A DNA stretch of 64,000 bases, taken from the IMG/VR virus record IMGVR_UViG_3300006484_001465, positions 45,444 through 109,443 of that record. The stretch is one strand, 5' to 3'. Below the pieces are notes generated by a model. It did not search any database, was not told where the DNA came from, and saw nothing but the letters and a program-made list of their open reading frames with translations. The position numbers and the translations under genes are program-made. This DNA is from a virus. This document shows, piece after piece, positions 1-64,000 of the stretch (position 1 is the stretch's first letter; every line of letters starts with the position of its first letter).

Positions 1-2
1 AA

Positions 3-2414
3 CTTAAAGCTGAAAATGATTTATTAGAAAATACTAAAAAACTTAATAAAGCAACAGCAGACGGTGATGCTAATGAAATAAAAGCACTTAAAGAAAAGGA
101 AAAAGAATTAAAAAAAATAATTGCAGCTAAAAAAGAAGGTGTAGATATAACTGAAAAAGAATTAGGTTTACTTAAGCAACAAACAGCTGAGTTAACTGAA
201 CAAGTAAAACAAACTAGTTTAATAAGCGCTGGATTAGGTTCAGCAGTTGGTTTTTTAGGTAAAGTACCAGGTTTAATCACTAAAGGTTTCGGTATGCTTA
301 AGGGTACTGGAATCTTTGAAATGGACAAAGCTATATTAAATGCTAATAAAAGCATGGCTGGTTCTGAAAAAACATTTAACAATCTTTATAATACTATTAA
401 AGATTCTGCTAAAACAACCACAATGTGGGGTGTTGGTGTTAAGGATTTGGCTGTTATGCAACAAGGTTATAGTGAAGCTATTGGAAAGTCGGTGATGTTG
501 ACTGAAGATGGTTATAAGGCTATGGCTGGTATGGCTGAAGGTACTGGGTTAGGTAAGGAATTTGCTGTTGGTATGGCTGCTGAAATGGATAAATTTAACA
601 TTTCAGCTGAAAGGTCTGGCTCAATAGTTGAGATGACTATGAATAAAGCTGCTAAACTTGGTGTAAATGGTGCCGCTGCATTAAAGTCATTACAAAACAA
701 TTTAAAATTAGCACAAAGATTTAATTTTAAAGGTGGTATTGCTGGTTTAGCTAAGTTATCAGTTGAAGCTACTAGATTAAAATTAGATATGCAAGGTATT
801 GCTGGTATGGCTGAAAAAGTATTTAGACCAGAAGGTGCAATAGAAATGGCCGCTCAATTAACAACAATGGGTGGTGAATTTGCTAAACTAGGTGACCCGA
901 TGACATTACTATTTAAAAGTAGAAATGATATGGCTGGATTTTCTAAAGATGTTGGTAAAGCTTCTGCTGAATTTATTGAATTTAATAAAGAGACTGGTGA
1001 ATTTAATATTAAAGCTGGTTTGGCTGCTGATAGAATGCGTGAGATATCAACAATAACTGGTATAGCTGTTGAGGAGTTAAAAGAAATGGGTTCGGCTCAA
1101 CTTAAAATTGTGGAAGTTGGTAAAAATCTTAAATCTGGTATTTTTGGTGAAGAAGATACTCAACTAATAAGTTCATTTGCTAAATTTAAAGATGGTAAAT
1201 GGAAAATAGAAGCTGGTAGCTTTAGTAAAGATTTAAAAGATTTAAATAAAAATGATATTGCAAGGATTAAAGCTGAGGATAAAACATTACAGGAAAGAGC
1301 TGAATTTGGTAGGTCTTTTGATGAAACTATACAAGACTTAATTTTAATGGTAAAAGAAATGTTATTACCATTAGCTAAATCTTTAAGAGAAAATTTTGGT
1401 GAAAGAGTTAAAGAATTAGCTAAATGGTTTAATAGTTCAGAATTTAGAGATATGGTCGAAGGTGTTATTAAGGGTGTTGGTGATTTTATAAAATATATTA
1501 GTGATTTTATGAAAAATAATCCAATAACAGCGGCAGTTACTGCTGGTGCGGCAATATTTGGTGGTTCTATTTTAAAATATCTTGGCGAGTCAGCAATGTG
1601 GTTGTTGAATGGTAAATTATTAGGTATGGGATTCAATTCAGTAGCTAGTGGTGGAGGTGGTGGCGGTGGTTCTATGCTTGATATGTTGGATATGGGTGAC
1701 GGAAAAGGAAAGGGTAAATCAGGTAAAATGGGTAGATTTGGTAAAATTGGTAAATTTTTAAAAGGTCCTGGTGGTGCTGGTCTTCTTGCTGGTGGTTTTG
1801 CTGCTTATGATGAATATAGTGAAAATGCTGCTACGGGTATGAGTGGTGGTGAAAATGCTGGTAGAACTGTATCGAAAGGTGGTGGCGCAATGGGTGGTGC
1901 TGCTGCTGGTGCTGCAATGGGTGCTATTGGTGGCCCTGTTGGTGTTTTACTTGGTGGTATAATTGGTGGTATTGCTGGTAGTGCATTAGGTGAAGAAATT
2001 GGTGATGCAATATGGGGCAATGAAAATGCAACCGCAGTTTCAGCTGGTAGAGGTAAAAATAAAGCTGGTGATTTCAAAAGTGTTGGTATGCAAGATGGTA
2101 TTATGTTTCACCCGCAAGATAAATTCTTAAAAGTAAATGATGCTATTACAATTGCTGGAACTCAAGCTGGTGGTAATGCTAAATTAGCTGAAAAAATGGG
2201 TAATGGGGGTTCATCAAATGAAACAACACATAAATTTAATGATTTAAATATTAAAATATCAGTTGATGCACCTAGTGATTCTAAATTTTGGGAAAGTATC
2301 GTAAATCAACCAGATATAATGAAAAAAATAACTCAAGGTGTTCATATAAGTAGTGAAGAAGCATCAAGTGGTGGCAAAGTTACTGGTAGTGGACCTAAAC
2401 GAAGAGGTAAATAA
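3..2414 (+). CDS. Probable tail tape-measure protein, 3' part (5' end outside window)
   Basis: The reading frame is open from base 3, so the start lies before the window and the first ATG at 294 is probably internal. The first ~70 residues are rich in Lys, Glu and Leu and look like coiled coil. The middle is a long Ala/Gly/Lys/Met-rich helical stretch. Near base 1650 comes a run of glycines, and bases 1880-2010 encode a Gly/Ala zipper-like hydrophobic stretch that could insert in a membrane. The C-terminus is soluble and ends in basic residues. Length, coiled coil, hydrophobic Gly-rich segment and position just before baseplate genes all fit a tape measure, which sets tail length and contacts the host membrane during DNA entry. 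No catalytic motif was seen. The assignment is by composition and context only; another internal tail protein is possible. Confidence 0.55.
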   Translation, partial: LKAENDLLENTKKLNKATADGDANEIKALKEKEKELKKIIAAKKEGVDITEKELGLLKQQTAELTEQVKQTSLISAGLGSAVGFLGKVPGLITKGFGMLKGTGIFEMDKAILNANKSMAGSEKTFNNLYNTIKDSAKTTTMWGVGVKDLAVMQQGYSEAIGKSVMLTEDGYKAMAGMAEGTGLGKEFAVGMAAEMDKFNISAERSGSIVEMTMNKAAKLGVNGAAALKSLQNNLKLAQRFNFKGGIAGLAKLSVEATRLKLDMQGIAGMAEKVFRPEGAIEMAAQLTTMGGEFAKLGDPMTLLFKSRNDMAGFSKDVGKASAEFIEFNKETGEFNIKAGLAADRMREISTITGIAVEELKEMGSAQLKIVEVGKNLKSGIFGEEDTQLISSFAKFKDGKWKIEAGSFSKDLKDLNKNDIARIKAEDKTLQERAEFGRSFDETIQDLILMVKEMLLPLAKSLRENFGERVKELAKWFNSSEFRDMVEGVIKGVGDFIKYISDFMKNNPITAAVTAGAAIFGGSILKYLGESAMWLLNGKLLGMGFNSVASGGGGGGGSMLDMLDMGDGKGKGKSGKMGRFGKIGKFLKGPGGAGLLAGGFAAYDEYSENAATGMSGGENAGRTVSKGGGAMGGAAAGAAMGAIGGPVGVLLGGIIGGIAGSALGEEIGDAIWGNENATAVSAGRGKNKAGDFKSVGMQDGIMFHPQDKFLKVNDAITIAGTQAGGNAKLAEKMGNGGSSNETTHKFNDLNIKISVDAPSDSKFWESIVNQPDIMKKITQGVHISSEEASSGGKVTGSGPKRRGK

Positions 2415-2520
2415 ATATGTTAATTTTTTGTTAAAATTATAAAAAAAGTTGTTATTTAATAAATAAATCAGTTTATTTACATTGTCTTAAATGGATAAAT
2501 AATATATTAATATAATATAT

Positions 2521-2598
2521 ATAATAATTAATAAAGTAATATATATAATAAAATAATAATATATATTATAATATAATAATTAATAAAGTAATATATAT
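2521..2598. repeat. 26-bp direct repeat pair, 52-bp period
   Basis: Bases 2521-2546 and 2573-2598 are identical over 26 bp (starting ataataattaataaagtaat), separated by 26 bp of equally AT-rich sequence. Low complexity makes short matches likely by chance, but the embedded taataaagtaa is less trivial. Possible roles are a protein-binding or DNA-unwinding site; nothing in the sequence decides this. Confidence 0.5.
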
Positions 2599-2639
2599 TA
2601 TAAAAGTTATTTATTTTTTCAAAATTTTTATTACCATAG

Positions 2640-2647
2640 TATTTATA
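2640..2647 (+). promoter_or_regulatory. TATTTATA motif, candidate phage promoter box
   Basis: TATTTATA lies 17 bases before the ATG at 2665. The same octamer precedes several other structural genes in this window at short distance, which suggests the -10-like part of a phage-specific promoter. It is also a likely chance word in AT-rich DNA, so confidence is limited. Confidence 0.35.
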
Positions 2648-2664
2648 TATAAAGAATTAATACT

Positions 2665-5600
2665 ATGCCAAATTCAATAAATTCACTATCACCTTCCTTT
2701 AGGGATTATTTATTACTTAAGAATTTAGTAACAGATACTGTAATTGATAATGGTTTACAATCATTATTAGGTGGTATTGGTTATCCAGTTGAAGTAGAAA
2801 CGTTACCAATTGCGGTTCAACCGTCAAATAGTATTGATAATACTGGTACTATATATCAAGAATTAAATACTATATTAAATACTTTTCAAGGTACTACTGA
2901 TGATTACTCTCAAACTAATATTATATTAAATCAATCAACAAATAGTGTAATAGGTAATCAAGGTCTTTATTCAAATTCAAATGAATTATTAAATGGTCAA
3001 TTTTTAGCTAATGGTAATTTAACTAATAGTTCTGATGTTAGAGAAGGTATGACATCTAAAAATATATATGTTGATGTACCTAAACAATCAGTTATTGATT
3101 TAAATACACAACCAGTACCAACTTTTCAAAATCTTAAATCATATATTGATGAGAATAATAATTTAAATATAGGTGGACCTAGTACACAAGCTGCCGATAT
3201 AATCGGTGGTGTTGTAGGTGGTCAAGGAGTTGGTTTTAATTCAACAGGTGGTTTGGTTGCTAATGAAGATATTAGGTCAACTTTACTAGGTAGAGTATTA
3301 GGTGCTACTGGAACTATAAATGATACACCTTTAGGTAATATAGGTGGTCAACAATTATTAGCACATGTTGGTTATAATGCAGCATTTGGTTTACAACAAG
3401 AAACATTAGGTAGTTTAAATTTAAATCCATTATCATTACTTCAAGGTAAAAGTTTAGTTAATTTAAATTATAGTATTACAGTACCTAAAGGTACCGTTGG
3501 TAGAATCCTTAACTTTGCAGCAAATATACTTGGTGTTCAATCACCAAAAAGTTTATTAGAAGAATCTTCAAGTATTTATTCATTTAGTAATAAATTAGAT
3601 TATATTGGTCAACCAAATATTAAACGAGCAAATGAAATGCTTAAAAATTCTGGTGTGGGTCAAGTTCAAACTTTAATTAATCATATGAGAGCTAATATGA
3701 TTATCTCTAATCCAAATGGAACAACATTAAGACAGGGATATGCGGCTGGATACGAAGATGATAGAATTAAAAAGGGTGATAATACTGGTGATGGTGTAAA
3801 TTATAATTTATATGCAAGAGGTGATGGTGATGGTGGTATTATAGATTTCTTAAACGGAAAGGAAAATAGCCCAATATCATCAGGTAACTATGATAGACCT
3901 GGACAAATTATAGGTGATGGTTGGGCTGAAGACTATAGAGGTTTTTATGCTAGTTATGATTTACCAGTTTCAGAGTCTGATGCTGAATTAAATAGAGCTG
4001 GAACAACAATTAAAAAATATAAAGATGCTTTTGGTTGGACTGATGAGTATAACAACACACCAGATAGTGTTAAAGATTTCAATCAAGAAACATTATTCAA
4101 CAATAAAAAAACACTTTTATATAAAACAAGAAAATTATTTGAAACAAATAGAATGCAAACACTTGTAACAGGTCATGGTGTTAAAGATGATTCTGAATCT
4201 CAAATACAAACTGCCGTATCTAGTGTTGGTCGTTTTGTTTCAAAAGGTAGTGGTGTATTATCATATAATGCTTTAATTAAAGGTGTTAACGATGACCCAG
4301 CCAAAGTATTTTGTAGAACATGGACAACATACGATAGATATGATGATGTTTTAGATTTACAAAAGAATAGAGGGTTATATGGTTCAAATCGTAATATATT
4401 TAGAAAAAATGTTGAATTATCAGTTTTAGAAGATAATGGTTTTGCTAGAATAGCACCATATAAGACTGATGATATGTCAAAAAAATATACTGACAATAAA
4501 AGATATATGTTCTCAATTGAGAATTTAGCCTGGAATGATAATTTACCTAATTTATTAGCATGTGAAATTGGTCCTGGTGACCAATTAAGTGGTCATAAAG
4601 GTAGAATAATGTGGTTCCCACCATATGATATTAGCTTCAGTGAATCAACATCAGCAAGTTGGGATAAACATAATTTTATAGGTAGAGGGGAACCGATGTA
4701 TACTTATAATAATACTGAAAGAACTGGTAATTTAAGTTGGAAAATAATTATTGACCATCCGAATTACCTTAATTTTATTGGTGGTGCTGAAGGTATAAAC
4801 CCTACAAATTTTGATGATTATGTTGCATCATTTTTTGCTGGTTGTATTCCATTGGAAGAAGCAAAACAAATTCTTACAAAAAATGAGAGTGATAAAACTG
4901 AAACTGCAAATGCTCAAACAAAACCAGAAGAAACATTACTTGAACAATTAGCGCCACCATCATTTAATGTTTATTTTCCAAATGATGTTTTTGAAATTGA
5001 TAAATATCCAAAATATGAAGATGGTGTGTGTGATGTTGATAATGCATTAGAAACATTAAAAGGTCATACTGATAGTGTTCATTATGCTGAATTTAGTCCA
5101 GATGGAACTAAAGTAGTTACAGCATCATATGATAATACAGCTAGAATATGGGATGCAACATCTGGTGATACTATATATATATTAGCTGGACATACTAATT
5201 CTCTCATTACTGCTAAATTTAGTTCAGATGGTACTAAAGTGGTAACAGCATCATATGATGATACCGCTAGAATATGGGATGTATCAAATGGTAGTTCATT
5301 ATTTACATTAGGACACACTAATTCTGTTAGTTATGCTGAATTCAGCCCAGATGGAACTAAAGTGGTAACAGCATCATATGATGATACCGCTAAAATATGG
5401 AACGCAATCAATGGTACTCTAATATTTAATTTAAGTGGACATACTAATACCGTTTACGATGCTAAATTTAATCCAAATGGAACTAAAATTATAACTTCAT
5501 CAAATGATACTACAGCTAGAATATGGGATGTAGCATCTGGTACTTTAATACATATCTTAAGTGGCCATACTGATGGAATACTAAGTTCTGAATTCAGCCC

Positions 5601-8007
5601 AGATGGAACTAAAGTAGTTACCGCATCATATGAAGGTACAGCTAAAATATGGGATACAGCAACTGGTGCTTTAATATTTAATTTAAGTGGCCACACTCAG
5701 TTTCTTAATGCTGCTAGATTTAGTCCAGACGGAACTAAAATTGTAACTGCCGCCACATCCCCAGATAACACATCTAAAATATGGAATGTATCAAACGGTG
5801 GTTTATTATTTACATTAGACGAACATACTGATGCGATTAATGACGCTAACTTTAGTCCAGATGGAACTAAAATTGTAACTGCATCATCTGATAATACAGG
5901 TAAAATATGGGATGTATCAAATGGTGCTTTATTATCAACATTAGCTGGACATACTGATTGGGTTTTAACAGCTGAATTCAGCCCAGATAATACTAAAATT
6001 GTAACTGCATCATTTGATGATACCGCTAAAATATGGGATGCAACAAAAAATTATGGTGTTTGTAGAATTGATTATAGTAAAAATATTACGGGTAAAGGTG
6101 AAGGTATAGATAGATATAACGAATCATGCTATCAATTTTTAGTTGAGGGTAAAAAAACATGGTCATCAGTCCAATGCGGAGACACACCTAATGTTTACCA
6201 GGGTACTGACGGTAGAGATGAACCAGATAGAACTGATTTTGGTTTAAATGGTACGGGGACAACAGTTGATTATACTGGAACTAGACTTGCTGATAAAAAA
6301 TATTTAGGTTGGAGAGACCCACAATATAAAATTGATTTACAAAATTATTTACTTACAAAATGTAAAAATTGTAAAGTAGTAGTTGAAGGTTTTGCTAGTG
6401 TTGTTGGTACTTTTGGTGATAATAGAAATGATAAATTATCAGAACTTAGGGCAAATAGTGTTAAAGATTGGTTATTAACAAATATATTAACAGACCCACC
6501 ATTTTCAGAAAGAGTAACAGTTGCAGCAGTAGTTGGTGGTGCAACTAATAAAGGTGGTGATGGTACTAGTTCATGTCCAGAATCACCAGCATCAAGAAAA
6601 AGAAATTATTTAAAATCTGTAAATGATGTTTATGGTTGTAAGATTAATAGATACGTTACGGTTAAATTTGTTATTGACCCTAATTTAAATACTGAAGATA
6701 AACCAAAAACAGAAAAGGAAACAGTACCACCACCTAAAGTTTTATTACCTAAAATAAGTCCATCTAGATTTTATACAGAATGTGATTATTTTCAGAAATT
6801 AGAACTTTCAGACCCAACGGTATATGATACTTTAAAAACTAAAATTAAATTTTTCCAACCAGCGTTTCACTCAACAACGCCAGAAGGTTTTAATTCTAGA
6901 TTAACATTCTTACAACAATGTATGAGACAAGGGCCAACTCAAGGTGCTGGTACTACAAATAACCCAAGTAATTTAGCATTTGGTAGACCACCAGTATGTA
7001 TATTAAGAATTGGTGATTTTTACCATACTAAGATTATAATTGAAAATTTAAATTTCACATTTGACCCATTGGTTTGGGATTTAAACCCAGAGGGTGTTGG
7101 TGTACAACCAATGATTTGTAATGTAGATATGTCATTTGCATTTATTGGTGGTTCAAGTCTTACTGGACCAATTAATAAATTACAAAATGCTGTATCATTT
7201 AATTACTTTGCAAATACTGAAGTATATGACCCAAGAGCTGATACTATTGTAGTTAAAGATGACAAGGGAAGTATTGTTAATGGTGAAGATAGTATTTCTG
7301 CTTTCAAAAATAATTTAACAGAAGCGCAGATGAGTCCAAATATAACACCAACTGCGAATCAACTTGCTCAAAATAATAATGCAAATGCTGGTAATCAACC
7401 ATTAACTAGCTTAACAGCTACTACTGCAACAACGGTTCCAGTACCACCAACAGCACCACCAGTACCAACTGACCCAGACCAAGCGGTATTTAGTAATGCT
7501 GAGTTTACTAATACTTATGCATTTAATATTAATTATGATGGTGATAAATTAAAAGGTAGATTTGGGGTTGTTAATGGTTTATCTAAAGACTATCAAGCTA
7601 AACTTAGGTTATTTAGTTCAACGGGTGGTAATATTGATATTGCAACATTTACAATAAACTCTAGTTCACACCCTGACTTACCAAATATGGGTGAATTTAT
7701 TAGTGAAAAAGGTGGTTGGAAATCAGCTTTAGGTGAATTAGCTGATGTAAAAAATGGTGGTGTTTTATTTATTGTTTCAGTTTTGGCATATCCAGATTAT
7801 AAATATTATAAATCTAAAGCGATTGCACAATTTGATTGTCCAGAGGAAGATATTAAATATGCGGATATGTTAGATTATGAGGAGTGGGGTTATATCTTAA
7901 AAGACCCTTGTTGTAATTGTTGGCCAAATGGAACTGGTAAAAGTACTATTTCAGTTTATAACGATAAAGGTGTACTTGTGAATTGTCCAATCTCTGGTTG
8001 TACATAA
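2665..8007 (+). CDS. Giant baseplate/tail protein with inserted WD40 propeller and OmpA-like domain
   Basis: A 1780-residue protein. Residues ~1-640 are Asn/Gly/Thr-rich structural sequence. At ~645-700 there is a segment containing FPPYDISFSES and, further on, GRGEPMYTYNNTERTGNLSW, of the kind seen in tail/baseplate proteins of large phages; a related block recurs near ~1450 (RIGDFYH, then WDLNPEG). Residues ~798-1128 are eight WD40 repeats. Immediately after, ~1225-1340, comes an OmpA-like peptidoglycan-binding segment (VVVEGFAS, LSELRANSVKDWL). A Pro/Thr-rich linker (~1590) leads to a C-terminal domain with clustered cysteines. It precedes a LysM/gp53-like gene and the hub gene, so it is probably a baseplate or tail-tip component contacting the cell envelope. 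The ATG at 2665 follows a TATTTATA motif. The WD40 insert is most unusual for a phage. Virion location is inferred from context. Confidence 0.65.
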   Translation: MPNSINSLSPSFRDYLLLKNLVTDTVIDNGLQSLLGGIGYPVEVETLPIAVQPSNSIDNTGTIYQELNTILNTFQGTTDDYSQTNIILNQSTNSVIGNQGLYSNSNELLNGQFLANGNLTNSSDVREGMTSKNIYVDVPKQSVIDLNTQPVPTFQNLKSYIDENNNLNIGGPSTQAADIIGGVVGGQGVGFNSTGGLVANEDIRSTLLGRVLGATGTINDTPLGNIGGQQLLAHVGYNAAFGLQQETLGSLNLNPLSLLQGKSLVNLNYSITVPKGTVGRILNFAANILGVQSPKSLLEESSSIYSFSNKLDYIGQPNIKRANEMLKNSGVGQVQTLINHMRANMIISNPNGTTLRQGYAAGYEDDRIKKGDNTGDGVNYNLYARGDGDGGIIDFLNGKENSPISSGNYDRPGQIIGDGWAEDYRGFYASYDLPVSESDAELNRAGTTIKKYKDAFGWTDEYNNTPDSVKDFNQETLFNNKKTLLYKTRKLFETNRMQTLVTGHGVKDDSESQIQTAVSSVGRFVSKGSGVLSYNALIKGVNDDPAKVFCRTWTTYDRYDDVLDLQKNRGLYGSNRNIFRKNVELSVLEDNGFARIAPYKTDDMSKKYTDNKRYMFSIENLAWNDNLPNLLACEIGPGDQLSGHKGRIMWFPPYDISFSESTSASWDKHNFIGRGEPMYTYNNTERTGNLSWKIIIDHPNYLNFIGGAEGINPTNFDDYVASFFAGCIPLEEAKQILTKNESDKTETANAQTKPEETLLEQLAPPSFNVYFPNDVFEIDKYPKYEDGVCDVDNALETLKGHTDSVHYAEFSPDGTKVVTASYDNTARIWDATSGDTIYILAGHTNSLITAKFSSDGTKVVTASYDDTARIWDVSNGSSLFTLGHTNSVSYAEFSPDGTKVVTASYDDTAKIWNAINGTLIFNLSGHTNTVYDAKFNPNGTKIITSSNDTTARIWDVASGTLIHILSGHTDGILSSEFSPDGTKVVTASYEGTAKIWDTATGALIFNLSGHTQFLNAARFSPDGTKIVTAATSPDNTSKIWNVSNGGLLFTLDEHTDAINDANFSPDGTKIVTASSDNTGKIWDVSNGALLSTLAGHTDWVLTAEFSPDNTKIVTASFDDTAKIWDATKNYGVCRIDYSKNITGKGEGIDRYNESCYQFLVEGKKTWSSVQCGDTPNVYQGTDGRDEPDRTDFGLNGTGTTVDYTGTRLADKKYLGWRDPQYKIDLQNYLLTKCKNCKVVVEGFASVVGTFGDNRNDKLSELRANSVKDWLLTNILTDPPFSERVTVAAVVGGATNKGGDGTSSCPESPASRKRNYLKSVNDVYGCKINRYVTVKFVIDPNLNTEDKPKTEKETVPPPKVLLPKISPSRFYTECDYFQKLELSDPTVYDTLKTKIKFFQPAFHSTTPEGFNSRLTFLQQCMRQGPTQGAGTTNNPSNLAFGRPPVCILRIGDFYHTKIIIENLNFTFDPLVWDLNPEGVGVQPMICNVDMSFAFIGGSSLTGPINKLQNAVSFNYFANTEVYDPRADTIVVKDDKGSIVNGEDSISAFKNNLTEAQMSPNITPTANQLAQNNNANAGNQPLTSLTATTATTVPVPPTAPPVPTDPDQAVFSNAEFTNTYAFNINYDGDKLKGRFGVVNGLSKDYQAKLRLFSSTGGNIDIATFTINSSSHPDLPNMGEFISEKGGWKSALGELADVKNGGVLFIVSVLAYPDYKYYKSKAIAQFDCPEEDIKYADMLDYEEWGYILKDPCCNCWPNGTGKSTISVYNDKGVLVNCPISGCT
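5056..6048 (+). repeat. Eight WD40 repeats (beta-propeller) inside the 2665-8007 protein
   Basis: Residues ~798-1128 contain eight consecutive ~41-residue units, each with a GHT-type start, an FSPDGTK turn, a V/IVTAS strand and an IWD or IWN end. This is the standard WD40 signature, and eight units predict an eight-bladed propeller, normally a rigid binding platform. Repeat six is two residues longer and repeat three one shorter. Blades two and three share a 37-bp identical DNA segment (5233-5269 and 5356-5392), a sign of recent blade duplication or recombination. The sequence before the block (VYFPNDVFEIDKYPKYEDG) resembles the first strand of an OmpA-like domain whose remainder follows the block, so the propeller may sit in a loop of that domain. 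Confidence 0.93.
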
Positions 8008-8027
8008 AATTAATAAAAAAATAAATT

Positions 8028-8345
8028 ATGGCAAGTTATTTCGATAGATACGAAAAGTTTAGATATGAAGGTAAGATATTACCCATACCATATATCAGGA
8101 TACCAGTAGAAGCTACTGATAAAAATATTATTTATAAATTAAGTAGAACTAGACTTGACAAAGTCAGTCAAACTTATTATAATAACCCATATCATGGTTT
8201 TTTAATTATGTTAGCAAATCCACAATATGGTGGTTTGGAATTTAATATAAAAGATGGTGATGTAATAAGAGTACCTTATCCTTTTGATTCTGCACTTGAA
8301 AGATATATAGGGCAAGTAAATAGATACAAACAACTTTATGGTTAA
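8028..8345 (+). CDS. LysM-like baseplate wedge protein, gp53-type
   Basis: A 105-residue protein, 20 bases after the previous gene. Its centre reads DKVSQTYYNNPYHGFLIMLA followed by an Asn-Pro and then KDGDVIRVPYP. This is the LysM/tail-protein-X layout: start-up strand, 'YY..P..' helix, 'ANP' and a 'GD.IR.P' strand. Small proteins of this kind attach to the baseplate in contractile-tailed phages; T4 gp53 is the functional counterpart. Its place between two giant baseplate proteins fits a wedge or hub-attachment role. It could also bind peptidoglycan directly. The family call rests on motif shape and size, not on alignment. Confidence 0.6.
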   Translation: MASYFDRYEKFRYEGKILPIPYIRIPVEATDKNIIYKLSRTRLDKVSQTYYNNPYHGFLIMLANPQYGGLEFNIKDGDVIRVPYPFDSALERYIGQVNRYKQLYG

Positions 8346-8356
8346 TTTAAAATAAT

Positions 8357-11300
8357 ATGGATAAATCTAGTGTTTCACAAAATAGAATATTGTGGTTAGA
8401 CCCTAATAAGGCTAACAATGTAATGGTTAACCCAGAAGATTTATGTATTAAAGTTGAATTTAGTACTAAGCGAAAAGGTAGAAGTATAATTTATTCAGGT
8501 GCCGAAACTATCAATACCGTTGATAGTAATGCAAATGTTACATTTATTGAGGGGTCAAAAGTTGATAATGGTTTATTACCAGCTTTAACAACCAGATATA
8601 CTGATGCGATTGCTTTAGATGTAATGAACGCATCAGAACAACAAACTGATGATTTTGAAAGTTTAGGTATTGAAAGTATTGATATTGAATTTGACACTGC
8701 AAATACACCATTAATTAAAATAAAATTTATAGATGTAAGAGGTAATGCAATACTATCACAAGGTAGTATGTCTAAATATAGAATGTTTTTTGAATTACCA
8801 TACCCAATCTTTAGTTTAAAAGTTAAAGGTTTTTATGGTGGCACTGTAAACTATTGTTTGCATATGCAAAGATGGAACGCATCATTTAATTCAGAAACTG
8901 GTAACTTTGAAATACAAGCCGATTTTATGGGATTTACTTATGCCTTATTAACGGATTTATTAATTGGGTTAATTAGAGCGGCAGTTAGAACAAAAAAAGG
9001 ACAAGCTAAATTAATTTTAAAACAAGATGAATATGGTGAAAACTCAAATTTAATCATAACAATAGATGAGATGTTAACTAAATTTGTTGAATTAGCTAAC
9101 ACCACACAAAAAATATCACAAGAAGATAATTCAGCTGCACAGCTACAAGGGCATGATGAAATAGCTGCTGATTTAGAGTCTATAAGAGTTGCCTTTGATA
9201 CATTTAGCGCTGCAATATATGATGGTGTTAACCCAGTTAATACTTATTTTAAATCACCAGATGGTGTAGTTTTATGTGTACCAAATGGTGCTGACTCTGA
9301 TAAAAAATATGAAACCGCACTTAAAGCTTATGAAGAAACAATTACAGGATTAGTTAATGCGGTAAATAATAAGATTTCAGATGATACTTTGAAGTTAAAT
9401 GAAAACTTATTGAAAGATGTTGTTAAAATATCCGATATTACTAAAGCACAATTAACTAGTGCTGATAATATTAATGAAATTATTAACCATTCTGGTGGTA
9501 AATACACGAGTGATGAAACTAACAAAGATTATGTTAAAGAGTTATTGAAAGTGATTGGTAATTTAGGAACATCAGTAGCCACTGATGATACTAAACTTAA
9601 TATTTATAATTTAAAAAGAATACAATACCATTTTAATGATATAAAAACAAAACTTGCTGAAAATAAAACAAAAACTGAAACAGACTTTAACGCTAAATTA
9701 GCAGATACTGCTGAAGGTATTATTGGTTTTGAACCAACAATTAGAAATATATTTAGAGTTTTATCAGTAAATGCTGAAATATTTTTAGAGGTATTAAAAG
9801 ATGTATCAGTAGAAGCACAAAGTGACGCTAGTGGTAAACGAGCAGTTGAATTTAATAAAATATCTGGTCTTTTAAATGTTAATCAAGCTGATGTAGTTAA
9901 TGTTGAAAAGAAAACAATATATCCTTGGCCAGAATATAGACAAGAAAAAGCTGGTGAAGGTTATGTTGAAACCTGGCTAGGAAAAGCGCCCGTTATAGCA
10001 ACAAATATAAATGAAGTTGTTTTCGTTAAAGAGTTACACACTGAGTTATTAAACGTTGCAAAATTTGATAAAGATTTACAAGAGCAAATTGATAATCCAG
10101 ATGCTGGTGCAGATGTTGATACAAATGCGATAGCACCAGCAGATGCTTGGTTTCCGTTAACACCAGCTGACACACCAATTAATCCATTAATGACACAAAA
10201 TCCATACATTGAAGCAACAGATGCTAATAATGCTGACGAAGTAAAAAGATTAGTATTACTTAGGACTTTTATGTTATTAGGTGTTAGTACATTCAATAGT
10301 AAGATTGAATCATCAAAAGGCGGTGCATTATTAAAAACAATGGGTGGGCTAGAAGCTGAAACTTTAGTCGCTGCTTGTAGAAAGTTAGGTAAACATGGTC
10401 AAGATTTATTAGCAACAATGTTGGAGGAAGTTAAAGATGAGGATGAAGAAAAACGAATTACTGCCTTTATAAATAAAATTACAGAATTTGGTGCAGAAGG
10501 CTCATCTAAAATAACCAACCCAGGCGCTGTTAGTAAAAAACCAATACTGATTAAAACTACGGTTGGTGTTGATAATGTTGTGCAGACAATTCCAGGAGAC
10601 CAGCTTAAATCTCACTATTATAAATACGTATATATTAGAGATGATGATGCAAAAGCCGCTTATATACCAGTAAACACAGGATTTGACGGTTCTGGATTTT
10701 ATAATAATGATAATACATTTAAATCAAGAGATGATTTAAAAGAGTTATCTAGTAGTATAATATTTGTTAGTAACCCTAAAAATTATGAAGGTACAGATAA
10801 TGTAGATACATTCAAAGATGAAGATGATGGTTCACTACATGTTAAGTTATACGAATTAAGCGAGTATACAGCATCATCGATGATTCCAGAATTTGGGAAA
10901 GAACTTGTTGATTTTCATAAAGGAAACTTAGATGAAGCAAATTCAGTACCTCGTGTTGATTCGGTATATAGAAGTATTGTTAATAATCAAGATACTAAAT
11001 CAAATGATTCTGATGAAATTATTGATGGTTTAAACCCATATAATGGTAATTATTCAGTTTTAGAGATGAACACTTTAAATTATGATGCAACGGAAGCAGA
11101 TTTTGCTGATGAATTTAATTATTATATGGGTGAGCCAATGTGGAAAAACGATACTAAAGTAGATTCATCATTAATAGGTTTTTATACAGAATTTAATAAT
11201 TTTAAATTTAATGGTGATAGAGATAATGTTAACTTACCAGTTGTTGGTACTTACTTATCATACCCAATTGATAAGAAATTATATGACGATGCAATATTAT

Positions 11301-14300
11301 ACGCTGGTGATGGTGAATTTAGTGATAATATATATTTTATGCCTGAATTAGAAAGAACACAAATCAACACTAATTCTAAAATTTTCAGAAAAACATGGGC
11401 AGATAACGGTGCCTATTTAAAACAAAAGGGGTTATTAAGTTTAGGGATAAAGGGGAATAAACTTTATTTACCATTTATAGAATTTGGTATTTCTAACGCA
11501 GACGTGCGAACATCTGGTTCAAATAATACAGGTAATTTATCAGTATCACTATTTGGTAGTTATTTTTATTATAGACAACCATTAGATGAAGTTAGAGCAC
11601 TTTTATTCTTACACACAATTCCATGGCAAGGTGTTAAAAATTTCGGGGCTGATATTCAAGAAATGATGATGTTAGATAAATATCTTGACTGGACATCATG
11701 GCAACGCCTTAAGGAAGAAGAAACTAAAGGTAACTATACAAGAGTTAGTAGTATTAGAACATTATTTCAAGTTAATGGAGCATTTGTTCACGCACCAAAA
11801 GCGTGGGTATTATTTGTTGGTGCTATGCTTTGGAGAGTAAGATATACAGCAACACACAATAATACCGACCCTATAGTATATTCTGGTAGGGAAGGTAAAA
11901 AATACACACTAATACCAGCAAACGTAAGAACGCCACTATCAAAAGAATATTTATATTTATCAGCACCATATGGTGATGCTTATGCTGAACATAACCCATG
12001 GGGTATGTTTTTTGGTGATGCCCCTGATGGGTATGCAGTAACAAGGGATTTGGAATATGGAATAAGAGGTGCTGCTACAGCATATGAAACATATGTACCA
12101 CTAGATTTAACATTAATGAATTTACCAAAACAAGTTAGAGATGAATTTATTTCTTATTTTGAAGAATGGGTTAAGGATGATACTGGATTTAAATTTATAC
12201 AAAAAGAGTTAGAATTATATAAATCAAAAAGTAATTATGACGATTGGTTTACTAAAAATCAAGAAGTTAGAAATTTAGCAAAAGCACCAAATTCAAATCA
12301 AACGGGGTTACAAAAACGAATATCAAGAACTGAATTAAATAAATTATTTACTGAATCAGTTGTTAATAATTATGCATTGATTGCTGGTGTAAAAGATATT
12401 GTTAATGACGGTGCATCAACGGTTGGTAATTTAAATACAATATTTAAACCTAACACACCAGTCATGAACTATATGGTATCTTTACTTACACAACCAACAG
12501 TAATACAAAATGTTAATCCAAATATTTGGAACTATGATTATTATGATAAAGCTGCTGGTTATGTTGGTGGTAATAAATTTAAAAAACAAGCATCAGAGGC
12601 TGGGTATCAAAATGGTACATCATCTAAAAGCATTAGAGTTAGAGCTGATAAATTTAGAATATATTTATCTGGTTTTTATAGTAAATTAATAACATTAAAT
12701 GAAGCATATCAAAAAGAAGTAATACCAGACCCAGAAGATGAAGCGCAACAAGAAATATTTGGAACTGGTGATGATGATACTATAAACTTGATGATATATA
12801 GAATATTATCATCGATTAATGACAAATGGTTAAATGGTTCAGAAAATAAAAGTGCATTTTCACAATGTGGTGAAACAACTAAAAATGAAATAGATTTAAA
12901 ACATGCCAAAAAATTTAGAGCATCAGCAACGGAAGCGTCTTTAATTGATACATTTAGATTTGTTGATAGGGCCTTTGCTGATATTGGTGATAAATTTTAT
13001 TTAAATATAAATTCAGTTACAGATTTGATTAGAGCAAATTATAATCAAAGTTATTTTGATATAATTAATAAAATTTTATCTGATAATAATTTTAACTTTA
13101 TACCACTACCAACCTTCGTTAACTTTAACAATATAGATGAATTAAAAACGGTGTTTACTGCATACACATATAATAACCCAGTTACATTTAAAGGTACGGG
13201 TCCAGCGTTTGTTTGTGTATATGTTGGACAAGCCTCAACAAACTTAGATTTGGGTACTGGCTCTGTTTATCCAGATGATGGACTATCGATATCAATGGAT
13301 AGTGATACTGGAACCATAGAATTACCAGTAGAAGCTAGTGATTTAAATTCACCAATAGAAGCTGATAGTTTAGATGGTAATGTACCAGTATTTGCGGTTA
13401 ACTATGGACAACAAAATCAGAATTACTTTAGAAGTATTAAATTAGACCAAAGAGAGTTTACCGAAACAATGGAATCACTCCAAGTTATTGAAAGTATATC
13501 ACAAACTGGTGATAAAAGTAAACCAACGTATGCTGGTAATAATTTATTTAATGTTTATCAAACTAGGTCATATAGTGCTGAAGTGGAAATGTTAGGTTCA
13601 GCAATGATTCAACCAATGATGTATTTCCAATTAAATAATATACCAATGTTTAGAGGTGCTTATTTAATTTACAAGGTAACACACTCTATCAAACCGCATT
13701 CAATGACAACAACCTTTAAAGGTAATAGAGTTAAAAAAGCTAAAACGCCATTAATGGACAAAGCAACAATGCTTATGAATTTGATTGGAACAACAGGTTC
13801 TGGAGCACTAATTGGTTCTGATAGAGGTGTATCCGCTGGTTATTATTCAGCTATAATAGCAACATTAATTGAAAATGGTGTAACTAATGGTTTTATGGAA
13901 CTTGGTAAACCAATTGGTCAAATAACCAATAAAAAAGTTGATTTAAGTGGTACTAAATTTAAAAATAGTGCTGGAGATATCGGATTCATGGTTACTGAAG
14001 CGGCAGATGCATTTAGAAAAATGGTACAAGAATTAAGTAAATGGGTTGAGGGTGAAGTTAAAGCTGGTCGTTTTAAAGAAAAAGAAACATATGGAAAAGC
14101 TGGTTCGTTTTATAGAACTTACGCAAAACAAGTTGAATTGGCAAAAGGTCAAAAAACAGCAGCAGCAGCTGGAACATCACTTCATGGATGGGGCCTTGCT
14201 GTAGATTGGAATTGGGTTAGTCCAGACGGTGTCATGTTTACAAGGCTTTATAAAGAAGGTAGTAGGCCAAGTGAGTTTGATTTTAATACAGACCCAATAG

Positions 14301-15208
14301 TAGGATGGTTATTTAATAATTCATATAGATTTGGATTTTTAAATCCAGGCTGGGCCCATGATAAGGGTAGTTATGATGAAGTATGGCACTGGGAATATCA
14401 TGGGACACAAGCAAAATGTATAGTCGCAAAAAGTAAAACTATATTTGGACAAGCATATGATACTAGCAAACCATTAGACTCAATAGTTAAAAATCCAAAA
14501 ACACCAGACGGTAAAGAAGCTGTATACCCAACAAATAGTTGTGATGATAAATACATTAAAGCTAGAGATGGTAATAGTTTAGTTGGTGCAAGTAGAGAAG
14601 ATATGAAAGTAGATAAGTTAACACCATTCAGTGCAGAGTTAAAAAGTATAATTACTAATGGTAATTATGCTGGTGTAGCCATTAGCGATTATAAAAATGA
14701 TTGGTTAGCGGTAACTAGTAATTATATTGCTAAAAAAGAAACGTTTACAGCAACACCTGGTAATGATGAAGGTACATTAAGAGCTGGATACGGTACTGAT
14801 AAAATATTACAGAATGGTTCATTAGTAAAAGTAACATCTAGTACTGTATTTACGAAAGAAGTTGCTAAAAATACATTAGTTTATCAAATTAAAAATACAT
14901 ACGGTAAACAAATCGAAAAAGATTTGGGTAGTGCTAATTGGAATAAGTTAAATAAATATCAAAAGGCAGCATTAGTTAGTTTAGGTTATAACGCTGGTGC
15001 TTATTATATTTCAGCTAGAGAATATGGTGAACAAATAAAAAATGCTATTGAAAAAAATGATTTTAAAGAGGCTGCTCAAGGTATATTAAACGGACCAATA
15101 AGTGGTGCACAATCAGGTGTATTAAGTGGTTTGATTAAAAGAAGAATAGAAGAGGCTCAATTATTTTTAGTAGATAAAAATGCAAGTTTAAAGTATATAT
15201 CCGAATAA
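8357..15208 (+). CDS. Baseplate hub with M15 peptidase and GH24 lysozyme domains
   Basis: A 2283-residue protein. The N-terminal two thirds is structural, with many Asn, Asp and aromatic residues. Residues ~1690-1795 (bearing YLIYKVTHSIKPHSMTTTFK) resemble the gp27/late-control-D hub fold. A VanY-type M15 peptidase follows: SLHGWGLAVD gives the S-x-H-x-x-G-x-A-x-D zinc motif (H1943, D1950) and EVWH gives E2008/H2011. After a linker comes a GH24, T4-lysozyme-like segment with a candidate catalytic Glu near 2128 (KKETF) and GYGT about 20 residues on, then the YQKAALVSLGYNAGA helix typical of phage lysozymes. The hub would therefore cut both peptide stems and glycan strands during tail penetration. 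T4 gp5 carries only a lysozyme; joining hub, peptidase and lysozyme in one chain is notable. No frameshift was seen. Translation starts 11 bases after the previous stop. Confidence 0.8.
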   Translation: MDKSSVSQNRILWLDPNKANNVMVNPEDLCIKVEFSTKRKGRSIIYSGAETINTVDSNANVTFIEGSKVDNGLLPALTTRYTDAIALDVMNASEQQTDDFESLGIESIDIEFDTANTPLIKIKFIDVRGNAILSQGSMSKYRMFFELPYPIFSLKVKGFYGGTVNYCLHMQRWNASFNSETGNFEIQADFMGFTYALLTDLLIGLIRAAVRTKKGQAKLILKQDEYGENSNLIITIDEMLTKFVELANTTQKISQEDNSAAQLQGHDEIAADLESIRVAFDTFSAAIYDGVNPVNTYFKSPDGVVLCVPNGADSDKKYETALKAYEETITGLVNAVNNKISDDTLKLNENLLKDVVKISDITKAQLTSADNINEIINHSGGKYTSDETNKDYVKELLKVIGNLGTSVATDDTKLNIYNLKRIQYHFNDIKTKLAENKTKTETDFNAKLADTAEGIIGFEPTIRNIFRVLSVNAEIFLEVLKDVSVEAQSDASGKRAVEFNKISGLLNVNQADVVNVEKKTIYPWPEYRQEKAGEGYVETWLGKAPVIATNINEVVFVKELHTELLNVAKFDKDLQEQIDNPDAGADVDTNAIAPADAWFPLTPADTPINPLMTQNPYIEATDANNADEVKRLVLLRTFMLLGVSTFNSKIESSKGGALLKTMGGLEAETLVAACRKLGKHGQDLLATMLEEVKDEDEEKRITAFINKITEFGAEGSSKITNPGAVSKKPILIKTTVGVDNVVQTIPGDQLKSHYYKYVYIRDDDAKAAYIPVNTGFDGSGFYNNDNTFKSRDDLKELSSSIIFVSNPKNYEGTDNVDTFKDEDDGSLHVKLYELSEYTASSMIPEFGKELVDFHKGNLDEANSVPRVDSVYRSIVNNQDTKSNDSDEIIDGLNPYNGNYSVLEMNTLNYDATEADFADEFNYYMGEPMWKNDTKVDSSLIGFYTEFNNFKFNGDRDNVNLPVVGTYLSYPIDKKLYDDAILYAGDGEFSDNIYFMPELERTQINTNSKIFRKTWADNGAYLKQKGLLSLGIKGNKLYLPFIEFGISNADVRTSGSNNTGNLSVSLFGSYFYYRQPLDEVRALLFLHTIPWQGVKNFGADIQEMMMLDKYLDWTSWQRLKEEETKGNYTRVSSIRTLFQVNGAFVHAPKAWVLFVGAMLWRVRYTATHNNTDPIVYSGREGKKYTLIPANVRTPLSKEYLYLSAPYGDAYAEHNPWGMFFGDAPDGYAVTRDLEYGIRGAATAYETYVPLDLTLMNLPKQVRDEFISYFEEWVKDDTGFKFIQKELELYKSKSNYDDWFTKNQEVRNLAKAPNSNQTGLQKRISRTELNKLFTESVVNNYALIAGVKDIVNDGASTVGNLNTIFKPNTPVMNYMVSLLTQPTVIQNVNPNIWNYDYYDKAAGYVGGNKFKKQASEAGYQNGTSSKSIRVRADKFRIYLSGFYSKLITLNEAYQKEVIPDPEDEAQQEIFGTGDDDTINLMIYRILSSINDKWLNGSENKSAFSQCGETTKNEIDLKHAKKFRASATEASLIDTFRFVDRAFADIGDKFYLNINSVTDLIRANYNQSYFDIINKILSDNNFNFIPLPTFVNFNNIDELKTVFTAYTYNNPVTFKGTGPAFVCVYVGQASTNLDLGTGSVYPDDGLSISMDSDTGTIELPVEASDLNSPIEADSLDGNVPVFAVNYGQQNQNYFRSIKLDQREFTETMESLQVIESISQTGDKSKPTYAGNNLFNVYQTRSYSAEVEMLGSAMIQPMMYFQLNNIPMFRGAYLIYKVTHSIKPHSMTTTFKGNRVKKAKTPLMDKATMLMNLIGTTGSGALIGSDRGVSAGYYSAIIATLIENGVTNGFMELGKPIGQITNKKVDLSGTKFKNSAGDIGFMVTEAADAFRKMVQELSKWVEGEVKAGRFKEKETYGKAGSFYRTYAKQVELAKGQKTAAAAGTSLHGWGLAVDWNWVSPDGVMFTRLYKEGSRPSEFDFNTDPIVGWLFNNSYRFGFLNPGWAHDKGSYDEVWHWEYHGTQAKCIVAKSKTIFGQAYDTSKPLDSIVKNPKTPDGKEAVYPTNSCDDKYIKARDGNSLVGASREDMKVDKLTPFSAELKSIITNGNYAGVAISDYKNDWLAVTSNYIAKKETFTATPGNDEGTLRAGYGTDKILQNGSLVKVTSSTVFTKEVAKNTLVYQIKNTYGKQIEKDLGSANWNKLNKYQKAALVSLGYNAGAYYISAREYGEQIKNAIEKNDFKEAAQGILNGPISGAQSGVLSGLIKRRIEEAQLFLVDKNASLKYISE

Positions 15209-15214
15209 GTAATA

Positions 15215-15245
15215 TTGTTTTTTTAAAATAATTTGGTTATATTTG
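15215..15245 (+). promoter_or_regulatory. Bacteroidota sigma-A promoter, TTG-N20-TATATTTG
   Basis: TTG (15215-15217), 20 bases, then TATATTTG (15238-15245) match the Bacteroidota -33/-7 consensus exactly. The -7 box ends only four bases (caat) before the ATG at 15250, so the start site should fall at or near the start codon and the mRNA may be leaderless. Confidence 0.75.
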
Positions 15246-15249
15246 CAAT

Positions 15250-15846
15250 ATGTTTGTTGGAAATATAGTAGTACAGAGTAAAATAAATATTGATAAATAT
15301 TTCAATGTAGTTGAATCCATGGATGGTATCATCCATGGGTTACCTACTTTAATAGTTGGTTGGGATATAGTTAAAACAACTAATCCAGATGTCGATTTTA
15401 TAAATAGAAAACTATCAGATGATATTTTTTGGACATTTAAAAAAACTGAACGAAGGGATATATTTGAAAATGATTTATATGATTTTGTACACTACTGTTA
15501 CAACTTATTGATTAAGGATATTAATTATGAATTTATAGATTTAATCCAATTAACAGAATCAGAACTAAAAATTACGTTTAAAACTATTAAAAAAAGCACC
15601 AACGCTGTTGGATATATACATCAAAATATGTTATATATTTATACTGAAAATATAGTATATGGTCTTGATTTAAACCTAGTTAATTATTTAGATTATAATT
15701 TACTTGAAACATTAAATAAAATAAAATCATATTGCTCAGTATTTTTGGACAATGATGAAATACTTATAGAATACAAGGACATAATTGACATGCTTAATAA
15801 CGAGGTTAAGTATGTTCCCTTTTTGTATTCTATTGAGCATGGATAA
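15250..15846 (+). CDS. Unknown 198-aa protein with its own host-type promoter
   Basis: I do not recognise this protein. It is 198 residues long, mixed alpha/beta in composition, rich in Ile, Tyr, Asp and Asn, with no signal peptide, membrane segment or catalytic motif. It contains the short stretch HGLPTLIVGWDIVK near the N-terminus. It starts just four bases after a TATATTTG box, so it likely begins a new transcript separate from the hub gene. Its end overlaps the next gene by eight bases (ATGGATAA), so the two are probably translationally coupled. A promoter of host type and separation from the baseplate genes suggest early or middle expression and a regulatory or host-interaction role, but this is inference. 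Confidence 0.7.
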   Translation: MFVGNIVVQSKINIDKYFNVVESMDGIIHGLPTLIVGWDIVKTTNPDVDFINRKLSDDIFWTFKKTERRDIFENDLYDFVHYCYNLLIKDINYEFIDLIQLTESELKITFKTIKKSTNAVGYIHQNMLYIYTENIVYGLDLNLVNYLDYNLLETLNKIKSYCSVFLDNDEILIEYKDIIDMLNNEVKYVPFLYSIEHG

Positions 15847-16237
15847 GACAGTATTATTAGCATCTTTCATATTTAAGGACAGATTAGATTGGTTTTTAAC
15901 TTATCTAGAATCGTCATTCCAAATCAATAAAAATGTAGTATTCCTATATGATATAGAGGATGGCACTAAAGTCATGGTTACTTTTAAATTGCTAATAAAA
16001 GCTGACACTCATATAAACTTCAAAAAAGTATTCCCAAACGCAACCTTAATACATAAAAAAGGTAATGCAATCTATAGTATAAATGCTTTAAATAAATTAA
16101 TCGAAACATATAATGTCGATAACATTGGTAATATAAATTATAAATCAGTAATTATTGACTGGTCAAATTACCAGGATAATTTATTATTAATCAAAAATAA
16201 TAATCTGGTTATAACACCAATAAAGCGAATTTTATAA
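15839..16237 (+). CDS. Unknown 132-aa protein, coupled to upstream gene
   Basis: The frame is open from 15785, but the ATG at 15839 (ATGGATAAG, overlapping the stop of the upstream gene) is the better start; the upstream extension would overlap the neighbour by 62 bases. The 132-residue product begins MDKTVLLASFIFKDRLDWFL and looks like a compact alpha/beta protein with hydrophobic strands (NVVFLYDI, SVIIDW). It ends with the basic stretch ITPIKRIL. No known family is recognised. The eight-base overlap with the preceding gene points to coupled translation and perhaps a joint function. Confidence 0.65.
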   Translation: MDKTVLLASFIFKDRLDWFLTYLESSFQINKNVVFLYDIEDGTKVMVTFKLLIKADTHINFKKVFPNATLIHKKGNAIYSINALNKLIETYNVDNIGNINYKSVIIDWSNYQDNLLLIKNNNLVITPIKRIL

Positions 16238-16247
16238 TATTATCAGA

Positions 16248-16255
16248 TATTTATA
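16248..16255 (+). promoter_or_regulatory. TATTTATA motif, candidate phage promoter box
   Basis: TATTTATA (context agatatttatatac) lies 33 bases before the ATG at 16289 in a 51-base gap. It matches the octamer seen before other structural genes and may start the transcript of 16289-17258, which ends at the 17282 terminator. Confidence 0.35.
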
Positions 16256-16288
16256 TACAAATACATAATTAAATTAAAAACAGGTGTT

Positions 16289-16465
16289 ATGGAAAATAAT
16301 GATAAAAAAATAAACTTAGAAAAAAACTTAGATGAGTTTTTAACAAGTGAAAATGTAAATGTAGATTGTAATGACGAAGGTTGTATCATTAAAACTGATA
16401 AAAGCTTAGTTGAAAGAATCAATAAAAAAATAATAACAGAAGACGGAAGACAATTATTATTTTAA
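16289..16465 (+). CDS. Small unknown 58-aa protein
   Basis: ATG at 16289 opens a 58-codon frame ending TAA at 16463-16465, one base before the next ATG. The product is charged (Lys, Asn, Asp, Glu), has two cysteines (DCNDEGC) and ends KKIITEDGRQLLF. A TATTTATA motif lies upstream, spacing to the next gene is tight, and the ATG is preceded by caggtgtt, all favouring a real gene. Small acidic/basic proteins in this kind of position in large myoviruses can be head- or core-associated, but nothing here proves that. Confidence 0.6.
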   Translation: MENNDKKINLEKNLDEFLTSENVNVDCNDEGCIIKTDKSLVERINKKIITEDGRQLLF

Positions 16466-16466
16466 G

Positions 16467-17258
16467 ATGAGAAATAAAACTATAAATAAAGCATTACTAA
16501 GTGAAGAACTTAAAAAGTTTAAATCACTTACGAATTATAATTACTATGATGATAGGTCTACTATATCTGAAAACTTCCCAATCGTAAGTATGGAAGAAGA
16601 AAGACCAGAAGACCCTATGTATTCTGGTAAAGATATCATATTAGGTATGGCCGAAGCTGAAGGTGATGAAGCAAATGCACCAGCAGAAGATAATTTAGAT
16701 GCTGATGTTGAAGATATCACTGCTGATATTGAAGCTAACGCTGAAGAACCAACAGAACCAATGGGTGATGCAAGTGCTGAATTACCAGTTGACGATGTTG
16801 CACCAGCTGAAGAAATGCCAATCGAAGAACCAGCACCTGAAGAAGATGCTGTAGAATTAGATGTTACTGAATTAGTAAAAGGTTCTGAAGCTGCAAAACA
16901 ATCAGCAGATGCTGCAAATTCTAAAATAGAACAATTAATGAGTATGGTTGATAAGTTAGAAAGTCAATTATCATCAATGAGCTCAATTTCAGATAAAATT
17001 GATGGTTTGGAAAAAGAAATCGAAAGAAGAAATCCAACACCAAAAGAAAAATTAGAAATGCGTTCATTAGATTCATTCCCATATAGTGTTAAATTAACTG
17101 ATTTTTGGGATGAAAAAGGTGACCGTTATGATACTGGAGCTGATGATGATAAACCAGAGGAATATGTGTTAACACAAAAAGATATTGATGATGATTATAG
17201 TGAGTCAGATATTGAAGATAGTTTCAATGGTGATGAATACGAAGAAGAAAATATGTAA
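16467..17258 (+). CDS. Highly acidic coiled-coil protein, unknown role
   Basis: A 263-residue protein. Residues 1-35 are basic/neutral (MRNKTINKALLSEELKKFKS). Residues ~65-135 are extremely rich in Glu, Asp, Ala and Pro. Residues ~145-190 form a likely coiled coil (SKIEQLMSMVDKLESQLSSM). A conserved-looking block, RSLDSFPYSVKLTDFW, follows, and the C-terminus is again acidic (DDDYSESDIEDSF). Composition resembles scaffold, core or DNA-mimic proteins. It is the last gene before the 17282 terminator and follows the 58-aa gene by one base, so the two form a unit. A prohead core or internal role is plausible but unproven; I do not recognise a family. Confidence 0.65.
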   Translation: MRNKTINKALLSEELKKFKSLTNYNYYDDRSTISENFPIVSMEEERPEDPMYSGKDIILGMAEAEGDEANAPAEDNLDADVEDITADIEANAEEPTEPMGDASAELPVDDVAPAEEMPIEEPAPEEDAVELDVTELVKGSEAAKQSADAANSKIEQLMSMVDKLESQLSSMSSISDKIDGLEKEIERRNPTPKEKLEMRSLDSFPYSVKLTDFWDEKGDRYDTGADDDKPEEYVLTQKDIDDDYSESDIEDSFNGDEYEEENM

Positions 17259-17281
17259 AATAATACATAATTAATATATTG

Positions 17282-17315
17282 AAAAACAAGGCATTAGCCT
17301 TGTTTTTCTTTTTTA
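17282..17315 (+). terminator. Rho-independent terminator
   Basis: A perfect 11-bp stem (aaaaacaaggc / gccttgttttt) with an atta loop, followed by tctttttt. It closes the 16289-17258 unit and separates it from the DNA-metabolism cassette. The A-rich 5' arm means it could work in both directions. Confidence 0.92.
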
Positions 17316-17338
17316 TAGTTAAAAATATTTAAAAAAAG

Positions 17339-17369
17339 TTGTTATAAGATTATAAACCTAGTACTTTTG
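17339..17369 (+). promoter_or_regulatory. Bacteroidota sigma-A promoter, TTG-N20-TACTTTTG
   Basis: TTG (17339-17341), 20 bases, then TACTTTTG (17362-17369), preceded by an A-tract, 24 bases after the terminator. It is the distal of two tandem promoters driving the ssDNA-binding gene at 17546, giving a leader of about 170 bases. Confidence 0.75.
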
Positions 17370-17411
17370 TAAAACATAATTCGAAATTAATCAAAATATT
17401 TAAAAAACCCC

Positions 17412-17442
17412 TTTACTTTTTACCAATTTAGTAGTACATTTG
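17412..17442 (+). promoter_or_regulatory. Second, proximal promoter of the ssDNA-binding gene
   Basis: TACATTTG at 17435-17442 fits TAnnTTTG. At the usual 20-base spacing the -33 element is TTT (17412-17414), within TTTAC, so it is weaker than consensus. TTTAC-N18 before a TATATTTA box also occurs before the sigma-factor gene at 60462-60492. The predicted leader is about 95 bases and contains the tandem repeats at 17481. Confidence 0.55.
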
Positions 17443-17480
17443 TACATATAAATTAATATAGTAAAATTGACATAGGGAAA

Positions 17481-17519
17481 TTAAATAGTAGAATTAAATA
17501 GTAGAATTAAATAGTATAA
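17481..17519 (+). repeat. Three 13-bp AU-rich tandem repeats in the ssDNA-binding gene leader
   Basis: Two identical units ttaaatagtagaa (17481-17493, 17494-17506) and a third with one change, ttaaatagtataa (17507-17519), end 26 bases before the ATG. Lacking G/C they should be unstructured in RNA. T4 gp32 represses its own mRNA by binding an unstructured A/U-rich leader next to the start codon; these repeats are in the right place for the same control. Confidence 0.7.
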
Positions 17520-17545
17520 TAATCAAACAAATATAAATTAAAATT

Positions 17546-18451
<906 letters not shown>

Positions 18452-18481
18452 GTTAAAAAATAAAAATAAATAATTATAAAT

Positions 18482-18508
18482 GGGTGGACATTCGTTCACC
18501 CTTTTTTT
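18482..18508 (+). terminator. Terminator/attenuator between gp32 and uvsX genes
   Basis: An 8-bp stem gggtggac / gttcaccc (one G-T pair) with an attc loop, followed by seven T's. No promoter is visible between it and uvsX 19 bases later, so it probably acts as a partial terminator, giving more gp32 than UvsX transcript. Confidence 0.8.
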
Positions 18509-18526
18509 AAAATCAAAATTAAAATT

Positions 18527-19636
18527 ATGAGCGAAAACAAAAAACTACCAAAAAAATCAATTCAAAAAAAGACATTTGATTTAGATGCTTTCCTAGAAAG
18601 TGAAAATTTAAATTCAGAACCAAAAGATAAAGATTTATCATGGGTACCATTATCTAAAGGCTGGTTCGATGCATTAAAATTACCTGGATTTCCTAGAGGT
18701 TACGTAAGTTTGGTTAGAGGTTACTCTAATACTGGTAAGTCTACCGCTTTTTATGAAGCAATAGCTGGAGCTCAAAAAATTGGTGACTTTGCAGTTGTAA
18801 TTGAAACTGAAGGTAACTGGAATGCTGAACATGCTAAACAAATTGGTGTTAAATTTAAAGAGGTTATTAATGAAGAAACTGGTGAAATTACTGAAAAGCC
18901 AGATAACTTCATGTTAGTTAGAAATAAAGATTTATACAACATGTATAAAAATTACAATCATCAAGATAGTAAAACAATGACAAAACCAACAAGAGGTGAA
19001 CCTGTCATTGAAGATGTATCATTATTTATTAGTGAGATGATTCAAAAACAAGAAAATGGTATTATCCCTATGAATATGGTTTTTCTATGGGACTCTATCG
19101 GTACACTTAATTGTTATAAATCAGCTTGCTCAAATACAAGTAATAACATGTGGAATGCTGGTGCTATGGGTGCCTTCCAAGCAATTGTTAATTTTAAAAT
19201 ACCATCTACTAGGGCTATTGATAGTGAATATACTAACACAATGATTTGTGTTCAAAAGATTTGGTTAGATAATATGAATGGTACAGTTGTTAAACATAAA
19301 GGTGGTGAATTCATGTTCTTTAATTCTAGAATTATCGTACACTTAGGTGGTATATTAACACATGGGACTAAAAAACTAACAGCGAAAGCATTAAATCAAG
19401 ATTTCCAATATGGTACTGAAGCTAAAATTAGATGTGAAAAAAATCACGTAACAGGTATTGAAAGAAATGGTACAATTGCATCAACACCTCATGGATACGT
19501 AAATCCAGATGAATTGGATGAATATAAGACTAAACATAGAAAATTCATACATGAAGCACTAAACGTTGATTACAATACGGTTATTGATTATACTGCCGAA
19601 GAAGGTATACTTGAAGGTGATGATATTAGAGAATAA
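18527..19636 (+). CDS. uvsX: UvsX-type RecA recombinase
   Basis: A 369-residue RecA-superfamily strand-exchange protein that would form filaments on ssDNA in recombination-dependent replication. The Walker A loop is at ~65-73 (GYSNTGKST); the segment VVIETEGNW contains the glutamate expected after strand two; MVFLWDSIG is the Walker B strand. The acidic C-terminal end fits UvsX. It follows the gp32 gene and precedes the flap nuclease and helicase genes. T4 UvsX (391 aa) has similar size. No UvsY mediator was recognised; a small 27-aa frame and an unknown 159-aa gene lie nearby. Confidence 0.9.
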   Translation: MSENKKLPKKSIQKKTFDLDAFLESENLNSEPKDKDLSWVPLSKGWFDALKLPGFPRGYVSLVRGYSNTGKSTAFYEAIAGAQKIGDFAVVIETEGNWNAEHAKQIGVKFKEVINEETGEITEKPDNFMLVRNKDLYNMYKNYNHQDSKTMTKPTRGEPVIEDVSLFISEMIQKQENGIIPMNMVFLWDSIGTLNCYKSACSNTSNNMWNAGAMGAFQAIVNFKIPSTRAIDSEYTNTMICVQKIWLDNMNGTVVKHKGGEFMFFNSRIIVHLGGILTHGTKKLTAKALNQDFQYGTEAKIRCEKNHVTGIERNGTIASTPHGYVNPDELDEYKTKHRKFIHEALNVDYNTVIDYTAEEGILEGDDIRE

Positions 19637-19650
19637 TTTAAATAATAGAT

Positions 19651-19734
19651 ATGAGTAAAACAAGCGCAAAACAAAAATTGGAAACCCTAAAATCATGGGT
19701 AAAGAGTATTAACCTTTATAAGGTTAAGAAATGA
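19651..19734 (+). CDS. Possible 27-aa micro-protein upstream of the flap nuclease
   Basis: ATG at 19651 opens 27 codons (MSKTSAKQKLETLKSWVKSI followed by NLYKVKK) ending in TGA at 19732-19734, which overlaps the ATG of the next gene (ATGA). The peptide is strongly basic. Exact stop/start overlap and placement in the only gap between uvsX and the nuclease gene suggest it is translated, either as a small protein or as a coupling leader. With no homology check possible this stays tentative. Confidence 0.45.
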   Translation: MSKTSAKQKLETLKSWVKSINLYKVKK

Positions 19735-20789
19735 ATCGAAGACCACCTAAACATGGTGAGAAAAAAGAAAAAGAAATAAATGTACTATTGGTTGATGGGA
19801 ATGCTCTATTTAAAAGGAGTATTCTCGGAGCCAAAGATGTTTACAATCAAAAGCAAGAGCATATCGGCGGTATTTACCAATTCATCACGGTATTAAGAAA
19901 ATTATTAGATGATGGTTTATACCATAAAGCTTTTGTGTTTTGGGATGGTAAACTTAGTGGTCAGCTAAGGTATAATATATACCACGACTACAAATCTAAT
20001 AGAAATAAAGATTATGTGAATGGCACTCATCCTATAGATGAAAGTGAGTTATCACAAAAATTACAAATCAAAAGATACTTAGAAGAATTATTTATTCGAC
20101 AATATGAAGATAAAATAGTTGAAAGTGATGATTTAATTGCGTATGTTTGCAATAACAAAAAATCAAATGAGAAAATAACTATCTGTACTAGTGACAGAGA
20201 CCTTTGTCAACTCATAGATTCTAATGTTAGAATATACATGTGTGATTTAAAACAATACATTACTTTGGAAAATTATAATCAATTCTTTAAACATCATCAA
20301 AGCAATGCCGCTTTAATAAAAATATTTTGTGGGGATAATAGTGATTGCATCAAAGGAATTAGAAGACTTGGTGAAGATACCATGGTTAAACACTTCCCAG
20401 AGATTACTAAAGGTCCAGTAAAGGTTAGTGATATAATTGTAAAATCAGCACAATTACAAATTGATAGAATCAATAATAAACAAAAACCATTACAAATATT
20501 TGATAATATAGTAATGAGTATCACTGACGGTATTCAAGGTGATAAACTATATGAGATAAATGATAAGTTAGTTAACTTAAGAAATCCAATGATTACTGAA
20601 TCAGTAATAAATGAATTAAAAGATTTAATTGAATTACCAATAAACCCAGAAGGTAGGGATGTAAAGAACGCTTATCAATTAATGAAAGAGGATGGTATGG
20701 ATAGAGAGATACAAAACTATAGTATCGAATACTTTATGCCATTTAAAAGATTAATAGAAAGAGAAAAGAATAATCAAACAATAAATTAA
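19731..20789 (+). CDS. rnh: 5'-3' exonuclease / RNase H (FEN family)
   Basis: A 352-residue PIN/FEN nuclease like T4 RNase H, which removes RNA primers and flaps from lagging-strand fragments. Seen: VLLVDGNALFKR with the first metal-binding Asp; VFWDGKLSGQLR followed by YHDYKSNR (the arginine/lysine-rich arch region); ESDDLIAYV with paired acidic residues; TICTSDRDLCQL with the next acidic cluster; and CGDNSDCIKGIRRLGEDT, the helix-hairpin-helix with its Asp pair. All expected acidic clusters are present. The start overlaps the preceding micro-ORF by ATGA. Length is slightly above T4 RNase H (305 aa). Confidence 0.88.
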   Translation: MNRRPPKHGEKKEKEINVLLVDGNALFKRSILGAKDVYNQKQEHIGGIYQFITVLRKLLDDGLYHKAFVFWDGKLSGQLRYNIYHDYKSNRNKDYVNGTHPIDESELSQKLQIKRYLEELFIRQYEDKIVESDDLIAYVCNNKKSNEKITICTSDRDLCQLIDSNVRIYMCDLKQYITLENYNQFFKHHQSNAALIKIFCGDNSDCIKGIRRLGEDTMVKHFPEITKGPVKVSDIIVKSAQLQIDRINNKQKPLQIFDNIVMSITDGIQGDKLYEINDKLVNLRNPMITESVINELKDLIELPINPEGRDVKNAYQLMKEDGMDREIQNYSIEYFMPFKRLIEREKNNQTIN

Positions 20790-20794
20790 TAATT

Positions 20795-21274
20795 ATGAAA
20801 AAAAACACAAATTTCGCAAGTCAAAAATTTGAATTTTTACTTAAAATCAACAATAATATTATCTGTCAGAGATATTTTAGTATTGATGGTTACAATAACA
20901 GAGTATTGACATCAGTCGAGCTTAAAGAGCTTGTTGATTCGCTTTGTGGTATGAACAATGGCAGCTTTGGTTCATGTGGTATAGTACCGAAATTCCTTAA
21001 GGATAAATCAGTAGATTACCTATGGGACCGTTATGACCCATATAGTGAAACCAGAAGAGAAGAAGATGCTTCTGAAAGAGATATCTTTAAGAATGAAGAT
21101 ATCTTCACTTTTGAAATTAAAGTTGATAGAAACATAGTTGCAAAGTCAACGTTCTCAGGTAATTGGTTCCCAACTATGGTTAGATACCAGGTTAATATCA
21201 AACCAATCATACCTAACATTATAGAGGAAATTTCAGAATATTTCACAAGAAAAGAGTACGAAGCGGTAGCATAA
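20795..21274 (+). CDS. Unknown 159-aa protein in the replication cassette
   Basis: I do not recognise a family. The 159-residue product starts MKKNTNFASQKFEFLLKINN and shows strand-rich segments with two cysteines in the middle (LCGMNNGSFGSCGI). An acidic stretch (YSETRREEDASERD) is followed by two more strands ending in a helix. The fold is probably mainly beta. It sits five bases after the nuclease gene and 27 before the helicase gene, in one transcription unit. The position where T4-like phages place small replication accessory proteins makes a replication role plausible, but nothing in the sequence shows it. Confidence 0.65.
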   Translation: MKKNTNFASQKFEFLLKINNNIICQRYFSIDGYNNRVLTSVELKELVDSLCGMNNGSFGSCGIVPKFLKDKSVDYLWDRYDPYSETRREEDASERDIFKNEDIFTFEIKVDRNIVAKSTFSGNWFPTMVRYQVNIKPIIPNIIEEISEYFTRKEYEAVA

Positions 21275-21301
21275 TAATATTTAATATATACAGAGTTTTA
21301 T

Positions 21302-22708
21302 ATGAGTAAAATAAATAAAGATAATCTAGGATACCTAGGACTTGACTTTCAGTATCGGTTATTATTACAGATAATAACCGATAGAAAGTTCGGTACCGCA
21401 ATCTTAGATATGGTTAATCCGAATTACTTCGAAGACTCATATGTTAGAATTATTGTTGGTACTATAAAAGATGCATTTGAAAAACATGAAGCTATTCCAG
21501 ATATTGGGAGTTTAAGAAGTAGATTGTTAGAACATGTTAAAGATGAAATCGATAGAAATTCAATATTCAGTCACATAAGACGAATTGAAGAAGCTGAACT
21601 AAACGATACATTTTATATTCAGGAAACTGCTTTAAAGTTTTGTAAAAGACAAGAACTTGTTAAGGCAATTAAACAAATGAATGAAATCATCACAAAAGGC
21701 AGTATCGATGATTATGATAAATGTGAGGAGATATTGAAAAAAGCCTTGGAGTTTGGTGAAAACTCAGATGGTATAATCGATGTTTGTGATAATTTGGAAG
21801 ATGTACTATCAGATGATTATAGAGACCCAATAGCAACTGGTATTGAGGGGTTAGATGAAATAATGGATGGTGGTTTAGCTAAGGGTGAATTAGCAATCAT
21901 ATTAGCCGCATGGGGTGTTGGTAAAACAACCATGATTACCAAGTTAGCTAACCACGCTAAAGCAACTGGTAATAATGTTATGCAGATATTCTTTGAAGAT
22001 ACAACAAAAATAATCCAAAGAAAACATATATCATGCTGGACAAAAATACCATTAAATGAATTACAAGCTAATAGAGTTAATGCAATTGAAGAATTTAAAT
22101 CATTTGAGAATAGACCAGGTAAGTTAAAATTGGTTAAAATGAGAAGTGATAATACTACTGTCGCTAAAATAAAACAAATAATTAGAAAAAATATTGCACA
22201 AGGGTTTAAACCAGATTTAGTACTTATTGATTACATTGATTGTATTCAACCATCTAAAAACTATACTGACGTAAATGAAGGTCAAGGTGCTGTGATGAGA
22301 GAATTTGAATCAATGTTATCTGAATTAGATATTGCTGGTTGGACAGCAACACAAGGTAATCGTTCAGCAATTAAAGCTGAAGTAGTTGAAGGTGACCAAA
22401 TGGGTGGGTCAATTAAGAAAGCACAAATTGGTCACTTCTTAGTTTCTATTGCAAAATCATTAGAACAAAAAGAGAATAATACTGCTAATATGGCTATTCT
22501 TAAATCTAGATTTGGTAAGTCTGGTGTAGTTTTCGAAGATATAGTATTTGATAACTCAACAATACAAATTGACATGAGTCAAAATTCACAAGGGGTTTCA
22601 TTCTCAAACCATGGTCAAGCAAGAGAACAAAAAGGTCAAGACCGAGTTAATCATTTAATGGATGTTGCCATTAAAAGAAAAGATGACATGGACAATCAAG
22701 ATAAATAA
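21302..22708 (+). CDS. 41: Replicative DNA helicase, DnaB/gp41 type
   Basis: A 468-residue hexameric helicase of the RecA-fold DnaB family. The N-terminal domain (~1-150) has the primase-contacting helical look (FQYRLLLQIITDRKFGTAIL). The helicase core starts near IATGIEGLDEIMDGGLAKGE, with Walker A at ~200-209 (AAWGVGKTT). Downstream is PDLVLIDYIDCI (Walker B). The WTATQGNRSA segment carries the sensor Gln and Arg residues. T4 gp41 is 475 aa, almost the same length. It is uninterrupted here, although helicases of this family are frequent intein hosts. It would pair with the primase encoded at 50891. Confidence 0.92.
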   Translation: MSKINKDNLGYLGLDFQYRLLLQIITDRKFGTAILDMVNPNYFEDSYVRIIVGTIKDAFEKHEAIPDIGSLRSRLLEHVKDEIDRNSIFSHIRRIEEAELNDTFYIQETALKFCKRQELVKAIKQMNEIITKGSIDDYDKCEEILKKALEFGENSDGIIDVCDNLEDVLSDDYRDPIATGIEGLDEIMDGGLAKGELAIILAAWGVGKTTMITKLANHAKATGNNVMQIFFEDTTKIIQRKHISCWTKIPLNELQANRVNAIEEFKSFENRPGKLKLVKMRSDNTTVAKIKQIIRKNIAQGFKPDLVLIDYIDCIQPSKNYTDVNEGQGAVMREFESMLSELDIAGWTATQGNRSAIKAEVVEGDQMGGSIKKAQIGHFLVSIAKSLEQKENNTANMAILKSRFGKSGVVFEDIVFDNSTIQIDMSQNSQGVSFSNHGQAREQKGQDRVNHLMDVAIKRKDDMDNQDK

Positions 22709-22729
22709 AAAATAATAAAATAAAAAATT

Positions 22730-23701
22730 ATGGAACCAATTTTAAAAGAGAATCCTAATAGATTCGTTATTTTCCCAATTAAGTATCATGATATTTGGGA
22801 GTATTACAAAAAATCAGAAGCAAACTTTTGGACTGCTGAAGAAATAGATTTAGAAGCTGACTTATCAGACTGGGCTAAATTAAATGATAATGAGCAATAT
22901 TTCATTAAAAATGTTTTAGCTTTTTTTGCGGCATCTGATGGTATTGTTAATGAAAATCTAGCACAAAACTTCATTAATGAAGTTCAGTATGCTGAAGCTA
23001 AGTTTTTCTATGGATTCCAAATTATGATGGAAAACATACACTCTGAAACTTATTCATTACTTATCGATACATACGTTAAAGATAAGGAAGAACAGTATAA
23101 ATTGTTTAATGCGATAGATAACATACCAGCTGTTCAGAAAAAGGCTGAGTGGGCTTTAAAATGGGTTGATTCAGATAACTTTGGTGAAAGGTTAATTGCT
23201 TTTGCTGCGGTTGAAGGAATATTCTTTTCAGGTTCGTTCTGTTCAATCTTCTGGTTAAAGAATAGAGGTCTTATGCCAGGCTTATCATTCTCAAATGAGT
23301 TAATATCTAGAGATGAGGGACTTCATTGTGATTTTGCTGTCCATTTACATAATGAACACTTAATTAATCAAGTACCAAAAGATAGAATTAAAGAAATTAT
23401 AACTTCTGCATTGAGCATTGAAAAAGAGTTTATATTGGAATCGTTACCAGTTGATTTAATTGGTATGAATTCTAATCTTATGAGTCAATATTTAGAATAT
23501 GTTGCTGACAGATTATTAATCGATTTAAAATGTGAGCCGATATTTAATAGTAAGAACCCATTTGATTTCATGGTAAACATAGCCTTGGAGAACAAGACCA
23601 ACTTCTTTGAAAAGAGAGTGGGTGATTATTCTAAGTCTGGTGTTGGAAATTCTAGTTCTGATAATAAGCTATCATTCGAAGGTGATGATAGTGATTTTTA
23701 A
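22730..23701 (+). CDS. nrdB: Ribonucleotide reductase small subunit, class I
   Basis: A 323-residue di-iron/radical subunit that partners NrdA to make deoxyribonucleotides. Visible ligand segments: [10 protein letters not shown] (first Asp), [20 protein letters not shown] (Glu, then Glu-x2-His, with a candidate radical Tyr nearby), [13 protein letters not shown] (Glu) and [11 protein letters not shown] (Glu-x2-His). The acidic tail ends [10 protein letters not shown], similar to the C-terminal peptide that docks to NrdA. It lies 23 bases before nrdA; the B-then-A order is the reverse of the common bacterial one. Length is normal for eukaryotic-like R2 proteins. Confidence 0.94.
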
Positions 23702-23723
23702 GTTAAAAAATTGTTAAAAAAAA

Positions 23724-26246
23724 ATGAGAGTAATTAAAAGAAACGGTACTGATGAATTAGTTAGATTTGACAAAATTTCATCTAGAGTAAAAAAACAAAC
23801 TTACGATTTAGATAGAGATTATGTTGATGCTATGGAAGTGTCCAAAAAAGTAATTTCAGGTTTATATGATGGTGTTACATCAAAAGAATTAGATAAATTG
23901 GCGGCTGAAACTGCGGCCTCTTTAACTAGAATACATCCTGATTATTCTATATTGGCAGCTAGAATAGCAATCACATCGTTAAAAAAAGAAACTAATAAAA
24001 GTTTCAAAGATACAATTGAGAAGTTGTATACATATGTTAATAAAAAAACTGGTGAAAATGCTGGTTTAATTTCAGATGAAGTCTATAAGGTAGTTATGGA
24101 ACATTCAGATAAAATTGAGTCAATGATTGTTCACGATAGAGATTTTAATTTTGATTACTTTGGATTTAAAACACTTGAGAAAGCATATCTATTAAAAATT
24201 GATGGAAACATTGGTGAAACACCACAACAATTATATATGAGGGTTTCAATAGGTATTTGGGGTGATAATTTAAAAGAAGTTCAAAAAACTTATGAAATGT
24301 TATCAACTGGAGTATTTACACATGCAACACCAACATTATTTAATGCTGGAACTAAAAAACCACAATTATCATCTTGTTTCTTACTTGATGTTGATTCTGA
24401 TTCAATTCATGGTATCTACAAGACTTTAGCAGACTGTGCTGCGATTTCACAATCAGCTGGTGGTATTGGATTAAACATTCATAAAGTTAGAGCTAAAGGT
24501 TCTTATATTAAAGGAACTAATGGTGAATCAAATGGTATTGTACCTATGCTTAAAGTGTTTAACGAGACTGCACGTTACGTTGACCAAGGTGGTGGTAAAA
24601 GAAAAGGTTCTATAGCTGTTTATTTGGAACCATGGCATTCTGACATTAAAGATTTCATTAACTTGAAAAAGAATCATGGTAAAGAAGAAGCTAGAGCTAG
24701 AGATTTATTTTTGGCTTTATGGGTTCCAGATTTATTTATGGAAAGAGTTGAAATAAATGGTAGTTGGACATTATTTGACCCAGCTGAAGTTCCAGGTTTA
24801 ATTGATGCTGTTGATTCTGAAACAAATAAAGCGTTTACAACACTTTATGAGAAATATGAATCAGAAGGTAGAGGTGAAACTATTAGCGCAAGAGAACTTT
24901 GGTTACACATTTTAGAAAATCAAATTGAGACAGGTGTTCCATATATTTTATATAAAGATGCAGCAAACAATAAATCAAACCAAAAGAATTTAGGAACTAT
25001 TAAGTCATCGAACTTATGTACTGAGATTATTGAATACACATCACCAGAAGAAACTGCCGTATGTAATTTAGCATCAATTGCATTACCTAAATTCGTTACT
25101 ATACCTAGTGGTAAAACTAAATCTAGAGATAAAGGTTTAAGAACATTTGATTTTGATAAATTATATGAAGTATCTTACCAGGTTGCGGTTAACTTAAATA
25201 GAGTAATTGACGTTAACTGGTACCCAACTGTTGAAACTGAACGTTCAAATATGAGACATAGACCAATTGGTATTGGTGTACAAGGTTTAGCTGATTTATT
25301 TGCAATGATGGCTTTACCATTTGAAGATGATTTGGCTAAAAAATTAAATAATGATATATTTGAAACTATCTATTTTGCATCTATGACCGCATCAAAAGAT
25401 ATGGCTAAAAGACAATATAGAGCTGAAGTTAAAAGACTAAAAGAACAAGATTCTATTTTAGTTGTTGACAAAACCTTTGGTGCTTATTCATCATTTAACG
25501 GTTCACCATTATCAGAAGGTATATTCCAATTTGATATGTGGGGTTTTAAATCTAATGAGTTATCAGGAAGATGGGATTGGGATTCATTAAAAAAAGAAGT
25601 TATGATTTATGGTGTTACCAATTCATTACTATTAGCACCAATGCCAACAGCATCTACAGCTCAAATTTTAGGTAACAATGAATGTTTCGAACCATTCACA
25701 TCAAATATCTATAAGAGAAATGTTTTATCTGGTGAATTTGTAATGGTTAACAAACATTTAGTTTTAGACCTTATTGATTTAAATTTATGGAACGATGAGA
25801 TTAGATTGTTAATGATTAAAGAAAATGGGTCAATCCAGAATATAGCACAAATTCCAGATAGTCTAAAAGAAGTATATAAAACAGTTTGGGAAATGAAATC
25901 TGCAAACTTAATTGATATGGCTGCTGATAGAGGTAAGTTCATTTGTCAATCTCAATCAATGAATTTATTTATGAGAGATGCAAATGTTGCTAAATTAAAT
26001 AAAGCATTATTCTACGGATGGAAAAAAGGTTTAAAAACTGGAATGTATTACTTGAGAAGTAATTCTAAAACACAAGCTAGACAATCATTAGGTGTTGATG
26101 ATTCAACAATTACTGAGATACCTAAAATCGAAACAACAATTCCGAAACCAATTAGTTCATCAATGAGTGCTGAAGAAATTGAGGCGATGAACGGGTTAAC
26201 CTGTTCAATAGATAATCCAGACGACTGCATTGCATGTGGTAGTTAA
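23724..26246 (+). CDS. nrdA: Ribonucleotide reductase large subunit, class I
   Basis: An 840-residue catalytic subunit. Residues 1-95 are an ATP-cone (MRVIKRNGTDELVRFDKISS), so allosteric activity control may be kept. Catalytic-domain landmarks include LSSCFLLD (redox Cys), NLCTEIIEYTSPEETAVCNL (Asn, Cys and Glu of the active site) and LLAPMPTASTAQILGNNECF. The C-terminal tail reads LTCSIDNPDDCIACGS, with a CIAC pair of redox cysteines; this ending resembles eukaryotic R1 proteins more than E. coli NrdA. It is the last gene of the cassette and a terminator follows directly. No glutaredoxin or thioredoxin gene was seen nearby, so reduction presumably relies on the host or on a gene outside the window. 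Confidence 0.95.
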   Translation: MRVIKRNGTDELVRFDKISSRVKKQTYDLDRDYVDAMEVSKKVISGLYDGVTSKELDKLAAETAASLTRIHPDYSILAARIAITSLKKETNKSFKDTIEKLYTYVNKKTGENAGLISDEVYKVVMEHSDKIESMIVHDRDFNFDYFGFKTLEKAYLLKIDGNIGETPQQLYMRVSIGIWGDNLKEVQKTYEMLSTGVFTHATPTLFNAGTKKPQLSSCFLLDVDSDSIHGIYKTLADCAAISQSAGGIGLNIHKVRAKGSYIKGTNGESNGIVPMLKVFNETARYVDQGGGKRKGSIAVYLEPWHSDIKDFINLKKNHGKEEARARDLFLALWVPDLFMERVEINGSWTLFDPAEVPGLIDAVDSETNKAFTTLYEKYESEGRGETISARELWLHILENQIETGVPYILYKDAANNKSNQKNLGTIKSSNLCTEIIEYTSPEETAVCNLASIALPKFVTIPSGKTKSRDKGLRTFDFDKLYEVSYQVAVNLNRVIDVNWYPTVETERSNMRHRPIGIGVQGLADLFAMMALPFEDDLAKKLNNDIFETIYFASMTASKDMAKRQYRAEVKRLKEQDSILVVDKTFGAYSSFNGSPLSEGIFQFDMWGFKSNELSGRWDWDSLKKEVMIYGVTNSLLLAPMPTASTAQILGNNECFEPFTSNIYKRNVLSGEFVMVNKHLVLDLIDLNLWNDEIRLLMIKENGSIQNIAQIPDSLKEVYKTVWEMKSANLIDMAADRGKFICQSQSMNLFMRDANVAKLNKALFYGWKKGLKTGMYYLRSNSKTQARQSLGVDDSTITEIPKIETTIPKPISSSMSAEEIEAMNGLTCSIDNPDDCIACGS

Positions 26247-26247
26247 T

Positions 26248-26276
26248 AAAAGGGGCCTTGAGCCCCTTTTTTATTT
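26248..26276 (+). terminator. Rho-independent terminator after nrdA
   Basis: Stem aggggc / gcccct (extended by AAA/TTT) with loop cttga, followed by a T-rich tract, two bases after the nrdA stop. It ends the DNA-metabolism unit begun at the 17339/17412 promoters. Confidence 0.95.
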
Positions 26277-26279
26277 TAG

Positions 26280-26313
26280 TATTTATAATTTTTATTTTTA
26301 TGTGATATTTATA
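26280..26313 (+). promoter_or_regulatory. Two TATTTATA motifs before the gp25 gene
   Basis: TATTTATA occurs at 26280-26287 and 26306-26313; the second ends 14 bases before the ATG at 26328. Because a strong terminator lies just upstream, a promoter is needed here, and these octamers are the only conspicuous candidates (no TAnnTTTG box is present). Confidence 0.5.
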
Positions 26314-26327
26314 ATAAATTAATTACA

Positions 26328-26717
26328 ATGGCAGAAAATTATAAATTTATAAATATTGACTTCCCATTTCAAGAAAGTAAAGAAGGGTTTTTCTTAAACT
26401 TAAACAATGTTGATGCAAAAGCTATTAGAGCTGATTTAATGCATTTGTTATTAACCAGAAAAGGTGAGCGTTTTTACAATCCAGAATTTGGGACAGATTT
26501 AATGAGGTTTATATTTGAACCAAATGATAGCTTAACTTATTCAGATATTAAGTTAGATATTCAAACAACGGTTAAAAAATATATACCAAGTTTAAATGTT
26601 GATAATATTACTGTAACAGCTAATCCAGATAATGAATCTAAGGCAGATGTGTTGATAGATTACACTATAACTGACGATGTATTCCAAGAGAGTGATTTTA
26701 TTATTATAACTTTATAA
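26328..26717 (+). CDS. 25: Baseplate wedge protein gp25
   Basis: A 129-residue protein of the gp25/GpW family, the small wedge subunit that starts sheath assembly in contractile tails. The family motif is clear: RADLMHLLLTRKGERFYNPE followed by FGTDLMRFIFEP, with the conserved 'G-E-R-x-x-x-P-x-F-G' core. Length equals the family norm (T4 gp25 is 132 aa). It opens the second structural block right after the terminator. Its presence establishes that the virion has a contractile tail. Confidence 0.92.
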   Translation: MAENYKFINIDFPFQESKEGFFLNLNNVDAKAIRADLMHLLLTRKGERFYNPEFGTDLMRFIFEPNDSLTYSDIKLDIQTTVKKYIPSLNVDNITVTANPDNESKADVLIDYTITDDVFQESDFIIITL

Positions 26718-26724
26718 TTTAGAT

Positions 26725-27417
26725 ATGCTAATTAATAAAAATGTTAAAATATCACTTAGACGATTATACTTATTAGAAGCTATAAAAAGTAATCATTATT
26801 TAGATAGGTTATATGATAGATTCTTAAATAAAAGTATCTTAACTGTTGGGTATGAAATACCTGGTTCAGTTGGAGAATATAATGAAGTTGGGACTTACCA
26901 ATTAACATCGGATGAAAAAAATAACATTTTAAAAAATGCTAAAATAGTAGAGGATTATAATTTTCAAAAAAGTAAAAGTTATGCAATAAAAATTGGTGAC
27001 TTGAGAATAGAACCAATCAATGTATCATTTTTCAATGATAGTTTAAGGAATGAATCTAAAGGTAAAAAACTAGTTATTTTAGATTCAAAAACTAATAGTA
27101 ATGGTGATTTAATTTATGCTGTAGTTAGAGCTAATGAAATTAATACAATATATTTTGCTAAAAGTTATATCCAACAAACAACAGATAAAATTAAAGTTGA
27201 TTATATAATTAAAAATTTAGATAATTTAGTTAAACCAGAAGTAAAGGTTGGTAAATTAGAACAATTGGACTTACCAACCATTGAGGTAAATGGTGATGTG
27301 TGGTATTTTGACCAAAATAATAATGAATTAATATCGACTAAAGATATTAATAAAAAAATTAATGTTGATGATGCACCTATTGAATATTTGGAAAAAATAA
27401 TGGATATCTTAAATTAA
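26725..27417 (+). CDS. Unknown 230-aa protein between gp25 and gp6
   Basis: Not recognised. The 230-residue product starts with the Leu/Arg-rich stretch VKISLRRLYLLEAIKSNHYL, followed by a charged helical/strand mixture. The middle has several strand-like segments (SYAIKIGDLRIEPINVSFF, LIYAVVRANEINTIYF), and the C-terminus is helical. It is seven bases after gp25 and its stop overlaps that of the reverse-strand gene at 27414-27713 by four bases. Position between two wedge genes suggests a tail assembly factor or baseplate component, but there is no motif to confirm it. The N-terminal RLYLLEA resembles the starts of two other proteins here (51844 reverse, 63165). Confidence 0.6.
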   Translation: MLINKNVKISLRRLYLLEAIKSNHYLDRLYDRFLNKSILTVGYEIPGSVGEYNEVGTYQLTSDEKNNILKNAKIVEDYNFQKSKSYAIKIGDLRIEPINVSFFNDSLRNESKGKKLVILDSKTNSNGDLIYAVVRANEINTIYFAKSYIQQTTDKIKVDYIIKNLDNLVKPEVKVGKLEQLDLPTIEVNGDVWYFDQNNNELISTKDINKKINVDDAPIEYLEKIMDILN

Positions 27418-27713
27418 TAAGATTTATATAACTCCAATTTATCTGGGTAAACTATTTCATTAATAAAAAAATGGTTATCAGATGATGAAAATGAATCAGT
27501 AATTAATAAATTTTCATCTAAATCAAACACCCATAAGTCAACACAATCGTAACCCACATAATCAAAAACTGCTGAATCAAGTACTTTAGTAACAAAAATT
27601 CTTAAACTATAGTTAATATAATTACCACTATAAGACTTTGGTATTATACCATTTTTTAAAATAGATTCCCTATTTTTAACATTACTAAGGTGATATACAG
27701 TTATTAACCCCAT
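27414..27713 (-). CDS. Small protein with ADP-ribosyltransferase-like start motif
   Basis: A 99-residue product. The frame runs open to 27761, but the exact promoter at 27731-27761 lies inside that extension, so the ATG at 27713 (MGLITVYHLSNVKNRESILK) is chosen. The opening 'YHLSNVKNRESILKNGIIP' matches the 'YH-x-T/S-x-x-x-N-x-x-S-I-L-x-x-G-I-x-P' start shared by many ART-fold proteins, such as DarT-like toxins and RNA 2'-phosphotransferase-like proteins. RIFVTKVLDSAVFD, VDLWVFDLDEN and FFINEIVYPDKLEL fit the following strands. A catalytic Glu may be the one in FINEIVYP. It is the only reverse gene in the structural region and has its own host-type promoter, as expected of a moron that modifies host or rival targets. 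Activity and target are unknown. Confidence 0.6.
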   Translation of the reverse strand: MGLITVYHLSNVKNRESILKNGIIPKSYSGNYINYSLRIFVTKVLDSAVFDYVGYDCVDLWVFDLDENLLITDSFSSSDNHFFINEIVYPDKLELYKSY

Positions 27714-27730
27714 TTTATTTAAATTTACTA

Positions 27731-27761
27731 CAAATATAATAAAAAATAAAAAAGTGTGCAA
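27731..27761 (-). promoter_or_regulatory. Bacteroidota sigma-A promoter on the reverse strand
   Basis: Read on the minus strand, TTG (27761-27759), 20 bases, then TATATTTG (27738-27731) match the consensus exactly, ending 17 bases before the ATG at 27713. The distance predicts a leader of about ten bases. It gives the ART-like gene expression independent of the surrounding structural genes. Confidence 0.75.
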
Positions 27762-27788
27762 GTATTTTCTAAAATTTTCTTTTAATTA

Positions 27789-27796
27789 TATTTATA
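27789..27796 (+). promoter_or_regulatory. TATTTATA motif before the gp6 gene
   Basis: TATTTATA (context attatatttataataaaag) ends 12 bases before the ATG at 27809. A forward promoter is plausible here because the preceding gene is on the opposite strand. Confidence 0.4.
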
Positions 27797-27808
27797 ATAA
27801 AAGAAAAT

Positions 27809-29629
27809 ATGGCAAATCAAGGAATATCATATAATGCTAGAAACTTCGTAGATGTAAGAAGTGAATTAATAAACTTCGTAAAACAATATTACCCAGACAT
27901 CTTTAGTGATTATAATGATGCATCTGTAGGTATGATGTTAATAGAATTGAATGCAGCTGTTGGTGATATATTATCATTTCACACAGATAGAATGTTTCAA
28001 GAAACGCAAATTGATTTTGCACAAGAAAGAAGCTCAATCTTATCAATGGCTAGAACTTATGGTTTAAAAGTACCAGGTAAAAGACCATCAGTATGTATTG
28101 TTGACTTCACATGTGTTGTACCACCATTAGGTAATGGGTTTGACGTTAGATACGCACCAATTATAAGACAGGGTTCACAAGTTACTGGTGCTGGTAAAGT
28201 ATTTGAAGCACAAGATGATATAGATTTTTCATCACCGTTCACAACTGGAGGAATACCAAATAGATTAATAGAACCAAATATTGACTCTGATGGTAACATT
28301 GGTAGTTATAAGTTAACCAAAAGAGAAATTGTTATAAATGGTATAACTAGATATTTTAAAAGAGTTTTAACAGCATCAGATGTAAAACCATTTTTTGAAA
28401 TAATATTACCAGAAACAGATGTATTATCAGTTAGTTCGGTAATAACTTTAGACGGTACTAATTACAATGGTATACCATCACTAGACCAATTTTTAAACGA
28501 GGATTTTAGATGGTTCGAAATGGATGCATTAGCTGATGATTTAATTTTTATACCAGATAATGGTGCAATAAGTGATAATCCAGGTATTAAACCAGGTAAA
28601 TATAAAAGAGTTATACAGAAATTTATTACTGAATATACAGATAATGGGTATATGAAACTTATTTTTGGTGGTGGAACACAAGATATTAGTTCTTTATCTG
28701 AATTCGGTGTTGACCCAGCTTTAGTATCTAAAATTGGTGATTTTATTAATAATTCATCATTAGGGATAACACCAACAGCCAACAGAACAATGTTTGTCAA
28801 ATATAGAACAGGTGGTGGTTCAACAACTAATGTTGGTTCTAATGTTTTAACTTCATTGGGTGTTGCTAGCATAAACATTAGTGGACCAACAGCGGCTATG
28901 AATACCAGTGTTAGAAATTCAATAAGAGTTAATAACCCAATACCAGCTTTAGGTGGTAAAGATGAACCATCAGTAGAAGAATTAAGAAATTTAGTTAGAT
29001 ATAATTTCTCAAGTCAAAATAGAGCTGTAACAATAACTGATTACCAAACTAGAATTGCATTAATGCCTGGTGAATTTGGAACACCTTTTAGATGTAGTGT
29101 ATTTGAAGAACAAAATAAAATTAAAATTTATATTAGTGGCTTAGATAGTAAGGGTAAATTAACGAGTCAATCAACTAGTACACTACAAAATAATATTGCA
29201 ACTTACTTATCAGATTATAGAATGATAAATGACTACATTGAAGTTAGTAATTCTAAAATTATAAATCTAGGTTTTGAAATTGATTTAGTAATTGATAAAC
29301 AATTCCCACAATCTCAAATTATAAGTGAAGCTATTAATAAAACAAAGTCATATTTTGATATTAATAAGTGGAATATGGGTGATGATATATATTTGGCTCA
29401 ATTAGTTGAAACCATAAATAATATAGGTGGGGTTTTAAACGTAGTCGAAATTAGAGCTTATAATAAAGTTGGTGGAGCAGACTACTCATCAAATCAAATT
29501 TCACAAGCGTATATTGATGACGCAACTAGACAAATCGATTTATTAGGTGAATATAAAATATATGGTGAACCTAATGGTATGTTTGAAATTAAAAAACCAG
29601 AAGTTGACATTAAAGTAAGGGTTAAGTAA
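27809..29629 (+). CDS. 6: Baseplate wedge protein gp6 (Baseplate_J-like)
   Basis: A 606-residue protein. The N-terminal region, ARNFVDVRSELINFVKQYYP then DYNDASVGMMLIELNAAVGD and LSFHTDRMFQETQIDFA, is the classic start of gp6/Baseplate_J wedge proteins (ring-forming region). PSVEELRNLVRYNFSSQNRA followed by VTITDYQTRIALMPGEFG is the second diagnostic block. The C-terminal part has KTKSYFDINKWNMGDDIYLA, also typical. gp6 forms the inner ring that links wedges around the hub. T4 gp6 is 660 aa, close in length. It follows gp25 and the reverse-strand moron. Confidence 0.9.
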   Translation: MANQGISYNARNFVDVRSELINFVKQYYPDIFSDYNDASVGMMLIELNAAVGDILSFHTDRMFQETQIDFAQERSSILSMARTYGLKVPGKRPSVCIVDFTCVVPPLGNGFDVRYAPIIRQGSQVTGAGKVFEAQDDIDFSSPFTTGGIPNRLIEPNIDSDGNIGSYKLTKREIVINGITRYFKRVLTASDVKPFFEIILPETDVLSVSSVITLDGTNYNGIPSLDQFLNEDFRWFEMDALADDLIFIPDNGAISDNPGIKPGKYKRVIQKFITEYTDNGYMKLIFGGGTQDISSLSEFGVDPALVSKIGDFINNSSLGITPTANRTMFVKYRTGGGSTTNVGSNVLTSLGVASINISGPTAAMNTSVRNSIRVNNPIPALGGKDEPSVEELRNLVRYNFSSQNRAVTITDYQTRIALMPGEFGTPFRCSVFEEQNKIKIYISGLDSKGKLTSQSTSTLQNNIATYLSDYRMINDYIEVSNSKIINLGFEIDLVIDKQFPQSQIISEAINKTKSYFDINKWNMGDDIYLAQLVETINNIGGVLNVVEIRAYNKVGGADYSSNQISQAYIDDATRQIDLLGEYKIYGEPNGMFEIKKPEVDIKVRVK

Positions 29630-29671
29630 TTTACTTTTTAAGTAAAAAAGCTTATTTTTAAATAAAAAAAT

Positions 29672-30022
29672 ATGGGTTGTAATTGTAAAAACACTTCAGT
29701 TGACTTACAAAGTCAAAAAATAGAAACTAAAAGTAAAAATAAAATAGTTAATAGTATTCTTAATTTCATTACTTTTTTATTAGTATTTAGTATAGCAATA
29801 GTAGTTGTTATACCATTTGTCATTTATGTTTTATTCAAATCGATTGTATTGAGAGACAATACTGTAAATATGTCTAGCTTATTTTTAAAGTTTGCTAAAA
29901 AATTAATGGAAAAGGATAATGATGATGACGATGATGATGAATTGGATTATGAATTATATGATAACAGTGATTACGAATTAACAGATGTCGATACTGTTAA
30001 CAATTTAGAAACAATTAAATAA
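29672..30022 (+). CDS. Small single-pass membrane protein with acidic tail
   Basis: A 116-residue protein starting MGCNCKNTSVDLQSQK, with two cysteines at positions 3 and 5. It has one long hydrophobic segment (~30-56: ILNFITFLLVFSIAIVVVIP, then FVIYVLF), a positively charged middle and a very acidic C-terminus (a run of Asp, then several Tyr/Asp). No signal-peptidase site is evident, so a membrane anchor with the acidic tail on one side is likely. It sits between gp6 and a giant tail protein, whose start follows its stop directly. Function unknown. Confidence 0.65.
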   Translation: MGCNCKNTSVDLQSQKIETKSKNKIVNSILNFITFLLVFSIAIVVVIPFVIYVLFKSIVLRDNTVNMSSLFLKFAKKLMEKDNDDDDDDELDYELYDNSDYELTDVDTVNNLETIK

Positions 30023-33000
30023 ATGTCAAATATTAGATTAAGAACAACGCCAGGTGGTGAGGATAAATTTTTAAATTTAAACATAGACCAAAAGTTTGAT
30101 TTTATTGAAATATTATCACTAACTTTAAGGCAAGAAGAAGTATATCAGAATTTTTGTTCTGATTATGGTGTTGTAGTTGGTAGGGTTACAGTTAATAATG
30201 GCTTTGGTGTACCAAACGCTAAGGTTTCTATATTCATACCAATTGATGATATTGATAAAGAAAATTCACAAATATTTGGGTTATACCCATACGAACAAGT
30301 TAGTGATAGAAACTCAGATGGTTTAAGATATAACTTATTACCAAAAACAAATGAAACTAAAAATGATTGTTATGCTCCAATAGGTTCTTTCCCAAATAAA
30401 AGGGAAGTTCAGGATAATGATGATTTATTATATGTTTATTGTAAATACTATAAGTTTACAACAACAACAAACCAATCTGGTGATTATATGTTTTTTGGAG
30501 TACCATTAGGTGCTTACCAAGCACACGCTGATGTTGATATGTCAGATATTGGTATATTAACACAAGAACCATATGATTTTATACGAGAAGGTTATAATGA
30601 AAAATTATTTGAGAGTACATCAAAATATAAAGAAGGTACTAATTTAAATACATTAACACAATTAAAGAGTAGAACACCAGTAAGTATTAACGTACAACCA
30701 TTTTGGGGTGATGTTGATAATTGTCAGATTGGTATTAATCGATTAGATATTGATTTAGCCACTAATATAAAACCACATGCTATTTTCATGGGTAGTATAA
30801 TTAGTGATAGTGAAAAAAAAGGAATAAATAAGAAATGTCGACCTAAGAAAAATATGGGTAACCTTGATGATATGGTTACTGGTTCTGGAAGGGTTGAAAT
30901 GATTAGAAAAGCGTCAGATGGTTCTACCGAAAGATTTGATGTCCTTGGTGGTGATGTTATTGATGAAGATGGGACTTGGGCTTACCAAGTACCAATGAAT
31001 CTAGATTATATCATAACAGATGAATTTGGTAACCTAGTACCAACCGATGATGAATCGAAAGGTTTACCAACTAGAGCTAAAGTAAGATTTAGAGTTAAAA
31101 TGAATACTACAGGTGGTGAAGGTAGATTAAGAACTAGAGCTAGTTATTTAATCCCACACGCACCAGATACAGCGTTAGAAGCTGACTATACGTTTGATGA
31201 AAGAACTAAAGACACTAGTTTTACTAATTTATATTGGAATAAAATATACACAGTATCTAACCACATAACTAGAGTTCAAAAAAATTGTGCAGACAGTACA
31301 GCTTGCTCAACAAATAGGAATTTTTTAGGAATTAAAAATGTAGATGATGGTGAAAAATCACCATTTCCATTTAATAAGTTAACAACTGCGGGTAGTGTGC
31401 TTGCACCACTATTTTCAATATTATGCATTGTATTCAGTATATTTGGGACTATTTTATATGCTATAAATAAAGTAATAGGGTTAATAAATAATATAATTGA
31501 AATACTTAATTCAATATTCTCGATAAACTATATAGCTTACATATTAATAGGTTGTAATGATGATAAATATTGTATTGGTTGTAATACTGCTAATCCTGGT
31601 TACCCAGCAACTGAACAACCTAATATACCAGACCCAGATAATGAGATATGGTTAAACTGTATAACCACTGTTTTAGCTGATGCATTAGGTCTTCTAAAAT
31701 TTGATTTTTATAATGATTGGGTTAATGGAACATTATACGCTTATTTATTAAAATACAAAACAAAAAGAAAAGGTAAAGGTAGGGAAGTTTTTTGTGATTA
31801 TGATTGTGAAGATGATATAAACGGTGTAGATAATAACCAAGATGGGGTTGAGGACAATAGATGTAGAACTATATCAATAGTTGATACATGTACAGTAGCA
31901 ACACCACAAAGTTCGAGTACGGTGGGTGCACCATTTAATGATGTAAATAGTTTAAAAGATGATGAAATACGTGAAGGTTTAATCAAAAAAGATAATGTTG
32001 AAGGTGAATTATATTATGCTGCTATGTCAAAAAATAATATAAGATTATACTCAACAAAGATAGTTAGTCTAGGTGCTGTATTCGATTGTGACTGGCAAGG
32101 TGCCCCTAAATTTTATAGATATTTGGTTGACACAACGTATAACATCCCACCATTAACACCAGAGTATTATTTACCAAACGAACAACCATATCCAAATGAA
32201 ATACAAGAATCTGGGTGGGATACACCTGGAAGTAGTTCAGGTTCTTTAATTGCGAAAATAACATGTTTAGGTGTTGGAACTGATTCAGATAATTGTAATA
32301 ATATTAAAAGGTTATGTGAATTAGGAATGGGTACAGATGAAGATAGAAGAGACCCAACAACTGGTCTTGGAACACCAGTTGATAATAGAATAACGAATGC
32401 TGATATCGAAAACCCATGGGTTAGAGGTGCATTCACATATTTAAATTACCCAACAGTATTAAATAATATACCATTAGTTTTTATAGATAATGGTGGAAGT
32501 ATCAATTATCAAGACCAATATTATAAAACATTTAGAGGTTATGATACTTTAACATCACAAAACCCATCATTATGGTTCTTTAAAAATTCACTTTATTTCT
32601 ATTTTGGGTTAATTCCAGGTAATAGTGCGTTACAAAAAATGTTACTGAGATATTTCCCAGTTTGTATAAAAAGTGAAAAATCAGATTTAGCGATTATAAT
32701 AGATAATATTCTTGATGATAATATCATTGGACTTGGTACTGGTCAAATAGAATTTCATATTGAAGGTGGTGTTGGTCCATATACTTATCAGTGGTTAGGT
32801 CCAAATTACAGTGGATTACAATACCAATGTCCAAGTCCAGACGGAACATTATCACAAACTGATTGTGGAAACGCAGATGGTAGTCAATTTAGTTTAGATA
32901 ATTTATTAGGTGGTGAATATACCTTAGTTGTTTCAGATGCTGGTGGTTTAAATGCCACTACAACGGTAACGGTTTCAGGTATTGATGGTGTACAATGTCA

Positions 33001-34384
33001 AATAAGCCCATCACCAAGTAACGCAAGCGGTAATGGTAAAATATCAATAACTATAAATGGTGGTGTTGCCCCATATAATATTGAAATCCAAGGTGTGACT
33101 GATGGTTCATTTAACCAACAAATGAGCACACCACAAAATACATATTGTTATGGTAATTGTACAGGTCCAAATGATATCCCAAATGCGACAAATCTATTAC
33201 CACCAGGTGAATATATCGTTACAGTAACAGATAGTGGCATACAAGCGATTATAGGTGGTCAACAAACAACAATTAATACTGAGTGTTCAGATTATGTGTT
33301 AATAACACAACCATTAAATATTACAATACAACCAGTTGTTTCTGATGCAACTTGTTATAATGGGTTTGGTAATGGTCAAGTCACATTGGTTGGTGGTATA
33401 CCACCATATGATATCGAATGGATATTAACAGCTAGTAACAACCCTAATAATCAAGGGTTAGTTTCATCAATAGTAAGTACAAATATATTAGCAAATGAAT
33501 TACCAGCGGGGTCTTATACAATTAATATTATTGATTTAGCTGGTAATACTGAAAGTGCTACAGTTGTGATTAACGAACCACCAGAGACTTTAATTTCAGC
33601 ACAAACATATCCACCTGGTTGTGCATTAAGTCCAAGTGGTAGTATTCAATTAACAATTAATGGTCAAACACCACCATACTCAGTAGAGGTTATTGGTGAG
33701 GTAAATCAAATGTTATTAAACCAACCAAATGGTATTATCAATGTAGATGGATTGAAGGCTAGTATTGTTGACCCACAAACGGGCCAACAAATACCATATG
33801 TAGTAACAGTGACTGACCAAAACAATTGTCAAGTTTCAGAAAATTATGTTGTACCGTTCCCACTATATGGTGAGTTATATGTTAGAGCGTTCTCTAAAAC
33901 TTATACAGATTCGAATGGTGATTCAATTAGTAGAATAATAATTAGGTTTAATGGTGGTCATGGTGGACCGTACCACTTTAGATTACCAAATGGTAACTGG
34001 ATTAATTTAGGTAATCCATATACTCAAAACTTACCAGTGAGTACATACCAAGTACTCCAACCAAATTATACATTATATGAATCAACAACACAAATAAATA
34101 GTTCACCAACATATGAGTTCCAATTCTGGGCTAGTGACGCACCAGGTGGCGTTCCAATTTATCCATTACAGTTTGATTACTATTTAACAGATGGTAATCA
34201 ACAAAATACATATGCCATGTTTAGAGGTAAAATTGCTATGACTAATACTGGTACAAATGGTGGTGCACAAGATTCTAATTACGGGACTAATAGCCCTTAT
34301 GGATGTTATTCATATAAAAATAATAACGGAACCGCAGTTAATGGTTCAACACCACAAGGGGTATTATTAACACAACCTAATTAA
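30023..34384 (+). CDS. Large tail protein with SprB-type adhesin repeats
   Basis: A 1453-residue protein that starts immediately after the previous stop. The N-terminus has a carboxypeptidase-regulatory-like beta sandwich (VVVGRVTVNNGFGVPNAKVS followed by IFIPI). Around 455-510 is a long hydrophobic stretch (APLFSILCIVFSIFGTILYA onward), strange for a virion protein. From ~903 to ~1310 come about five repeats of 'G-x-I-x-x-x-x-x-G-G-x-x-P-Y-x-x-x-W/I' type (GQIEFHIEGGVGPYTYQW; GKISITINGGVAPYNIEI; GQVTLVGGIPPYDIEW; GSIQLTINGQTPPYSVEV). These match the SprB repeat of Flavobacterium gliding adhesins. The C-terminal part is a separate strand-rich domain. It is likely a baseplate-proximal or fibre protein making host contact; the repeats were probably acquired from a host adhesin. 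Confidence 0.7.
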   Translation: MSNIRLRTTPGGEDKFLNLNIDQKFDFIEILSLTLRQEEVYQNFCSDYGVVVGRVTVNNGFGVPNAKVSIFIPIDDIDKENSQIFGLYPYEQVSDRNSDGLRYNLLPKTNETKNDCYAPIGSFPNKREVQDNDDLLYVYCKYYKFTTTTNQSGDYMFFGVPLGAYQAHADVDMSDIGILTQEPYDFIREGYNEKLFESTSKYKEGTNLNTLTQLKSRTPVSINVQPFWGDVDNCQIGINRLDIDLATNIKPHAIFMGSIISDSEKKGINKKCRPKKNMGNLDDMVTGSGRVEMIRKASDGSTERFDVLGGDVIDEDGTWAYQVPMNLDYIITDEFGNLVPTDDESKGLPTRAKVRFRVKMNTTGGEGRLRTRASYLIPHAPDTALEADYTFDERTKDTSFTNLYWNKIYTVSNHITRVQKNCADSTACSTNRNFLGIKNVDDGEKSPFPFNKLTTAGSVLAPLFSILCIVFSIFGTILYAINKVIGLINNIIEILNSIFSINYIAYILIGCNDDKYCIGCNTANPGYPATEQPNIPDPDNEIWLNCITTVLADALGLLKFDFYNDWVNGTLYAYLLKYKTKRKGKGREVFCDYDCEDDINGVDNNQDGVEDNRCRTISIVDTCTVATPQSSSTVGAPFNDVNSLKDDEIREGLIKKDNVEGELYYAAMSKNNIRLYSTKIVSLGAVFDCDWQGAPKFYRYLVDTTYNIPPLTPEYYLPNEQPYPNEIQESGWDTPGSSSGSLIAKITCLGVGTDSDNCNNIKRLCELGMGTDEDRRDPTTGLGTPVDNRITNADIENPWVRGAFTYLNYPTVLNNIPLVFIDNGGSINYQDQYYKTFRGYDTLTSQNPSLWFFKNSLYFYFGLIPGNSALQKMLLRYFPVCIKSEKSDLAIIIDNILDDNIIGLGTGQIEFHIEGGVGPYTYQWLGPNYSGLQYQCPSPDGTLSQTDCGNADGSQFSLDNLLGGEYTLVVSDAGGLNATTTVTVSGIDGVQCQISPSPSNASGNGKISITINGGVAPYNIEIQGVTDGSFNQQMSTPQNTYCYGNCTGPNDIPNATNLLPPGEYIVTVTDSGIQAIIGGQQTTINTECSDYVLITQPLNITIQPVVSDATCYNGFGNGQVTLVGGIPPYDIEWILTASNNPNNQGLVSSIVSTNILANELPAGSYTINIIDLAGNTESATVVINEPPETLISAQTYPPGCALSPSGSIQLTINGQTPPYSVEVIGEVNQMLLNQPNGIINVDGLKASIVDPQTGQQIPYVVTVTDQNNCQVSENYVVPFPLYGELYVRAFSKTYTDSNGDSISRIIIRFNGGHGGPYHFRLPNGNWINLGNPYTQNLPVSTYQVLQPNYTLYESTTQINSSPTYEFQFWASDAPGGVPIYPLQFDYYLTDGNQQNTYAMFRGKIAMTNTGTNGGAQDSNYGTNSPYGCYSYKNNNGTAVNGSTPQGVLLTQPN

Positions 34385-34385
34385 T

Positions 34386-36164
34386 ATGGCGATAGGACGA
34401 GTAAAATATAGATTAAATAAAACAAAGTTTCAAGGTGCAGCTAATGTTGACGGGTATTTTAATGTTAATTTAGAATCTGAAATTAAATTATTACCACCAG
34501 GTAAAATAAATCGAATAGTTAATGTCGGTGATATTTTTGATGGTGAAAGACAAGTTTCAACTAGGTATAGAATAGTAAATACACTATCACCAATATTTAG
34601 TAATGTATTGTTTAACATTAGTGGTGACAAAGGACCATCCTCGTTTGGTGTTACAAATGGTATTAGTTATGATAAATCATATGGTTATCAAACGTTTGAT
34701 GGTTATATATTTAAATCTGACCCATTAGATAATGATTTTGTTGGTGCTAATGATTTAACATATAGACAATCACTTGAAAAGCATTTAAAGGAAATTGATG
34801 GTTGGTTTGGGTTTTATAATCCAGATATTAAAACATTTGGTTTTTGTTCATTCTATGATATGGAACCAACTAGACATCGATTTGACCTAAATAGTTATAA
34901 TGATATTAGAAATTGGGAATTCACAATTACTTACCCATATGCTTCAAATAATCAACATCATTTAGTTAAAAATGGGTTATTAATCACAAGTGCTGAAGTT
35001 CGAGATATGGGTGGTGTTGGTATGGTAGCTTTAGGTTCAGCAGTACCACACAACTTAATAGTTGGTGACACAGTTAGGTTAACTAATATGCCAACTATTA
35101 GTATGAATGGTGACTTTAATGTTATAGCACTAGGGTTAGATAATGGTGACAGTAAAGAAACATTTTTTGTTGTTGAAATAGACCCAACCACCGCTGTTGT
35201 TGGGATTACGTTTACAGATGGTAGAATGAAAAGGTTATACTATGGTAAAGAGGTAACTTATTATTTAAGAAAATTTAAAAAGATTAAAGCTTTCGATTCT
35301 CAAACTGAATTAACTCAAGATAGTTATGAATCATATCCATTAGCATTTAGTCAAAACATATATAATGACCAAAATTACCAAATAACGTTTAATGATGATA
35401 TTGATATAAGTGATTTAGCAGATAACCTAGGTAGACCATTAAGTGAATTATATTTAACGATGGTTAAAACTAAATCTGGAACTATTTTCACTAAAACAAT
35501 ATCTGGTTTTGATTTAGAAAATAAATCAGGTAATGTAATTACAAATACCGTTGATGGTAGGAAGGTAAGTAATATTAGAAAAATGCATACAAGTTCATTA
35601 CCATTGGCACCATTTGAAAGTCAAACCCCAGTGGAAAATGATGTTAATATAACAAATCAAGATTATTATGGTGATATTTGTGAATATAGTAAATATGAAG
35701 CTAAAGAAACACCATTAATCAATATTATGCATAGATTCAATACTGTTGATAGAGAAGCTACAACTTCAAAACCAATTGATGGTGGACTTTTAAAAGGACC
35801 TAGAAATGAAGGTTATATTTATTATCCACATTATAAAATTAAAATTAAAGAATACTCCAATTATGTTGAACAAGGTGATGAAAGTGTTGTTGGTATTCCA
35901 GAATATGCTGAAAATTTAGGCGATGGTAGATACCTTTGGCGAGATTTATTACCTATAGGTGTTAATGATGGTCAAGAAGAAACTGTTAATTACCCATTTT
36001 TAAATGGTTGTCACTATATGTATCAAAACTTATGTATTTATACTAGAAGACAAGACCCATTTGGATTCTTCGGTTTACAATTCAATGAGGATTACCCATA
36101 TGATGTAAATGGTGACGGTATTCAAAATAACTTTACTACTAAACAAGCTGATGATGTCTGTTAA
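34386..36164 (+). CDS. Structural (tail) protein, 592 aa
   Basis: The family is not recognised. The 592-residue product begins MAIGRVKYRLNKTKFQGAAN and is rich in Asn, Asp, Gly, Tyr and strand-forming residues, as typical of baseplate or fibre proteins. It has no catalytic motif, signal or membrane segment. It starts one base after the previous gene ends, and its own end overlaps the next gene by 14 bases. Context (long same-strand run of structural genes after gp25 and gp6) supports a virion role. The region around DNDFVGANDLTYRQSLEKHL and GWFGFYNPDIKTFGFCSFYD may be a domain shared with other Bacteroidota phages, but I cannot confirm it. Confidence 0.6.
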   Translation: MAIGRVKYRLNKTKFQGAANVDGYFNVNLESEIKLLPPGKINRIVNVGDIFDGERQVSTRYRIVNTLSPIFSNVLFNISGDKGPSSFGVTNGISYDKSYGYQTFDGYIFKSDPLDNDFVGANDLTYRQSLEKHLKEIDGWFGFYNPDIKTFGFCSFYDMEPTRHRFDLNSYNDIRNWEFTITYPYASNNQHHLVKNGLLITSAEVRDMGGVGMVALGSAVPHNLIVGDTVRLTNMPTISMNGDFNVIALGLDNGDSKETFFVVEIDPTTAVVGITFTDGRMKRLYYGKEVTYYLRKFKKIKAFDSQTELTQDSYESYPLAFSQNIYNDQNYQITFNDDIDISDLADNLGRPLSELYLTMVKTKSGTIFTKTISGFDLENKSGNVITNTVDGRKVSNIRKMHTSSLPLAPFESQTPVENDVNITNQDYYGDICEYSKYEAKETPLINIMHRFNTVDREATTSKPIDGGLLKGPRNEGYIYYPHYKIKIKEYSNYVEQGDESVVGIPEYAENLGDGRYLWRDLLPIGVNDGQEETVNYPFLNGCHYMYQNLCIYTRRQDPFGFFGLQFNEDYPYDVNGDGIQNNFTTKQADDVC

Positions 36165-37014
36165 TAAATATACTATAAATTTTACTAAATTTGCAACAAC
36201 TACTGGTGCAACCATTAGTATACCTGTAAATATGACGTACCAATTGGTTGACCAAGATGAGATAATTCAAACTAAATTCGTTAATGCTGAAATACAAAAA
36301 AGTATAAATACTATTTTAGATTATGATAAAGTTAGATTTAACCCAGTAACATTAAATGGTGACTCAATGTCATTTATTGATAATATTATATACAAGGTTC
36401 ATTTTTTAACTAGCAGTAATCAATTTAACCCATCTAGTTATTTTGGTGATATTGGTTTTGATAATTTTGATATTAAATTTAGAAAAAAAGCTTTTACTAA
36501 AACATTTTTAAGATTAAATTTTTATGATAGTGATTCACCAATAACACAGCGTTTAATATCATTTATAACATTATTCACTAAGATAAACCCAAGTGATTAT
36601 TCAACTGGTGGTTTAACACCATGGGGTACAATTACACCCGTTAATAATTTAAAAACTCAATTTATTTTAGGTAATTCAATAGCAAATAGAAGTCTAAATG
36701 GTGAAGGATTTTTTATATATAACTTTAAAGATGAAGTCACAGTTGATGCACCTAAAGAATTATATATGCGAGCTGAATTTAATAATGCTAAAAATGGTAA
36801 AACGGTTGGTTTAATGTCAACAAGTAGTACAACAACAACTATTGACAATTTAGTATCTACTAGTCAAAATTCGACAAATAATATTTTTACAAAATATATA
36901 TTAAAAACAAATAATGGTCAACATTATTATGAGATAGATACTAATTACTCAACAAATGTTCAGGTTATATCTAACGATTATATAATTGATTTATACCAAA
37001 TAACTGCAATTTAA
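36151..37014 (+). CDS. Structural (tail) protein, ~287 aa
   Basis: The frame is open from 36109, but an ATG pair at 36151/36154 (MMSVNKYTINFTKF) gives a much smaller overlap (14 bases) with the preceding gene and is preferred. The product is strand-rich with many Asn, Thr and Phe residues and no recognised domain. TFLRLNFYDSDSPITQRLIS looks like a core beta element; FFIYNFKDEVTVDAPKELYM may be another. Its stop overlaps the next start (TAATG), indicating coupled translation of the run. A baseplate or fibre-connector role is inferred from position alone. Confidence 0.6.
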   Translation: MMSVNKYTINFTKFATTTGATISIPVNMTYQLVDQDEIIQTKFVNAEIQKSINTILDYDKVRFNPVTLNGDSMSFIDNIIYKVHFLTSSNQFNPSSYFGDIGFDNFDIKFRKKAFTKTFLRLNFYDSDSPITQRLISFITLFTKINPSDYSTGGLTPWGTITPVNNLKTQFILGNSIANRSLNGEGFFIYNFKDEVTVDAPKELYMRAEFNNAKNGKTVGLMSTSSTTTTIDNLVSTSQNSTNNIFTKYILKTNNGQHYYEIDTNYSTNVQVISNDYIIDLYQITAI

Positions 37015-37880
37015 TGGAAACTAAAAAAATAAAAATATTATTAGAAGATTATATTAGTAAAAATCCAGATAGCGGTTATGGTTCAATAACTGCAACATCT
37101 TTTAACGTTAATATATTTTTAACGCAAGAACTTAAAGATATTGGTAAGTTTATGGATTTTCCATATATTACTTTTGATAAAAATGCATCAACATTAACTT
37201 ACGCACCAATACCAGAAAAATTAAATTATTACGGTGGTGGTAATTTTAACTTTATCACTCAACAAGGAGCAAACTTTTTCCCAAGTGGTACTAATTTTAG
37301 TGATGTTAGATATAAAAACAGAATTGTTTCAGATTATTTTACTAATAATATAATTGTAACTGGATTAACTGAAGATAGGTTAGAAAATGTTAGTAGTTAT
37401 GGTTATACTGGTAATACTAAATATATACCAGGTTTTGATTTAGAAAAAGGTATTTATTTTAACTATGTTAATTCAATGGTAAGTGGAATAACTAGAGTTA
37501 TTAGTTTAAATGACTTCAACCCAATAATTTATACTGAGGATGCTAAATTAAATGACCCAAATTTGGGTACAACATTACAGGGTGATGGTATTTTATTTAA
37601 AACTTATTCAGGTAGCACAAGACTTGATAATATTAACGAAATACCAATAACCCAGATGTATTATCATGGTCAAGGTACTAATAAAACTAATTCTAGTTTA
37701 TCAGCATTGACTATTGAAGAATATTTATTACATATAACAGAGACACCAAAAGTACAAAACGAACTATTTATAGATAGAGGTGCAACAACAGTAATACAAA
37801 GCCATTTACAATTGGGTGAAGTATCATCGTTGGGTGACCTAATAAATTACGGAAACGGATATTATAATATATTAACATAA
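37014..37880 (+). CDS. Structural (tail) protein, 288 aa
   Basis: The ATG overlaps the previous stop (TAATG). The 288-residue product starts METKKIKILLEDYISKNPDS, then is Asn/Thr/Tyr/Gly-rich with alternating strands, as in tail accessory proteins. VNIFLTQELKDIGKFMDFPY and GGNFNFITQQGANFFPSGTN are distinctive segments but match no family I know. There is no membrane segment or enzymatic motif. It is part of the overlapping set 34386-38798, probably a functional group in baseplate or fibre assembly. Confidence 0.6.
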   Translation: METKKIKILLEDYISKNPDSGYGSITATSFNVNIFLTQELKDIGKFMDFPYITFDKNASTLTYAPIPEKLNYYGGGNFNFITQQGANFFPSGTNFSDVRYKNRIVSDYFTNNIIVTGLTEDRLENVSSYGYTGNTKYIPGFDLEKGIYFNYVNSMVSGITRVISLNDFNPIIYTEDAKLNDPNLGTTLQGDGILFKTYSGSTRLDNINEIPITQMYYHGQGTNKTNSSLSALTIEEYLLHITETPKVQNELFIDRGATTVIQSHLQLGEVSSLGDLINYGNGYYNILT

Positions 37881-37886
37881 AAAGAC

Positions 37887-38798
37887 ATGGCAACAGGAGC
37901 ATACGGTATAGTTAGACCAGCAGACGTTAACCCTAGTGATGTAGAAATTACAGTTTTCTACTCACCAAATAGGAATATACAAACTACTAGAAGTTTTAAA
38001 TTAGCATCTTCTAATTTAATTCAAATAGACAACCCAAATAAAACTGGTATTGGTTTTGAAATTTTTGGCGGGTTATATACATTAAAATTACCACTTGGTG
38101 ATTTTGGTGCTGTAGGTATTTATACAATTGCAATAAAACCAGTTGAAATAAGAACAACAATTGTGGATTGTGGTGTATTATCATCATCACCAGATATAAA
38201 AGGTATTGTACTTGATGGTTCCGACCCAGCTATTTCAGCATTTGCTGATAAATTTGAAAATAATAATTTAGCTGGTTATAGAATTGAATATCTAACACCA
38301 AATCCAAGTTCTACTGATTTAAAACTTAGAAATTTCTTTAGAGTTGTTACCTCAAACAATAGAGCTGAACCAGTCAACCAAAATTTAACAAATGCTAATC
38401 AAAAAGCAATTAGATATAGATTTAATGACAATTCAACATTAGTTTTTTGTACTGTATCACCTAGTTCAGAATCGAACGTTACACCGAATGTATTCCCATT
38501 TATAGGTCAACCAAATCAAGAAATTATAATAACCAATACTTATTTTAATCCATTTGTATTGGAAGTTGAAGTTGTTGAACATGATATAGAAACATTAGCT
38601 ATTGGTCTATTTGGAAATCAAAGTAAATCGCTTGAAGATGGAGTTTATACATTATATAATTTTAATAATGATATTTATAAACAATACAATCTTTATGAGA
38701 TTAAAGATAGATTTACAGGTAAACCGTTGTATGAAATTAAAGAACAAAAAGTGAATATTGATTTCACCAAAGTTTTTAATGATATTAGTAATGTTTAA
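37887..38798 (+). CDS. Structural (tail) protein, 303 aa
   Basis: A 303-residue protein six bases after the previous gene. The start MATGAYGIVRPADVNPSDVE is followed by IEITVFYSP-like strands and a beta-sandwich-like N-terminal domain (LYTLKLPLGDFGAVGIYTIA). The middle and C-terminal parts (VFPFIGQPNQEIIITNTYFN, then LEDGVYTLYNFNNDIYKQYN) look like further strands. It ends with a charged helix (INEIKEQKVNIDF-like region). No family is recognised; tail role is inferred from context. It ends eight bases before the 1063-aa tail protein. Confidence 0.6.
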   Translation: MATGAYGIVRPADVNPSDVEITVFYSPNRNIQTTRSFKLASSNLIQIDNPNKTGIGFEIFGGLYTLKLPLGDFGAVGIYTIAIKPVEIRTTIVDCGVLSSSPDIKGIVLDGSDPAISAFADKFENNNLAGYRIEYLTPNPSSTDLKLRNFFRVVTSNNRAEPVNQNLTNANQKAIRYRFNDNSTLVFCTVSPSSESNVTPNVFPFIGQPNQEIIITNTYFNPFVLEVEVVEHDIETLAIGLFGNQSKSLEDGVYTLYNFNNDIYKQYNLYEIKDRFTGKPLYEIKEQKVNIDFTKVFNDISNV

Positions 38799-38806
38799 TT
38801 ATAGAA

Positions 38807-41800
38807 ATGGCTGAAAACGATAAAATAAAAGTAGTTGGGTATGCCCAAAGAGTTTTTTACAATAATGGTATAGAATATAGAAATTTTACACCAGATTTAG
38901 TGGGGAATCAAATTACTAGTGATAGTAATACCGCATTATTCACATATGGTAATTTTGCTATAACAAAAAATACCGAAGGTAGGGATGTTATTAATTACCC
39001 TAGTAAACCTTATAGTGATTTCCTTACGTTAGATAGTATTGGTGGAACATCAGAAGTTATTGATTTAGTATTTAGTGCAAATGTTAATATCAAGTTAAAT
39101 ATTGATAATACAAAATTATCAAATTTTGCATATTTTGGGTCATCAACTGAATTCATGAGAGTCACATTAGAATCCATAATTACAAAGTGGCCAGCATCTA
39201 TACATGTCAAACCTATAGATAATCAAACATATGATGGGGTATACACTATTGAAAACTATACTTATAATTTCTATAATAACACCTCTAATTTTAAAGTTAA
39301 AACTAATACATTCGCTAATAATTATGATGTTATATACAACACTGGTGGTATATTATTAAACACATATGGTAATGAATTAAGAAATTTAGTTGTAAATTAT
39401 AGTAGTTATAACATTTTATATAATAATGAGGAATATCGAATATTAAATTTTACTGGCTCAACAAATTTGTATGATGATTATGTAATGATTCTTGTTAATG
39501 GTAACCCATTCCCAACAGCGGTTAATCAACCACAATATATAACATATCATATAAAACCAAATAATACTGAAGGTGAAAAATTCTTTGCGGGTTTAGAACC
39601 ATTTGAAGATTATTTATTAAATAGATTAACAACACCCAAATACAAATCAACGTTTGATTATCAATATTTAACTGATACTGGACTTATATATAATACTAGC
39701 ACAAGTGTAGTTTGGCCGACAAGTGACGGTTATAATTTAGATTTTAGTACAAATGCATATGTAAATTATGTAAATGAATTATTAAAAATTTGTATATCAA
39801 CAGATGAAACACATTCAGACTTAATGAGCAGATTTTTAGTGAGTGAATCAATTTCAAATTTTGATACCATACCTAGATGTGATGGTACTGAAGAAGAAAC
39901 TTCTGGTCAAAAAATGAACAAAACATTAAAAATATACGGTAGAGAATTTGATGAAGTTAAAAAATATATAGATGGTATTGCATATGCTAATAATGTTAGT
40001 TATGATAAGAAAAACAATGCACCTGACCAAATGATTAAATATATTGCCAGAGTTATGGGTTGGCAATTAACTAGTTCAGTTATTGAAAATGATTTATTAA
40101 AAGCATATTTAAATGTACCAGCACCATCTTATTCTGGTTATAGTCGTGGTTTAACAGCAGCTGAGGCTGAAATTGAATTATGGAGAAGACTTATATTAAA
40201 CTCAGCTTGGTTATTCAAATCTAAAGGGACTAGAAAAGCTGTTGAATTCTTATTTAAATTTATTGGTGCTCCAGAAGGTTTAATAAACTTGAATGAGTAT
40301 ATATATGCCGCAAAAAATAAAATAGATATTGATTCATTTGAATCAGTATTATTAGAAAATAATTATGATACTGATTTAATATCTTATAATGTTGATTCAG
40401 ACGGATTCCCAAAAACAATAGCTGACACACCAACAATGTATTTTCAAAAAGGTGGTTTATGGTATAGAGAAACTGGTGGGGCAAATGCTGCGACTCAAAT
40501 CAATCAAGGTAATAACCCACACATCGGACCTTATGATGGTGGTGTTGAATATATAAACCAATTTAGAAGTTTATTACCTGATTTTCAACCAACTGTGTTA
40601 ACAACATCAACATTTACAACAAGTGTAGTTGAGTTGTTTACAAATTATAATAATGGTTTAATAAACAATTATAGTGGTGATACCTATGTGGGTATTGAAA
40701 CATATTCTGGTGTTACATTAGATGATTGTTTCTTATATGTTGCTGATATAATAAGTGACCCACACCCAACAGCGGAATTAACTGATTGTGGTTGTGATTT
40801 ACCAACTGAAGATTTATCATTAATTATTGATATTAAACGAGATGAATTAACAGAAGCTGAGCAATTTAATAATTGTAGTATAAGAATTAGTGGTTATACA
40901 TATGTTGATAGTACAAATACTAATTTCTATAATACACCATATGTCTTTAATTGGAATTATTTAACATATAATGTTGATGGTTCATTAAATAGTCAATATT
41001 ACGTTTCACCATTTATATCACCAACTTGTTGTAATAATATAGTTAACGGTGCATCATATTTATATGATGAATACATTATTAACTCAACAACTGGTAAACC
41101 AACACTATCAAATAGTGGTTATATTTGCTGCAAAGCCCCAACTATTAACCCAACACCAATACCAACAGGAACTCACGCAACATTTACAAACTTTGGTTTT
41201 ACAACACCAGCAACACCAGCAACACCAAAAACACTAGTATTATCACCAACGGTTCAAGTATCAGCAGAATCATCGATTAAAGGTGATTCAACCGTACCAG
41301 CTTATAGGGGTAAGGGTTGTGGTTGTTATATAGGTTGTCAATGGCGATTGGCTGGACCATTATTAGGTCAGATGTATACAACAAATAATGAAATGTATTT
41401 GAAATTTGTAACACCACAAAATAACTGGGGAACAACTGGAACACCACAATATAGAGTTACTGTTCAATCAGATTCATGTTTTTGTCCACTAAACTATACA
41501 ATACCCCAAAGTATTTTAGACCCATATACAAATAAAATTGGATATGCTTGTAGATTAACAGCTACAGGTAAAGCGGTATTAACATTGGCTCAAGCAAATG
41601 CAACTTACGGAACAAATAATAGCTTATTATATCAATTATTTTATCAAAAATCTATTGGCTTAATTGGGTGTACAGGAACAAATCCAGCACCATTATGTAA
41701 TATATCATTAGGACCAATACCTAGAATAGTAACTAAAGTTAGTGATATAAATGTTTCAGTACCACAAATATCAAATGGTGTAGGACCATATGCTTATTTA

Positions 41801-41998
41801 TGGGAAATTATAACACAAACTGGTAAATATTCTAATTATGGATTTTTAACTAGTAATACATCAGCAGCGCCACAAATTGGACCAATAAATGCAACAACGG
41901 TTAATTTAACAAATGGTACTTTTGAAATTAAATTAACAGTAACTGACTCAAAAGGTTGTAAGGCTAGTACAAATGCTACATATATTGCAACTGTTTAA
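38807..41998 (+). CDS. Large tail protein with C-terminal PKD-like domain
   Basis: A 1063-residue protein. Around residues 450-500 the segment AEIELWRRLILNSAWLFKSK followed by GTRKAVEFLFKFIGAPEGLI resembles the 'W..LL.NL..I.K.KGT..S...LL...G.P' block found in many tail/baseplate proteins of large phages. Further on are cysteine-rich stretches (DCGCDLPTED, CCNNIVNG, GCGCYIGCQW) suggesting disulphide- or metal-stabilised modules. A Pro/Thr-rich linker sits near residue 800. The last ~90 residues (GPYAYLWEIITQTG, then FEIKLTVTDSKGCKASTNAT) are PKD-like, an Ig-type fold common in surface adhesins. It is probably a fibre or baseplate arm in contact with the host surface. Confidence 0.65.
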   Translation: MAENDKIKVVGYAQRVFYNNGIEYRNFTPDLVGNQITSDSNTALFTYGNFAITKNTEGRDVINYPSKPYSDFLTLDSIGGTSEVIDLVFSANVNIKLNIDNTKLSNFAYFGSSTEFMRVTLESIITKWPASIHVKPIDNQTYDGVYTIENYTYNFYNNTSNFKVKTNTFANNYDVIYNTGGILLNTYGNELRNLVVNYSSYNILYNNEEYRILNFTGSTNLYDDYVMILVNGNPFPTAVNQPQYITYHIKPNNTEGEKFFAGLEPFEDYLLNRLTTPKYKSTFDYQYLTDTGLIYNTSTSVVWPTSDGYNLDFSTNAYVNYVNELLKICISTDETHSDLMSRFLVSESISNFDTIPRCDGTEEETSGQKMNKTLKIYGREFDEVKKYIDGIAYANNVSYDKKNNAPDQMIKYIARVMGWQLTSSVIENDLLKAYLNVPAPSYSGYSRGLTAAEAEIELWRRLILNSAWLFKSKGTRKAVEFLFKFIGAPEGLINLNEYIYAAKNKIDIDSFESVLLENNYDTDLISYNVDSDGFPKTIADTPTMYFQKGGLWYRETGGANAATQINQGNNPHIGPYDGGVEYINQFRSLLPDFQPTVLTTSTFTTSVVELFTNYNNGLINNYSGDTYVGIETYSGVTLDDCFLYVADIISDPHPTAELTDCGCDLPTEDLSLIIDIKRDELTEAEQFNNCSIRISGYTYVDSTNTNFYNTPYVFNWNYLTYNVDGSLNSQYYVSPFISPTCCNNIVNGASYLYDEYIINSTTGKPTLSNSGYICCKAPTINPTPIPTGTHATFTNFGFTTPATPATPKTLVLSPTVQVSAESSIKGDSTVPAYRGKGCGCYIGCQWRLAGPLLGQMYTTNNEMYLKFVTPQNNWGTTGTPQYRVTVQSDSCFCPLNYTIPQSILDPYTNKIGYACRLTATGKAVLTLAQANATYGTNNSLLYQLFYQKSIGLIGCTGTNPAPLCNISLGPIPRIVTKVSDINVSVPQISNGVGPYAYLWEIITQTGKYSNYGFLTSNTSAAPQIGPINATTVNLTNGTFEIKLTVTDSKGCKASTNATYIATV

Positions 41999-42071
41999 TT
42001 TATTTTAAAAAAAAATAGATTATATTAATGAATAATTGAAAGATTGAATAATTATAATAAAGGATATATGA

Positions 42072-44948
42072 ATGGAAACTTATAAGTGCCAACCAACAAT
42101 AGACAACCCATGTTTAACTGCTGATGAAATAGTTAATGGTGGTGGGGAAATAATGCATCAATTAGATGGGTCTGTTTCGGTATGGATTAATACTGATTCT
42201 GGCTTGGTACCATACAACAATGCAAATACTAAAATATGTTGTGAATACTTAGGGTATGTCTTTGATATTGAAAATCAAAAATGTTTATGGAGTGACCCAG
42301 TCACATGTGACACATGTGAAATGAAAATCGTTATTAACCCAAATGGTGATGATGGTGATTATTTTACTGTTAATGAAAATTCAGAGTGTTCATTAGATAT
42401 CACATTAGATTATACATTTAAATTCGACTGTTCAATTCTAGCAAGTGGTGAAACGATAAATGAAAATGCAATAGCAATAGAAAGTGATATTGAAAGTATA
42501 AATAACCAAATAGAAAGTACTCAACTTGAATGTGCAGCATTAAGTGGTGCATGTTTTGAATACAATAGTATTTATACTGCTATGTGTTATACAATACTAG
42601 TCACTAACCACGTATCTGATTATGATGCGAATCCATATTATAATTCAGTAACACGACTTAGAACTCCAGATGGTACAACTAGCGTATCAACACCACTTTC
42701 AGGTGATATGTTAGCCCTACCGTCACGTCCAACAGTATGTTGTTTAACTGAAGAAGGTTTAATAGCCTGGCAAGCGATATTAGGAGATGTTAAGTATAAT
42801 GCTTGGTTAGCATCGAATGGTTGCGATACAACGATTTATACTAATCAACAATCACAAACTTTATATACAGACGGTAACAACATTGCTTTAGAAACCAATT
42901 CACCAAATCCTTATTTTTCAGAAACAAGTGATGGTATTTGTGATAAGCAAAATGCATATGAAGAAATGTTAAGTGTTTGTGGTGAATACCAAGCATGTTT
43001 AGATATAATTGCTGAATTACAAACTCAACTTGGAGATTTACAAAATGAATTAGCAAATTTAGAAACTGAAGGTGTTTTATGTAATGACCCTATTGCTAAT
43101 TTAGAGAACTTTACAGCTTCTTTCTCGTTAGATGTTGAAACTGACACACCAATGTTATATGAAACCGTATATGAAGAACAAATATTTGGTATTGGTGAGG
43201 GTAATCTAATGCAATACATAATTGATAGTGGTGGGTTAACAGGTATTATAATTAGTGGTGAAACTGGTGTTTTACCAGGTTTTTCAGTTGAAACAACATG
43301 TACTTATGATGAGATTTGCAAATCTAAACGTGATGAATTTATAAGACAATTATATTTAACAGAATATTTACCAAATTTTGGTGCCCCAGAAAATAATTTA
43401 GAAAATACTGAGTTATTACAATTAATGGGTGGTTGGTATAATTCAGCTTGGCTAAGCTATGGTGTAACAATCAATGACCCAGCGGTTATTGAACAGATAA
43501 AAAATAAAAAGATAAGAATTAGCATCAAGGTTAATACATGTTGTTTAGATTTTGCACTTTTATTAGATAAAATAAAGGTAACACAAAATTGTGAATCAAT
43601 TGATAATACCTTTATTAAAATATCAAAACCTTTTGGGTTTGAACTTGAAAAATTTGTTGACAATAAGAAATCTTGGGTATCGAATGAATTACCAGAGAAA
43701 AGATTACATCTATTAGATTGGAGAAATACTGAATACCCAATCAATGACCATAGGTTAGCTATTAACACAAAGGAAATTGATTTAAATATTGACCCAGCTA
43801 AAGCAATTGAGGGTGATGTATTTAAGTATGCATATAATAACCCATGTGTACTTGATTATACAGGTAGTAGTATAAGTTTATCTGGATATTGTGGTGGTGA
43901 TTATACTGATATCAGCTCAAAACTAATGACACCATTATCCGAAGTTAATACTGTTGAAGAATTTGAAAGAATAGTATATAGTGAATTAATAGATGCGAAA
44001 ACTAGACAAAGTATTACAGCGTATCCATTACTTAGGTTATTATATGAAAGGTATTTAAGTAATACACTTTGTAACGGCATTAGTAATGGATATAATTATG
44101 ATTCAATGCAAAATATATCACAATTAGTTGGTGATTATTGGGTTGATTTAATTGAACAGTTTGTACCAGCCACAACTATTTGGGGTTCTACATTTATTTA
44201 TAGAAATAGTGTTTTTGATACTCAAAAATATGCATATAAAAGCAATACATTATGGTTATGTGAAAACCCATCACCTTATTTTCCGTTTTCAGCAATCAGT
44301 AGTGATTGTAACACACAAGTAATTAAAGTCGATTTATCAAGTGACACCCCACCAGCAAGTGGTTCAACACCTTTTGATAGTACTAATTTCTTTAGCTGTA
44401 ATCAATATACCTATTGTGATTGCGTGTGGACAATGACTAATTATTGTGATTCAGAATTTATAGGTAGAATAATTGGTGATGAAGAATATCAAGCATACTG
44501 TGAAGATAATTTAATGATTGGAGAAGTACCATTATACATGAGTTTAATAACAGTACCTGGTTGTAATGCATTTAATCAAACTTGGGATTCAATTAATCGA
44601 ATTTTTAGTCAAACATTAAAAATAACAGACACATCATTTGTACCAGTAACAACGGAATATAATTATGATGTTATACCATATGGTAACAATATGGATGGTA
44701 TCACTATATCAGTTATAAAATTAGATACTAATACAATTAGATTAGATTGGACTATACCATTAGCCTCAATGGACCCACTAGCAACACCATGTTCTGGTTA
44801 TTATACAAATTATAGTCAAACAACAAGTATCCCACCACTAGACTTACCGAATTGGGATGTTGTACCTATAGTTATAGTTACAGAACCAGAATTTAATTGT
44901 GAAATAAGTAGATTATTCATATATCGAAATAATAATAACCATATATAA
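42072..44948 (+). CDS. Large cysteine-rich tail/fibre protein, 958 aa
   Basis: The start is ATG 42072; an upstream ATG at 42068 is closed after five codons. The 958-residue product has many paired cysteines (CCEYLGY, TCDTCEMK, CCLTEEG, CDCVWTMTNYC). A coiled coil lies near residue 320 (LDIIAELQTQLGDLQNELAN). A central block, VTINDPAVIEQIKNKKIRIS then LHLLDWRNTEYPINDHRLAI, looks conserved and structural. The C-terminal part is strand-rich. No catalytic motif is seen. The A-rich 73-base gap before it holds no clear promoter, so it is probably read through from the gp6 region. A host-contacting fibre or baseplate decoration is the best guess. Confidence 0.6.
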   Translation: METYKCQPTIDNPCLTADEIVNGGGEIMHQLDGSVSVWINTDSGLVPYNNANTKICCEYLGYVFDIENQKCLWSDPVTCDTCEMKIVINPNGDDGDYFTVNENSECSLDITLDYTFKFDCSILASGETINENAIAIESDIESINNQIESTQLECAALSGACFEYNSIYTAMCYTILVTNHVSDYDANPYYNSVTRLRTPDGTTSVSTPLSGDMLALPSRPTVCCLTEEGLIAWQAILGDVKYNAWLASNGCDTTIYTNQQSQTLYTDGNNIALETNSPNPYFSETSDGICDKQNAYEEMLSVCGEYQACLDIIAELQTQLGDLQNELANLETEGVLCNDPIANLENFTASFSLDVETDTPMLYETVYEEQIFGIGEGNLMQYIIDSGGLTGIIISGETGVLPGFSVETTCTYDEICKSKRDEFIRQLYLTEYLPNFGAPENNLENTELLQLMGGWYNSAWLSYGVTINDPAVIEQIKNKKIRISIKVNTCCLDFALLLDKIKVTQNCESIDNTFIKISKPFGFELEKFVDNKKSWVSNELPEKRLHLLDWRNTEYPINDHRLAINTKEIDLNIDPAKAIEGDVFKYAYNNPCVLDYTGSSISLSGYCGGDYTDISSKLMTPLSEVNTVEEFERIVYSELIDAKTRQSITAYPLLRLLYERYLSNTLCNGISNGYNYDSMQNISQLVGDYWVDLIEQFVPATTIWGSTFIYRNSVFDTQKYAYKSNTLWLCENPSPYFPFSAISSDCNTQVIKVDLSSDTPPASGSTPFDSTNFFSCNQYTYCDCVWTMTNYCDSEFIGRIIGDEEYQAYCEDNLMIGEVPLYMSLITVPGCNAFNQTWDSINRIFSQTLKITDTSFVPVTTEYNYDVIPYGNNMDGITISVIKLDTNTIRLDWTIPLASMDPLATPCSGYYTNYSQTTSIPPLDLPNWDVVPIVIVTEPEFNCEISRLFIYRNNNNHI

Positions 44949-44949
44949 C

Positions 44950-44957
44950 TATTTATA
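44950..44957 (+). promoter_or_regulatory. TATTTATA motif before gene 44961
   Basis: TATTTATA overlaps the 12-base gap between genes and ends three bases before the ATG. If it were a promoter box the transcript would start inside the gene, so a promoter role is doubtful here; it may be chance or a translation-related A/U-rich element. Confidence 0.2.
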
Positions 44958-44960
44958 AGT

Positions 44961-45209
44961 ATGTCGATATTAATACAAAATATAAATGCAACACTAACTG
45001 AACCAATATCAGATAGTTTAATAGGGATACAGGGTGTTTCAACATCAGTGTATGATACAACTTGTAATCATATTGAAGCTCCTGGATTTGAAGCTTTTGT
45101 TTTTAATTTTTCTAAAGTAATTAGTACTGAAAATTTAACAACTAATGTTAATTATGGTTTAATAGTTAATAATAACAATACATTTAAAGAATTGAATATT
45201 TCATATTAA
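44961..45209 (+). CDS. Small structural protein, 82 aa
   Basis: An 82-residue protein (MSILIQNINATLTEPISDSL) with strand-rich composition and no recognised domain. It lies 12 bases after the 958-aa gene and its stop overlaps the next start (TAATG). Small beta proteins in such runs may cap or join fibres; no direct evidence is visible. Confidence 0.6.
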   Translation: MSILIQNINATLTEPISDSLIGIQGVSTSVYDTTCNHIEAPGFEAFVFNFSKVISTENLTTNVNYGLIVNNNNTFKELNISY

Positions 45210-46684
45210 TGAGTTACCAAGAAAGAATATATGGTCAATGTGGATTTTGTCCAGAAAGAAATCAAACTGTACACTCAGTCAATATGAGCTCTGATTTTTA
45301 TGTTTTTAACAGACCTTATTATGATATAACAGGGTCAACAAAGGTTGATTGCACCACACCACCAAATAGTGGTTTAACTAGTGGTGATACTGGGGTTTAC
45401 ATCATATCATCACAAACTGGTGTTACATTTGATTTTATATTTACAGCAAATACACAATCATTTACTGATTTAAATCAATCAAAATTTAAATACACTGTAC
45501 ATAAATATAATACTAATCTATCTGGGTTTAGTGTTAATGCGATATATACATCAGAACTTATTGAATGGTCATCTTTCAGTGCAACAAGTGCAACAACTCA
45601 AACAATACCAATAGCATCAATCAACTTAGATGGTGATTATATAGTTAAAGGTCATTATGTTAATAATATTGCAACCGAATTTGGTACTTTATTAAATGAA
45701 CAATATGATACACAAAGATATATCACTAGTGATGAATATGCTATATACCAATCTGACCGAGATTTTTATTTTGTATCACTTAAAGAAGCTGAAATACCAC
45801 AAATTGGTCAAGGTACAAATACACCATTACCCGTTGGTGCTTTTATGGTTAGTTCAATTGAATTAACTAAAAACCAAACGCAAATAATTGTTGCGGACAC
45901 ATTTCAAACATATATTGTTGCATTAAATGGACTTACATTAGCTAATTTTTATGATTATACTGTAACAACATTAACTAGTGGGTCAGTGACAACTACTATA
46001 ATACAACTGGTATCACCAGCACAATCGGGTGACATTTTAACAGTAACATATGTCTCAATAGGTAGTTCAAATGAAATTATAAATAAAATTATTGATATAT
46101 CATCACCAATTCCAAGTGGTACAACTGGTAATCAAGGTTCTAATAGTGTTTATTATAATACAACTACTAGTAAGTATGAAATCTTTGTTGATACAACACC
46201 GATTGATTCTAATGACATAATGATAACTGTCAATGGGGCCATATTAGCTAATAATATTGATTATTACCAATCAACATCTGATTTAAAAAGAATCATATTA
46301 GAAGGTGGTTTAGTAGTTGGTGATATTATTAATGTTTACTATAATGGATTTACAAATTTAGTTGGTGATATAACAACACCAGTACCAACAATATCATGGT
46401 CAATATCAACACCACCAACAAATACTGGTGGTATTTTTGTTGTTGAAGTTTCTTCAGCATCAACATTTAATATTATAACCTCAAGTGCTACCACTAAGTA
46501 TGCAGTTGGTGAACTTAATTATTACGCAACAATACCATTGAGTGGTGATTATGGTGATAATTTTTATTATAGAATTAAAAACGAGAAACAATATAACACA
46601 TTATGTAATAGTGTTGTTAAAAGTATAAAATATAGTGAAATCATACCAATAACATTAGGGATTAATTCAACTAAATCTTACTAA
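45209..46684 (+). CDS. Tail fibre-like protein with repeated beta modules, 491 aa
   Basis: A 491-residue protein. The N-terminus, MSYQERIYGQCGFCPERNQT, has a CGFC pair. The body is Thr/Ser/Asn-rich. Two related modules are visible: TYIVALNGLTLANFYDYTVT ... GDILTVTYVS, and DIMITVNGAILANNIDYYQS ... GDIINVYYNG. This 'V-x-x-N-G-x-x-L-x-x-x-x-D-Y ... GD-I-x-V-x-Y' repeat is common in phage fibre proteins. The C-terminal domain is strand-rich (TTKYAVGELNYYATIPLSGD). The gene is translationally coupled to the small gene before it. Probably a fibre or adhesin subunit. Confidence 0.65.
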   Translation: MSYQERIYGQCGFCPERNQTVHSVNMSSDFYVFNRPYYDITGSTKVDCTTPPNSGLTSGDTGVYIISSQTGVTFDFIFTANTQSFTDLNQSKFKYTVHKYNTNLSGFSVNAIYTSELIEWSSFSATSATTQTIPIASINLDGDYIVKGHYVNNIATEFGTLLNEQYDTQRYITSDEYAIYQSDRDFYFVSLKEAEIPQIGQGTNTPLPVGAFMVSSIELTKNQTQIIVADTFQTYIVALNGLTLANFYDYTVTTLTSGSVTTTIIQLVSPAQSGDILTVTYVSIGSSNEIINKIIDISSPIPSGTTGNQGSNSVYYNTTTSKYEIFVDTTPIDSNDIMITVNGAILANNIDYYQSTSDLKRIILEGGLVVGDIINVYYNGFTNLVGDITTPVPTISWSISTPPTNTGGIFVVEVSSASTFNIITSSATTKYAVGELNYYATIPLSGDYGDNFYYRIKNEKQYNTLCNSVVKSIKYSEIIPITLGINSTKSY

Positions 46685-46742
46685 TTATTTACTTTGGTGT
46701 ATTTATTATTAAAATAAAAAGAAATAAAGATATTTATAAAAT
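46685..46742 (+). promoter_or_regulatory. Intergenic gap with TATTTATT/TATTTATA motifs
   Basis: This 58-base gap holds TATTTATT near 46700 and TATTTATA at 46731-46738, the latter four bases before the ATG at 46743. The first site is better placed for a promoter. No terminator is visible. Confidence 0.35.
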
Positions 46743-48893
46743 ATGAGCTACATAATTAACAATTCAGGTGCATTTGTAAACATAAAATTAACAGACACAG
46801 GTAGAAGAAAATTAGCCGAGGGTAAATTAAACTTTACCGCTTGGGGTATTGGTGATTCTGAGTTAAATTACAACAGAGAATCGATAGTAGATAACTATCA
46901 AACCGACCCAGAATTATCTGGAACTAGTATGATACTTAGACCAGTTGATAGACAACCAAACTTAAGTTCATTTGTTAGTGTTGACGGTGTTACACCAACA
47001 AATCCATTGACAGCTAGTCAAATAAACACATTAAAAGCTATTGTGAATAATAAAGCAGCTGAAAGAGGGTTCTTTAGTGCTAACACAACACATACTGAAT
47101 TTAGTACATTGTTAAGTACAACATATACGGTTGATAATGGTTGTATTAGTAACGTAAACCTTACTGGTGGTACAACATTAGAAATAGGTACTGGATTTAC
47201 ATATAGTGTTGGTGATTATATTTTATTAAAATTAACTAACGATACTATTGGTAATTTAGGAGTAACTGGTAATACATTACCAATACCAACACTTTGGTAT
47301 AAAATACAAGCAAGTGGTTCAAGTTATGTTATAGTAGATAGAGAGTTACCAAACTTAAATTCATTTTCAGCAACAACATGTTTTATTATTTATCCACAAG
47401 GTGAAGTTTATAGTGCATTTGGTTCATCATCAACAATACCTTATTGGAATTCAAATACATTATCATTTGATAGTTGTTGTTATGTATCATGTGCTGATGT
47501 TCCAGTTTGGAATATGAATAATATTTGGTGTGAAAACCTAGCTGGTATGACGGGTAGTAGTATTAATAGTACACTATCAACACCTAATGAAAGTTATGAA
47601 AAGTTTGGTTCTTGGAAATATTTAGGACAAAAATACCCATACTTTGATTATAGTTGTTCAGTAGGTGCTAGTGGTATTACAATTGATATTTGTGATGTAC
47701 CAGGTACTTCCGTATTAGATACAGTTAGTAAATCAATATCAGTTATTCATTATACAAATAATACCATTTCAAATTTCTACGGTGAATTCTTATTCGTTGA
47801 TGGTGCAAACGGTAAAAATGTAAATGTTTATATGCCAGATTTGATGTACCATAGAAGAGACTACCCAACTGGTAGTGGGACAACTATGGGTATGACTTTC
47901 CTGGCTAGTGGTTCAACAAAATATATTACAAATACAGATATTGAATATATAGATTTAATTGAAGATGTTACTTTGATACCTAGTGGTGCAACACCATTAG
48001 TAATTGGTAAAGTTTTCCCACAATTAAAAGTAATTGCAATACATGACGATGAAATCGTTGCTGCAATATCTTATAAATCAAATAGAAACTGGACACTACC
48101 AGCTTTAAATGCAAGTTTAGCTGCACCATCTACATCAACTGGATTATTACCATCCCAACAATATATGTGGTTAACATATACATTTGAAAACTCAACACTG
48201 AGTGGTTTAACAACAACATTACCATGTCAGAAATATATAATCATACCTAATAATACATCCGCTTCAAAAGATGTTGAATTTAAAATTAGTGGAATTGACT
48301 TATTACCTTATATGAGAAAAATCGAAGACCCAGCTTATGATGGTTTAGGTTTTTCAGCTAGAGAGTTCAAAGTATTATATCAAATAGTTTCTGGTGGGAC
48401 AAGACCATTACCAAATGCTTGGAAAGTTCATGATTTTACAAGCGCATTAATTACAGGTGTATCTGGTGAAACGATTGACCCAATATTATTAGAGACTCAA
48501 AATCCAACATCAACAAACTTTAAATTAGATATATCAACAACATCTGGTGATACAACGTTTAGTATTATAAATTCATTAGGTATGGCACCAAATACAAATC
48601 CAAATATTTTACAATTTGGTGATGAAAGGTTCTTCTATGGTAATATCGATACGTATATTGGTGCTAATGTATACAAAACAATATTTAAATTAAGTGTATC
48701 TGCTGATTTATTTAAATATACATCAAATGTAACTAGAAGTTCAGACCCAAATACTAACCCATCAGTAATTAAAGTTACTGAATGTGGTATATATGATAGT
48801 TCTGGTGAATTAGTTATGATTGGTAAATTTTCAAGACCAGTTAAATTAACACCAGGTAATACAATATTACTAGAGTTATCAATGGACTTTTAA
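46743..48893 (+). CDS. Tail fibre/collar-type protein, paralogue of next gene
   Basis: A 716-residue protein. Its start, INNSGAFVNIKLTDTGRRKL followed by AEGKLNFTAWGIGDSELNYN, matches the start of the next gene product in pattern (NIK-x-x-LT-x-x-GR-x-x-LA-x-G ... GDS-x-x-NYN). The two also share a C-terminal block (TECGIYDSSGELVMIGKFSR here; TEIGLLDDAGNLIAIAKTNR there) ending in an acidic/aromatic strand. The middle ~600 residues are a different, strand-rich region with Cys pairs (SCCYVSCADVPVW). Shared ends and a variable middle are what fibre or adhesin paralogues look like. Role inferred from context. Confidence 0.65.
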   Translation: MSYIINNSGAFVNIKLTDTGRRKLAEGKLNFTAWGIGDSELNYNRESIVDNYQTDPELSGTSMILRPVDRQPNLSSFVSVDGVTPTNPLTASQINTLKAIVNNKAAERGFFSANTTHTEFSTLLSTTYTVDNGCISNVNLTGGTTLEIGTGFTYSVGDYILLKLTNDTIGNLGVTGNTLPIPTLWYKIQASGSSYVIVDRELPNLNSFSATTCFIIYPQGEVYSAFGSSSTIPYWNSNTLSFDSCCYVSCADVPVWNMNNIWCENLAGMTGSSINSTLSTPNESYEKFGSWKYLGQKYPYFDYSCSVGASGITIDICDVPGTSVLDTVSKSISVIHYTNNTISNFYGEFLFVDGANGKNVNVYMPDLMYHRRDYPTGSGTTMGMTFLASGSTKYITNTDIEYIDLIEDVTLIPSGATPLVIGKVFPQLKVIAIHDDEIVAAISYKSNRNWTLPALNASLAAPSTSTGLLPSQQYMWLTYTFENSTLSGLTTTLPCQKYIIIPNNTSASKDVEFKISGIDLLPYMRKIEDPAYDGLGFSAREFKVLYQIVSGGTRPLPNAWKVHDFTSALITGVSGETIDPILLETQNPTSTNFKLDISTTSGDTTFSIINSLGMAPNTNPNILQFGDERFFYGNIDTYIGANVYKTIFKLSVSADLFKYTSNVTRSSDPNTNPSVIKVTECGIYDSSGELVMIGKFSRPVKLTPGNTILLELSMDF

Positions 48894-48917
48894 TAATTAA
48901 AAAAAAAACAATTAAAA

Positions 48918-50120
48918 ATGGGATTTATAAATAGTGCAACAACGATTAATATAAAAGGTAAATTAACACCTAACGGTAGACAAAGATTAGCAAATGGTGC
49001 TAGCTCATTAATTACTAATTTTATATTGGGTGATTCAGATGCAAACTATAATGTTTATAGTGGATTAACATCAGGTCAAATTCCTGATTTCTCTGGTGAT
49101 AATTTCGGGTTGTCATTAAATAATGGCGGTTCTGGGTATCAATTCAGAAGTGGGTTACTTTATAGAAATGGTCAAAACAAAAAACCAGTTCAATTAGCCT
49201 CATCAATTATTTCTAGCACTCAAAAATCAACAGGTTATAACGTTTTATATTATAGTGGTGGTACGTTAACTCAAAATATTATAAATAGAAATGATTATAA
49301 TACTGATGTATTAACTAATTTATTTTACTCATTTGGGTTACCAACTGATACTAGAACTGCTGAAACATATACTGGTATTACATCAAATACAGGTGGATTT
49401 TTAGATACAGCATTAAGTGGTTTAGCATCAGAAGAAATTTTGGTAATTGGTATTGATGGTAGTCAATATGGTGAATTAATTGATGGTAAAAGTATTAACT
49501 TACAATTAACAACAACATTAGCATCGTATAACATTTATGGTACATACGAAAATAATAATTCAATGTTAACTGACCAAGATGGTAGAATAACAGACCCATC
49601 AAGATACTTACAACAATTAGGACCTAATAGATGTCTATTATTTAGTGATGGAATTCAAAAACCAAATAATAATAGTTTATTAAGTTGGTCAACTGGTTAC
49701 TCACTACCTAAACCATATTCCATTAATGGTAAAAGACTTTGGAATTTTAAAACTAACACAGGTTCTGGTACTGTAGCTGATAAAGCAATAGGTATTGCAT
49801 ACTTGGATAAAGGTTTTATAGTTATCACAGAACCAACAATTGTTAGTAATTTCCCAATAAGTGGTGCAACATCTTCTGCAACAACTTTAACGTTTAATTC
49901 AGTAATTAGTTCAATTTCACAAAAAGTAACATGTATTGCTGATAGAAACGAATTCACAGTTAGTACTAACACAACATTCTCAACTAGCGATGTACCAAGA
50001 ATAACTGAAATTGGTTTGTTAGATGATGCTGGCAATCTAATTGCGATTGCAAAAACAAATAGAACTTACTATAAACCATCTGATGATATGGTTGTGTTTA
50101 ATTTAACTATTGATTATTAA
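48918..50120 (+). CDS. Tail fibre/collar-type protein, shorter paralogue
   Basis: A 400-residue protein, 24 bases after its paralogue. N-terminus: INSATTINIKGKLTPNGRQR followed by LANGASSLITNFILGDSDAN. C-terminus: RITEIGLLDDAGNLIAIAKT and a final FNLTIDY strand. The middle is Gly/Ser/Thr-rich with no recognised domain. Being the last structural gene before the recombination cassette, it probably ends the late transcript, although no terminator hairpin is visible in the 56-base gap after it. Confidence 0.65.
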   Translation: MGFINSATTINIKGKLTPNGRQRLANGASSLITNFILGDSDANYNVYSGLTSGQIPDFSGDNFGLSLNNGGSGYQFRSGLLYRNGQNKKPVQLASSIISSTQKSTGYNVLYYSGGTLTQNIINRNDYNTDVLTNLFYSFGLPTDTRTAETYTGITSNTGGFLDTALSGLASEEILVIGIDGSQYGELIDGKSINLQLTTTLASYNIYGTYENNNSMLTDQDGRITDPSRYLQQLGPNRCLLFSDGIQKPNNNSLLSWSTGYSLPKPYSINGKRLWNFKTNTGSGTVADKAIGIAYLDKGFIVITEPTIVSNFPISGATSSATTLTFNSVISSISQKVTCIADRNEFTVSTNTTFSTSDVPRITEIGLLDDAGNLIAIAKTNRTYYKPSDDMVVFNLTIDY

Positions 50121-50176
50121 AATAGTATTTAGTTTTTATTCCTATGTATTATATTTAAATAAAATTAAATATAATT

Positions 50177-50842
50177 ATGGAATCAACAAAACATACTGAT
50201 AATTTCGTACTAGGTCTAGATATATCAACTAAGACTATAGGTATCGCACTATTTGAAGATTTTGGTGAACGTGGGACATTAAGATTATTGCACCACGTTA
50301 CACCAGTGGTTAAACCAAAGCCCGAAAGTAAAATGCAAGAGTTGTTTGAAAAAGCAAAAATATTTGAAGAGGAATTCTTAAAAAAATACGAAAATGTTGG
50401 TATTAAAAAAGTTATCATTGAAGAACCATTACTAAGGTCAAATAATGTAAATACAGTTGCAACCTTATTACGATTTAATGGTATTATAAGCAAAGCTATA
50501 TATGATATTCTAGGTGTTATTCCAGAATATATCTCATCATATGATTCTAGAGCTTATGCGTTTCCAGAATTAAAACAAATTAGAACTCATAATAAAAAGA
50601 ACGAACCATATACTGAAAAGGAATTACTTAAAAATAATCCTGTTTTATTTGGTGGTTATGAGTGGGACATTGATAAGAAATTAGTTATTTGGGAAAAAGT
50701 ATCCGAACTCGAACCACAAATAATGTGGTTACATGATAAAAATCAAAAACTAAAGAAAGAGAATTTCGATATGGCTGATAGTTATGCGTGTTGTCTTGGT
50801 TATATGTACAAAGAAGGTTTTTGGTCACAAAAAACTAAATAA
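50177..50842 (+). CDS. RuvC-like Holliday junction resolvase
   Basis: A 221-residue RNase H-fold nuclease. The first strand, VLGLDISTKTIGIALFED, carries the catalytic Asp (~15) in the RuvC pattern. KKVIIEEPLLRSNNVNTVAT supplies the second acidic residue. NFDMADSYACCLGY near the C-terminus supplies the last Asp pair. It would resolve branched DNA before packaging, the role T4 assigns to endonuclease VII (gp49). Length is slightly above bacterial RuvC (~170 aa). A TATATTTA box (50150-50157) precedes the start by 19 bases. It opens the second recombination/replication cassette. Confidence 0.8.
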   Translation: MESTKHTDNFVLGLDISTKTIGIALFEDFGERGTLRLLHHVTPVVKPKPESKMQELFEKAKIFEEEFLKKYENVGIKKVIIEEPLLRSNNVNTVATLLRFNGIISKAIYDILGVIPEYISSYDSRAYAFPELKQIRTHNKKNEPYTEKELLKNNPVLFGGYEWDIDKKLVIWEKVSELEPQIMWLHDKNQKLKKENFDMADSYACCLGYMYKEGFWSQKTK

Positions 50843-50855
50843 CTCACTTTAAAAT

Positions 50856-50886
50856 TTGGTTTTTAAATATATTGTTTGTATATTTG
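50856..50886 (+). promoter_or_regulatory. Bacteroidota sigma-A promoter before the primase
   Basis: TTG (50856-50858), 20 bases, TATATTTG (50879-50886). As at 15215, the -7 box is followed by caat and then the ATG (50891), so the transcript would begin at or near the start codon. An in-frame ATG at 50876 lies inside the promoter and is therefore not the likely start. Confidence 0.75.
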
Positions 50887-50890
50887 CAAT

Positions 50891-51847
50891 ATGTCGAATA
50901 TAATAGTTAAAATTTTAGAGAACTTTCTAGGTGACCACAAAAAACACAATGAAGACAAATGTCAAGTATCATTTGATTGTCCAGCTTGTAGTTCTGATAA
51001 GTTTTTAGACCATGGTGATGGTAAAGCTAAATTAGAAATAAACTACAAAAAAGGGGTATTTAAATGTTGGGTATGTTCATATAAAAACAACATGCATGGT
51101 CCTATTGAAAAATTAATAAGTAGATATGGTAATAAAACCAACCTACGTGATTATATATTAGTTAAACCAGAAAGTAATTATGAAGTTGAGTCTTACGAAG
51201 ACAAAGTAGTTCATGTGGCACTACCAAAAGAGTTTATACCTTTAACTAAATCTAATGGTTACGAACCAAAGTATTATTTTGCTATGAAATACCTAAAAGA
51301 TAGAGGTATAACCGATGATATAATAAAAGAATTTAATATTGGGTATGCTCATGAAGGTACGTATAAGAATAGAGTTATAATACCATCTTATGACGAATTT
51401 GGAGATGTTAACTTTTTTGTTGCTAGGTCATTTAGTACTAGAACATTCCCAAAGTATTTAAACCCAGAAGCTGAAAAGCAATACATTGTTTTCAATCACA
51501 AAAAGATAAATTTTGATGCAACCATATATTTGGTTGAAGGACCATTTGACCATATTGTAACACCAAACTCAATACCATTGTTAGGTAAAATACTATCACA
51601 TAAGATAAAACAATTATTACTTGAAAATGCTAAGGCTGATATTGTTATTTTATTAGATGATGATGCATATGAAGATGCTATTAATATTTATAAAGAATTA
51701 GACTTTGGTGAATTAAATGGTAGAGTTAAGATATGTAAGCCACCACAAGGTCATGATTCATCATCAATATTTGAAAGATTGGGTAAAAAAGGTATAATAA
51801 AATTATTGAAGAATTCTAGAAGACTTAGTGAGGAAGAAATATATTAA
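50891..51847 (+). CDS. DNA primase (DnaG/gp61-like)
   Basis: A 318-residue primase starting at the ATG at 50891 (MSNIIVKILENFLGDHKKHN). The zinc-binding domain shows C30-x2-C33 (CPAC) and C59-x2-C62 (CWVC). GRGITDDIIKEFNIGYA-like sequence and NRVIIPSYDEFGDVNFFVAR form the RNA-polymerase domain. YLVEGPFDHIVTPNSIPLLG carries the TOPRIM Glu, and IVILLDDDAYEDA the TOPRIM Asp cluster. It would lay primers for lagging-strand synthesis with the helicase encoded at 21302. It ends overlapping the stop of the reverse-strand acetyltransferase by four bases. Size is close to T4 gp61 (342 aa). Confidence 0.88.
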   Translation: MSNIIVKILENFLGDHKKHNEDKCQVSFDCPACSSDKFLDHGDGKAKLEINYKKGVFKCWVCSYKNNMHGPIEKLISRYGNKTNLRDYILVKPESNYEVESYEDKVVHVALPKEFIPLTKSNGYEPKYYFAMKYLKDRGITDDIIKEFNIGYAHEGTYKNRVIIPSYDEFGDVNFFVARSFSTRTFPKYLNPEAEKQYIVFNHKKINFDATIYLVEGPFDHIVTPNSIPLLGKILSHKIKQLLLENAKADIVILLDDDAYEDAINIYKELDFGELNGRVKICKPPQGHDSSSIFERLGKKGIIKLLKNSRRLSEEEIY

Positions 51848-52221
51848 CCTTTTGATTTATAAGTGTTACCAGTTTTTTCAGCAATACCCATTGAAACTAA
51901 ACTATCCCATACTCTAGCGGCATCAGTTGATTGTTTATCATCAGAATATAAAATTTTACTTTCTTTTGATAAATCTCTAATGATATACTTATACATACCT
52001 TTACCTAAACCTTTACCCTGATACTTATCGTATAAAAGCGTTTCAAAAACTTTAAAACCATCAGGCACTGGTCTTAACCTAAACGCACCCATTCTAACCC
52101 CATCATAAAACGGAATATACACCAATAGATTATTAACCATTGTTTTTTTTATTCTTATCTTAGAAGTATCAATTTCATTTTCGATACTCTCCAATAATCT
52201 TGTTTTTATAAAGTCTTTCAT
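51844..52221 (-). CDS. GNAT-family acetyltransferase
   Basis: A 125-residue protein on the minus strand. The acetyl-CoA loop is visible as LLYDKYQGKGLGKGMYKYII, with the Q/R-x-x-G-x-G/A signature, followed by a strand (KILYSDDKQ) and the helix TDAARVWDSLVSMGI typical of the C-terminal GNAT region. The N-terminus, MKDFIKTRLLESIENEIDTS, precedes the fold. It converges on the primase with a four-base stop overlap and shares its upstream region (52222-52304) with the divergent nuclease gene. A TATTTATA motif on its strand lies at 52253-52246. Its substrate is unknown; host-protein modification is possible. Confidence 0.75.
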   Translation of the reverse strand: MKDFIKTRLLESIENEIDTSKIRIKKTMVNNLLVYIPFYDGVRMGAFRLRPVPDGFKVFETLLYDKYQGKGLGKGMYKYIIRDLSKESKILYSDDKQSTDAARVWDSLVSMGIAEKTGNTYKSKG

Positions 52222-52245
52222 TTTAAATTAAAATAAGGTTTATTA

Positions 52246-52253
52246 TATAAATA
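52246..52253 (-). promoter_or_regulatory. TATTTATA motif (reverse) before the acetyltransferase
   Basis: On the minus strand TATTTATA lies 24 bases before the acetyltransferase ATG (52221). It falls just upstream of, and touches, the -33 element of the divergent promoter at 52254, so the two promoters could compete. Confidence 0.35.
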
Positions 52254-52284
52254 TTGCAATGTAATTTAAAATTAAGTATATTTG
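52254..52284 (+). promoter_or_regulatory. Bacteroidota sigma-A promoter before the RecB-like nuclease
   Basis: TTG (52254-52256), 20 bases, TATATTTG (52277-52284), then a 20-base spacer to the ATG at 52305. It probably drives the tightly packed run from 52305 through the gp47 and gp46 genes. Confidence 0.78.
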
Positions 52285-52304
52285 CAATTAAATAATAAAT
52301 AATC

Positions 52305-53072
52305 ATGGCAAAAATTTGGGAAGGACCTGTATACTTAGAACCTATTGAACACGTTTATATTCATAGAGAGACAGGTATTAAGTATACATCAGTAACAAAA
52401 GTTTTAAGTAGTGTTGAACCACATTTCGATAGCGATTCAATTGCTGAGGCAATTGTAAAGCAAGCTGATAACAATAAGCAAGAAAGGTATATTGGTATGA
52501 CCAAAATTCAGATACTGGATTACTGGCAAATGCTAAATGATACTGCGAATGAATATGGTACACATGTTCACGAAACTATTGAAGAGTATTTGTTAAATGA
52601 TAAGTGGTTTTTTCCTGATAATGATTTACAGAAAAAAGTTATTCAAGAGTATGAAAGAATGAAGTTTGATGAGGGTGCTACTATTTGGCCAGAAAGGATA
52701 ATGTTTTCTTCTGAATACAAATTAGCTGGTACATCGGATTTAATCATTGATATTGATGATGAATTTTTCGATGTTGGTGACTGGAAAACGAATAGGGAGT
52801 TTAACTTCTTCAATAACTTTGGGTTTAAGACGCTTTTAAAGCCATTTGAGCACATGCAAGACTGTCAGTACTCAATATATTCATTACAGCTAAGTACATA
52901 CGCTCTAATGTACGAAATGGAGTTCCCACATAGAAAGTGTAGACAGATATGGATTGGGTACTGGGATAAAGAAGCTGAAGTCATGAGTAAAATACCAGTT
53001 ATGTATTTAAAGAGTGAAGCTAAAAAATTATTAGAACATCACAAATTTCAAACACAATTAATGCATGGATAA
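52305..53072 (+). CDS. PD-(D/E)XK nuclease, RecB/Cas4-like
   Basis: A 255-residue nuclease. GTHVHETIEEYLL is the His-containing helix of RecB/Cas4-type exonucleases. AGTSDLIIDIDDEFFDVGDW followed by KTN gives the conserved Asp, then the D-x-K (DWK) active-site pair. YSLQLSTYALMYEME is the 'Q-x-x-x-Y' motif. No iron-sulphur cysteine cluster is seen, unlike Cas4. It probably processes DNA ends alongside gp46/47. The last eight bases overlap the next gene (ATGGATAA). Confidence 0.82.
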   Translation: MAKIWEGPVYLEPIEHVYIHRETGIKYTSVTKVLSSVEPHFDSDSIAEAIVKQADNNKQERYIGMTKIQILDYWQMLNDTANEYGTHVHETIEEYLLNDKWFFPDNDLQKKVIQEYERMKFDEGATIWPERIMFSSEYKLAGTSDLIIDIDDEFFDVGDWKTNREFNFFNNFGFKTLLKPFEHMQDCQYSIYSLQLSTYALMYEMEFPHRKCRQIWIGYWDKEAEVMSKIPVMYLKSEAKKLLEHHKFQTQLMHG

Positions 53073-53376
53073 AAAATTAGATAACGAAATAACAGTTAAT
53101 AAGTGTGTTATAGGTGATACATACTATTTGGATGGTATGTGGTATGATTATAACTTTATAACATTCAAACATAAACCATTAATAAATACCCCAGTTAAGT
53201 TTATCGGTAAATTAGATAAAGGGTTTAAACATAATAAGGGTAGGCATGCATTTGAAATGTTGAATGGTAAAGTTATATATTTGTATGCAAAAGATACAAT
53301 GCTACTTGAACCTATTGCAAATCCAGAGATATTAGAACCAAATGCGAGTATAAAATATAAAGAAAAATATGGATAA
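53065..53376 (+). CDS. Unknown 103-aa protein
   Basis: A 103-residue protein (MDKKLDNEITVNKCVIGDTY) overlapping both neighbours by eight bases through the same ATGGATAA junction. It appears to be a small all-beta protein (TYYLDGMWYDYNFITFKH, then VKFIGKLDKGFKHNKGRHAF). No family is recognised. Tight coupling between a RecB-like nuclease and the gp47 nuclease suggests an accessory role in recombination, but this is inference. Confidence 0.65.
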   Translation: MDKKLDNEITVNKCVIGDTYYLDGMWYDYNFITFKHKPLINTPVKFIGKLDKGFKHNKGRHAFEMLNGKVIYLYAKDTMLLEPIANPEILEPNASIKYKEKYG

Positions 53377-54193
53377 AAAAGTAAAAGTAGTAATCCACAT
53401 GGCTGACATACATTTGAGGACATTTAGGATGCATGAAGAGTACGGTGAAACTTTTAAGACCACCTTAAAAAAAATAAGGAATTTGGTTAAAGATTATGAC
53501 CGAGAAGAAATTAGAATTGTTATTGCTGGAGACTATGTTCATCAAAAGATTACAATCTCCAATGAATTATTAATTTTAGGTACTTGGTTTTTAAGAAAAC
53601 TTGAATCAATAGCAACTGTTGTTATGATTGCTGGTAATCACGACTTATTGGAAAATAATAAGGATAGAATTGATTCATTAACCCCTATGGTTAAATTATT
53701 ACCAGGTTTAAGTATTAACTATTACACTGGCGAAAGCTCTTGTTATTTGGATAACAATATAGTTTGGTGTGTGTATTCTATTTTTGATGAAAACGCTAGA
53801 CCTGATATAGAAAAAGCTAGAAATGAATTTGGTGATGATAAAACATACATTGGTTTATATCATGCACCAGTTTTGGGTGCTAGAACTGATATTGGTTATG
53901 AATTCGACCATGGTTTAAGTTTTGAGCATTTTGAGGGTTGCGATATAGTAATGATGGGTGATATACATAAGAGACAGATATGGAACCATAATGGTATCCC
54001 AATTGCTTATCCATCAAGTTTAATTCAACAAAACTTTGGTGAAACTGTAACAAAACATGGATTCCTATTTTGGGACATAGAAAGTAAAACTTGTCAGGAA
54101 CATGATATTGAAACTGATTATGGTTTTTACCAATTCAGAATAAAATCATTAGATGATATTGAGAATGACAATGAAATAATAACTAATTTGTAA
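53369..54193 (+). CDS. 47: Recombination endonuclease subunit gp47 (Mre11/SbcD-like)
   Basis: A 274-residue metallophosphatase, partner of gp46. All phosphoesterase motifs are present: MADIHLR (D-x-H), AGDYVHQ (GD), AGNHDLLEN (GNHD), LYHAPVLG (H) and MGDIHKRQ (GD-x-H). It is a little shorter than T4 gp47 (339 aa), lacking some C-terminal sequence. With gp46 it would trim double-strand ends to feed UvsX. In T4 genes 47 and 46 are nearly adjacent; here three genes intervene and gp46 is split. Confidence 0.92.
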   Translation: MDKKVKVVIHMADIHLRTFRMHEEYGETFKTTLKKIRNLVKDYDREEIRIVIAGDYVHQKITISNELLILGTWFLRKLESIATVVMIAGNHDLLENNKDRIDSLTPMVKLLPGLSINYYTGESSCYLDNNIVWCVYSIFDENARPDIEKARNEFGDDKTYIGLYHAPVLGARTDIGYEFDHGLSFEHFEGCDIVMMGDIHKRQIWNHNGIPIAYPSSLIQQNFGETVTKHGFLFWDIESKTCQEHDIETDYGFYQFRIKSLDDIENDNEIITNL

Positions 54194-54198
54194 AAAAC

Positions 54199-55263
54199 AT
54201 GGGAAATATAGGGATTTGGTCTTTATTAGGTATTATAGGTAGTATATTAGTCTCAATATGGGCTATAATGCGATACATCGTATCAAAACATATGCGATTG
54301 GATGATAATTTAAGTAAGAATTTATTACCACATTTACAAAAAGCTAAATGGAAACTTGAGATTAATAATGAGATAAGTATTAATAAGAAATATCCAGCAA
54401 CTTACTCTTCATTTGTGATAGTTAAAGGTGTATTCATGTACTTCAGTAGAAGTGAACGTTTATTAAATGCTGGTTGGCAATCAAAAGAAACAATATCTGA
54501 ATTATACTTTTTAAGGTGGCAAAGGACTAAAGTCGAGAATTTAATTAAAGCGTGTGTCGATACTAAAGAGCATGTTAATGTTATGTTTTTAGCACCATGG
54601 GGTTCTGATAAACTAGGTGAGTTATCAAAACTTGAAGAACCTAAGGTATACATCAATGATGACCAATATGAAGATATTGAAGCTGACATTGTAGAAATTT
54701 TAGAATCTGGTGTTGGTAAAACTAGTGCATTATTACATGGTTTACCTGGAACTGGTAAAACTAGGTTAATAAAATATTTCTCAGTAAAATATAACCTACC
54801 GATATATACAATATATTTAAATCCAGAATATAATAATTTAGATATATTATTAATGTTTAGTGATATACCTAAAAGATGTATAGTATTATTTGAGGATTTT
54901 GATAACTATTTTAATAAACGTGAATGTGTAATCAAAAACAATGAAGTTAAATTCACATATGATGTTATATTAAGCGCATTAGACGGTGTTTATAATGAAT
55001 ATAACCAAGTAGTATTCTTTATGACCTGTAATGACATTGAGAAGATTGATTCATCGATTAAAGAAAGACCATCAAGAATGAAATATGTTAGAGAAATCAC
55101 AGGACCAAACTTTGCTAAGCGATTAGAAATTTTGGATGGTAATTATGAACTAGCTGAAATGACTGAAGGTATGACAACAGATAGAGTATTTTTTGCTAAA
55201 TCTATTTCAGATAGATATGACAATGAAATTATAATTGATAAAATAAAAGAATTAACACATTAA
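54199..55263 (+). CDS. Membrane-anchored AAA ATPase (BCS1-like)
   Basis: A 354-residue protein. Residues ~5-27 form one membrane helix (IWSLLGIIGSILVSIWAIMR). A middle domain follows. The AAA module starts near residue 175: Walker A LLHGLPGTGKTRLIKYF, Walker B RCIVLFEDFDNYF, sensor 1 VVFFMTCNDIEKID and a candidate arginine finger in KERPSRMKY. The order of a TM helix, a short middle region and a AAA domain is that of BCS1-like ATPases. It sits between gp47 and gp46. Possible roles are a membrane-located unfoldase or a link between replication and the membrane; nothing in the sequence reveals its substrate. Confidence 0.78.
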   Translation: MGNIGIWSLLGIIGSILVSIWAIMRYIVSKHMRLDDNLSKNLLPHLQKAKWKLEINNEISINKKYPATYSSFVIVKGVFMYFSRSERLLNAGWQSKETISELYFLRWQRTKVENLIKACVDTKEHVNVMFLAPWGSDKLGELSKLEEPKVYINDDQYEDIEADIVEILESGVGKTSALLHGLPGTGKTRLIKYFSVKYNLPIYTIYLNPEYNNLDILLMFSDIPKRCIVLFEDFDNYFNKRECVIKNNEVKFTYDVILSALDGVYNEYNQVVFFMTCNDIEKIDSSIKERPSRMKYVREITGPNFAKRLEILDGNYELAEMTEGMTTDRVFFAKSISDRYDNEIIIDKIKELTH

Positions 55264-55266
55264 ATT

Positions 55267-55512
55267 ATGGGAATAACAATTAAAGAATTAAAATCATTTT
55301 TAAATTCAATTCCAGAACATATGGATGAATTTGAAATGGTTAATGGTGAAGTGAGTGAATTAACAGAAACTGGGTATTATGCTAGGGTTGATAAACCAAT
55401 AATTCATTTAGAGATTGATGAGGAAACTGGTGAGTTTTTATTACTGCATCAATCACAAGAAGAAGTGAATGAAATAATAAATTCAGCAAAAAATAACGAT
55501 GGAAATTCCTAA
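55267..55512 (+). CDS. Unknown small acidic protein, 81 aa
   Basis: An 81-residue protein (MGITIKELKSFLNSIPEHMD), acidic, three bases after the AAA gene and overlapping the next gene by 14 bases. IHLEIDEETGEFLLLHQSQE looks like a beta hairpin. The family is unknown. Coupling to neighbours suggests it belongs to the same functional run. Confidence 0.6.
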   Translation: MGITIKELKSFLNSIPEHMDEFEMVNGEVSELTETGYYARVDKPIIHLEIDEETGEFLLLHQSQEEVNEIINSAKNNDGNS

Positions 55513-55912
55513 AAAAGTTAAAGAAGAAATTTGGGATTATTGTCGTTTGAATGACATACCCAATATTGATGACTTCATATTAAAAATGGTATCTCAAGGG
55601 TTTACTGTTGAAAAGTATGGAGCAGCACCAACAGCCAAAGAACGAATAGTTGAAAAGATTGTTGAAAAAATAATTGAGGTAAAAGTGGATAAAATTGTTG
55701 AAAAGATAGTTGAAGTACCAGTTGAAAAAGAAGTATATATTACTGATAATACTGAAATAAAAACTTTAGCTGACCAAATCACTAAATTGGAAACTGACCG
55801 TGATTATTATAAAAAAGAAATGGAACACTTTCAATTAGAATGGAATAATACCTTGCAAAAATTAGAAATTGAGCAAAGTAAGAATAAAAAGAAAGATATT
55901 TATGGTGAGTAA
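55499..55912 (+). CDS. Unknown coiled-coil protein with VEK-repeat linker, 137 aa
   Basis: A 137-residue protein. The N-terminal ~45 residues (MEIPKKVKEEIWDYCRLNDI) look helical and may be a small binding domain. Then comes a low-complexity run of 'I/V-V-E-K-I-V-E' units (VEKIVEKIIEVKVDKIVEKI), followed by a charged coiled coil to the end. The repeated VEK/VEV linker is seen in many phage and bacterial proteins as an extended spacer. The gene overlaps both neighbours and directly precedes the gp46 N-part. Role unknown. Confidence 0.6.
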   Translation: MEIPKKVKEEIWDYCRLNDIPNIDDFILKMVSQGFTVEKYGAAPTAKERIVEKIVEKIIEVKVDKIVEKIVEVPVEKEVYITDNTEIKTLADQITKLETDRDYYKKEMEHFQLEWNNTLQKLEIEQSKNKKKDIYGE

Positions 55913-56489
55913 TGTTAAAGAGGTTTTAAATATACCTAAGAATGCGAGAATAAAGGTATATTGGGATGATACCCCAGAGAATTATAGTAGAGAATCTAAG
56001 AATAGAGTTCAAAGGTATTTCGCTAAAAAATATGGTATTGATAAAAATAATATCCAGGTTGAGTATAGACCAGTTAGAATTGGTAAGAATGGTAAGTTAA
56101 TACAAATTGATGGTGCATCAATTGATAACATCATGGATACTGCTTACCAAAGAGAATTATTCAAGGAATGGTTAAGTAGGAATAACAAAACTGTTAGTAT
56201 TGAAAGATTATATGCTTTAGATGATAAAGTTAATGGTGAATTAAATAGTGACAATGATGAAGTGTCATACAAACGATGGAATCTAAAATGGGTTACATTA
56301 AATAACTTCTTATCATTTGGTAATGATAATTTTTTCCCTATGAATCACTTTAGAGGGTTAACAGTTGTCAACTCAATTCCAGAAAATCAAGGTGGTAAAT
56401 GTATTAGGTCTGATACTAAGGTTACTATAGAATATAATACTGATGAAATTATTAAAAAACTAGGTTTTTTACCAGATGAGTTAAAATAA
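55902..56489 (+). CDS. 46: gp46 N-terminal part fused to split-intein N fragment
   Basis: The ATG at 55902 (overlapping the previous stop by 11 bases) is chosen over 55869, which would overlap by 44. The product has 195 residues. The first 166 are the N-extein: an N-terminal extension, then LKWVTLNNFLSFGNDNFFPM and GLTVVNSIPENQGGK, the first strands and P-loop start of an SMC/Rad50-like ATPase. From residue 167 the sequence is intein: C-I-R-S-D-T-K-V, block A with the essential Cys1 and an 'S-x-D-T-x-V' core. It stops after 29 intein residues. The P-loop is cut directly after its Lys; the Thr that completes it is in the gene starting at 57567. Alone this half cannot bind ATP, so trans-splicing is required. 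The normal first Gly of the P-loop is Pro here (PENQGGK). Confidence 0.88.
   Translation: MVSNVKEVLNIPKNARIKVYWDDTPENYSRESKNRVQRYFAKKYGIDKNNIQVEYRPVRIGKNGKLIQIDGASIDNIMDTAYQRELFKEWLSRNNKTVSIERLYALDDKVNGELNSDNDEVSYKRWNLKWVTLNNFLSFGNDNFFPMNHFRGLTVVNSIPENQGGKCIRSDTKVTIEYNTDEIIKKLGFLPDELK
56400..56486 (+). other. Split intein N fragment (IntN, 29 aa)
   Basis: The 29 codons begin with TGT (Cys1) right after Gly-Gly-Lys of gp46. CIRSDTKVTIEYN is intein block A; DEIIKKLGFLPDELK follows and ends at TAA. This is much shorter than IntN of common split inteins (~90-120 aa) and close to the atypical split inteins of AceL-TerL type (IntN 25 aa). Confidence 0.87.
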
Positions 56490-56550
56490 ATTACCACATC
56501 TCTTTACCTTTTTGGTTATAAGGTTATATTTATATAAAAATATAATAAGC
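56490..56550 (+). promoter_or_regulatory. Intergenic gap with candidate promoter for the endonuclease
   Basis: TATATTTATA at 56525-56534 is preceded by TTTAC (56503-56507), a layout close to the sigma-factor gene promoter (60462-60492). The box ends 16 bases before the ATG at 56551, so the endonuclease and gp46 C-part may be transcribed independently. No terminator is seen. Confidence 0.4.
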
Positions 56551-57570
56551 ATGGGAAAAAGGTATGAATTTACAGAAGGTGAAATTAAAAATATGGTTGA
56601 TATGTATTTAAATCAATTAGAGGGTGTTTATAATATAGCTAAAAAATATGGTGTCGATGAAAGTGTGATTAAAAATAGATTAATTAAAAGTGGGATTAAG
56701 ATAGCTAAAGGTTCACCTTATTCCATTAAGTATTGGAATCAAAGGGGGCTTAGTGATAATGAATCCAAAGAACATATTAAAACACTTAGACCAGTTAATA
56801 AAGAATATTGGATTAAAAATGGTTACACTGAAGAAGAAGCGATATTACAAATTGAAGGTCAAAAAATGGTTTCTTTAAGAGGTTGTATAGCTAGATTTGG
56901 TGAAAAAGAAGGTATTAAAAAATGGGAAGAGCGAGAAGGTAAAAGAAGTGCTGCTGGTAAACTTGGAAGTACAAATCTTCAATATTGGTTAAATAAAGGA
57001 TATTCTGAAGAAGAATCAATAATAAAACGTTCAGAAAGACAAAAAACATTTTCAAAAGAGGGGTGTATTAAAAAACACGGTGAAGAAAAAGGTTTAATGA
57101 TTTTCACTGAAAGGCAAAATAAATGGTCTAAGTCATTATCATCTGGTGGTAATTTAAAAATAGGGTATTCTAAAATATCACAAGATTTATTTAATGTTTT
57201 ATTGGAAACCTATGATATTGATAATAGAAATAATATTTATTTCGCTACTCACAATAAAGAATATAAATTAGATAAATGTGAATCAGAAGGTGGAATTTGG
57301 TTATATGATTTTACTGATGTCAATAATAAAAAAATAATTGAGTTTCATGGTGATATGTTTCATGGAAACCCCAAGAAATATAAAGCAACAGATTACCCGC
57401 ATCCATTTAGAAATACGATAACAGCACAAGAGATGTGGAATAAGGATAAAAGGAAATTGGATGTTGCTATTGAAGGGGGTTTTGAAGTGTTGGTTATATG
57501 GGATTCCGAATATAGATGGGGAAATAAAGAAGGTGTAATAAATAAATGTAAAAAATTTTTAGAAATATGA
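56551..57570 (+). CDS. Vsr-like homing endonuclease between the intein halves
   Basis: A 339-residue protein. The frame extends to 56512, but the ATG at 56551 (MGKRYEFTEGEIKNMVDMYL) follows a promoter-like box and is preferred. Residues ~1-50 form a likely helix-turn-helix. Three 'Y-W-x-x-x-G-x-S/T-x-x-E' units follow (YWNQRGLSDNES, YWIKNGYTEEEA, YWLNKGYSEEES), interleaved with two 'R/K-x-G-E-x-x-G' units (RFGEKEGIKKWEERE, KHGEEKGLMIFTERQ), probably DNA-binding repeats. The C-terminal ~85 residues are Vsr/EDxHD-like: IIEFHGDMFHGNP, NKDKRKLDVAIEGGFEVLVI and WDSEYRW. Such endonucleases are known from fractured phage genes carrying split inteins. The gene end overlaps the C-part start by ATGA. 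Confidence 0.85.
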   Translation: MGKRYEFTEGEIKNMVDMYLNQLEGVYNIAKKYGVDESVIKNRLIKSGIKIAKGSPYSIKYWNQRGLSDNESKEHIKTLRPVNKEYWIKNGYTEEEAILQIEGQKMVSLRGCIARFGEKEGIKKWEEREGKRSAAGKLGSTNLQYWLNKGYSEEESIIKRSERQKTFSKEGCIKKHGEEKGLMIFTERQNKWSKSLSSGGNLKIGYSKISQDLFNVLLETYDIDNRNNIYFATHNKEYKLDKCESEGGIWLYDFTDVNNKKIIEFHGDMFHGNPKKYKATDYPHPFRNTITAQEMWNKDKRKLDVAIEGGFEVLVIWDSEYRWGNKEGVINKCKKFLEI

Positions 57571-57938
57571 AAAAAGTATTAACAATCGGTGAATTACATA
57601 AAATTTATCAAAAATATGGTGATTTAGGGTTTAAAGTTGAAACACCATATGGTTTTAAAGGTATTGAATGGTGTGGTATAACCGAGGAAAATGCGGATAT
57701 ATATAGATGTGAATTGGAAAATGGTATGTATGTTGAAGGTGCTGATTACCATAAATTAAAACATGAAAATGATGAATTCATTCATTTAAAAGAAGCTGAA
57801 GTAGGAGTACCAATACAAACGATTGATGGGATTAGTAAAATTAAAACCATTGAGTTAATGGATTTTAAAGATACTTTATATGACATACAAGTAGCTGAAG
57901 TTCATCAATATTACACCAATGGTATAGTATCACACAAT
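57567..57938 (+). other. Split intein C fragment (IntC, 124 aa)
   Basis: Starts MKKVLTIGELHKIYQKYGDL. Block F is clear (LYDIQVAEVHQYYTNGI) and is followed by block G, VSHN, with penultimate His123 and Asn124. The next residue, Thr, is the +1 nucleophile. The likely block B histidine is H62 (GADYHKL), but the usual Thr three positions before it is Ala. No endonuclease domain lies inside. Confidence 0.87.
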
Positions 57939-59807
57939 ACAACATTAACTGTTGATTCAATCAAATACTTATTATTTGGTAAAACAACAAAGACTGATAG
58001 AAATGAGGAAGTCTTTAACTTACATAGTGATGACAATGAATTAGTTGTTAGAGGTATGATAGAGATTGAAGGTGATGAGGAAATAATCATCGAAAGAAAC
58101 ATGAAAAGGTCTAAAAATAAATCAGGTGGGTGGACTATAAAGAATACGCTGAATTATTATAAAATACTACCTGATGGTGAAGAAGAAGTATTAAATGATG
58201 AGGACGCAACTAAAACTACCAAAAAGATTAGAGATACTATTGGTACTGAAAAGGATTTTGAATTAGTTGTATTAGCAACTGCTAGAAATTTGGATGATTT
58301 AATTGATTTTACATCTGGAGAAAGTGGTAAGTTATTAACTAGATTCATTGGGCTTGATATTATTGAAACAAAAGAAGAAATAGCTAGAAACATGTATAAT
58401 ACGTTTTCTAAAACTATGAAATCAAACTTACATGATATTGTAACTTTATCTGATGAGATTCAAACACATACTGAGAATATAGTTAAACTAAAAGAAATTG
58501 AGATTGATTTAAATCTTAAATTAGATGCTGAAAAAAAATCAATTATTAATTTGACAAATGAAAAGTTAGATTTAGTTTCCAGTAAGATTAAAATTGATGT
58601 TGAGATATTAACCTTAAACCCATCAAAACTACAAGAAGATATCGATGCAATAATTAAGAGTGGTATTGAATACAAAGGTGAAATTGATACTATAGTTGAA
58701 AGGATAACAGAAATTGGACCATTAGTATTTGATGAAGATAGACATTTTGAGATTACTAATGAAGTTAATACATTAAACACATCTGTCGCTGTTAAATCTG
58801 CCGAAGTTGAAAGATTAAATCAAGTTGTTGAAGATTTGATTGCTGGTGGTATATGTAAAGCTTGTAATAGAAAGTTAGATGATGTTGATAATTCAAATCA
58901 TATATTAGAACACGAAACAACAGCTAAAACTATTGGAACTGAAATTGATAAGATTAACAAAAAATTAAAAAAGTTGAATGATGAGTTAACTAAGTTAAAT
59001 ACTGTTAAAAAATTGGTTGATGAAGTTAATAAATTGGAATTAAGTAAGGATAAGTTTGAAGTTGAGATAACATCATTGAAAAATGATTTAAAATCTAAAA
59101 AAGTTGACTTAAAAAAATATAATGATAATTTAAGTGCTATTGATACTAATAAAAATATTGACGCTACAATATCATCAGTTGATACTAAATTGAATGTTTG
59201 TGACCACCAAAAAACTGAAATAAATAACAAGATACAAAGAGTATTATTGGATATTGAATCAAATGGTACTGATATTGTAAACAAAGATAAACTAATTGTT
59301 CAAATCAAGAAAGAAAAGGAAATTGAAATGATTTACAAATTGTATATTGATATGATTGGTAAGAAAGGCATTAGCAAATTAGTTTTAAGGTCAGTTTTGC
59401 CGATTATCAATTCAGAACTACAAAGATTATTAGATGATGTAACTGATTTTGAAGTTGAAATTTCTATTGACGATAAAAATGAAGTTAGATATTTATTAAT
59501 AAAAGATGATATAGAAAAACAATTAAAAGCTGGTAGTGGTTTTGAAAGAACCGCATCTAGTTTGGCTTTGAGGTGTGTATTAGGTAAAATGTCTAAATTA
59601 TCCATGCCGAATTTTATAACATTTGATGAAGTACTTGGTAGAGTTGCACCAAATAACGTTGAGAAGATGAAATTGTTATTTGATAAAGTTAAAGATATGT
59701 ATGATAATATATTCTTTATAACTCAAAATGAGATTGTTAAGGATTGGGCTGACAACATAGTGACTGTTATCAAAGAAAATAATATATCAAAAATTAAAAT
59801 AAGTTAG
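57567..59807 (+). CDS. 46: Split-intein C fragment fused to gp46 C-terminal part
   Basis: A 746-residue product. Residues 1-124 are intein (IntC) ending V-S-H-N. From Thr125 the C-extein resumes the P-loop (TTLTVDSIKYLLFGKTTKT) and the Rad50/SbcC/gp46 ATPase. A long coiled coil is broken by the zinc hook CKAC (GGICKACNRKLDD). The ABC signature is GSGFERTASSLALR, and Walker B is NFITFDEVLGRV, with FFITQNE as the switch region. Joined to the 166-residue N-extein it gives a 788-residue gp46, larger than T4 gp46 (560 aa) but normal for SbcC-like relatives. The start codon overlaps the endonuclease stop (ATGA), so its translation is probably coupled to that gene. Confidence 0.88.
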   Translation: MKKVLTIGELHKIYQKYGDLGFKVETPYGFKGIEWCGITEENADIYRCELENGMYVEGADYHKLKHENDEFIHLKEAEVGVPIQTIDGISKIKTIELMDFKDTLYDIQVAEVHQYYTNGIVSHNTTLTVDSIKYLLFGKTTKTDRNEEVFNLHSDDNELVVRGMIEIEGDEEIIIERNMKRSKNKSGGWTIKNTLNYYKILPDGEEEVLNDEDATKTTKKIRDTIGTEKDFELVVLATARNLDDLIDFTSGESGKLLTRFIGLDIIETKEEIARNMYNTFSKTMKSNLHDIVTLSDEIQTHTENIVKLKEIEIDLNLKLDAEKKSIINLTNEKLDLVSSKIKIDVEILTLNPSKLQEDIDAIIKSGIEYKGEIDTIVERITEIGPLVFDEDRHFEITNEVNTLNTSVAVKSAEVERLNQVVEDLIAGGICKACNRKLDDVDNSNHILEHETTAKTIGTEIDKINKKLKKLNDELTKLNTVKKLVDEVNKLELSKDKFEVEITSLKNDLKSKKVDLKKYNDNLSAIDTNKNIDATISSVDTKLNVCDHQKTEINNKIQRVLLDIESNGTDIVNKDKLIVQIKKEKEIEMIYKLYIDMIGKKGISKLVLRSVLPIINSELQRLLDDVTDFEVEISIDDKNEVRYLLIKDDIEKQLKAGSGFERTASSLALRCVLGKMSKLSMPNFITFDEVLGRVAPNNVEKMKLLFDKVKDMYDNIFFITQNEIVKDWADNIVTVIKENNISKIKIS

Positions 59808-59828
59808 GTTATATTCACTTTTTTTTAT

Positions 59829-59836
59829 TATATTTG
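59829..59836 (+). promoter_or_regulatory. TATATTTG box before gene 59854
   Basis: A perfect TAnnTTTG -7 element 17 bases before the ATG at 59854. At 20-base spacing the -33 position reads AGG rather than TTG, so this is a weaker match than the other four forward promoters. Confidence 0.5.
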
Positions 59837-59853
59837 CATTATAAATAATAGAT

Positions 59854-60456
59854 ATGACGATTAATTTTAAACATTATTGCGCAGTATTCTTCAACCCAAC
59901 TGATGGTTTAAATGAAGAAGTAAGTAAAATTTGTGAAGAAGCACATAGAACAATGAAGGGTAAGGGTATTTCTATATATACCTTTACCAGCATTGTTGAA
60001 GCACCCATATTAACTGAGTATTTTAAATCTTATGGTAGGAATTTTTTATTATTCGATTTAAAAGAAGAAAACTCTGGTTTTAATTTTATTGATAAGGTGA
60101 AAGAGAATGACTTATTTGGATTTTTAAAATCAAATGAATCTAATAAAGATTTCGAAAAACTATCAAACACGTTAATGGATGATATTCTAAAGGATATTCA
60201 TGGTATTAAAGAATCAACCCCAGATGTTGATATATCTAGTATAATTTCGAATAACCCTTATTTAGGTTCACCAATAACACCTAAAGGGTTTGAAATTTAT
60301 CAACACCCAGAATTAGAAGAATATTCACTTAACATCGATGAAGATATGAGTAAGAAGGATATTAATGAAATGGTGAATAAAATTATCGATAAAGGTGTTG
60401 AAAACCTTACTGATTTAGATAAAAAAATGTTAGATAAATTATCGAATTTACGATAA
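59854..60456 (+). CDS. Unknown 200-aa protein
   Basis: A 200-residue protein (MTINFKHYCAVFFNPTDGLN). The N-terminal ~75 residues alternate strands and helices (GISIYTFTSIVEAPILTEYF, NFLLFDLKEEN) and may form a small alpha/beta fold. The rest is acidic and helical, ending DKKMLDKLSNLR. No family is recognised. It lies between gp46 and the sigma factor and has its own -7 box. Regulatory and replication roles are both possible. Confidence 0.65.
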   Translation: MTINFKHYCAVFFNPTDGLNEEVSKICEEAHRTMKGKGISIYTFTSIVEAPILTEYFKSYGRNFLLFDLKEENSGFNFIDKVKENDLFGFLKSNESNKDFEKLSNTLMDDILKDIHGIKESTPDVDISSIISNNPYLGSPITPKGFEIYQHPELEEYSLNIDEDMSKKDINEMVNKIIDKGVENLTDLDKKMLDKLSNLR

Positions 60457-60461
60457 ATTTG

Positions 60462-60492
60462 TTTACTTTTACAAAAAAAATCGTTATATTTA
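60462..60492 (+). promoter_or_regulatory. Candidate promoter of the sigma-factor gene
   Basis: TTTAC (60462-60466), 18 bases, TATATTTA (60485-60492), extended to TATTTATA (60487-60494). It resembles the proximal promoter of the ssDNA-binding gene, with TTTA in place of TTTG. The predicted leader is about 35 bases. The ATG at 60530 is closed after seven codons; 60534 is the real start. Confidence 0.45.
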
Positions 60493-60533
60493 TATGTCGT
60501 TAGACAGATAACAATTAAGATTATTAATTATGA

Positions 60534-61376
60534 ATGAGCAAAAATTATATTAATTTAAGTGGAAATGATACTGTAACTAAATACTTTAAAGAAGTAAGGA
60601 AATCAAAAGTTATAACACCAGAACAAGAAGTTGAACTGGCAAAAAAAATAAAAGAAGGTGATACGAAGGCAATCGATGAATTAGTATTCGCCAATTTAAA
60701 ATTTGTGATATCAATCGCAAAAGACTATCAAGGTCAGGGTCTACCATTAAGTGACCTAATAAATGAAGGGAATTACGGCTTAATTAAAGCTGCAAATAGA
60801 TTTGACCACACTAGAGGGTTTAGATTTATATCTTATGGTGTATGGTGGATTAGACAATCTATAATACAAAGTTTAAATGATAATGCGAGAATTATTAGAC
60901 TCCCGTCTAATGTTATCAATAAACTAGCATCGTTAAAAAAAGAAATCGAAAAGTTTAAGTTTGAAAATGAGAGAGAACCAGTATATGGCGATATCTTATT
61001 TGAAGATACTGATTCTGAAACATTTGTAGAAATGGAGTTACCAAGTTGTAAATCATTAAATGAAACTGTAACTGAAGATGGTTCAGAATTATATGAGTTA
61101 ATTGAAAACCCAGGAAATATTGTTGAAGATAACTTTTACGAAGTTGATGAAGTTGTTAAATTTGAACTTGAGAAAACTCTATCAATACTCTCAGCAAGAG
61201 AACGAGTAATTATTGATTGTTATTATGGTTTAAATAGTGATTACGAACCTATGACATTAGAAGCTATTGGTGAGAAGTTTAAATTAACAAAAGAAAGAAT
61301 TAGACAAATTAAAGAAAGAGCAATAAGAAAACTTAGATTTAACTCAAGTGACTTACATGATATCTTAAACAAATAA
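60534..61376 (+). CDS. Sigma-70-family sigma factor, RpoD-like
   Basis: A 280-residue sigma factor with all main regions. Region 1.2: TVTKYFKEVRKSKVITPEQE. Region 2: ANLKFVISIAKDYQGQGLPL, then DLINEGNYGLIKAANRFD and the -10-binding helix FISYGVWWIRQSIIQSLNDN. A reduced region 3 follows (NKLASLKKEIEKFKFENERE). Region 4.2: TLEAIGEKFKLTKERIRQIK. It closely resembles Bacteroidota RpoD (about 287 aa) in order and motifs but has a divergent region 3 and different residues flanking the region 2.4 helix. It probably redirects host RNA polymerase to phage promoters, perhaps the TATTTATA/TATATTTA class. T4 uses a much smaller late factor, gp55. Confidence 0.93.
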   Translation: MSKNYINLSGNDTVTKYFKEVRKSKVITPEQEVELAKKIKEGDTKAIDELVFANLKFVISIAKDYQGQGLPLSDLINEGNYGLIKAANRFDHTRGFRFISYGVWWIRQSIIQSLNDNARIIRLPSNVINKLASLKKEIEKFKFENEREPVYGDILFEDTDSETFVEMELPSCKSLNETVTEDGSELYELIENPGNIVEDNFYEVDEVVKFELEKTLSILSARERVIIDCYYGLNSDYEPMTLEAIGEKFKLTKERIRQIKERAIRKLRFNSSDLHDILNK

Positions 61377-61392
61377 CCGAATATTTATTAAT

Positions 61393-62553
61393 ATGAAGAA
61401 AGTATTATTATATTTCATTTTATTAATGGCTGTTACATTAGCAGCCACAGTAGCCTACGTATCAATAAGTGGGTTACTAACAGTATTCAGTGGTGCTGGA
61501 TTTTTAGGATTATTATTCTTTTCAGCGATTGAGATATCTAAAATAATTGCAACATCAGCAATACACACCTATGGTAAGAAAATAGGTTGGGTATACAATG
61601 GTTTGTTATCATTAGGTATTATAATCGCAATGATTATAACATCTATGGGTGTTTATGGGTTCTTAAGTTCAGGATACCAAAAGAATTCAGCAAAATCAGA
61701 TGGTGTTGATAGGGAAATTACGTTAATTGATACCAAAATTAAATTAAAAGAACAATCTAGGGAATCAATCAATTCACAATTAGTTCAAACACAAAAAAGT
61801 GTTTCTCAGTTAAGAACAGCATTGGGTAATAATACTCAGACTAGAGTTGATAGAAGTGGAACCGTTATAACAAGCTCATCAACTGGTAATAGAAAGGCAT
61901 TTGAGAGTCAATTAAAGATTGCTACCGATACTGAGATTAGATTAACTAATGATTTAAATTCAGCTGATTCAGTTATTAACGTTTTATCTGAATCAAAGGT
62001 TGAACTTGAAACCAATGCTGCAATGTCTAGTGAATTAGGCCCATTAAAATACTTAGCTGATGTTACTGGTTCATCAATGGATAATGTAATGAAATGGTTT
62101 ATACTATTATTAATCGTTATCGGTGACCCAATGGCAATTCTAATGATTATCATATTTAATAAAATTATTAATGGTAAAGATGATGCTGTAAGTGATGTTG
62201 TAAATGATGCTGTAAGTAATGCTGTAAATGAGGGAGCAAGTGAGGGAGTAAATGAAGGAGCAAGTGAGGGAGTAAATGAAGAAGAATTTGAAATGCTAGA
62301 CGAACTATTAGCAATCCAATCTATGTCACCACCAGATGGAACTGGTATTTTATCAGCTATGGATATAGTTGAAGAACCTAAACCACAAGAAAGAACAATA
62401 ACGGTTGAAGATTTACCAGAAAGAAACAACCGAGGGTTTAGTGTTAATATCCCAGATAGAAAATCAAATAATAGTGTTGAAAGAATAGGTTCTAATAAAG
62501 AGGTTAGGGACAATGAACCAGGTAAGGTTTTCTTTAAAAAGAAACATTTATGA
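61393..62553 (+). CDS. Multi-pass membrane protein with coiled coil, 386 aa
   Basis: A 386-residue protein. Three N-terminal hydrophobic helices (~4-26, 31-55, 68-92: YFILLMAVTLAATVAYVSIS; GAGFLGLLFFSAIEISKIIA; LLSLGIIIAMIITSMGVYGF) are followed by a ~125-residue helical, charged segment (probably periplasmic or cytoplasmic coiled coil). A fourth helix lies near 236-258 (WFILLLIVIGDPMAILMIII). The tail is cytosol-like, acidic, and contains a short tandem repeat (VNEGASEG twice). The layout resembles DUF4407-type membrane proteins found in Bacteroidota. It is next to lysis genes, but holins are normally much smaller, so a holin role is unproven. Confidence 0.7.
   Translation: MKKVLLYFILLMAVTLAATVAYVSISGLLTVFSGAGFLGLLFFSAIEISKIIATSAIHTYGKKIGWVYNGLLSLGIIIAMIITSMGVYGFLSSGYQKNSAKSDGVDREITLIDTKIKLKEQSRESINSQLVQTQKSVSQLRTALGNNTQTRVDRSGTVITSSSTGNRKAFESQLKIATDTEIRLTNDLNSADSVINVLSESKVELETNAAMSSELGPLKYLADVTGSSMDNVMKWFILLLIVIGDPMAILMIIIFNKIINGKDDAVSDVVNDAVSNAVNEGASEGVNEGASEGVNEEEFEMLDELLAIQSMSPPDGTGILSAMDIVEEPKPQERTITVEDLPERNNRGFSVNIPDRKSNNSVERIGSNKEVRDNEPGKVFFKKKHL
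62224..62271 (+). repeat. Two 24-bp tandem repeats coding VNEGASEG
   Basis: Units 62224-62247 and 62248-62271 differ at one base (gtaaatgagggagcaagtga versus gtaaatgaaggagcaagtga) and encode the same octapeptide. They follow a degenerate Val-Asn/Ser-Asp/Asn-Ala run (62185-62223). This is likely a slippage-prone spacer within the membrane protein tail. Confidence 0.85.
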
Positions 62554-63158
62554 TTGATAAAGAAACATATAAACTAGAAGAAAGTCACTATTTAAATGTG
62601 GAAACAACTAAAAAAAGAATTGTCATAGGCAATTCTTTTTCTATTGATATGAATCATTACAATGGTTGGTTAAATAGGTATAATGGTAAATATAAAAAAA
62701 CATCGATGTATACTATTGCTATAGATGGTAAAATATACGAACACTTCAACCCAAAATACAGTTCAGAAATAATTGATAAAAAAGATTTTGATGAATCAAC
62801 AATTACAATATTATTAGAAAACGAAGGTTGGTTAATTAAAGATTTAAATGATGAAAATCGATACATTACCTATGTTGGTAATATTTATAATAGAATTGAC
62901 GAGGTTTTTGTTAAAAAATGGCGACATAATAAATATTGGTCACCATATAGTCAAAAACAACTAGATTCCACAGTTTATTTAATTAATAAATTGTGTAATG
63001 ATTTTGAAATACCTAAAAATGTCATACACCATAATACTAAAATAAGTAATGGGTATTCATATGAGGGTATTTTATATAAGAGTAATTTAAATACTTACTT
63101 TACAGATGTTAACCCATCTTGGGATTTTGCTGGTATTAAAGAACAAATAGAAAATTAG
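62550..63158 (+). CDS. Probable endolysin, amidase_2-like
   Basis: A 202-residue protein whose start overlaps the previous stop (ATGA). The layout fits N-acetylmuramoyl-L-alanine amidases of the amidase_2/PGRP fold: RIVIGNSFSIDMNHYNGWLN, then TSMYTIAIDGKIYEHFNPKY, TITILLENEGWLIKDLND, a Gln/helix region (YSQKQLDSTVYLINKLCNDF), VIHHNTKISNGYSYEGILYK and a C-terminal DVNPSWDFAGIKEQIE. The position where the first zinc His is usual ('IVIHH') reads VIGNSF, so zinc binding may use other residues or this is a divergent subtype. It has no signal peptide, so it would need a holin. A spanin-like gene follows two genes later. Confidence 0.65.
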   Translation: MIDKETYKLEESHYLNVETTKKRIVIGNSFSIDMNHYNGWLNRYNGKYKKTSMYTIAIDGKIYEHFNPKYSSEIIDKKDFDESTITILLENEGWLIKDLNDENRYITYVGNIYNRIDEVFVKKWRHNKYWSPYSQKQLDSTVYLINKLCNDFEIPKNVIHHNTKISNGYSYEGILYKSNLNTYFTDVNPSWDFAGIKEQIEN

Positions 63159-63164
63159 ATAGAA

Positions 63165-63686
63165 ATGATAAATGAACACGACATGACTAAATCAATGATT
63201 GACACAATGAGGTCAGTTAAATTAGTTAGAGAATCTGTTGAACCAAATCAAGCAGAGCAATCTATGGGTATGAATAACGAACAAGCACCACAAGAAATCA
63301 TTATCCTTAAAAATGGTGAAGAACAAAATGTTGAGGGTAGTATTTCTGGATTTTGGAAAGCTGATAAAGAATCGTTTATGCAAACTGTATCATCCGATGT
63401 TAGATTTACTAGCTTTTCAATTACACCAAAATCTGGCGCAAATGAAGGTGATGTTAAAATGACTGGAATTTTAGATGCTTACGATATTGGGTTCTCAATG
63501 AATAAAAACGCTAGTTTAGGTTTAGTTATTACTACAGCACCAGAAGGGGCTCAAAGTTCTGACATTAAATTAGATGAAAATGTAATGAAAACATTAAGTG
63601 CTTTGTATAAGTACTACCAAAACTGGTATAAAGATTGGTCAACTAAGTTGAACACTGAAAATTTTACAAACGTTAGAAATGCTTAA
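63165..63686 (+). CDS. Unknown 173-aa protein
   Basis: A 173-residue protein. The N-terminus (MINEHDMTKSMIDTMRSVKL then VRESVEPNQ) is helical. A Gln/Glu-rich linker leads to a strand-rich domain (GSISGFWKADKESFMQTVSS onward) and a C-terminal helix (KTLSALYKYYQNWYKDWSTK). No family is recognised. The 'R-x-V-K-L-V-R-E-S' start resembles two other N-termini in the window (RLLES, RLYLLEA). Its end overlaps the next gene by eight bases. It may be a virion-associated protein or part of the lysis group. Confidence 0.6.
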   Translation: MINEHDMTKSMIDTMRSVKLVRESVEPNQAEQSMGMNNEQAPQEIIILKNGEEQNVEGSISGFWKADKESFMQTVSSDVRFTSFSITPKSGANEGDVKMTGILDAYDIGFSMNKNASLGLVITTAPEGAQSSDIKLDENVMKTLSALYKYYQNWYKDWSTKLNTENFTNVRNA

Positions 63687-64000
63687 AACTTTAGACACAA
63701 AATCAATTATTATAATAATATTAGCATCTTTATTGGTCATATTTACGATATTCCAACCGAATAAAAAAATACAAACTTATAAAGGTGAGATTAAAGTTTT
63801 ACATCAAAAAAATAAAGAGTTACTACATAGTAATGATAGTTTAAAGATAGTAAACCAAAAGATTGATAAAGAATTGGAAAAAATATATGGTATAATTAGA
63901 ATAACTGAAAAATTGATTGTACAATATGATAACAGAATAAATGATTTAAAAAATAAACAAAATGAAACATCTAATAGGGTTAATGTTCTTAATGCTGATG
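63679..64000 (+). CDS. Probable i-spanin (Rz-like), 5' part
   Basis: ATG at 63679 opens a frame that runs beyond the window end (107 codons seen). Residues ~9-24 form one N-terminal membrane anchor (SIIIIILASLLVIFTIFQ), followed by a continuous charged coiled coil (EIKVLHQKNKELLHSNDSLK, DKELEKIYGIIRITEKLIVQ, NRINDLKNKQNETSNRVN). A signal anchor plus a periplasmic coiled coil is the Rz/i-spanin layout, fitting the nearby amidase and a Gram-negative host. The start overlaps the upstream stop by eight bases. Without the C-terminus other anchored coiled-coil proteins remain possible. Confidence 0.6.
   Translation, partial: MLKTLDTKSIIIIILASLLVIFTIFQPNKKIQTYKGEIKVLHQKNKELLHSNDSLKIVNQKIDKELEKIYGIIRITEKLIVQYDNRINDLKNKQNETSNRVNVLNAD

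What the first reader, a model, noticed from the sequence alone, without database searches (positions are those of the whole stretch)
56551..57570. Vsr-like homing endonuclease with DNA-binding repeats, coupled to the gp46 C-part
The C-terminal EFHGDMFHGNP and VLVIWDSEY motifs point to a Vsr/EDxHD nuclease, preceded by a helix-turn-helix and two families of short repeats. Its stop overlaps the IntC start (ATGA), so making gp46 C-part may depend on translating the endonuclease, which would stabilise an otherwise selfish gene. A TATATTTATA box could express both separately.
Basis: partly seen in the sequence, partly recalled or inferred. Interest (0 to 1): 0.55.

Follow-up and report, generated by a model that had tools for sequence, protein, structure and literature searches.

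The report
Homing nuclease inside a split gene
A phage DNA-repair gene (gp46) is cut in two by a split intein with a Vsr-like DNA-cutting gene lodged between the halves; the arrangement is of a known kind, but this nuclease looks like a joint of two relatives that sit in different genes, which suggests how such elements might reach new targets.

Summary
56551-57570 is an intact 339-aa ORF with an N-terminal HTH, five short repeats and a C-terminal Vsr-like fold (Vsr Z 11.3, I-Bth0305I Z 10.0). It lies between two halves of gp46 (SbcC-like), fractured after the Walker A lysine by a split intein (29-aa N-half, VidaL-like C-half). A phage contig ~97% identical in DNA has the gene uninterrupted (ENQGGK|TTLTVDS): the 1,539-bp element (56400-57938) is a presence/absence polymorphism. 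Inteins of relatives are more alike than their host genes, as homing predicts. Of 63 nuclease ORFs among the closest relatives, 56 sit at a Walker A GK|S/T site of five ATPase kinds. This nuclease is a chimera: DNA-binding half like gp46 elements, catalytic half like a Clp element (break near residue 148-156; direction of exchange open). The TATATTTATA box ends a 31-nt block, intact in 11 of 13 nuclease-bearing loci of this intein type and 0 of 3 without the nuclease: probably the nuclease's promoter. Stop/start overlap occurs in 6 of 11 loci, gaps of 63-514 nt in 5, and nuclease-free loci exist, so obligate coupling is not supported. New member of a known kind ('fractured genes').

The parts
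55902..56399 (+). gp46 N-part, N-extein, ends ...ENQGGK (Walker A lysine)
   Evidence: Frame read; contiguous with the C-part in L084, N-part 99% identical
56400..56489 (+). IntN, 29 aa (CIRSDTKVTIEYNTDEIIKKLGFLPDELK) plus stop
   Evidence: the end GFLP[DN]ELK is shared by the ten distinct relatives found through IntC with a visible N-part of this type; five more were found by that very motif
56503..56533 (+).
   Evidence: Best ungapped match 25-29 of 31 in ten of twelve other nuclease-bearing spacers, 0 of 1000 shuffles each; L105 22 of 31 (2 of 1000), L115 15 of 31 (770 of 1000)
56551..57570 (+). Vsr/EDxHD-type homing endonuclease gene, 339 aa
   Evidence: phrog_22677 E = 1e-26
56551..56700 (+). 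HTH, residues 1-50
   Evidence: Model helices; VIA-align Z 4-5.5
56719..57135 (+). Repeat array, about residues 57-195: YW, YW, GCI, YW, GCI
56992..57018 (+). Recombination break between gp46-type and Clp-type halves, residues 148-156
   Evidence: MaxChi-type test, chi2 54.6-131.7, 0 of 2000 permutations in each of four comparisons
57163..57567 (+). Catalytic domain, residues 205-339
   Evidence: Vsr and I-Bth0305I fold matches
57567..57570 (+). ATGA, overlap of nuclease stop and IntC start
57567..57938 (+). IntC, 124 aa, ends VSHN
   Evidence: VidaL 6vgv E = 6.1e-7 over 3-124, CatC 6dsl E = 0.0054; Pfam Intein_splicing E = 0.00093, below the curated cut-off
57939..59807 (+). gp46 C-part, C-extein, starts TTLTVDS
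   Evidence: phrog_77 SbcC-like E = 1.3e-36; 98% aa identity to L084

Best explanation
The 1,539 bp from 56400 to 57938 are one mobile element: IntN, a spacer with a likely promoter, a homing endonuclease gene, IntC. Shown: it sits exactly between the Walker A lysine and threonine codons of phage gp46, is absent from the same place in a ~97% identical phage contig, and its parts recur in the gp46 of diverged phages. Inferred: the nuclease is made from its own late-type promoter, binds gp46 DNA through its HTH and repeat array, and cuts at or near GGT-AAA^ACA in intein-less alleles; repair from the donor copies the whole element. Also inferred: the two gp46 halves trans-splice, so the P-loop is rebuilt and the phage survives. 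Shown by sequence, mechanism inferred: the nuclease is modular. Its N-terminal half goes with the target gene (gp46), while its catalytic half is shared with a nuclease whose element sits at the equivalent P-loop site of a Clp gene; which of the two was the donor is open.
For: Fold: Vsr Z 11.3, I-Bth0305I Z 10.0. Empty allele L084: uninterrupted gene, flanks of about 6 kb 96.9% and 96.7% identical; no nuclease match at E up to 0.001 in that 66-kb record. Intein more alike than host protein: window against L087 IntC 90%, IntN 79%, exteins 52% and 60%; against L090 IntC 76%, IntN 66%, exteins 33% and 35%. Purifying selection on the nuclease: dN/dS 0.14-0.24 in four comparisons. Chimera: residues 1-148 are 68, 71 and 70% identical to L087, L088 and L091 and 28% to Clp-type L001; residues 195-339 are 84% identical to L001 and 50, 71 and 53% to L087, L088 and L091; DNA identity reaches 96% to L087 and L091 (residues 91-120) and 93% to L001 (241-270); MaxChi-type test 0 of 2000; the trees of the halves disagree. 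Promoter block intact in 11 of 13 nuclease-bearing, 0 of 3 nuclease-free loci.
Against: No cleavage or splicing was or could be tested. The flanks next to the insertion show no divergent co-conversion tract against L084, so the last donor was a close relative, or L084 lost the element by recombination. The records are fragments, so absence elsewhere is not shown. The catalytic residues were judged by conservation, not by a residue-level overlay on I-Bth0305I. No significant copy of the homing site was found in the spacer. The promoter reading rests on conservation and position; the generic sigma-70 scan finds no excess in the region (8 found, 8.7 expected), and nuclease-free L092 keeps the first 25 of the 31 nt of the block, 21 of them as in the window.
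Confidence: 0.85

Rival explanations
1. The nuclease is a passenger: the element is inherited vertically and no longer homes.
For: Three of 16 loci of the type have no nuclease (L092, L093, L102), so the split intein persists without it. No co-conversion tract against L084.
Against: Intact ORF, dN/dS 0.14-0.24, near-identical empty allele, intein identity far above extein identity.
Confidence: 0.1
2. One reading: gp46 C-part is translated only after the nuclease, so the phage cannot lose the selfish gene.
For: Stop/start overlap in six of eleven measurable loci of the type, and in the more distant L008. (Odds raised from 0.10 to 0.15 after L109 and L115 were added.)
Against: Gaps of 63-514 nt in five of eleven and 10-77 nt in four Clp loci, nuclease-free loci, AT-rich leader like those of other genes. 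A better hold on the phage is the insertion inside the P-loop itself, from which only precise loss is viable (inference).
Confidence: 0.15
3. A free-standing DNA-repair Vsr that happens to lie between two halves of a split gene.
For: The best fold match is Vsr.
Against: 56 of 63 close relatives lie inside split inteins at P-loops; long HTH-repeat half, where the Vsr chain has 155 residues in all.
Confidence: 0.02
4. The apparent chimera is an artefact of unequal rates (catalytic half conserved, DNA-binding half fast).
For: Against Clp-type nucleases the catalytic half is the more alike throughout.
Against: L087, L089 and L091 are closer to the window in the N-half (68, 64, 70%) than in the C-half (50, 52, 53%), the opposite of L001 (28%, then 84%); permutation test 0 of 2000. 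Rates alone do not give crossing similarities.
Confidence: 0.04

Closest known systems
Fractured genes with split inteins and Vsr-like homing endonucleases (Dassa et al. 2009, doi 10.1093/nar/gkp095; not held, content recalled, title seen only in reference lists)
   Same: Gene broken by IntN and IntC with a free-standing EDxHD nuclease between; phage DNA-metabolism genes
   Different: gp46 as host gene (I do not recall it among theirs); chimeric nuclease; near-identical empty allele
Aeromonas phage Aes517 fractured polB (record JN377904)
   Same: Deposited annotation reads N-intein, putative VSR endonuclease, C-intein
   Different: DNA polymerase gene; its nuclease is 29% identical over 49% of ours
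I-Bth0305I (PDB 3r3p)
   Same: Catalytic domain fold, Z 10.0, 26% identity over 94 residues; elongated multi-domain DNA-binding protein (passages of PMC3943268)
   Different: Encoded in a group I intron (recalled); not part of an intein
Atypical split inteins VidaL, AceL-TerL, Cat
   Same: Very short IntN (29 aa here; 25 for AceL-TerL in passages of PMC11766414); IntC matches VidaL E = 6.1e-7
   Different: Inserted in gp46; IntN alone has only an unrelated ribosomal match in the PDB (E = 0.7)
Classic P-loop inteins, e.g. mycobacteriophage TerL1-a (passages of PMC5050341)
   Same: Insertion between the invariant Lys and the Thr of Walker A
   Different: Contiguous inteins with internal nuclease domains (recalled); here split, with a separate nuclease gene

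Membership tests
EDxHD (Vsr-like) homing endonucleases | Vsr/I-Bth0305I catalytic fold | tested here: met
   Z 11.3 to 1cw0, 10.0 to 3r3p, residues 204-339; other chains tie at Z 9-10
EDxHD (Vsr-like) homing endonucleases | Conserved catalytic acidic and histidine residues | tested here: inconclusive
   Of 42 relatives D268 is invariant and D253, E264, H271 are at 90% or more; E237 invariant in 8. The correspondence to the letters EDxHD was not overlaid.
EDxHD (Vsr-like) homing endonucleases | Extended modular DNA-binding region | tested here: met
   HTH plus five repeats; DNA binding itself not tested
EDxHD (Vsr-like) homing endonucleases | Site-specific cleavage of the allele without the element | not testable with these tools
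   Needs protein; target allele known from L084
Fractured genes | Host gene in two ORFs ending and starting with intein halves, intact homologue elsewhere | tested here: met
Fractured genes | Homing endonuclease ORF between the halves | tested here: met
Atypical split inteins (VidaL, AceL, Cat) | IntN of about 25-37 aa and a large IntC | tested here: met
   IntN 29 aa, IntC 124 aa; known range from passages
Atypical split inteins (VidaL, AceL, Cat) | Sequence kinship | tested here: met
   IntC to VidaL E = 6.1e-7 over residues 3-124; IntN alone finds nothing related
Atypical split inteins (VidaL, AceL, Cat) | Splice residues: Cys1, penultimate His, terminal Asn, Thr+1 | tested here: met
   C at 56400, SHN|T at the IntC end
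Atypical split inteins (VidaL, AceL, Cat) | Protein trans-splicing | not testable with these tools
   Bench assay needed
Mobile intein (homing) | Presence/absence at one exact site with intein more alike than extein | tested here: met
Mobile intein (homing) | Co-conversion of flanks | tested here: inconclusive
   Flank bins 0.90-1.00 against L084, no divergent tract

The most novel reading that the evidence does not exclude
A nuclease family specialised on the one DNA word shared by otherwise different ATPase genes, the Walker A GK-T/S codons, spreads split inteins through phage P-loop genes by changing modules: a common catalytic module cuts at the P-loop word while the HTH-repeat array chooses the gene. 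The window holds the product (or the donor) of a recent natural exchange between a gp46-reading and a Clp-reading nuclease; a 362-kb phage contig that carries both elements shows where such exchange could happen.
Probability: 0.45. Interest if true: 0.65.

Novelty: new member of a known kind. Interest (0 to 1): 0.45.

Why it matters
The arrangement is known, but this locus has what makes it testable: a nearly identical phage contig with the empty site, loci of the same intein with and without the nuclease, and a nuclease whose two halves resemble those of nucleases in two different target genes. That makes the question of how homing endonucleases acquire new targets directly testable with natural parts, and adds gp46 and Clp split inteins with N-halves of about 29-35 aa to candidates for protein ligation.

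Tried and rejected
Autorepression operator: in T4 I-TevI binds an operator like its homing site over its late promoter (passages of PMC2988022). The spacer block resembles the reverse complement of the gp46 site in the window (13 of 20), but 74 of 150 shuffles do as well; over nine loci the shuffle counts run from 4 to 74 of 150. Not supported.

Co-conversion tract against L084: none seen.

Sequence-only searches of the PDB: the 42-row nuclease profile gave no match up to E = 10, the catalytic domain alone three unrelated weak ones, IntN alone one unrelated weak one.

TATTTAT as a general leader box of the whole nuclease family: 15 of 47 leaders that I listed, shuffle mean 2.9, 0 of 500 as high. 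The hits lie mainly before gp46- and Clp-type nucleases; 32 of 47 have none, so no family-wide motif is claimed.

The identity of 0.857 for the block is inflated, because the 11 loci were picked by a pattern that fixes about 17 of the 31 positions. On the 14 free positions it is 0.738 against 0.567 at third codon positions of IntN, higher in 52 of 55 pairs; the motif-free test is.

Megablast of 14 kb of the window against named phages gave no match. A scan of bacterial and archaeal genomes with the nuclease alignment gave six loci at 28-35% identity, not followed up.

The automatic family labels in the script are rough: L011 and L031 are listed as 'TerL?' though their exteins are gp46; L024 and L048 show false N-sides; L031 and L045 show false C-sides. 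I corrected these by eye. In one search the focus line for the gp46 N-part used a wrong start (55908; the ATG is 55902) and is not used.

Full report
Observation. The ORF at 56551-57570 is as described: 339 aa from ATG, TGA overlapping the ATG of the next gene as ATGA. The gene before it (55902-56489) ends ...ENQGGK followed by 29 residues CIRSDTKVTIEYNTDEIIKKLGFLPDELK; the gene after it (57567-59807) begins with 124 residues ending VSHN and then TTLTVDS..., and matches the SbcC-like phage family phrog_77 at E = 1.3e-36. The gene at 53369 matches SbcD-like phrog_100, as expected near gp46.

What the nuclease is. No Pfam family fits; phrog_22677, of unknown function, does at 1e-26. An AlphaFold2 model from 42 relatives has mean pLDDT 87.8 but pTM 0.51, so the domains are sure and their arrangement is not. 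Foldseek finds no match with E under 0.001; its first row is a mitoribosomal chain, the relevant ones near the top are Vsr 1cw0 and 1vsr and I-Bth0305I 3r3p, E 0.02-0.1, probability 0.99-1.00. VIA-align gives Vsr Z 11.3 (115 residues, rmsd 2.9), 3hrl Z 10.2, I-Bth0305I Z 10.0 (94 residues, 26% identity) for about residues 204-339, with mitoribosomal and FASTKD4 chains at Z 9.1-9.9, and HTH domains at Z 4-5.5 for about residues 2-50. Between them lie three YW-type and two GCI-type repeats.

The intein. IntC matches the solved split intein VidaL at E = 6.1e-7 over residues 3-124 and CatC at 0.0054. With a 29-aa IntN this is an atypical split intein.

The element as a unit. A scan with the C-extein found L084, L083 and L085 (98, 79 and 59% identical), all three with an uninterrupted gene, and L086 at 31%. 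L084 and the window share 96.9% and 96.7% of bases over about 6 kb on each side and differ at the site by exactly 1,539 bp, window 56400-57938. The L084 record has no match to the nuclease at E up to 0.001. The flank bins show no divergent tract (0.90-1.00 over 3 kb left and 0.95-1.00 over 2.3 kb right).

The same split intein elsewhere. A scan with IntC gave 14 loci; a degenerate pattern for the IntN end, which does not depend on the nuclease, gave 17 stretches. Together these are 16 distinct loci with an IntN ending GFLP[DN]ELK, the window included, near-copies L095-L097 counted once; L099 (another IntN end) and L100 (N-part off the contig) are left out. Thirteen have a nuclease ORF, three (L092, L093, L102) do not, and their records hold no match to it at E up to 0.001. 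L105 and L113 are cut by their contig ends; L105 and L115 have other C-terminal parts. Identity to the window (amino acids) for N-extein, IntN, IntC and C-extein is 52, 79, 90, 60% for L087; 61, 86, 86, 58 for L088; 46, 72, 81, 43 for L089; 33, 66, 76, 35 for L090; 33, 62, 74, 32 for L093 (in L091, L092 and L094 too both intein halves are more alike than both exteins). Inteins more alike than the essential protein around them point to horizontal movement.

The wider family. Of 278 relatives in viral contigs the best 80 were kept; the contigs recur among them. Collapsed by their last 60 residues these give 63 nuclease ORFs, some still near-copies (L034 and L036, L051 and L052); loci found through IntC and the window are not counted. 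Reading together, 56 of 63 lie at a Walker A site with the intein between GK and S/T: both halves visible in 52, one half only in four (L020, L045, L048, L066). Of the other seven, L013 (first nuclease) is in a P-loop but at a different residue; L038 (second), L078 and L079 precede C-exteins that look like family B DNA polymerase (motif recognised from memory); L073 is in an anaerobic ribonucleotide reductase; L039 is in an unidentified gene; L038 (first) has no visible intein. Pfam names of ten representative C-parts include AAA_2 with ClpB_D2-small, DnaB_C, Gp44_lid (clamp loader), Terminase_6N, SbcC_Walker_B (below cut-off) and NRDD; L039 had none. The set is the closest part of the family, so the share may differ further out. 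P-loop insertion as such is 'classic' for inteins (PMC5050341, passages).

The chimera. Against gp46-type nucleases L087, L088, L091 the window is 68, 71, 70% identical in residues 1-148 and 50, 71, 53% in 195-339; against Clp-type L001 it is 28% and 84%. In DNA the peaks are 96% to L087 and L091 (residues 91-120) and 93% to L001 (241-270). A MaxChi-type test puts the break at residue 148 (L087, L091) or 156 (L088, L094), chi2 54.6 to 131.7, with 0 of 2000 permutations as high in each. In the tree of the N-halves the nine gp46 nucleases are one side of a branch (99/100); in the tree of the C-halves they are not (three changes, 0 of 200 bootstrap trees), and the window's nearest row is L001 (L008 and L006 are long branches, several forks are open, and the window itself is in no small starred set). 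L088, L094 and L098 also have catalytic halves in the branch with the Clp ones (97/96), so there was more than one exchange, or an old and a recent one, and the direction between Clp and gp46 is not determined. One 362-kb phage contig carries both a Clp and a gp46 element (L007 and L091). The window's site and that of L001 both read GGTAAA|ACA, which would let one catalytic module serve both; that is inference.

Expression. Between the IntN stop and the nuclease ATG lies the non-coding block TTTACCTTTTTGGTTATAAGGTTATATTTAT (56503-56533). Its best ungapped match in the other twelve nuclease-bearing spacers is 25-29 of 31 in ten (0 of 1000 shuffles each), 22 in L105 (2 of 1000) and 15 in L115 (770 of 1000); in the nuclease-free loci it is 23 in L092 (0 of 1000), 14 in L093 and 15 in L102 (both chance). 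L092 keeps the first 25 nt but lacks the ATTTAT end. So the intact block with its TATATTTAT end is in 11 of 13 nuclease-bearing loci and 0 of 3 nuclease-free ones; the loci are related, so this is not a formal test. In the window TATTTATA occurs six times in the leaders of 39 gene starts, the nuclease's own included, against 0.98 in shuffles (0 of 500); of the genes concerned two are baseplate wedge genes, one a sigma factor, two have no family. I read the block as a late-type promoter of the nuclease, as for T4 intron nucleases (PMC2988022, passages). No other place in the window matches it with 4 or fewer mismatches at 21 fixed positions.

Coupling. Overlap in six of eleven measurable loci, gaps of 63-514 nt in five, gaps of 10-77 nt in four Clp loci, overlap in L008; nuclease-free loci exist; SD sites are rare. 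A simpler reason for persistence is that the insertion splits the ATP-binding loop itself, so only precise loss or faithful splicing is viable (inference).

Known or new. Fractured genes with Vsr-like nucleases were described in 2009 (paper not held; recalled), and a deposited Aeromonas phage record shows one in polB. A search for 'split intein' with 'gp46' found no paper in the held library; that library is partial. I file this as a new member of a known kind, with the traceable module exchange as its point of interest.

Noticed in passing
L013, 2773-6723: One Clp gene appears to carry two split-intein elements with nuclease relatives, one at each AAA P-loop; the first C-half is followed by CGKT, so it lies before the lysine (its N-half was not identified).
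   Followed up: partly
L031, L036, L037: Contigs with two neighbouring fractured genes (DnaB-type helicase and gp46), each with its own nuclease relative.
   Followed up: no
L094 5487-6005 and L098 5484-5996: An extra ORF of about 170 aa between the nuclease and IntC, of unknown function.
   Followed up: no
L105, 4205-5170 after reverse complement: gp46-type array joined to a different C-terminal part, without a Vsr motif in the visible stretch (contig end): possibly another catalytic swap.
   Followed up: no
L008 and L021 (same contig): More distant gp46 element with Ser instead of Cys as first intein residue, an N-part ORF that overlaps the nuclease gene, and the stop/start overlap.
   Followed up: partly
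window, 38 gene starts: Few Shine-Dalgarno sites (24 of 38 starts without a match of three or more bases, 36% of random positions), AT-rich leaders: typical of phages of Bacteroidota-like hosts (inference).
   Followed up: partly
window 2640, 26280, 26306, 27789, 46731, 60487: TATTTATA in gene leaders, candidate late promoter motif of this phage.
   Followed up: partly
L025-L028: Clp elements in which only a 110-aa open stretch of the nuclease is left: loss in progress.
   Followed up: no
L007/L091 contig (362 kb, G007): Besides the Clp and gp46 elements, two further weaker nuclease relatives at 25868-26074 and 181109-181681.
   Followed up: no
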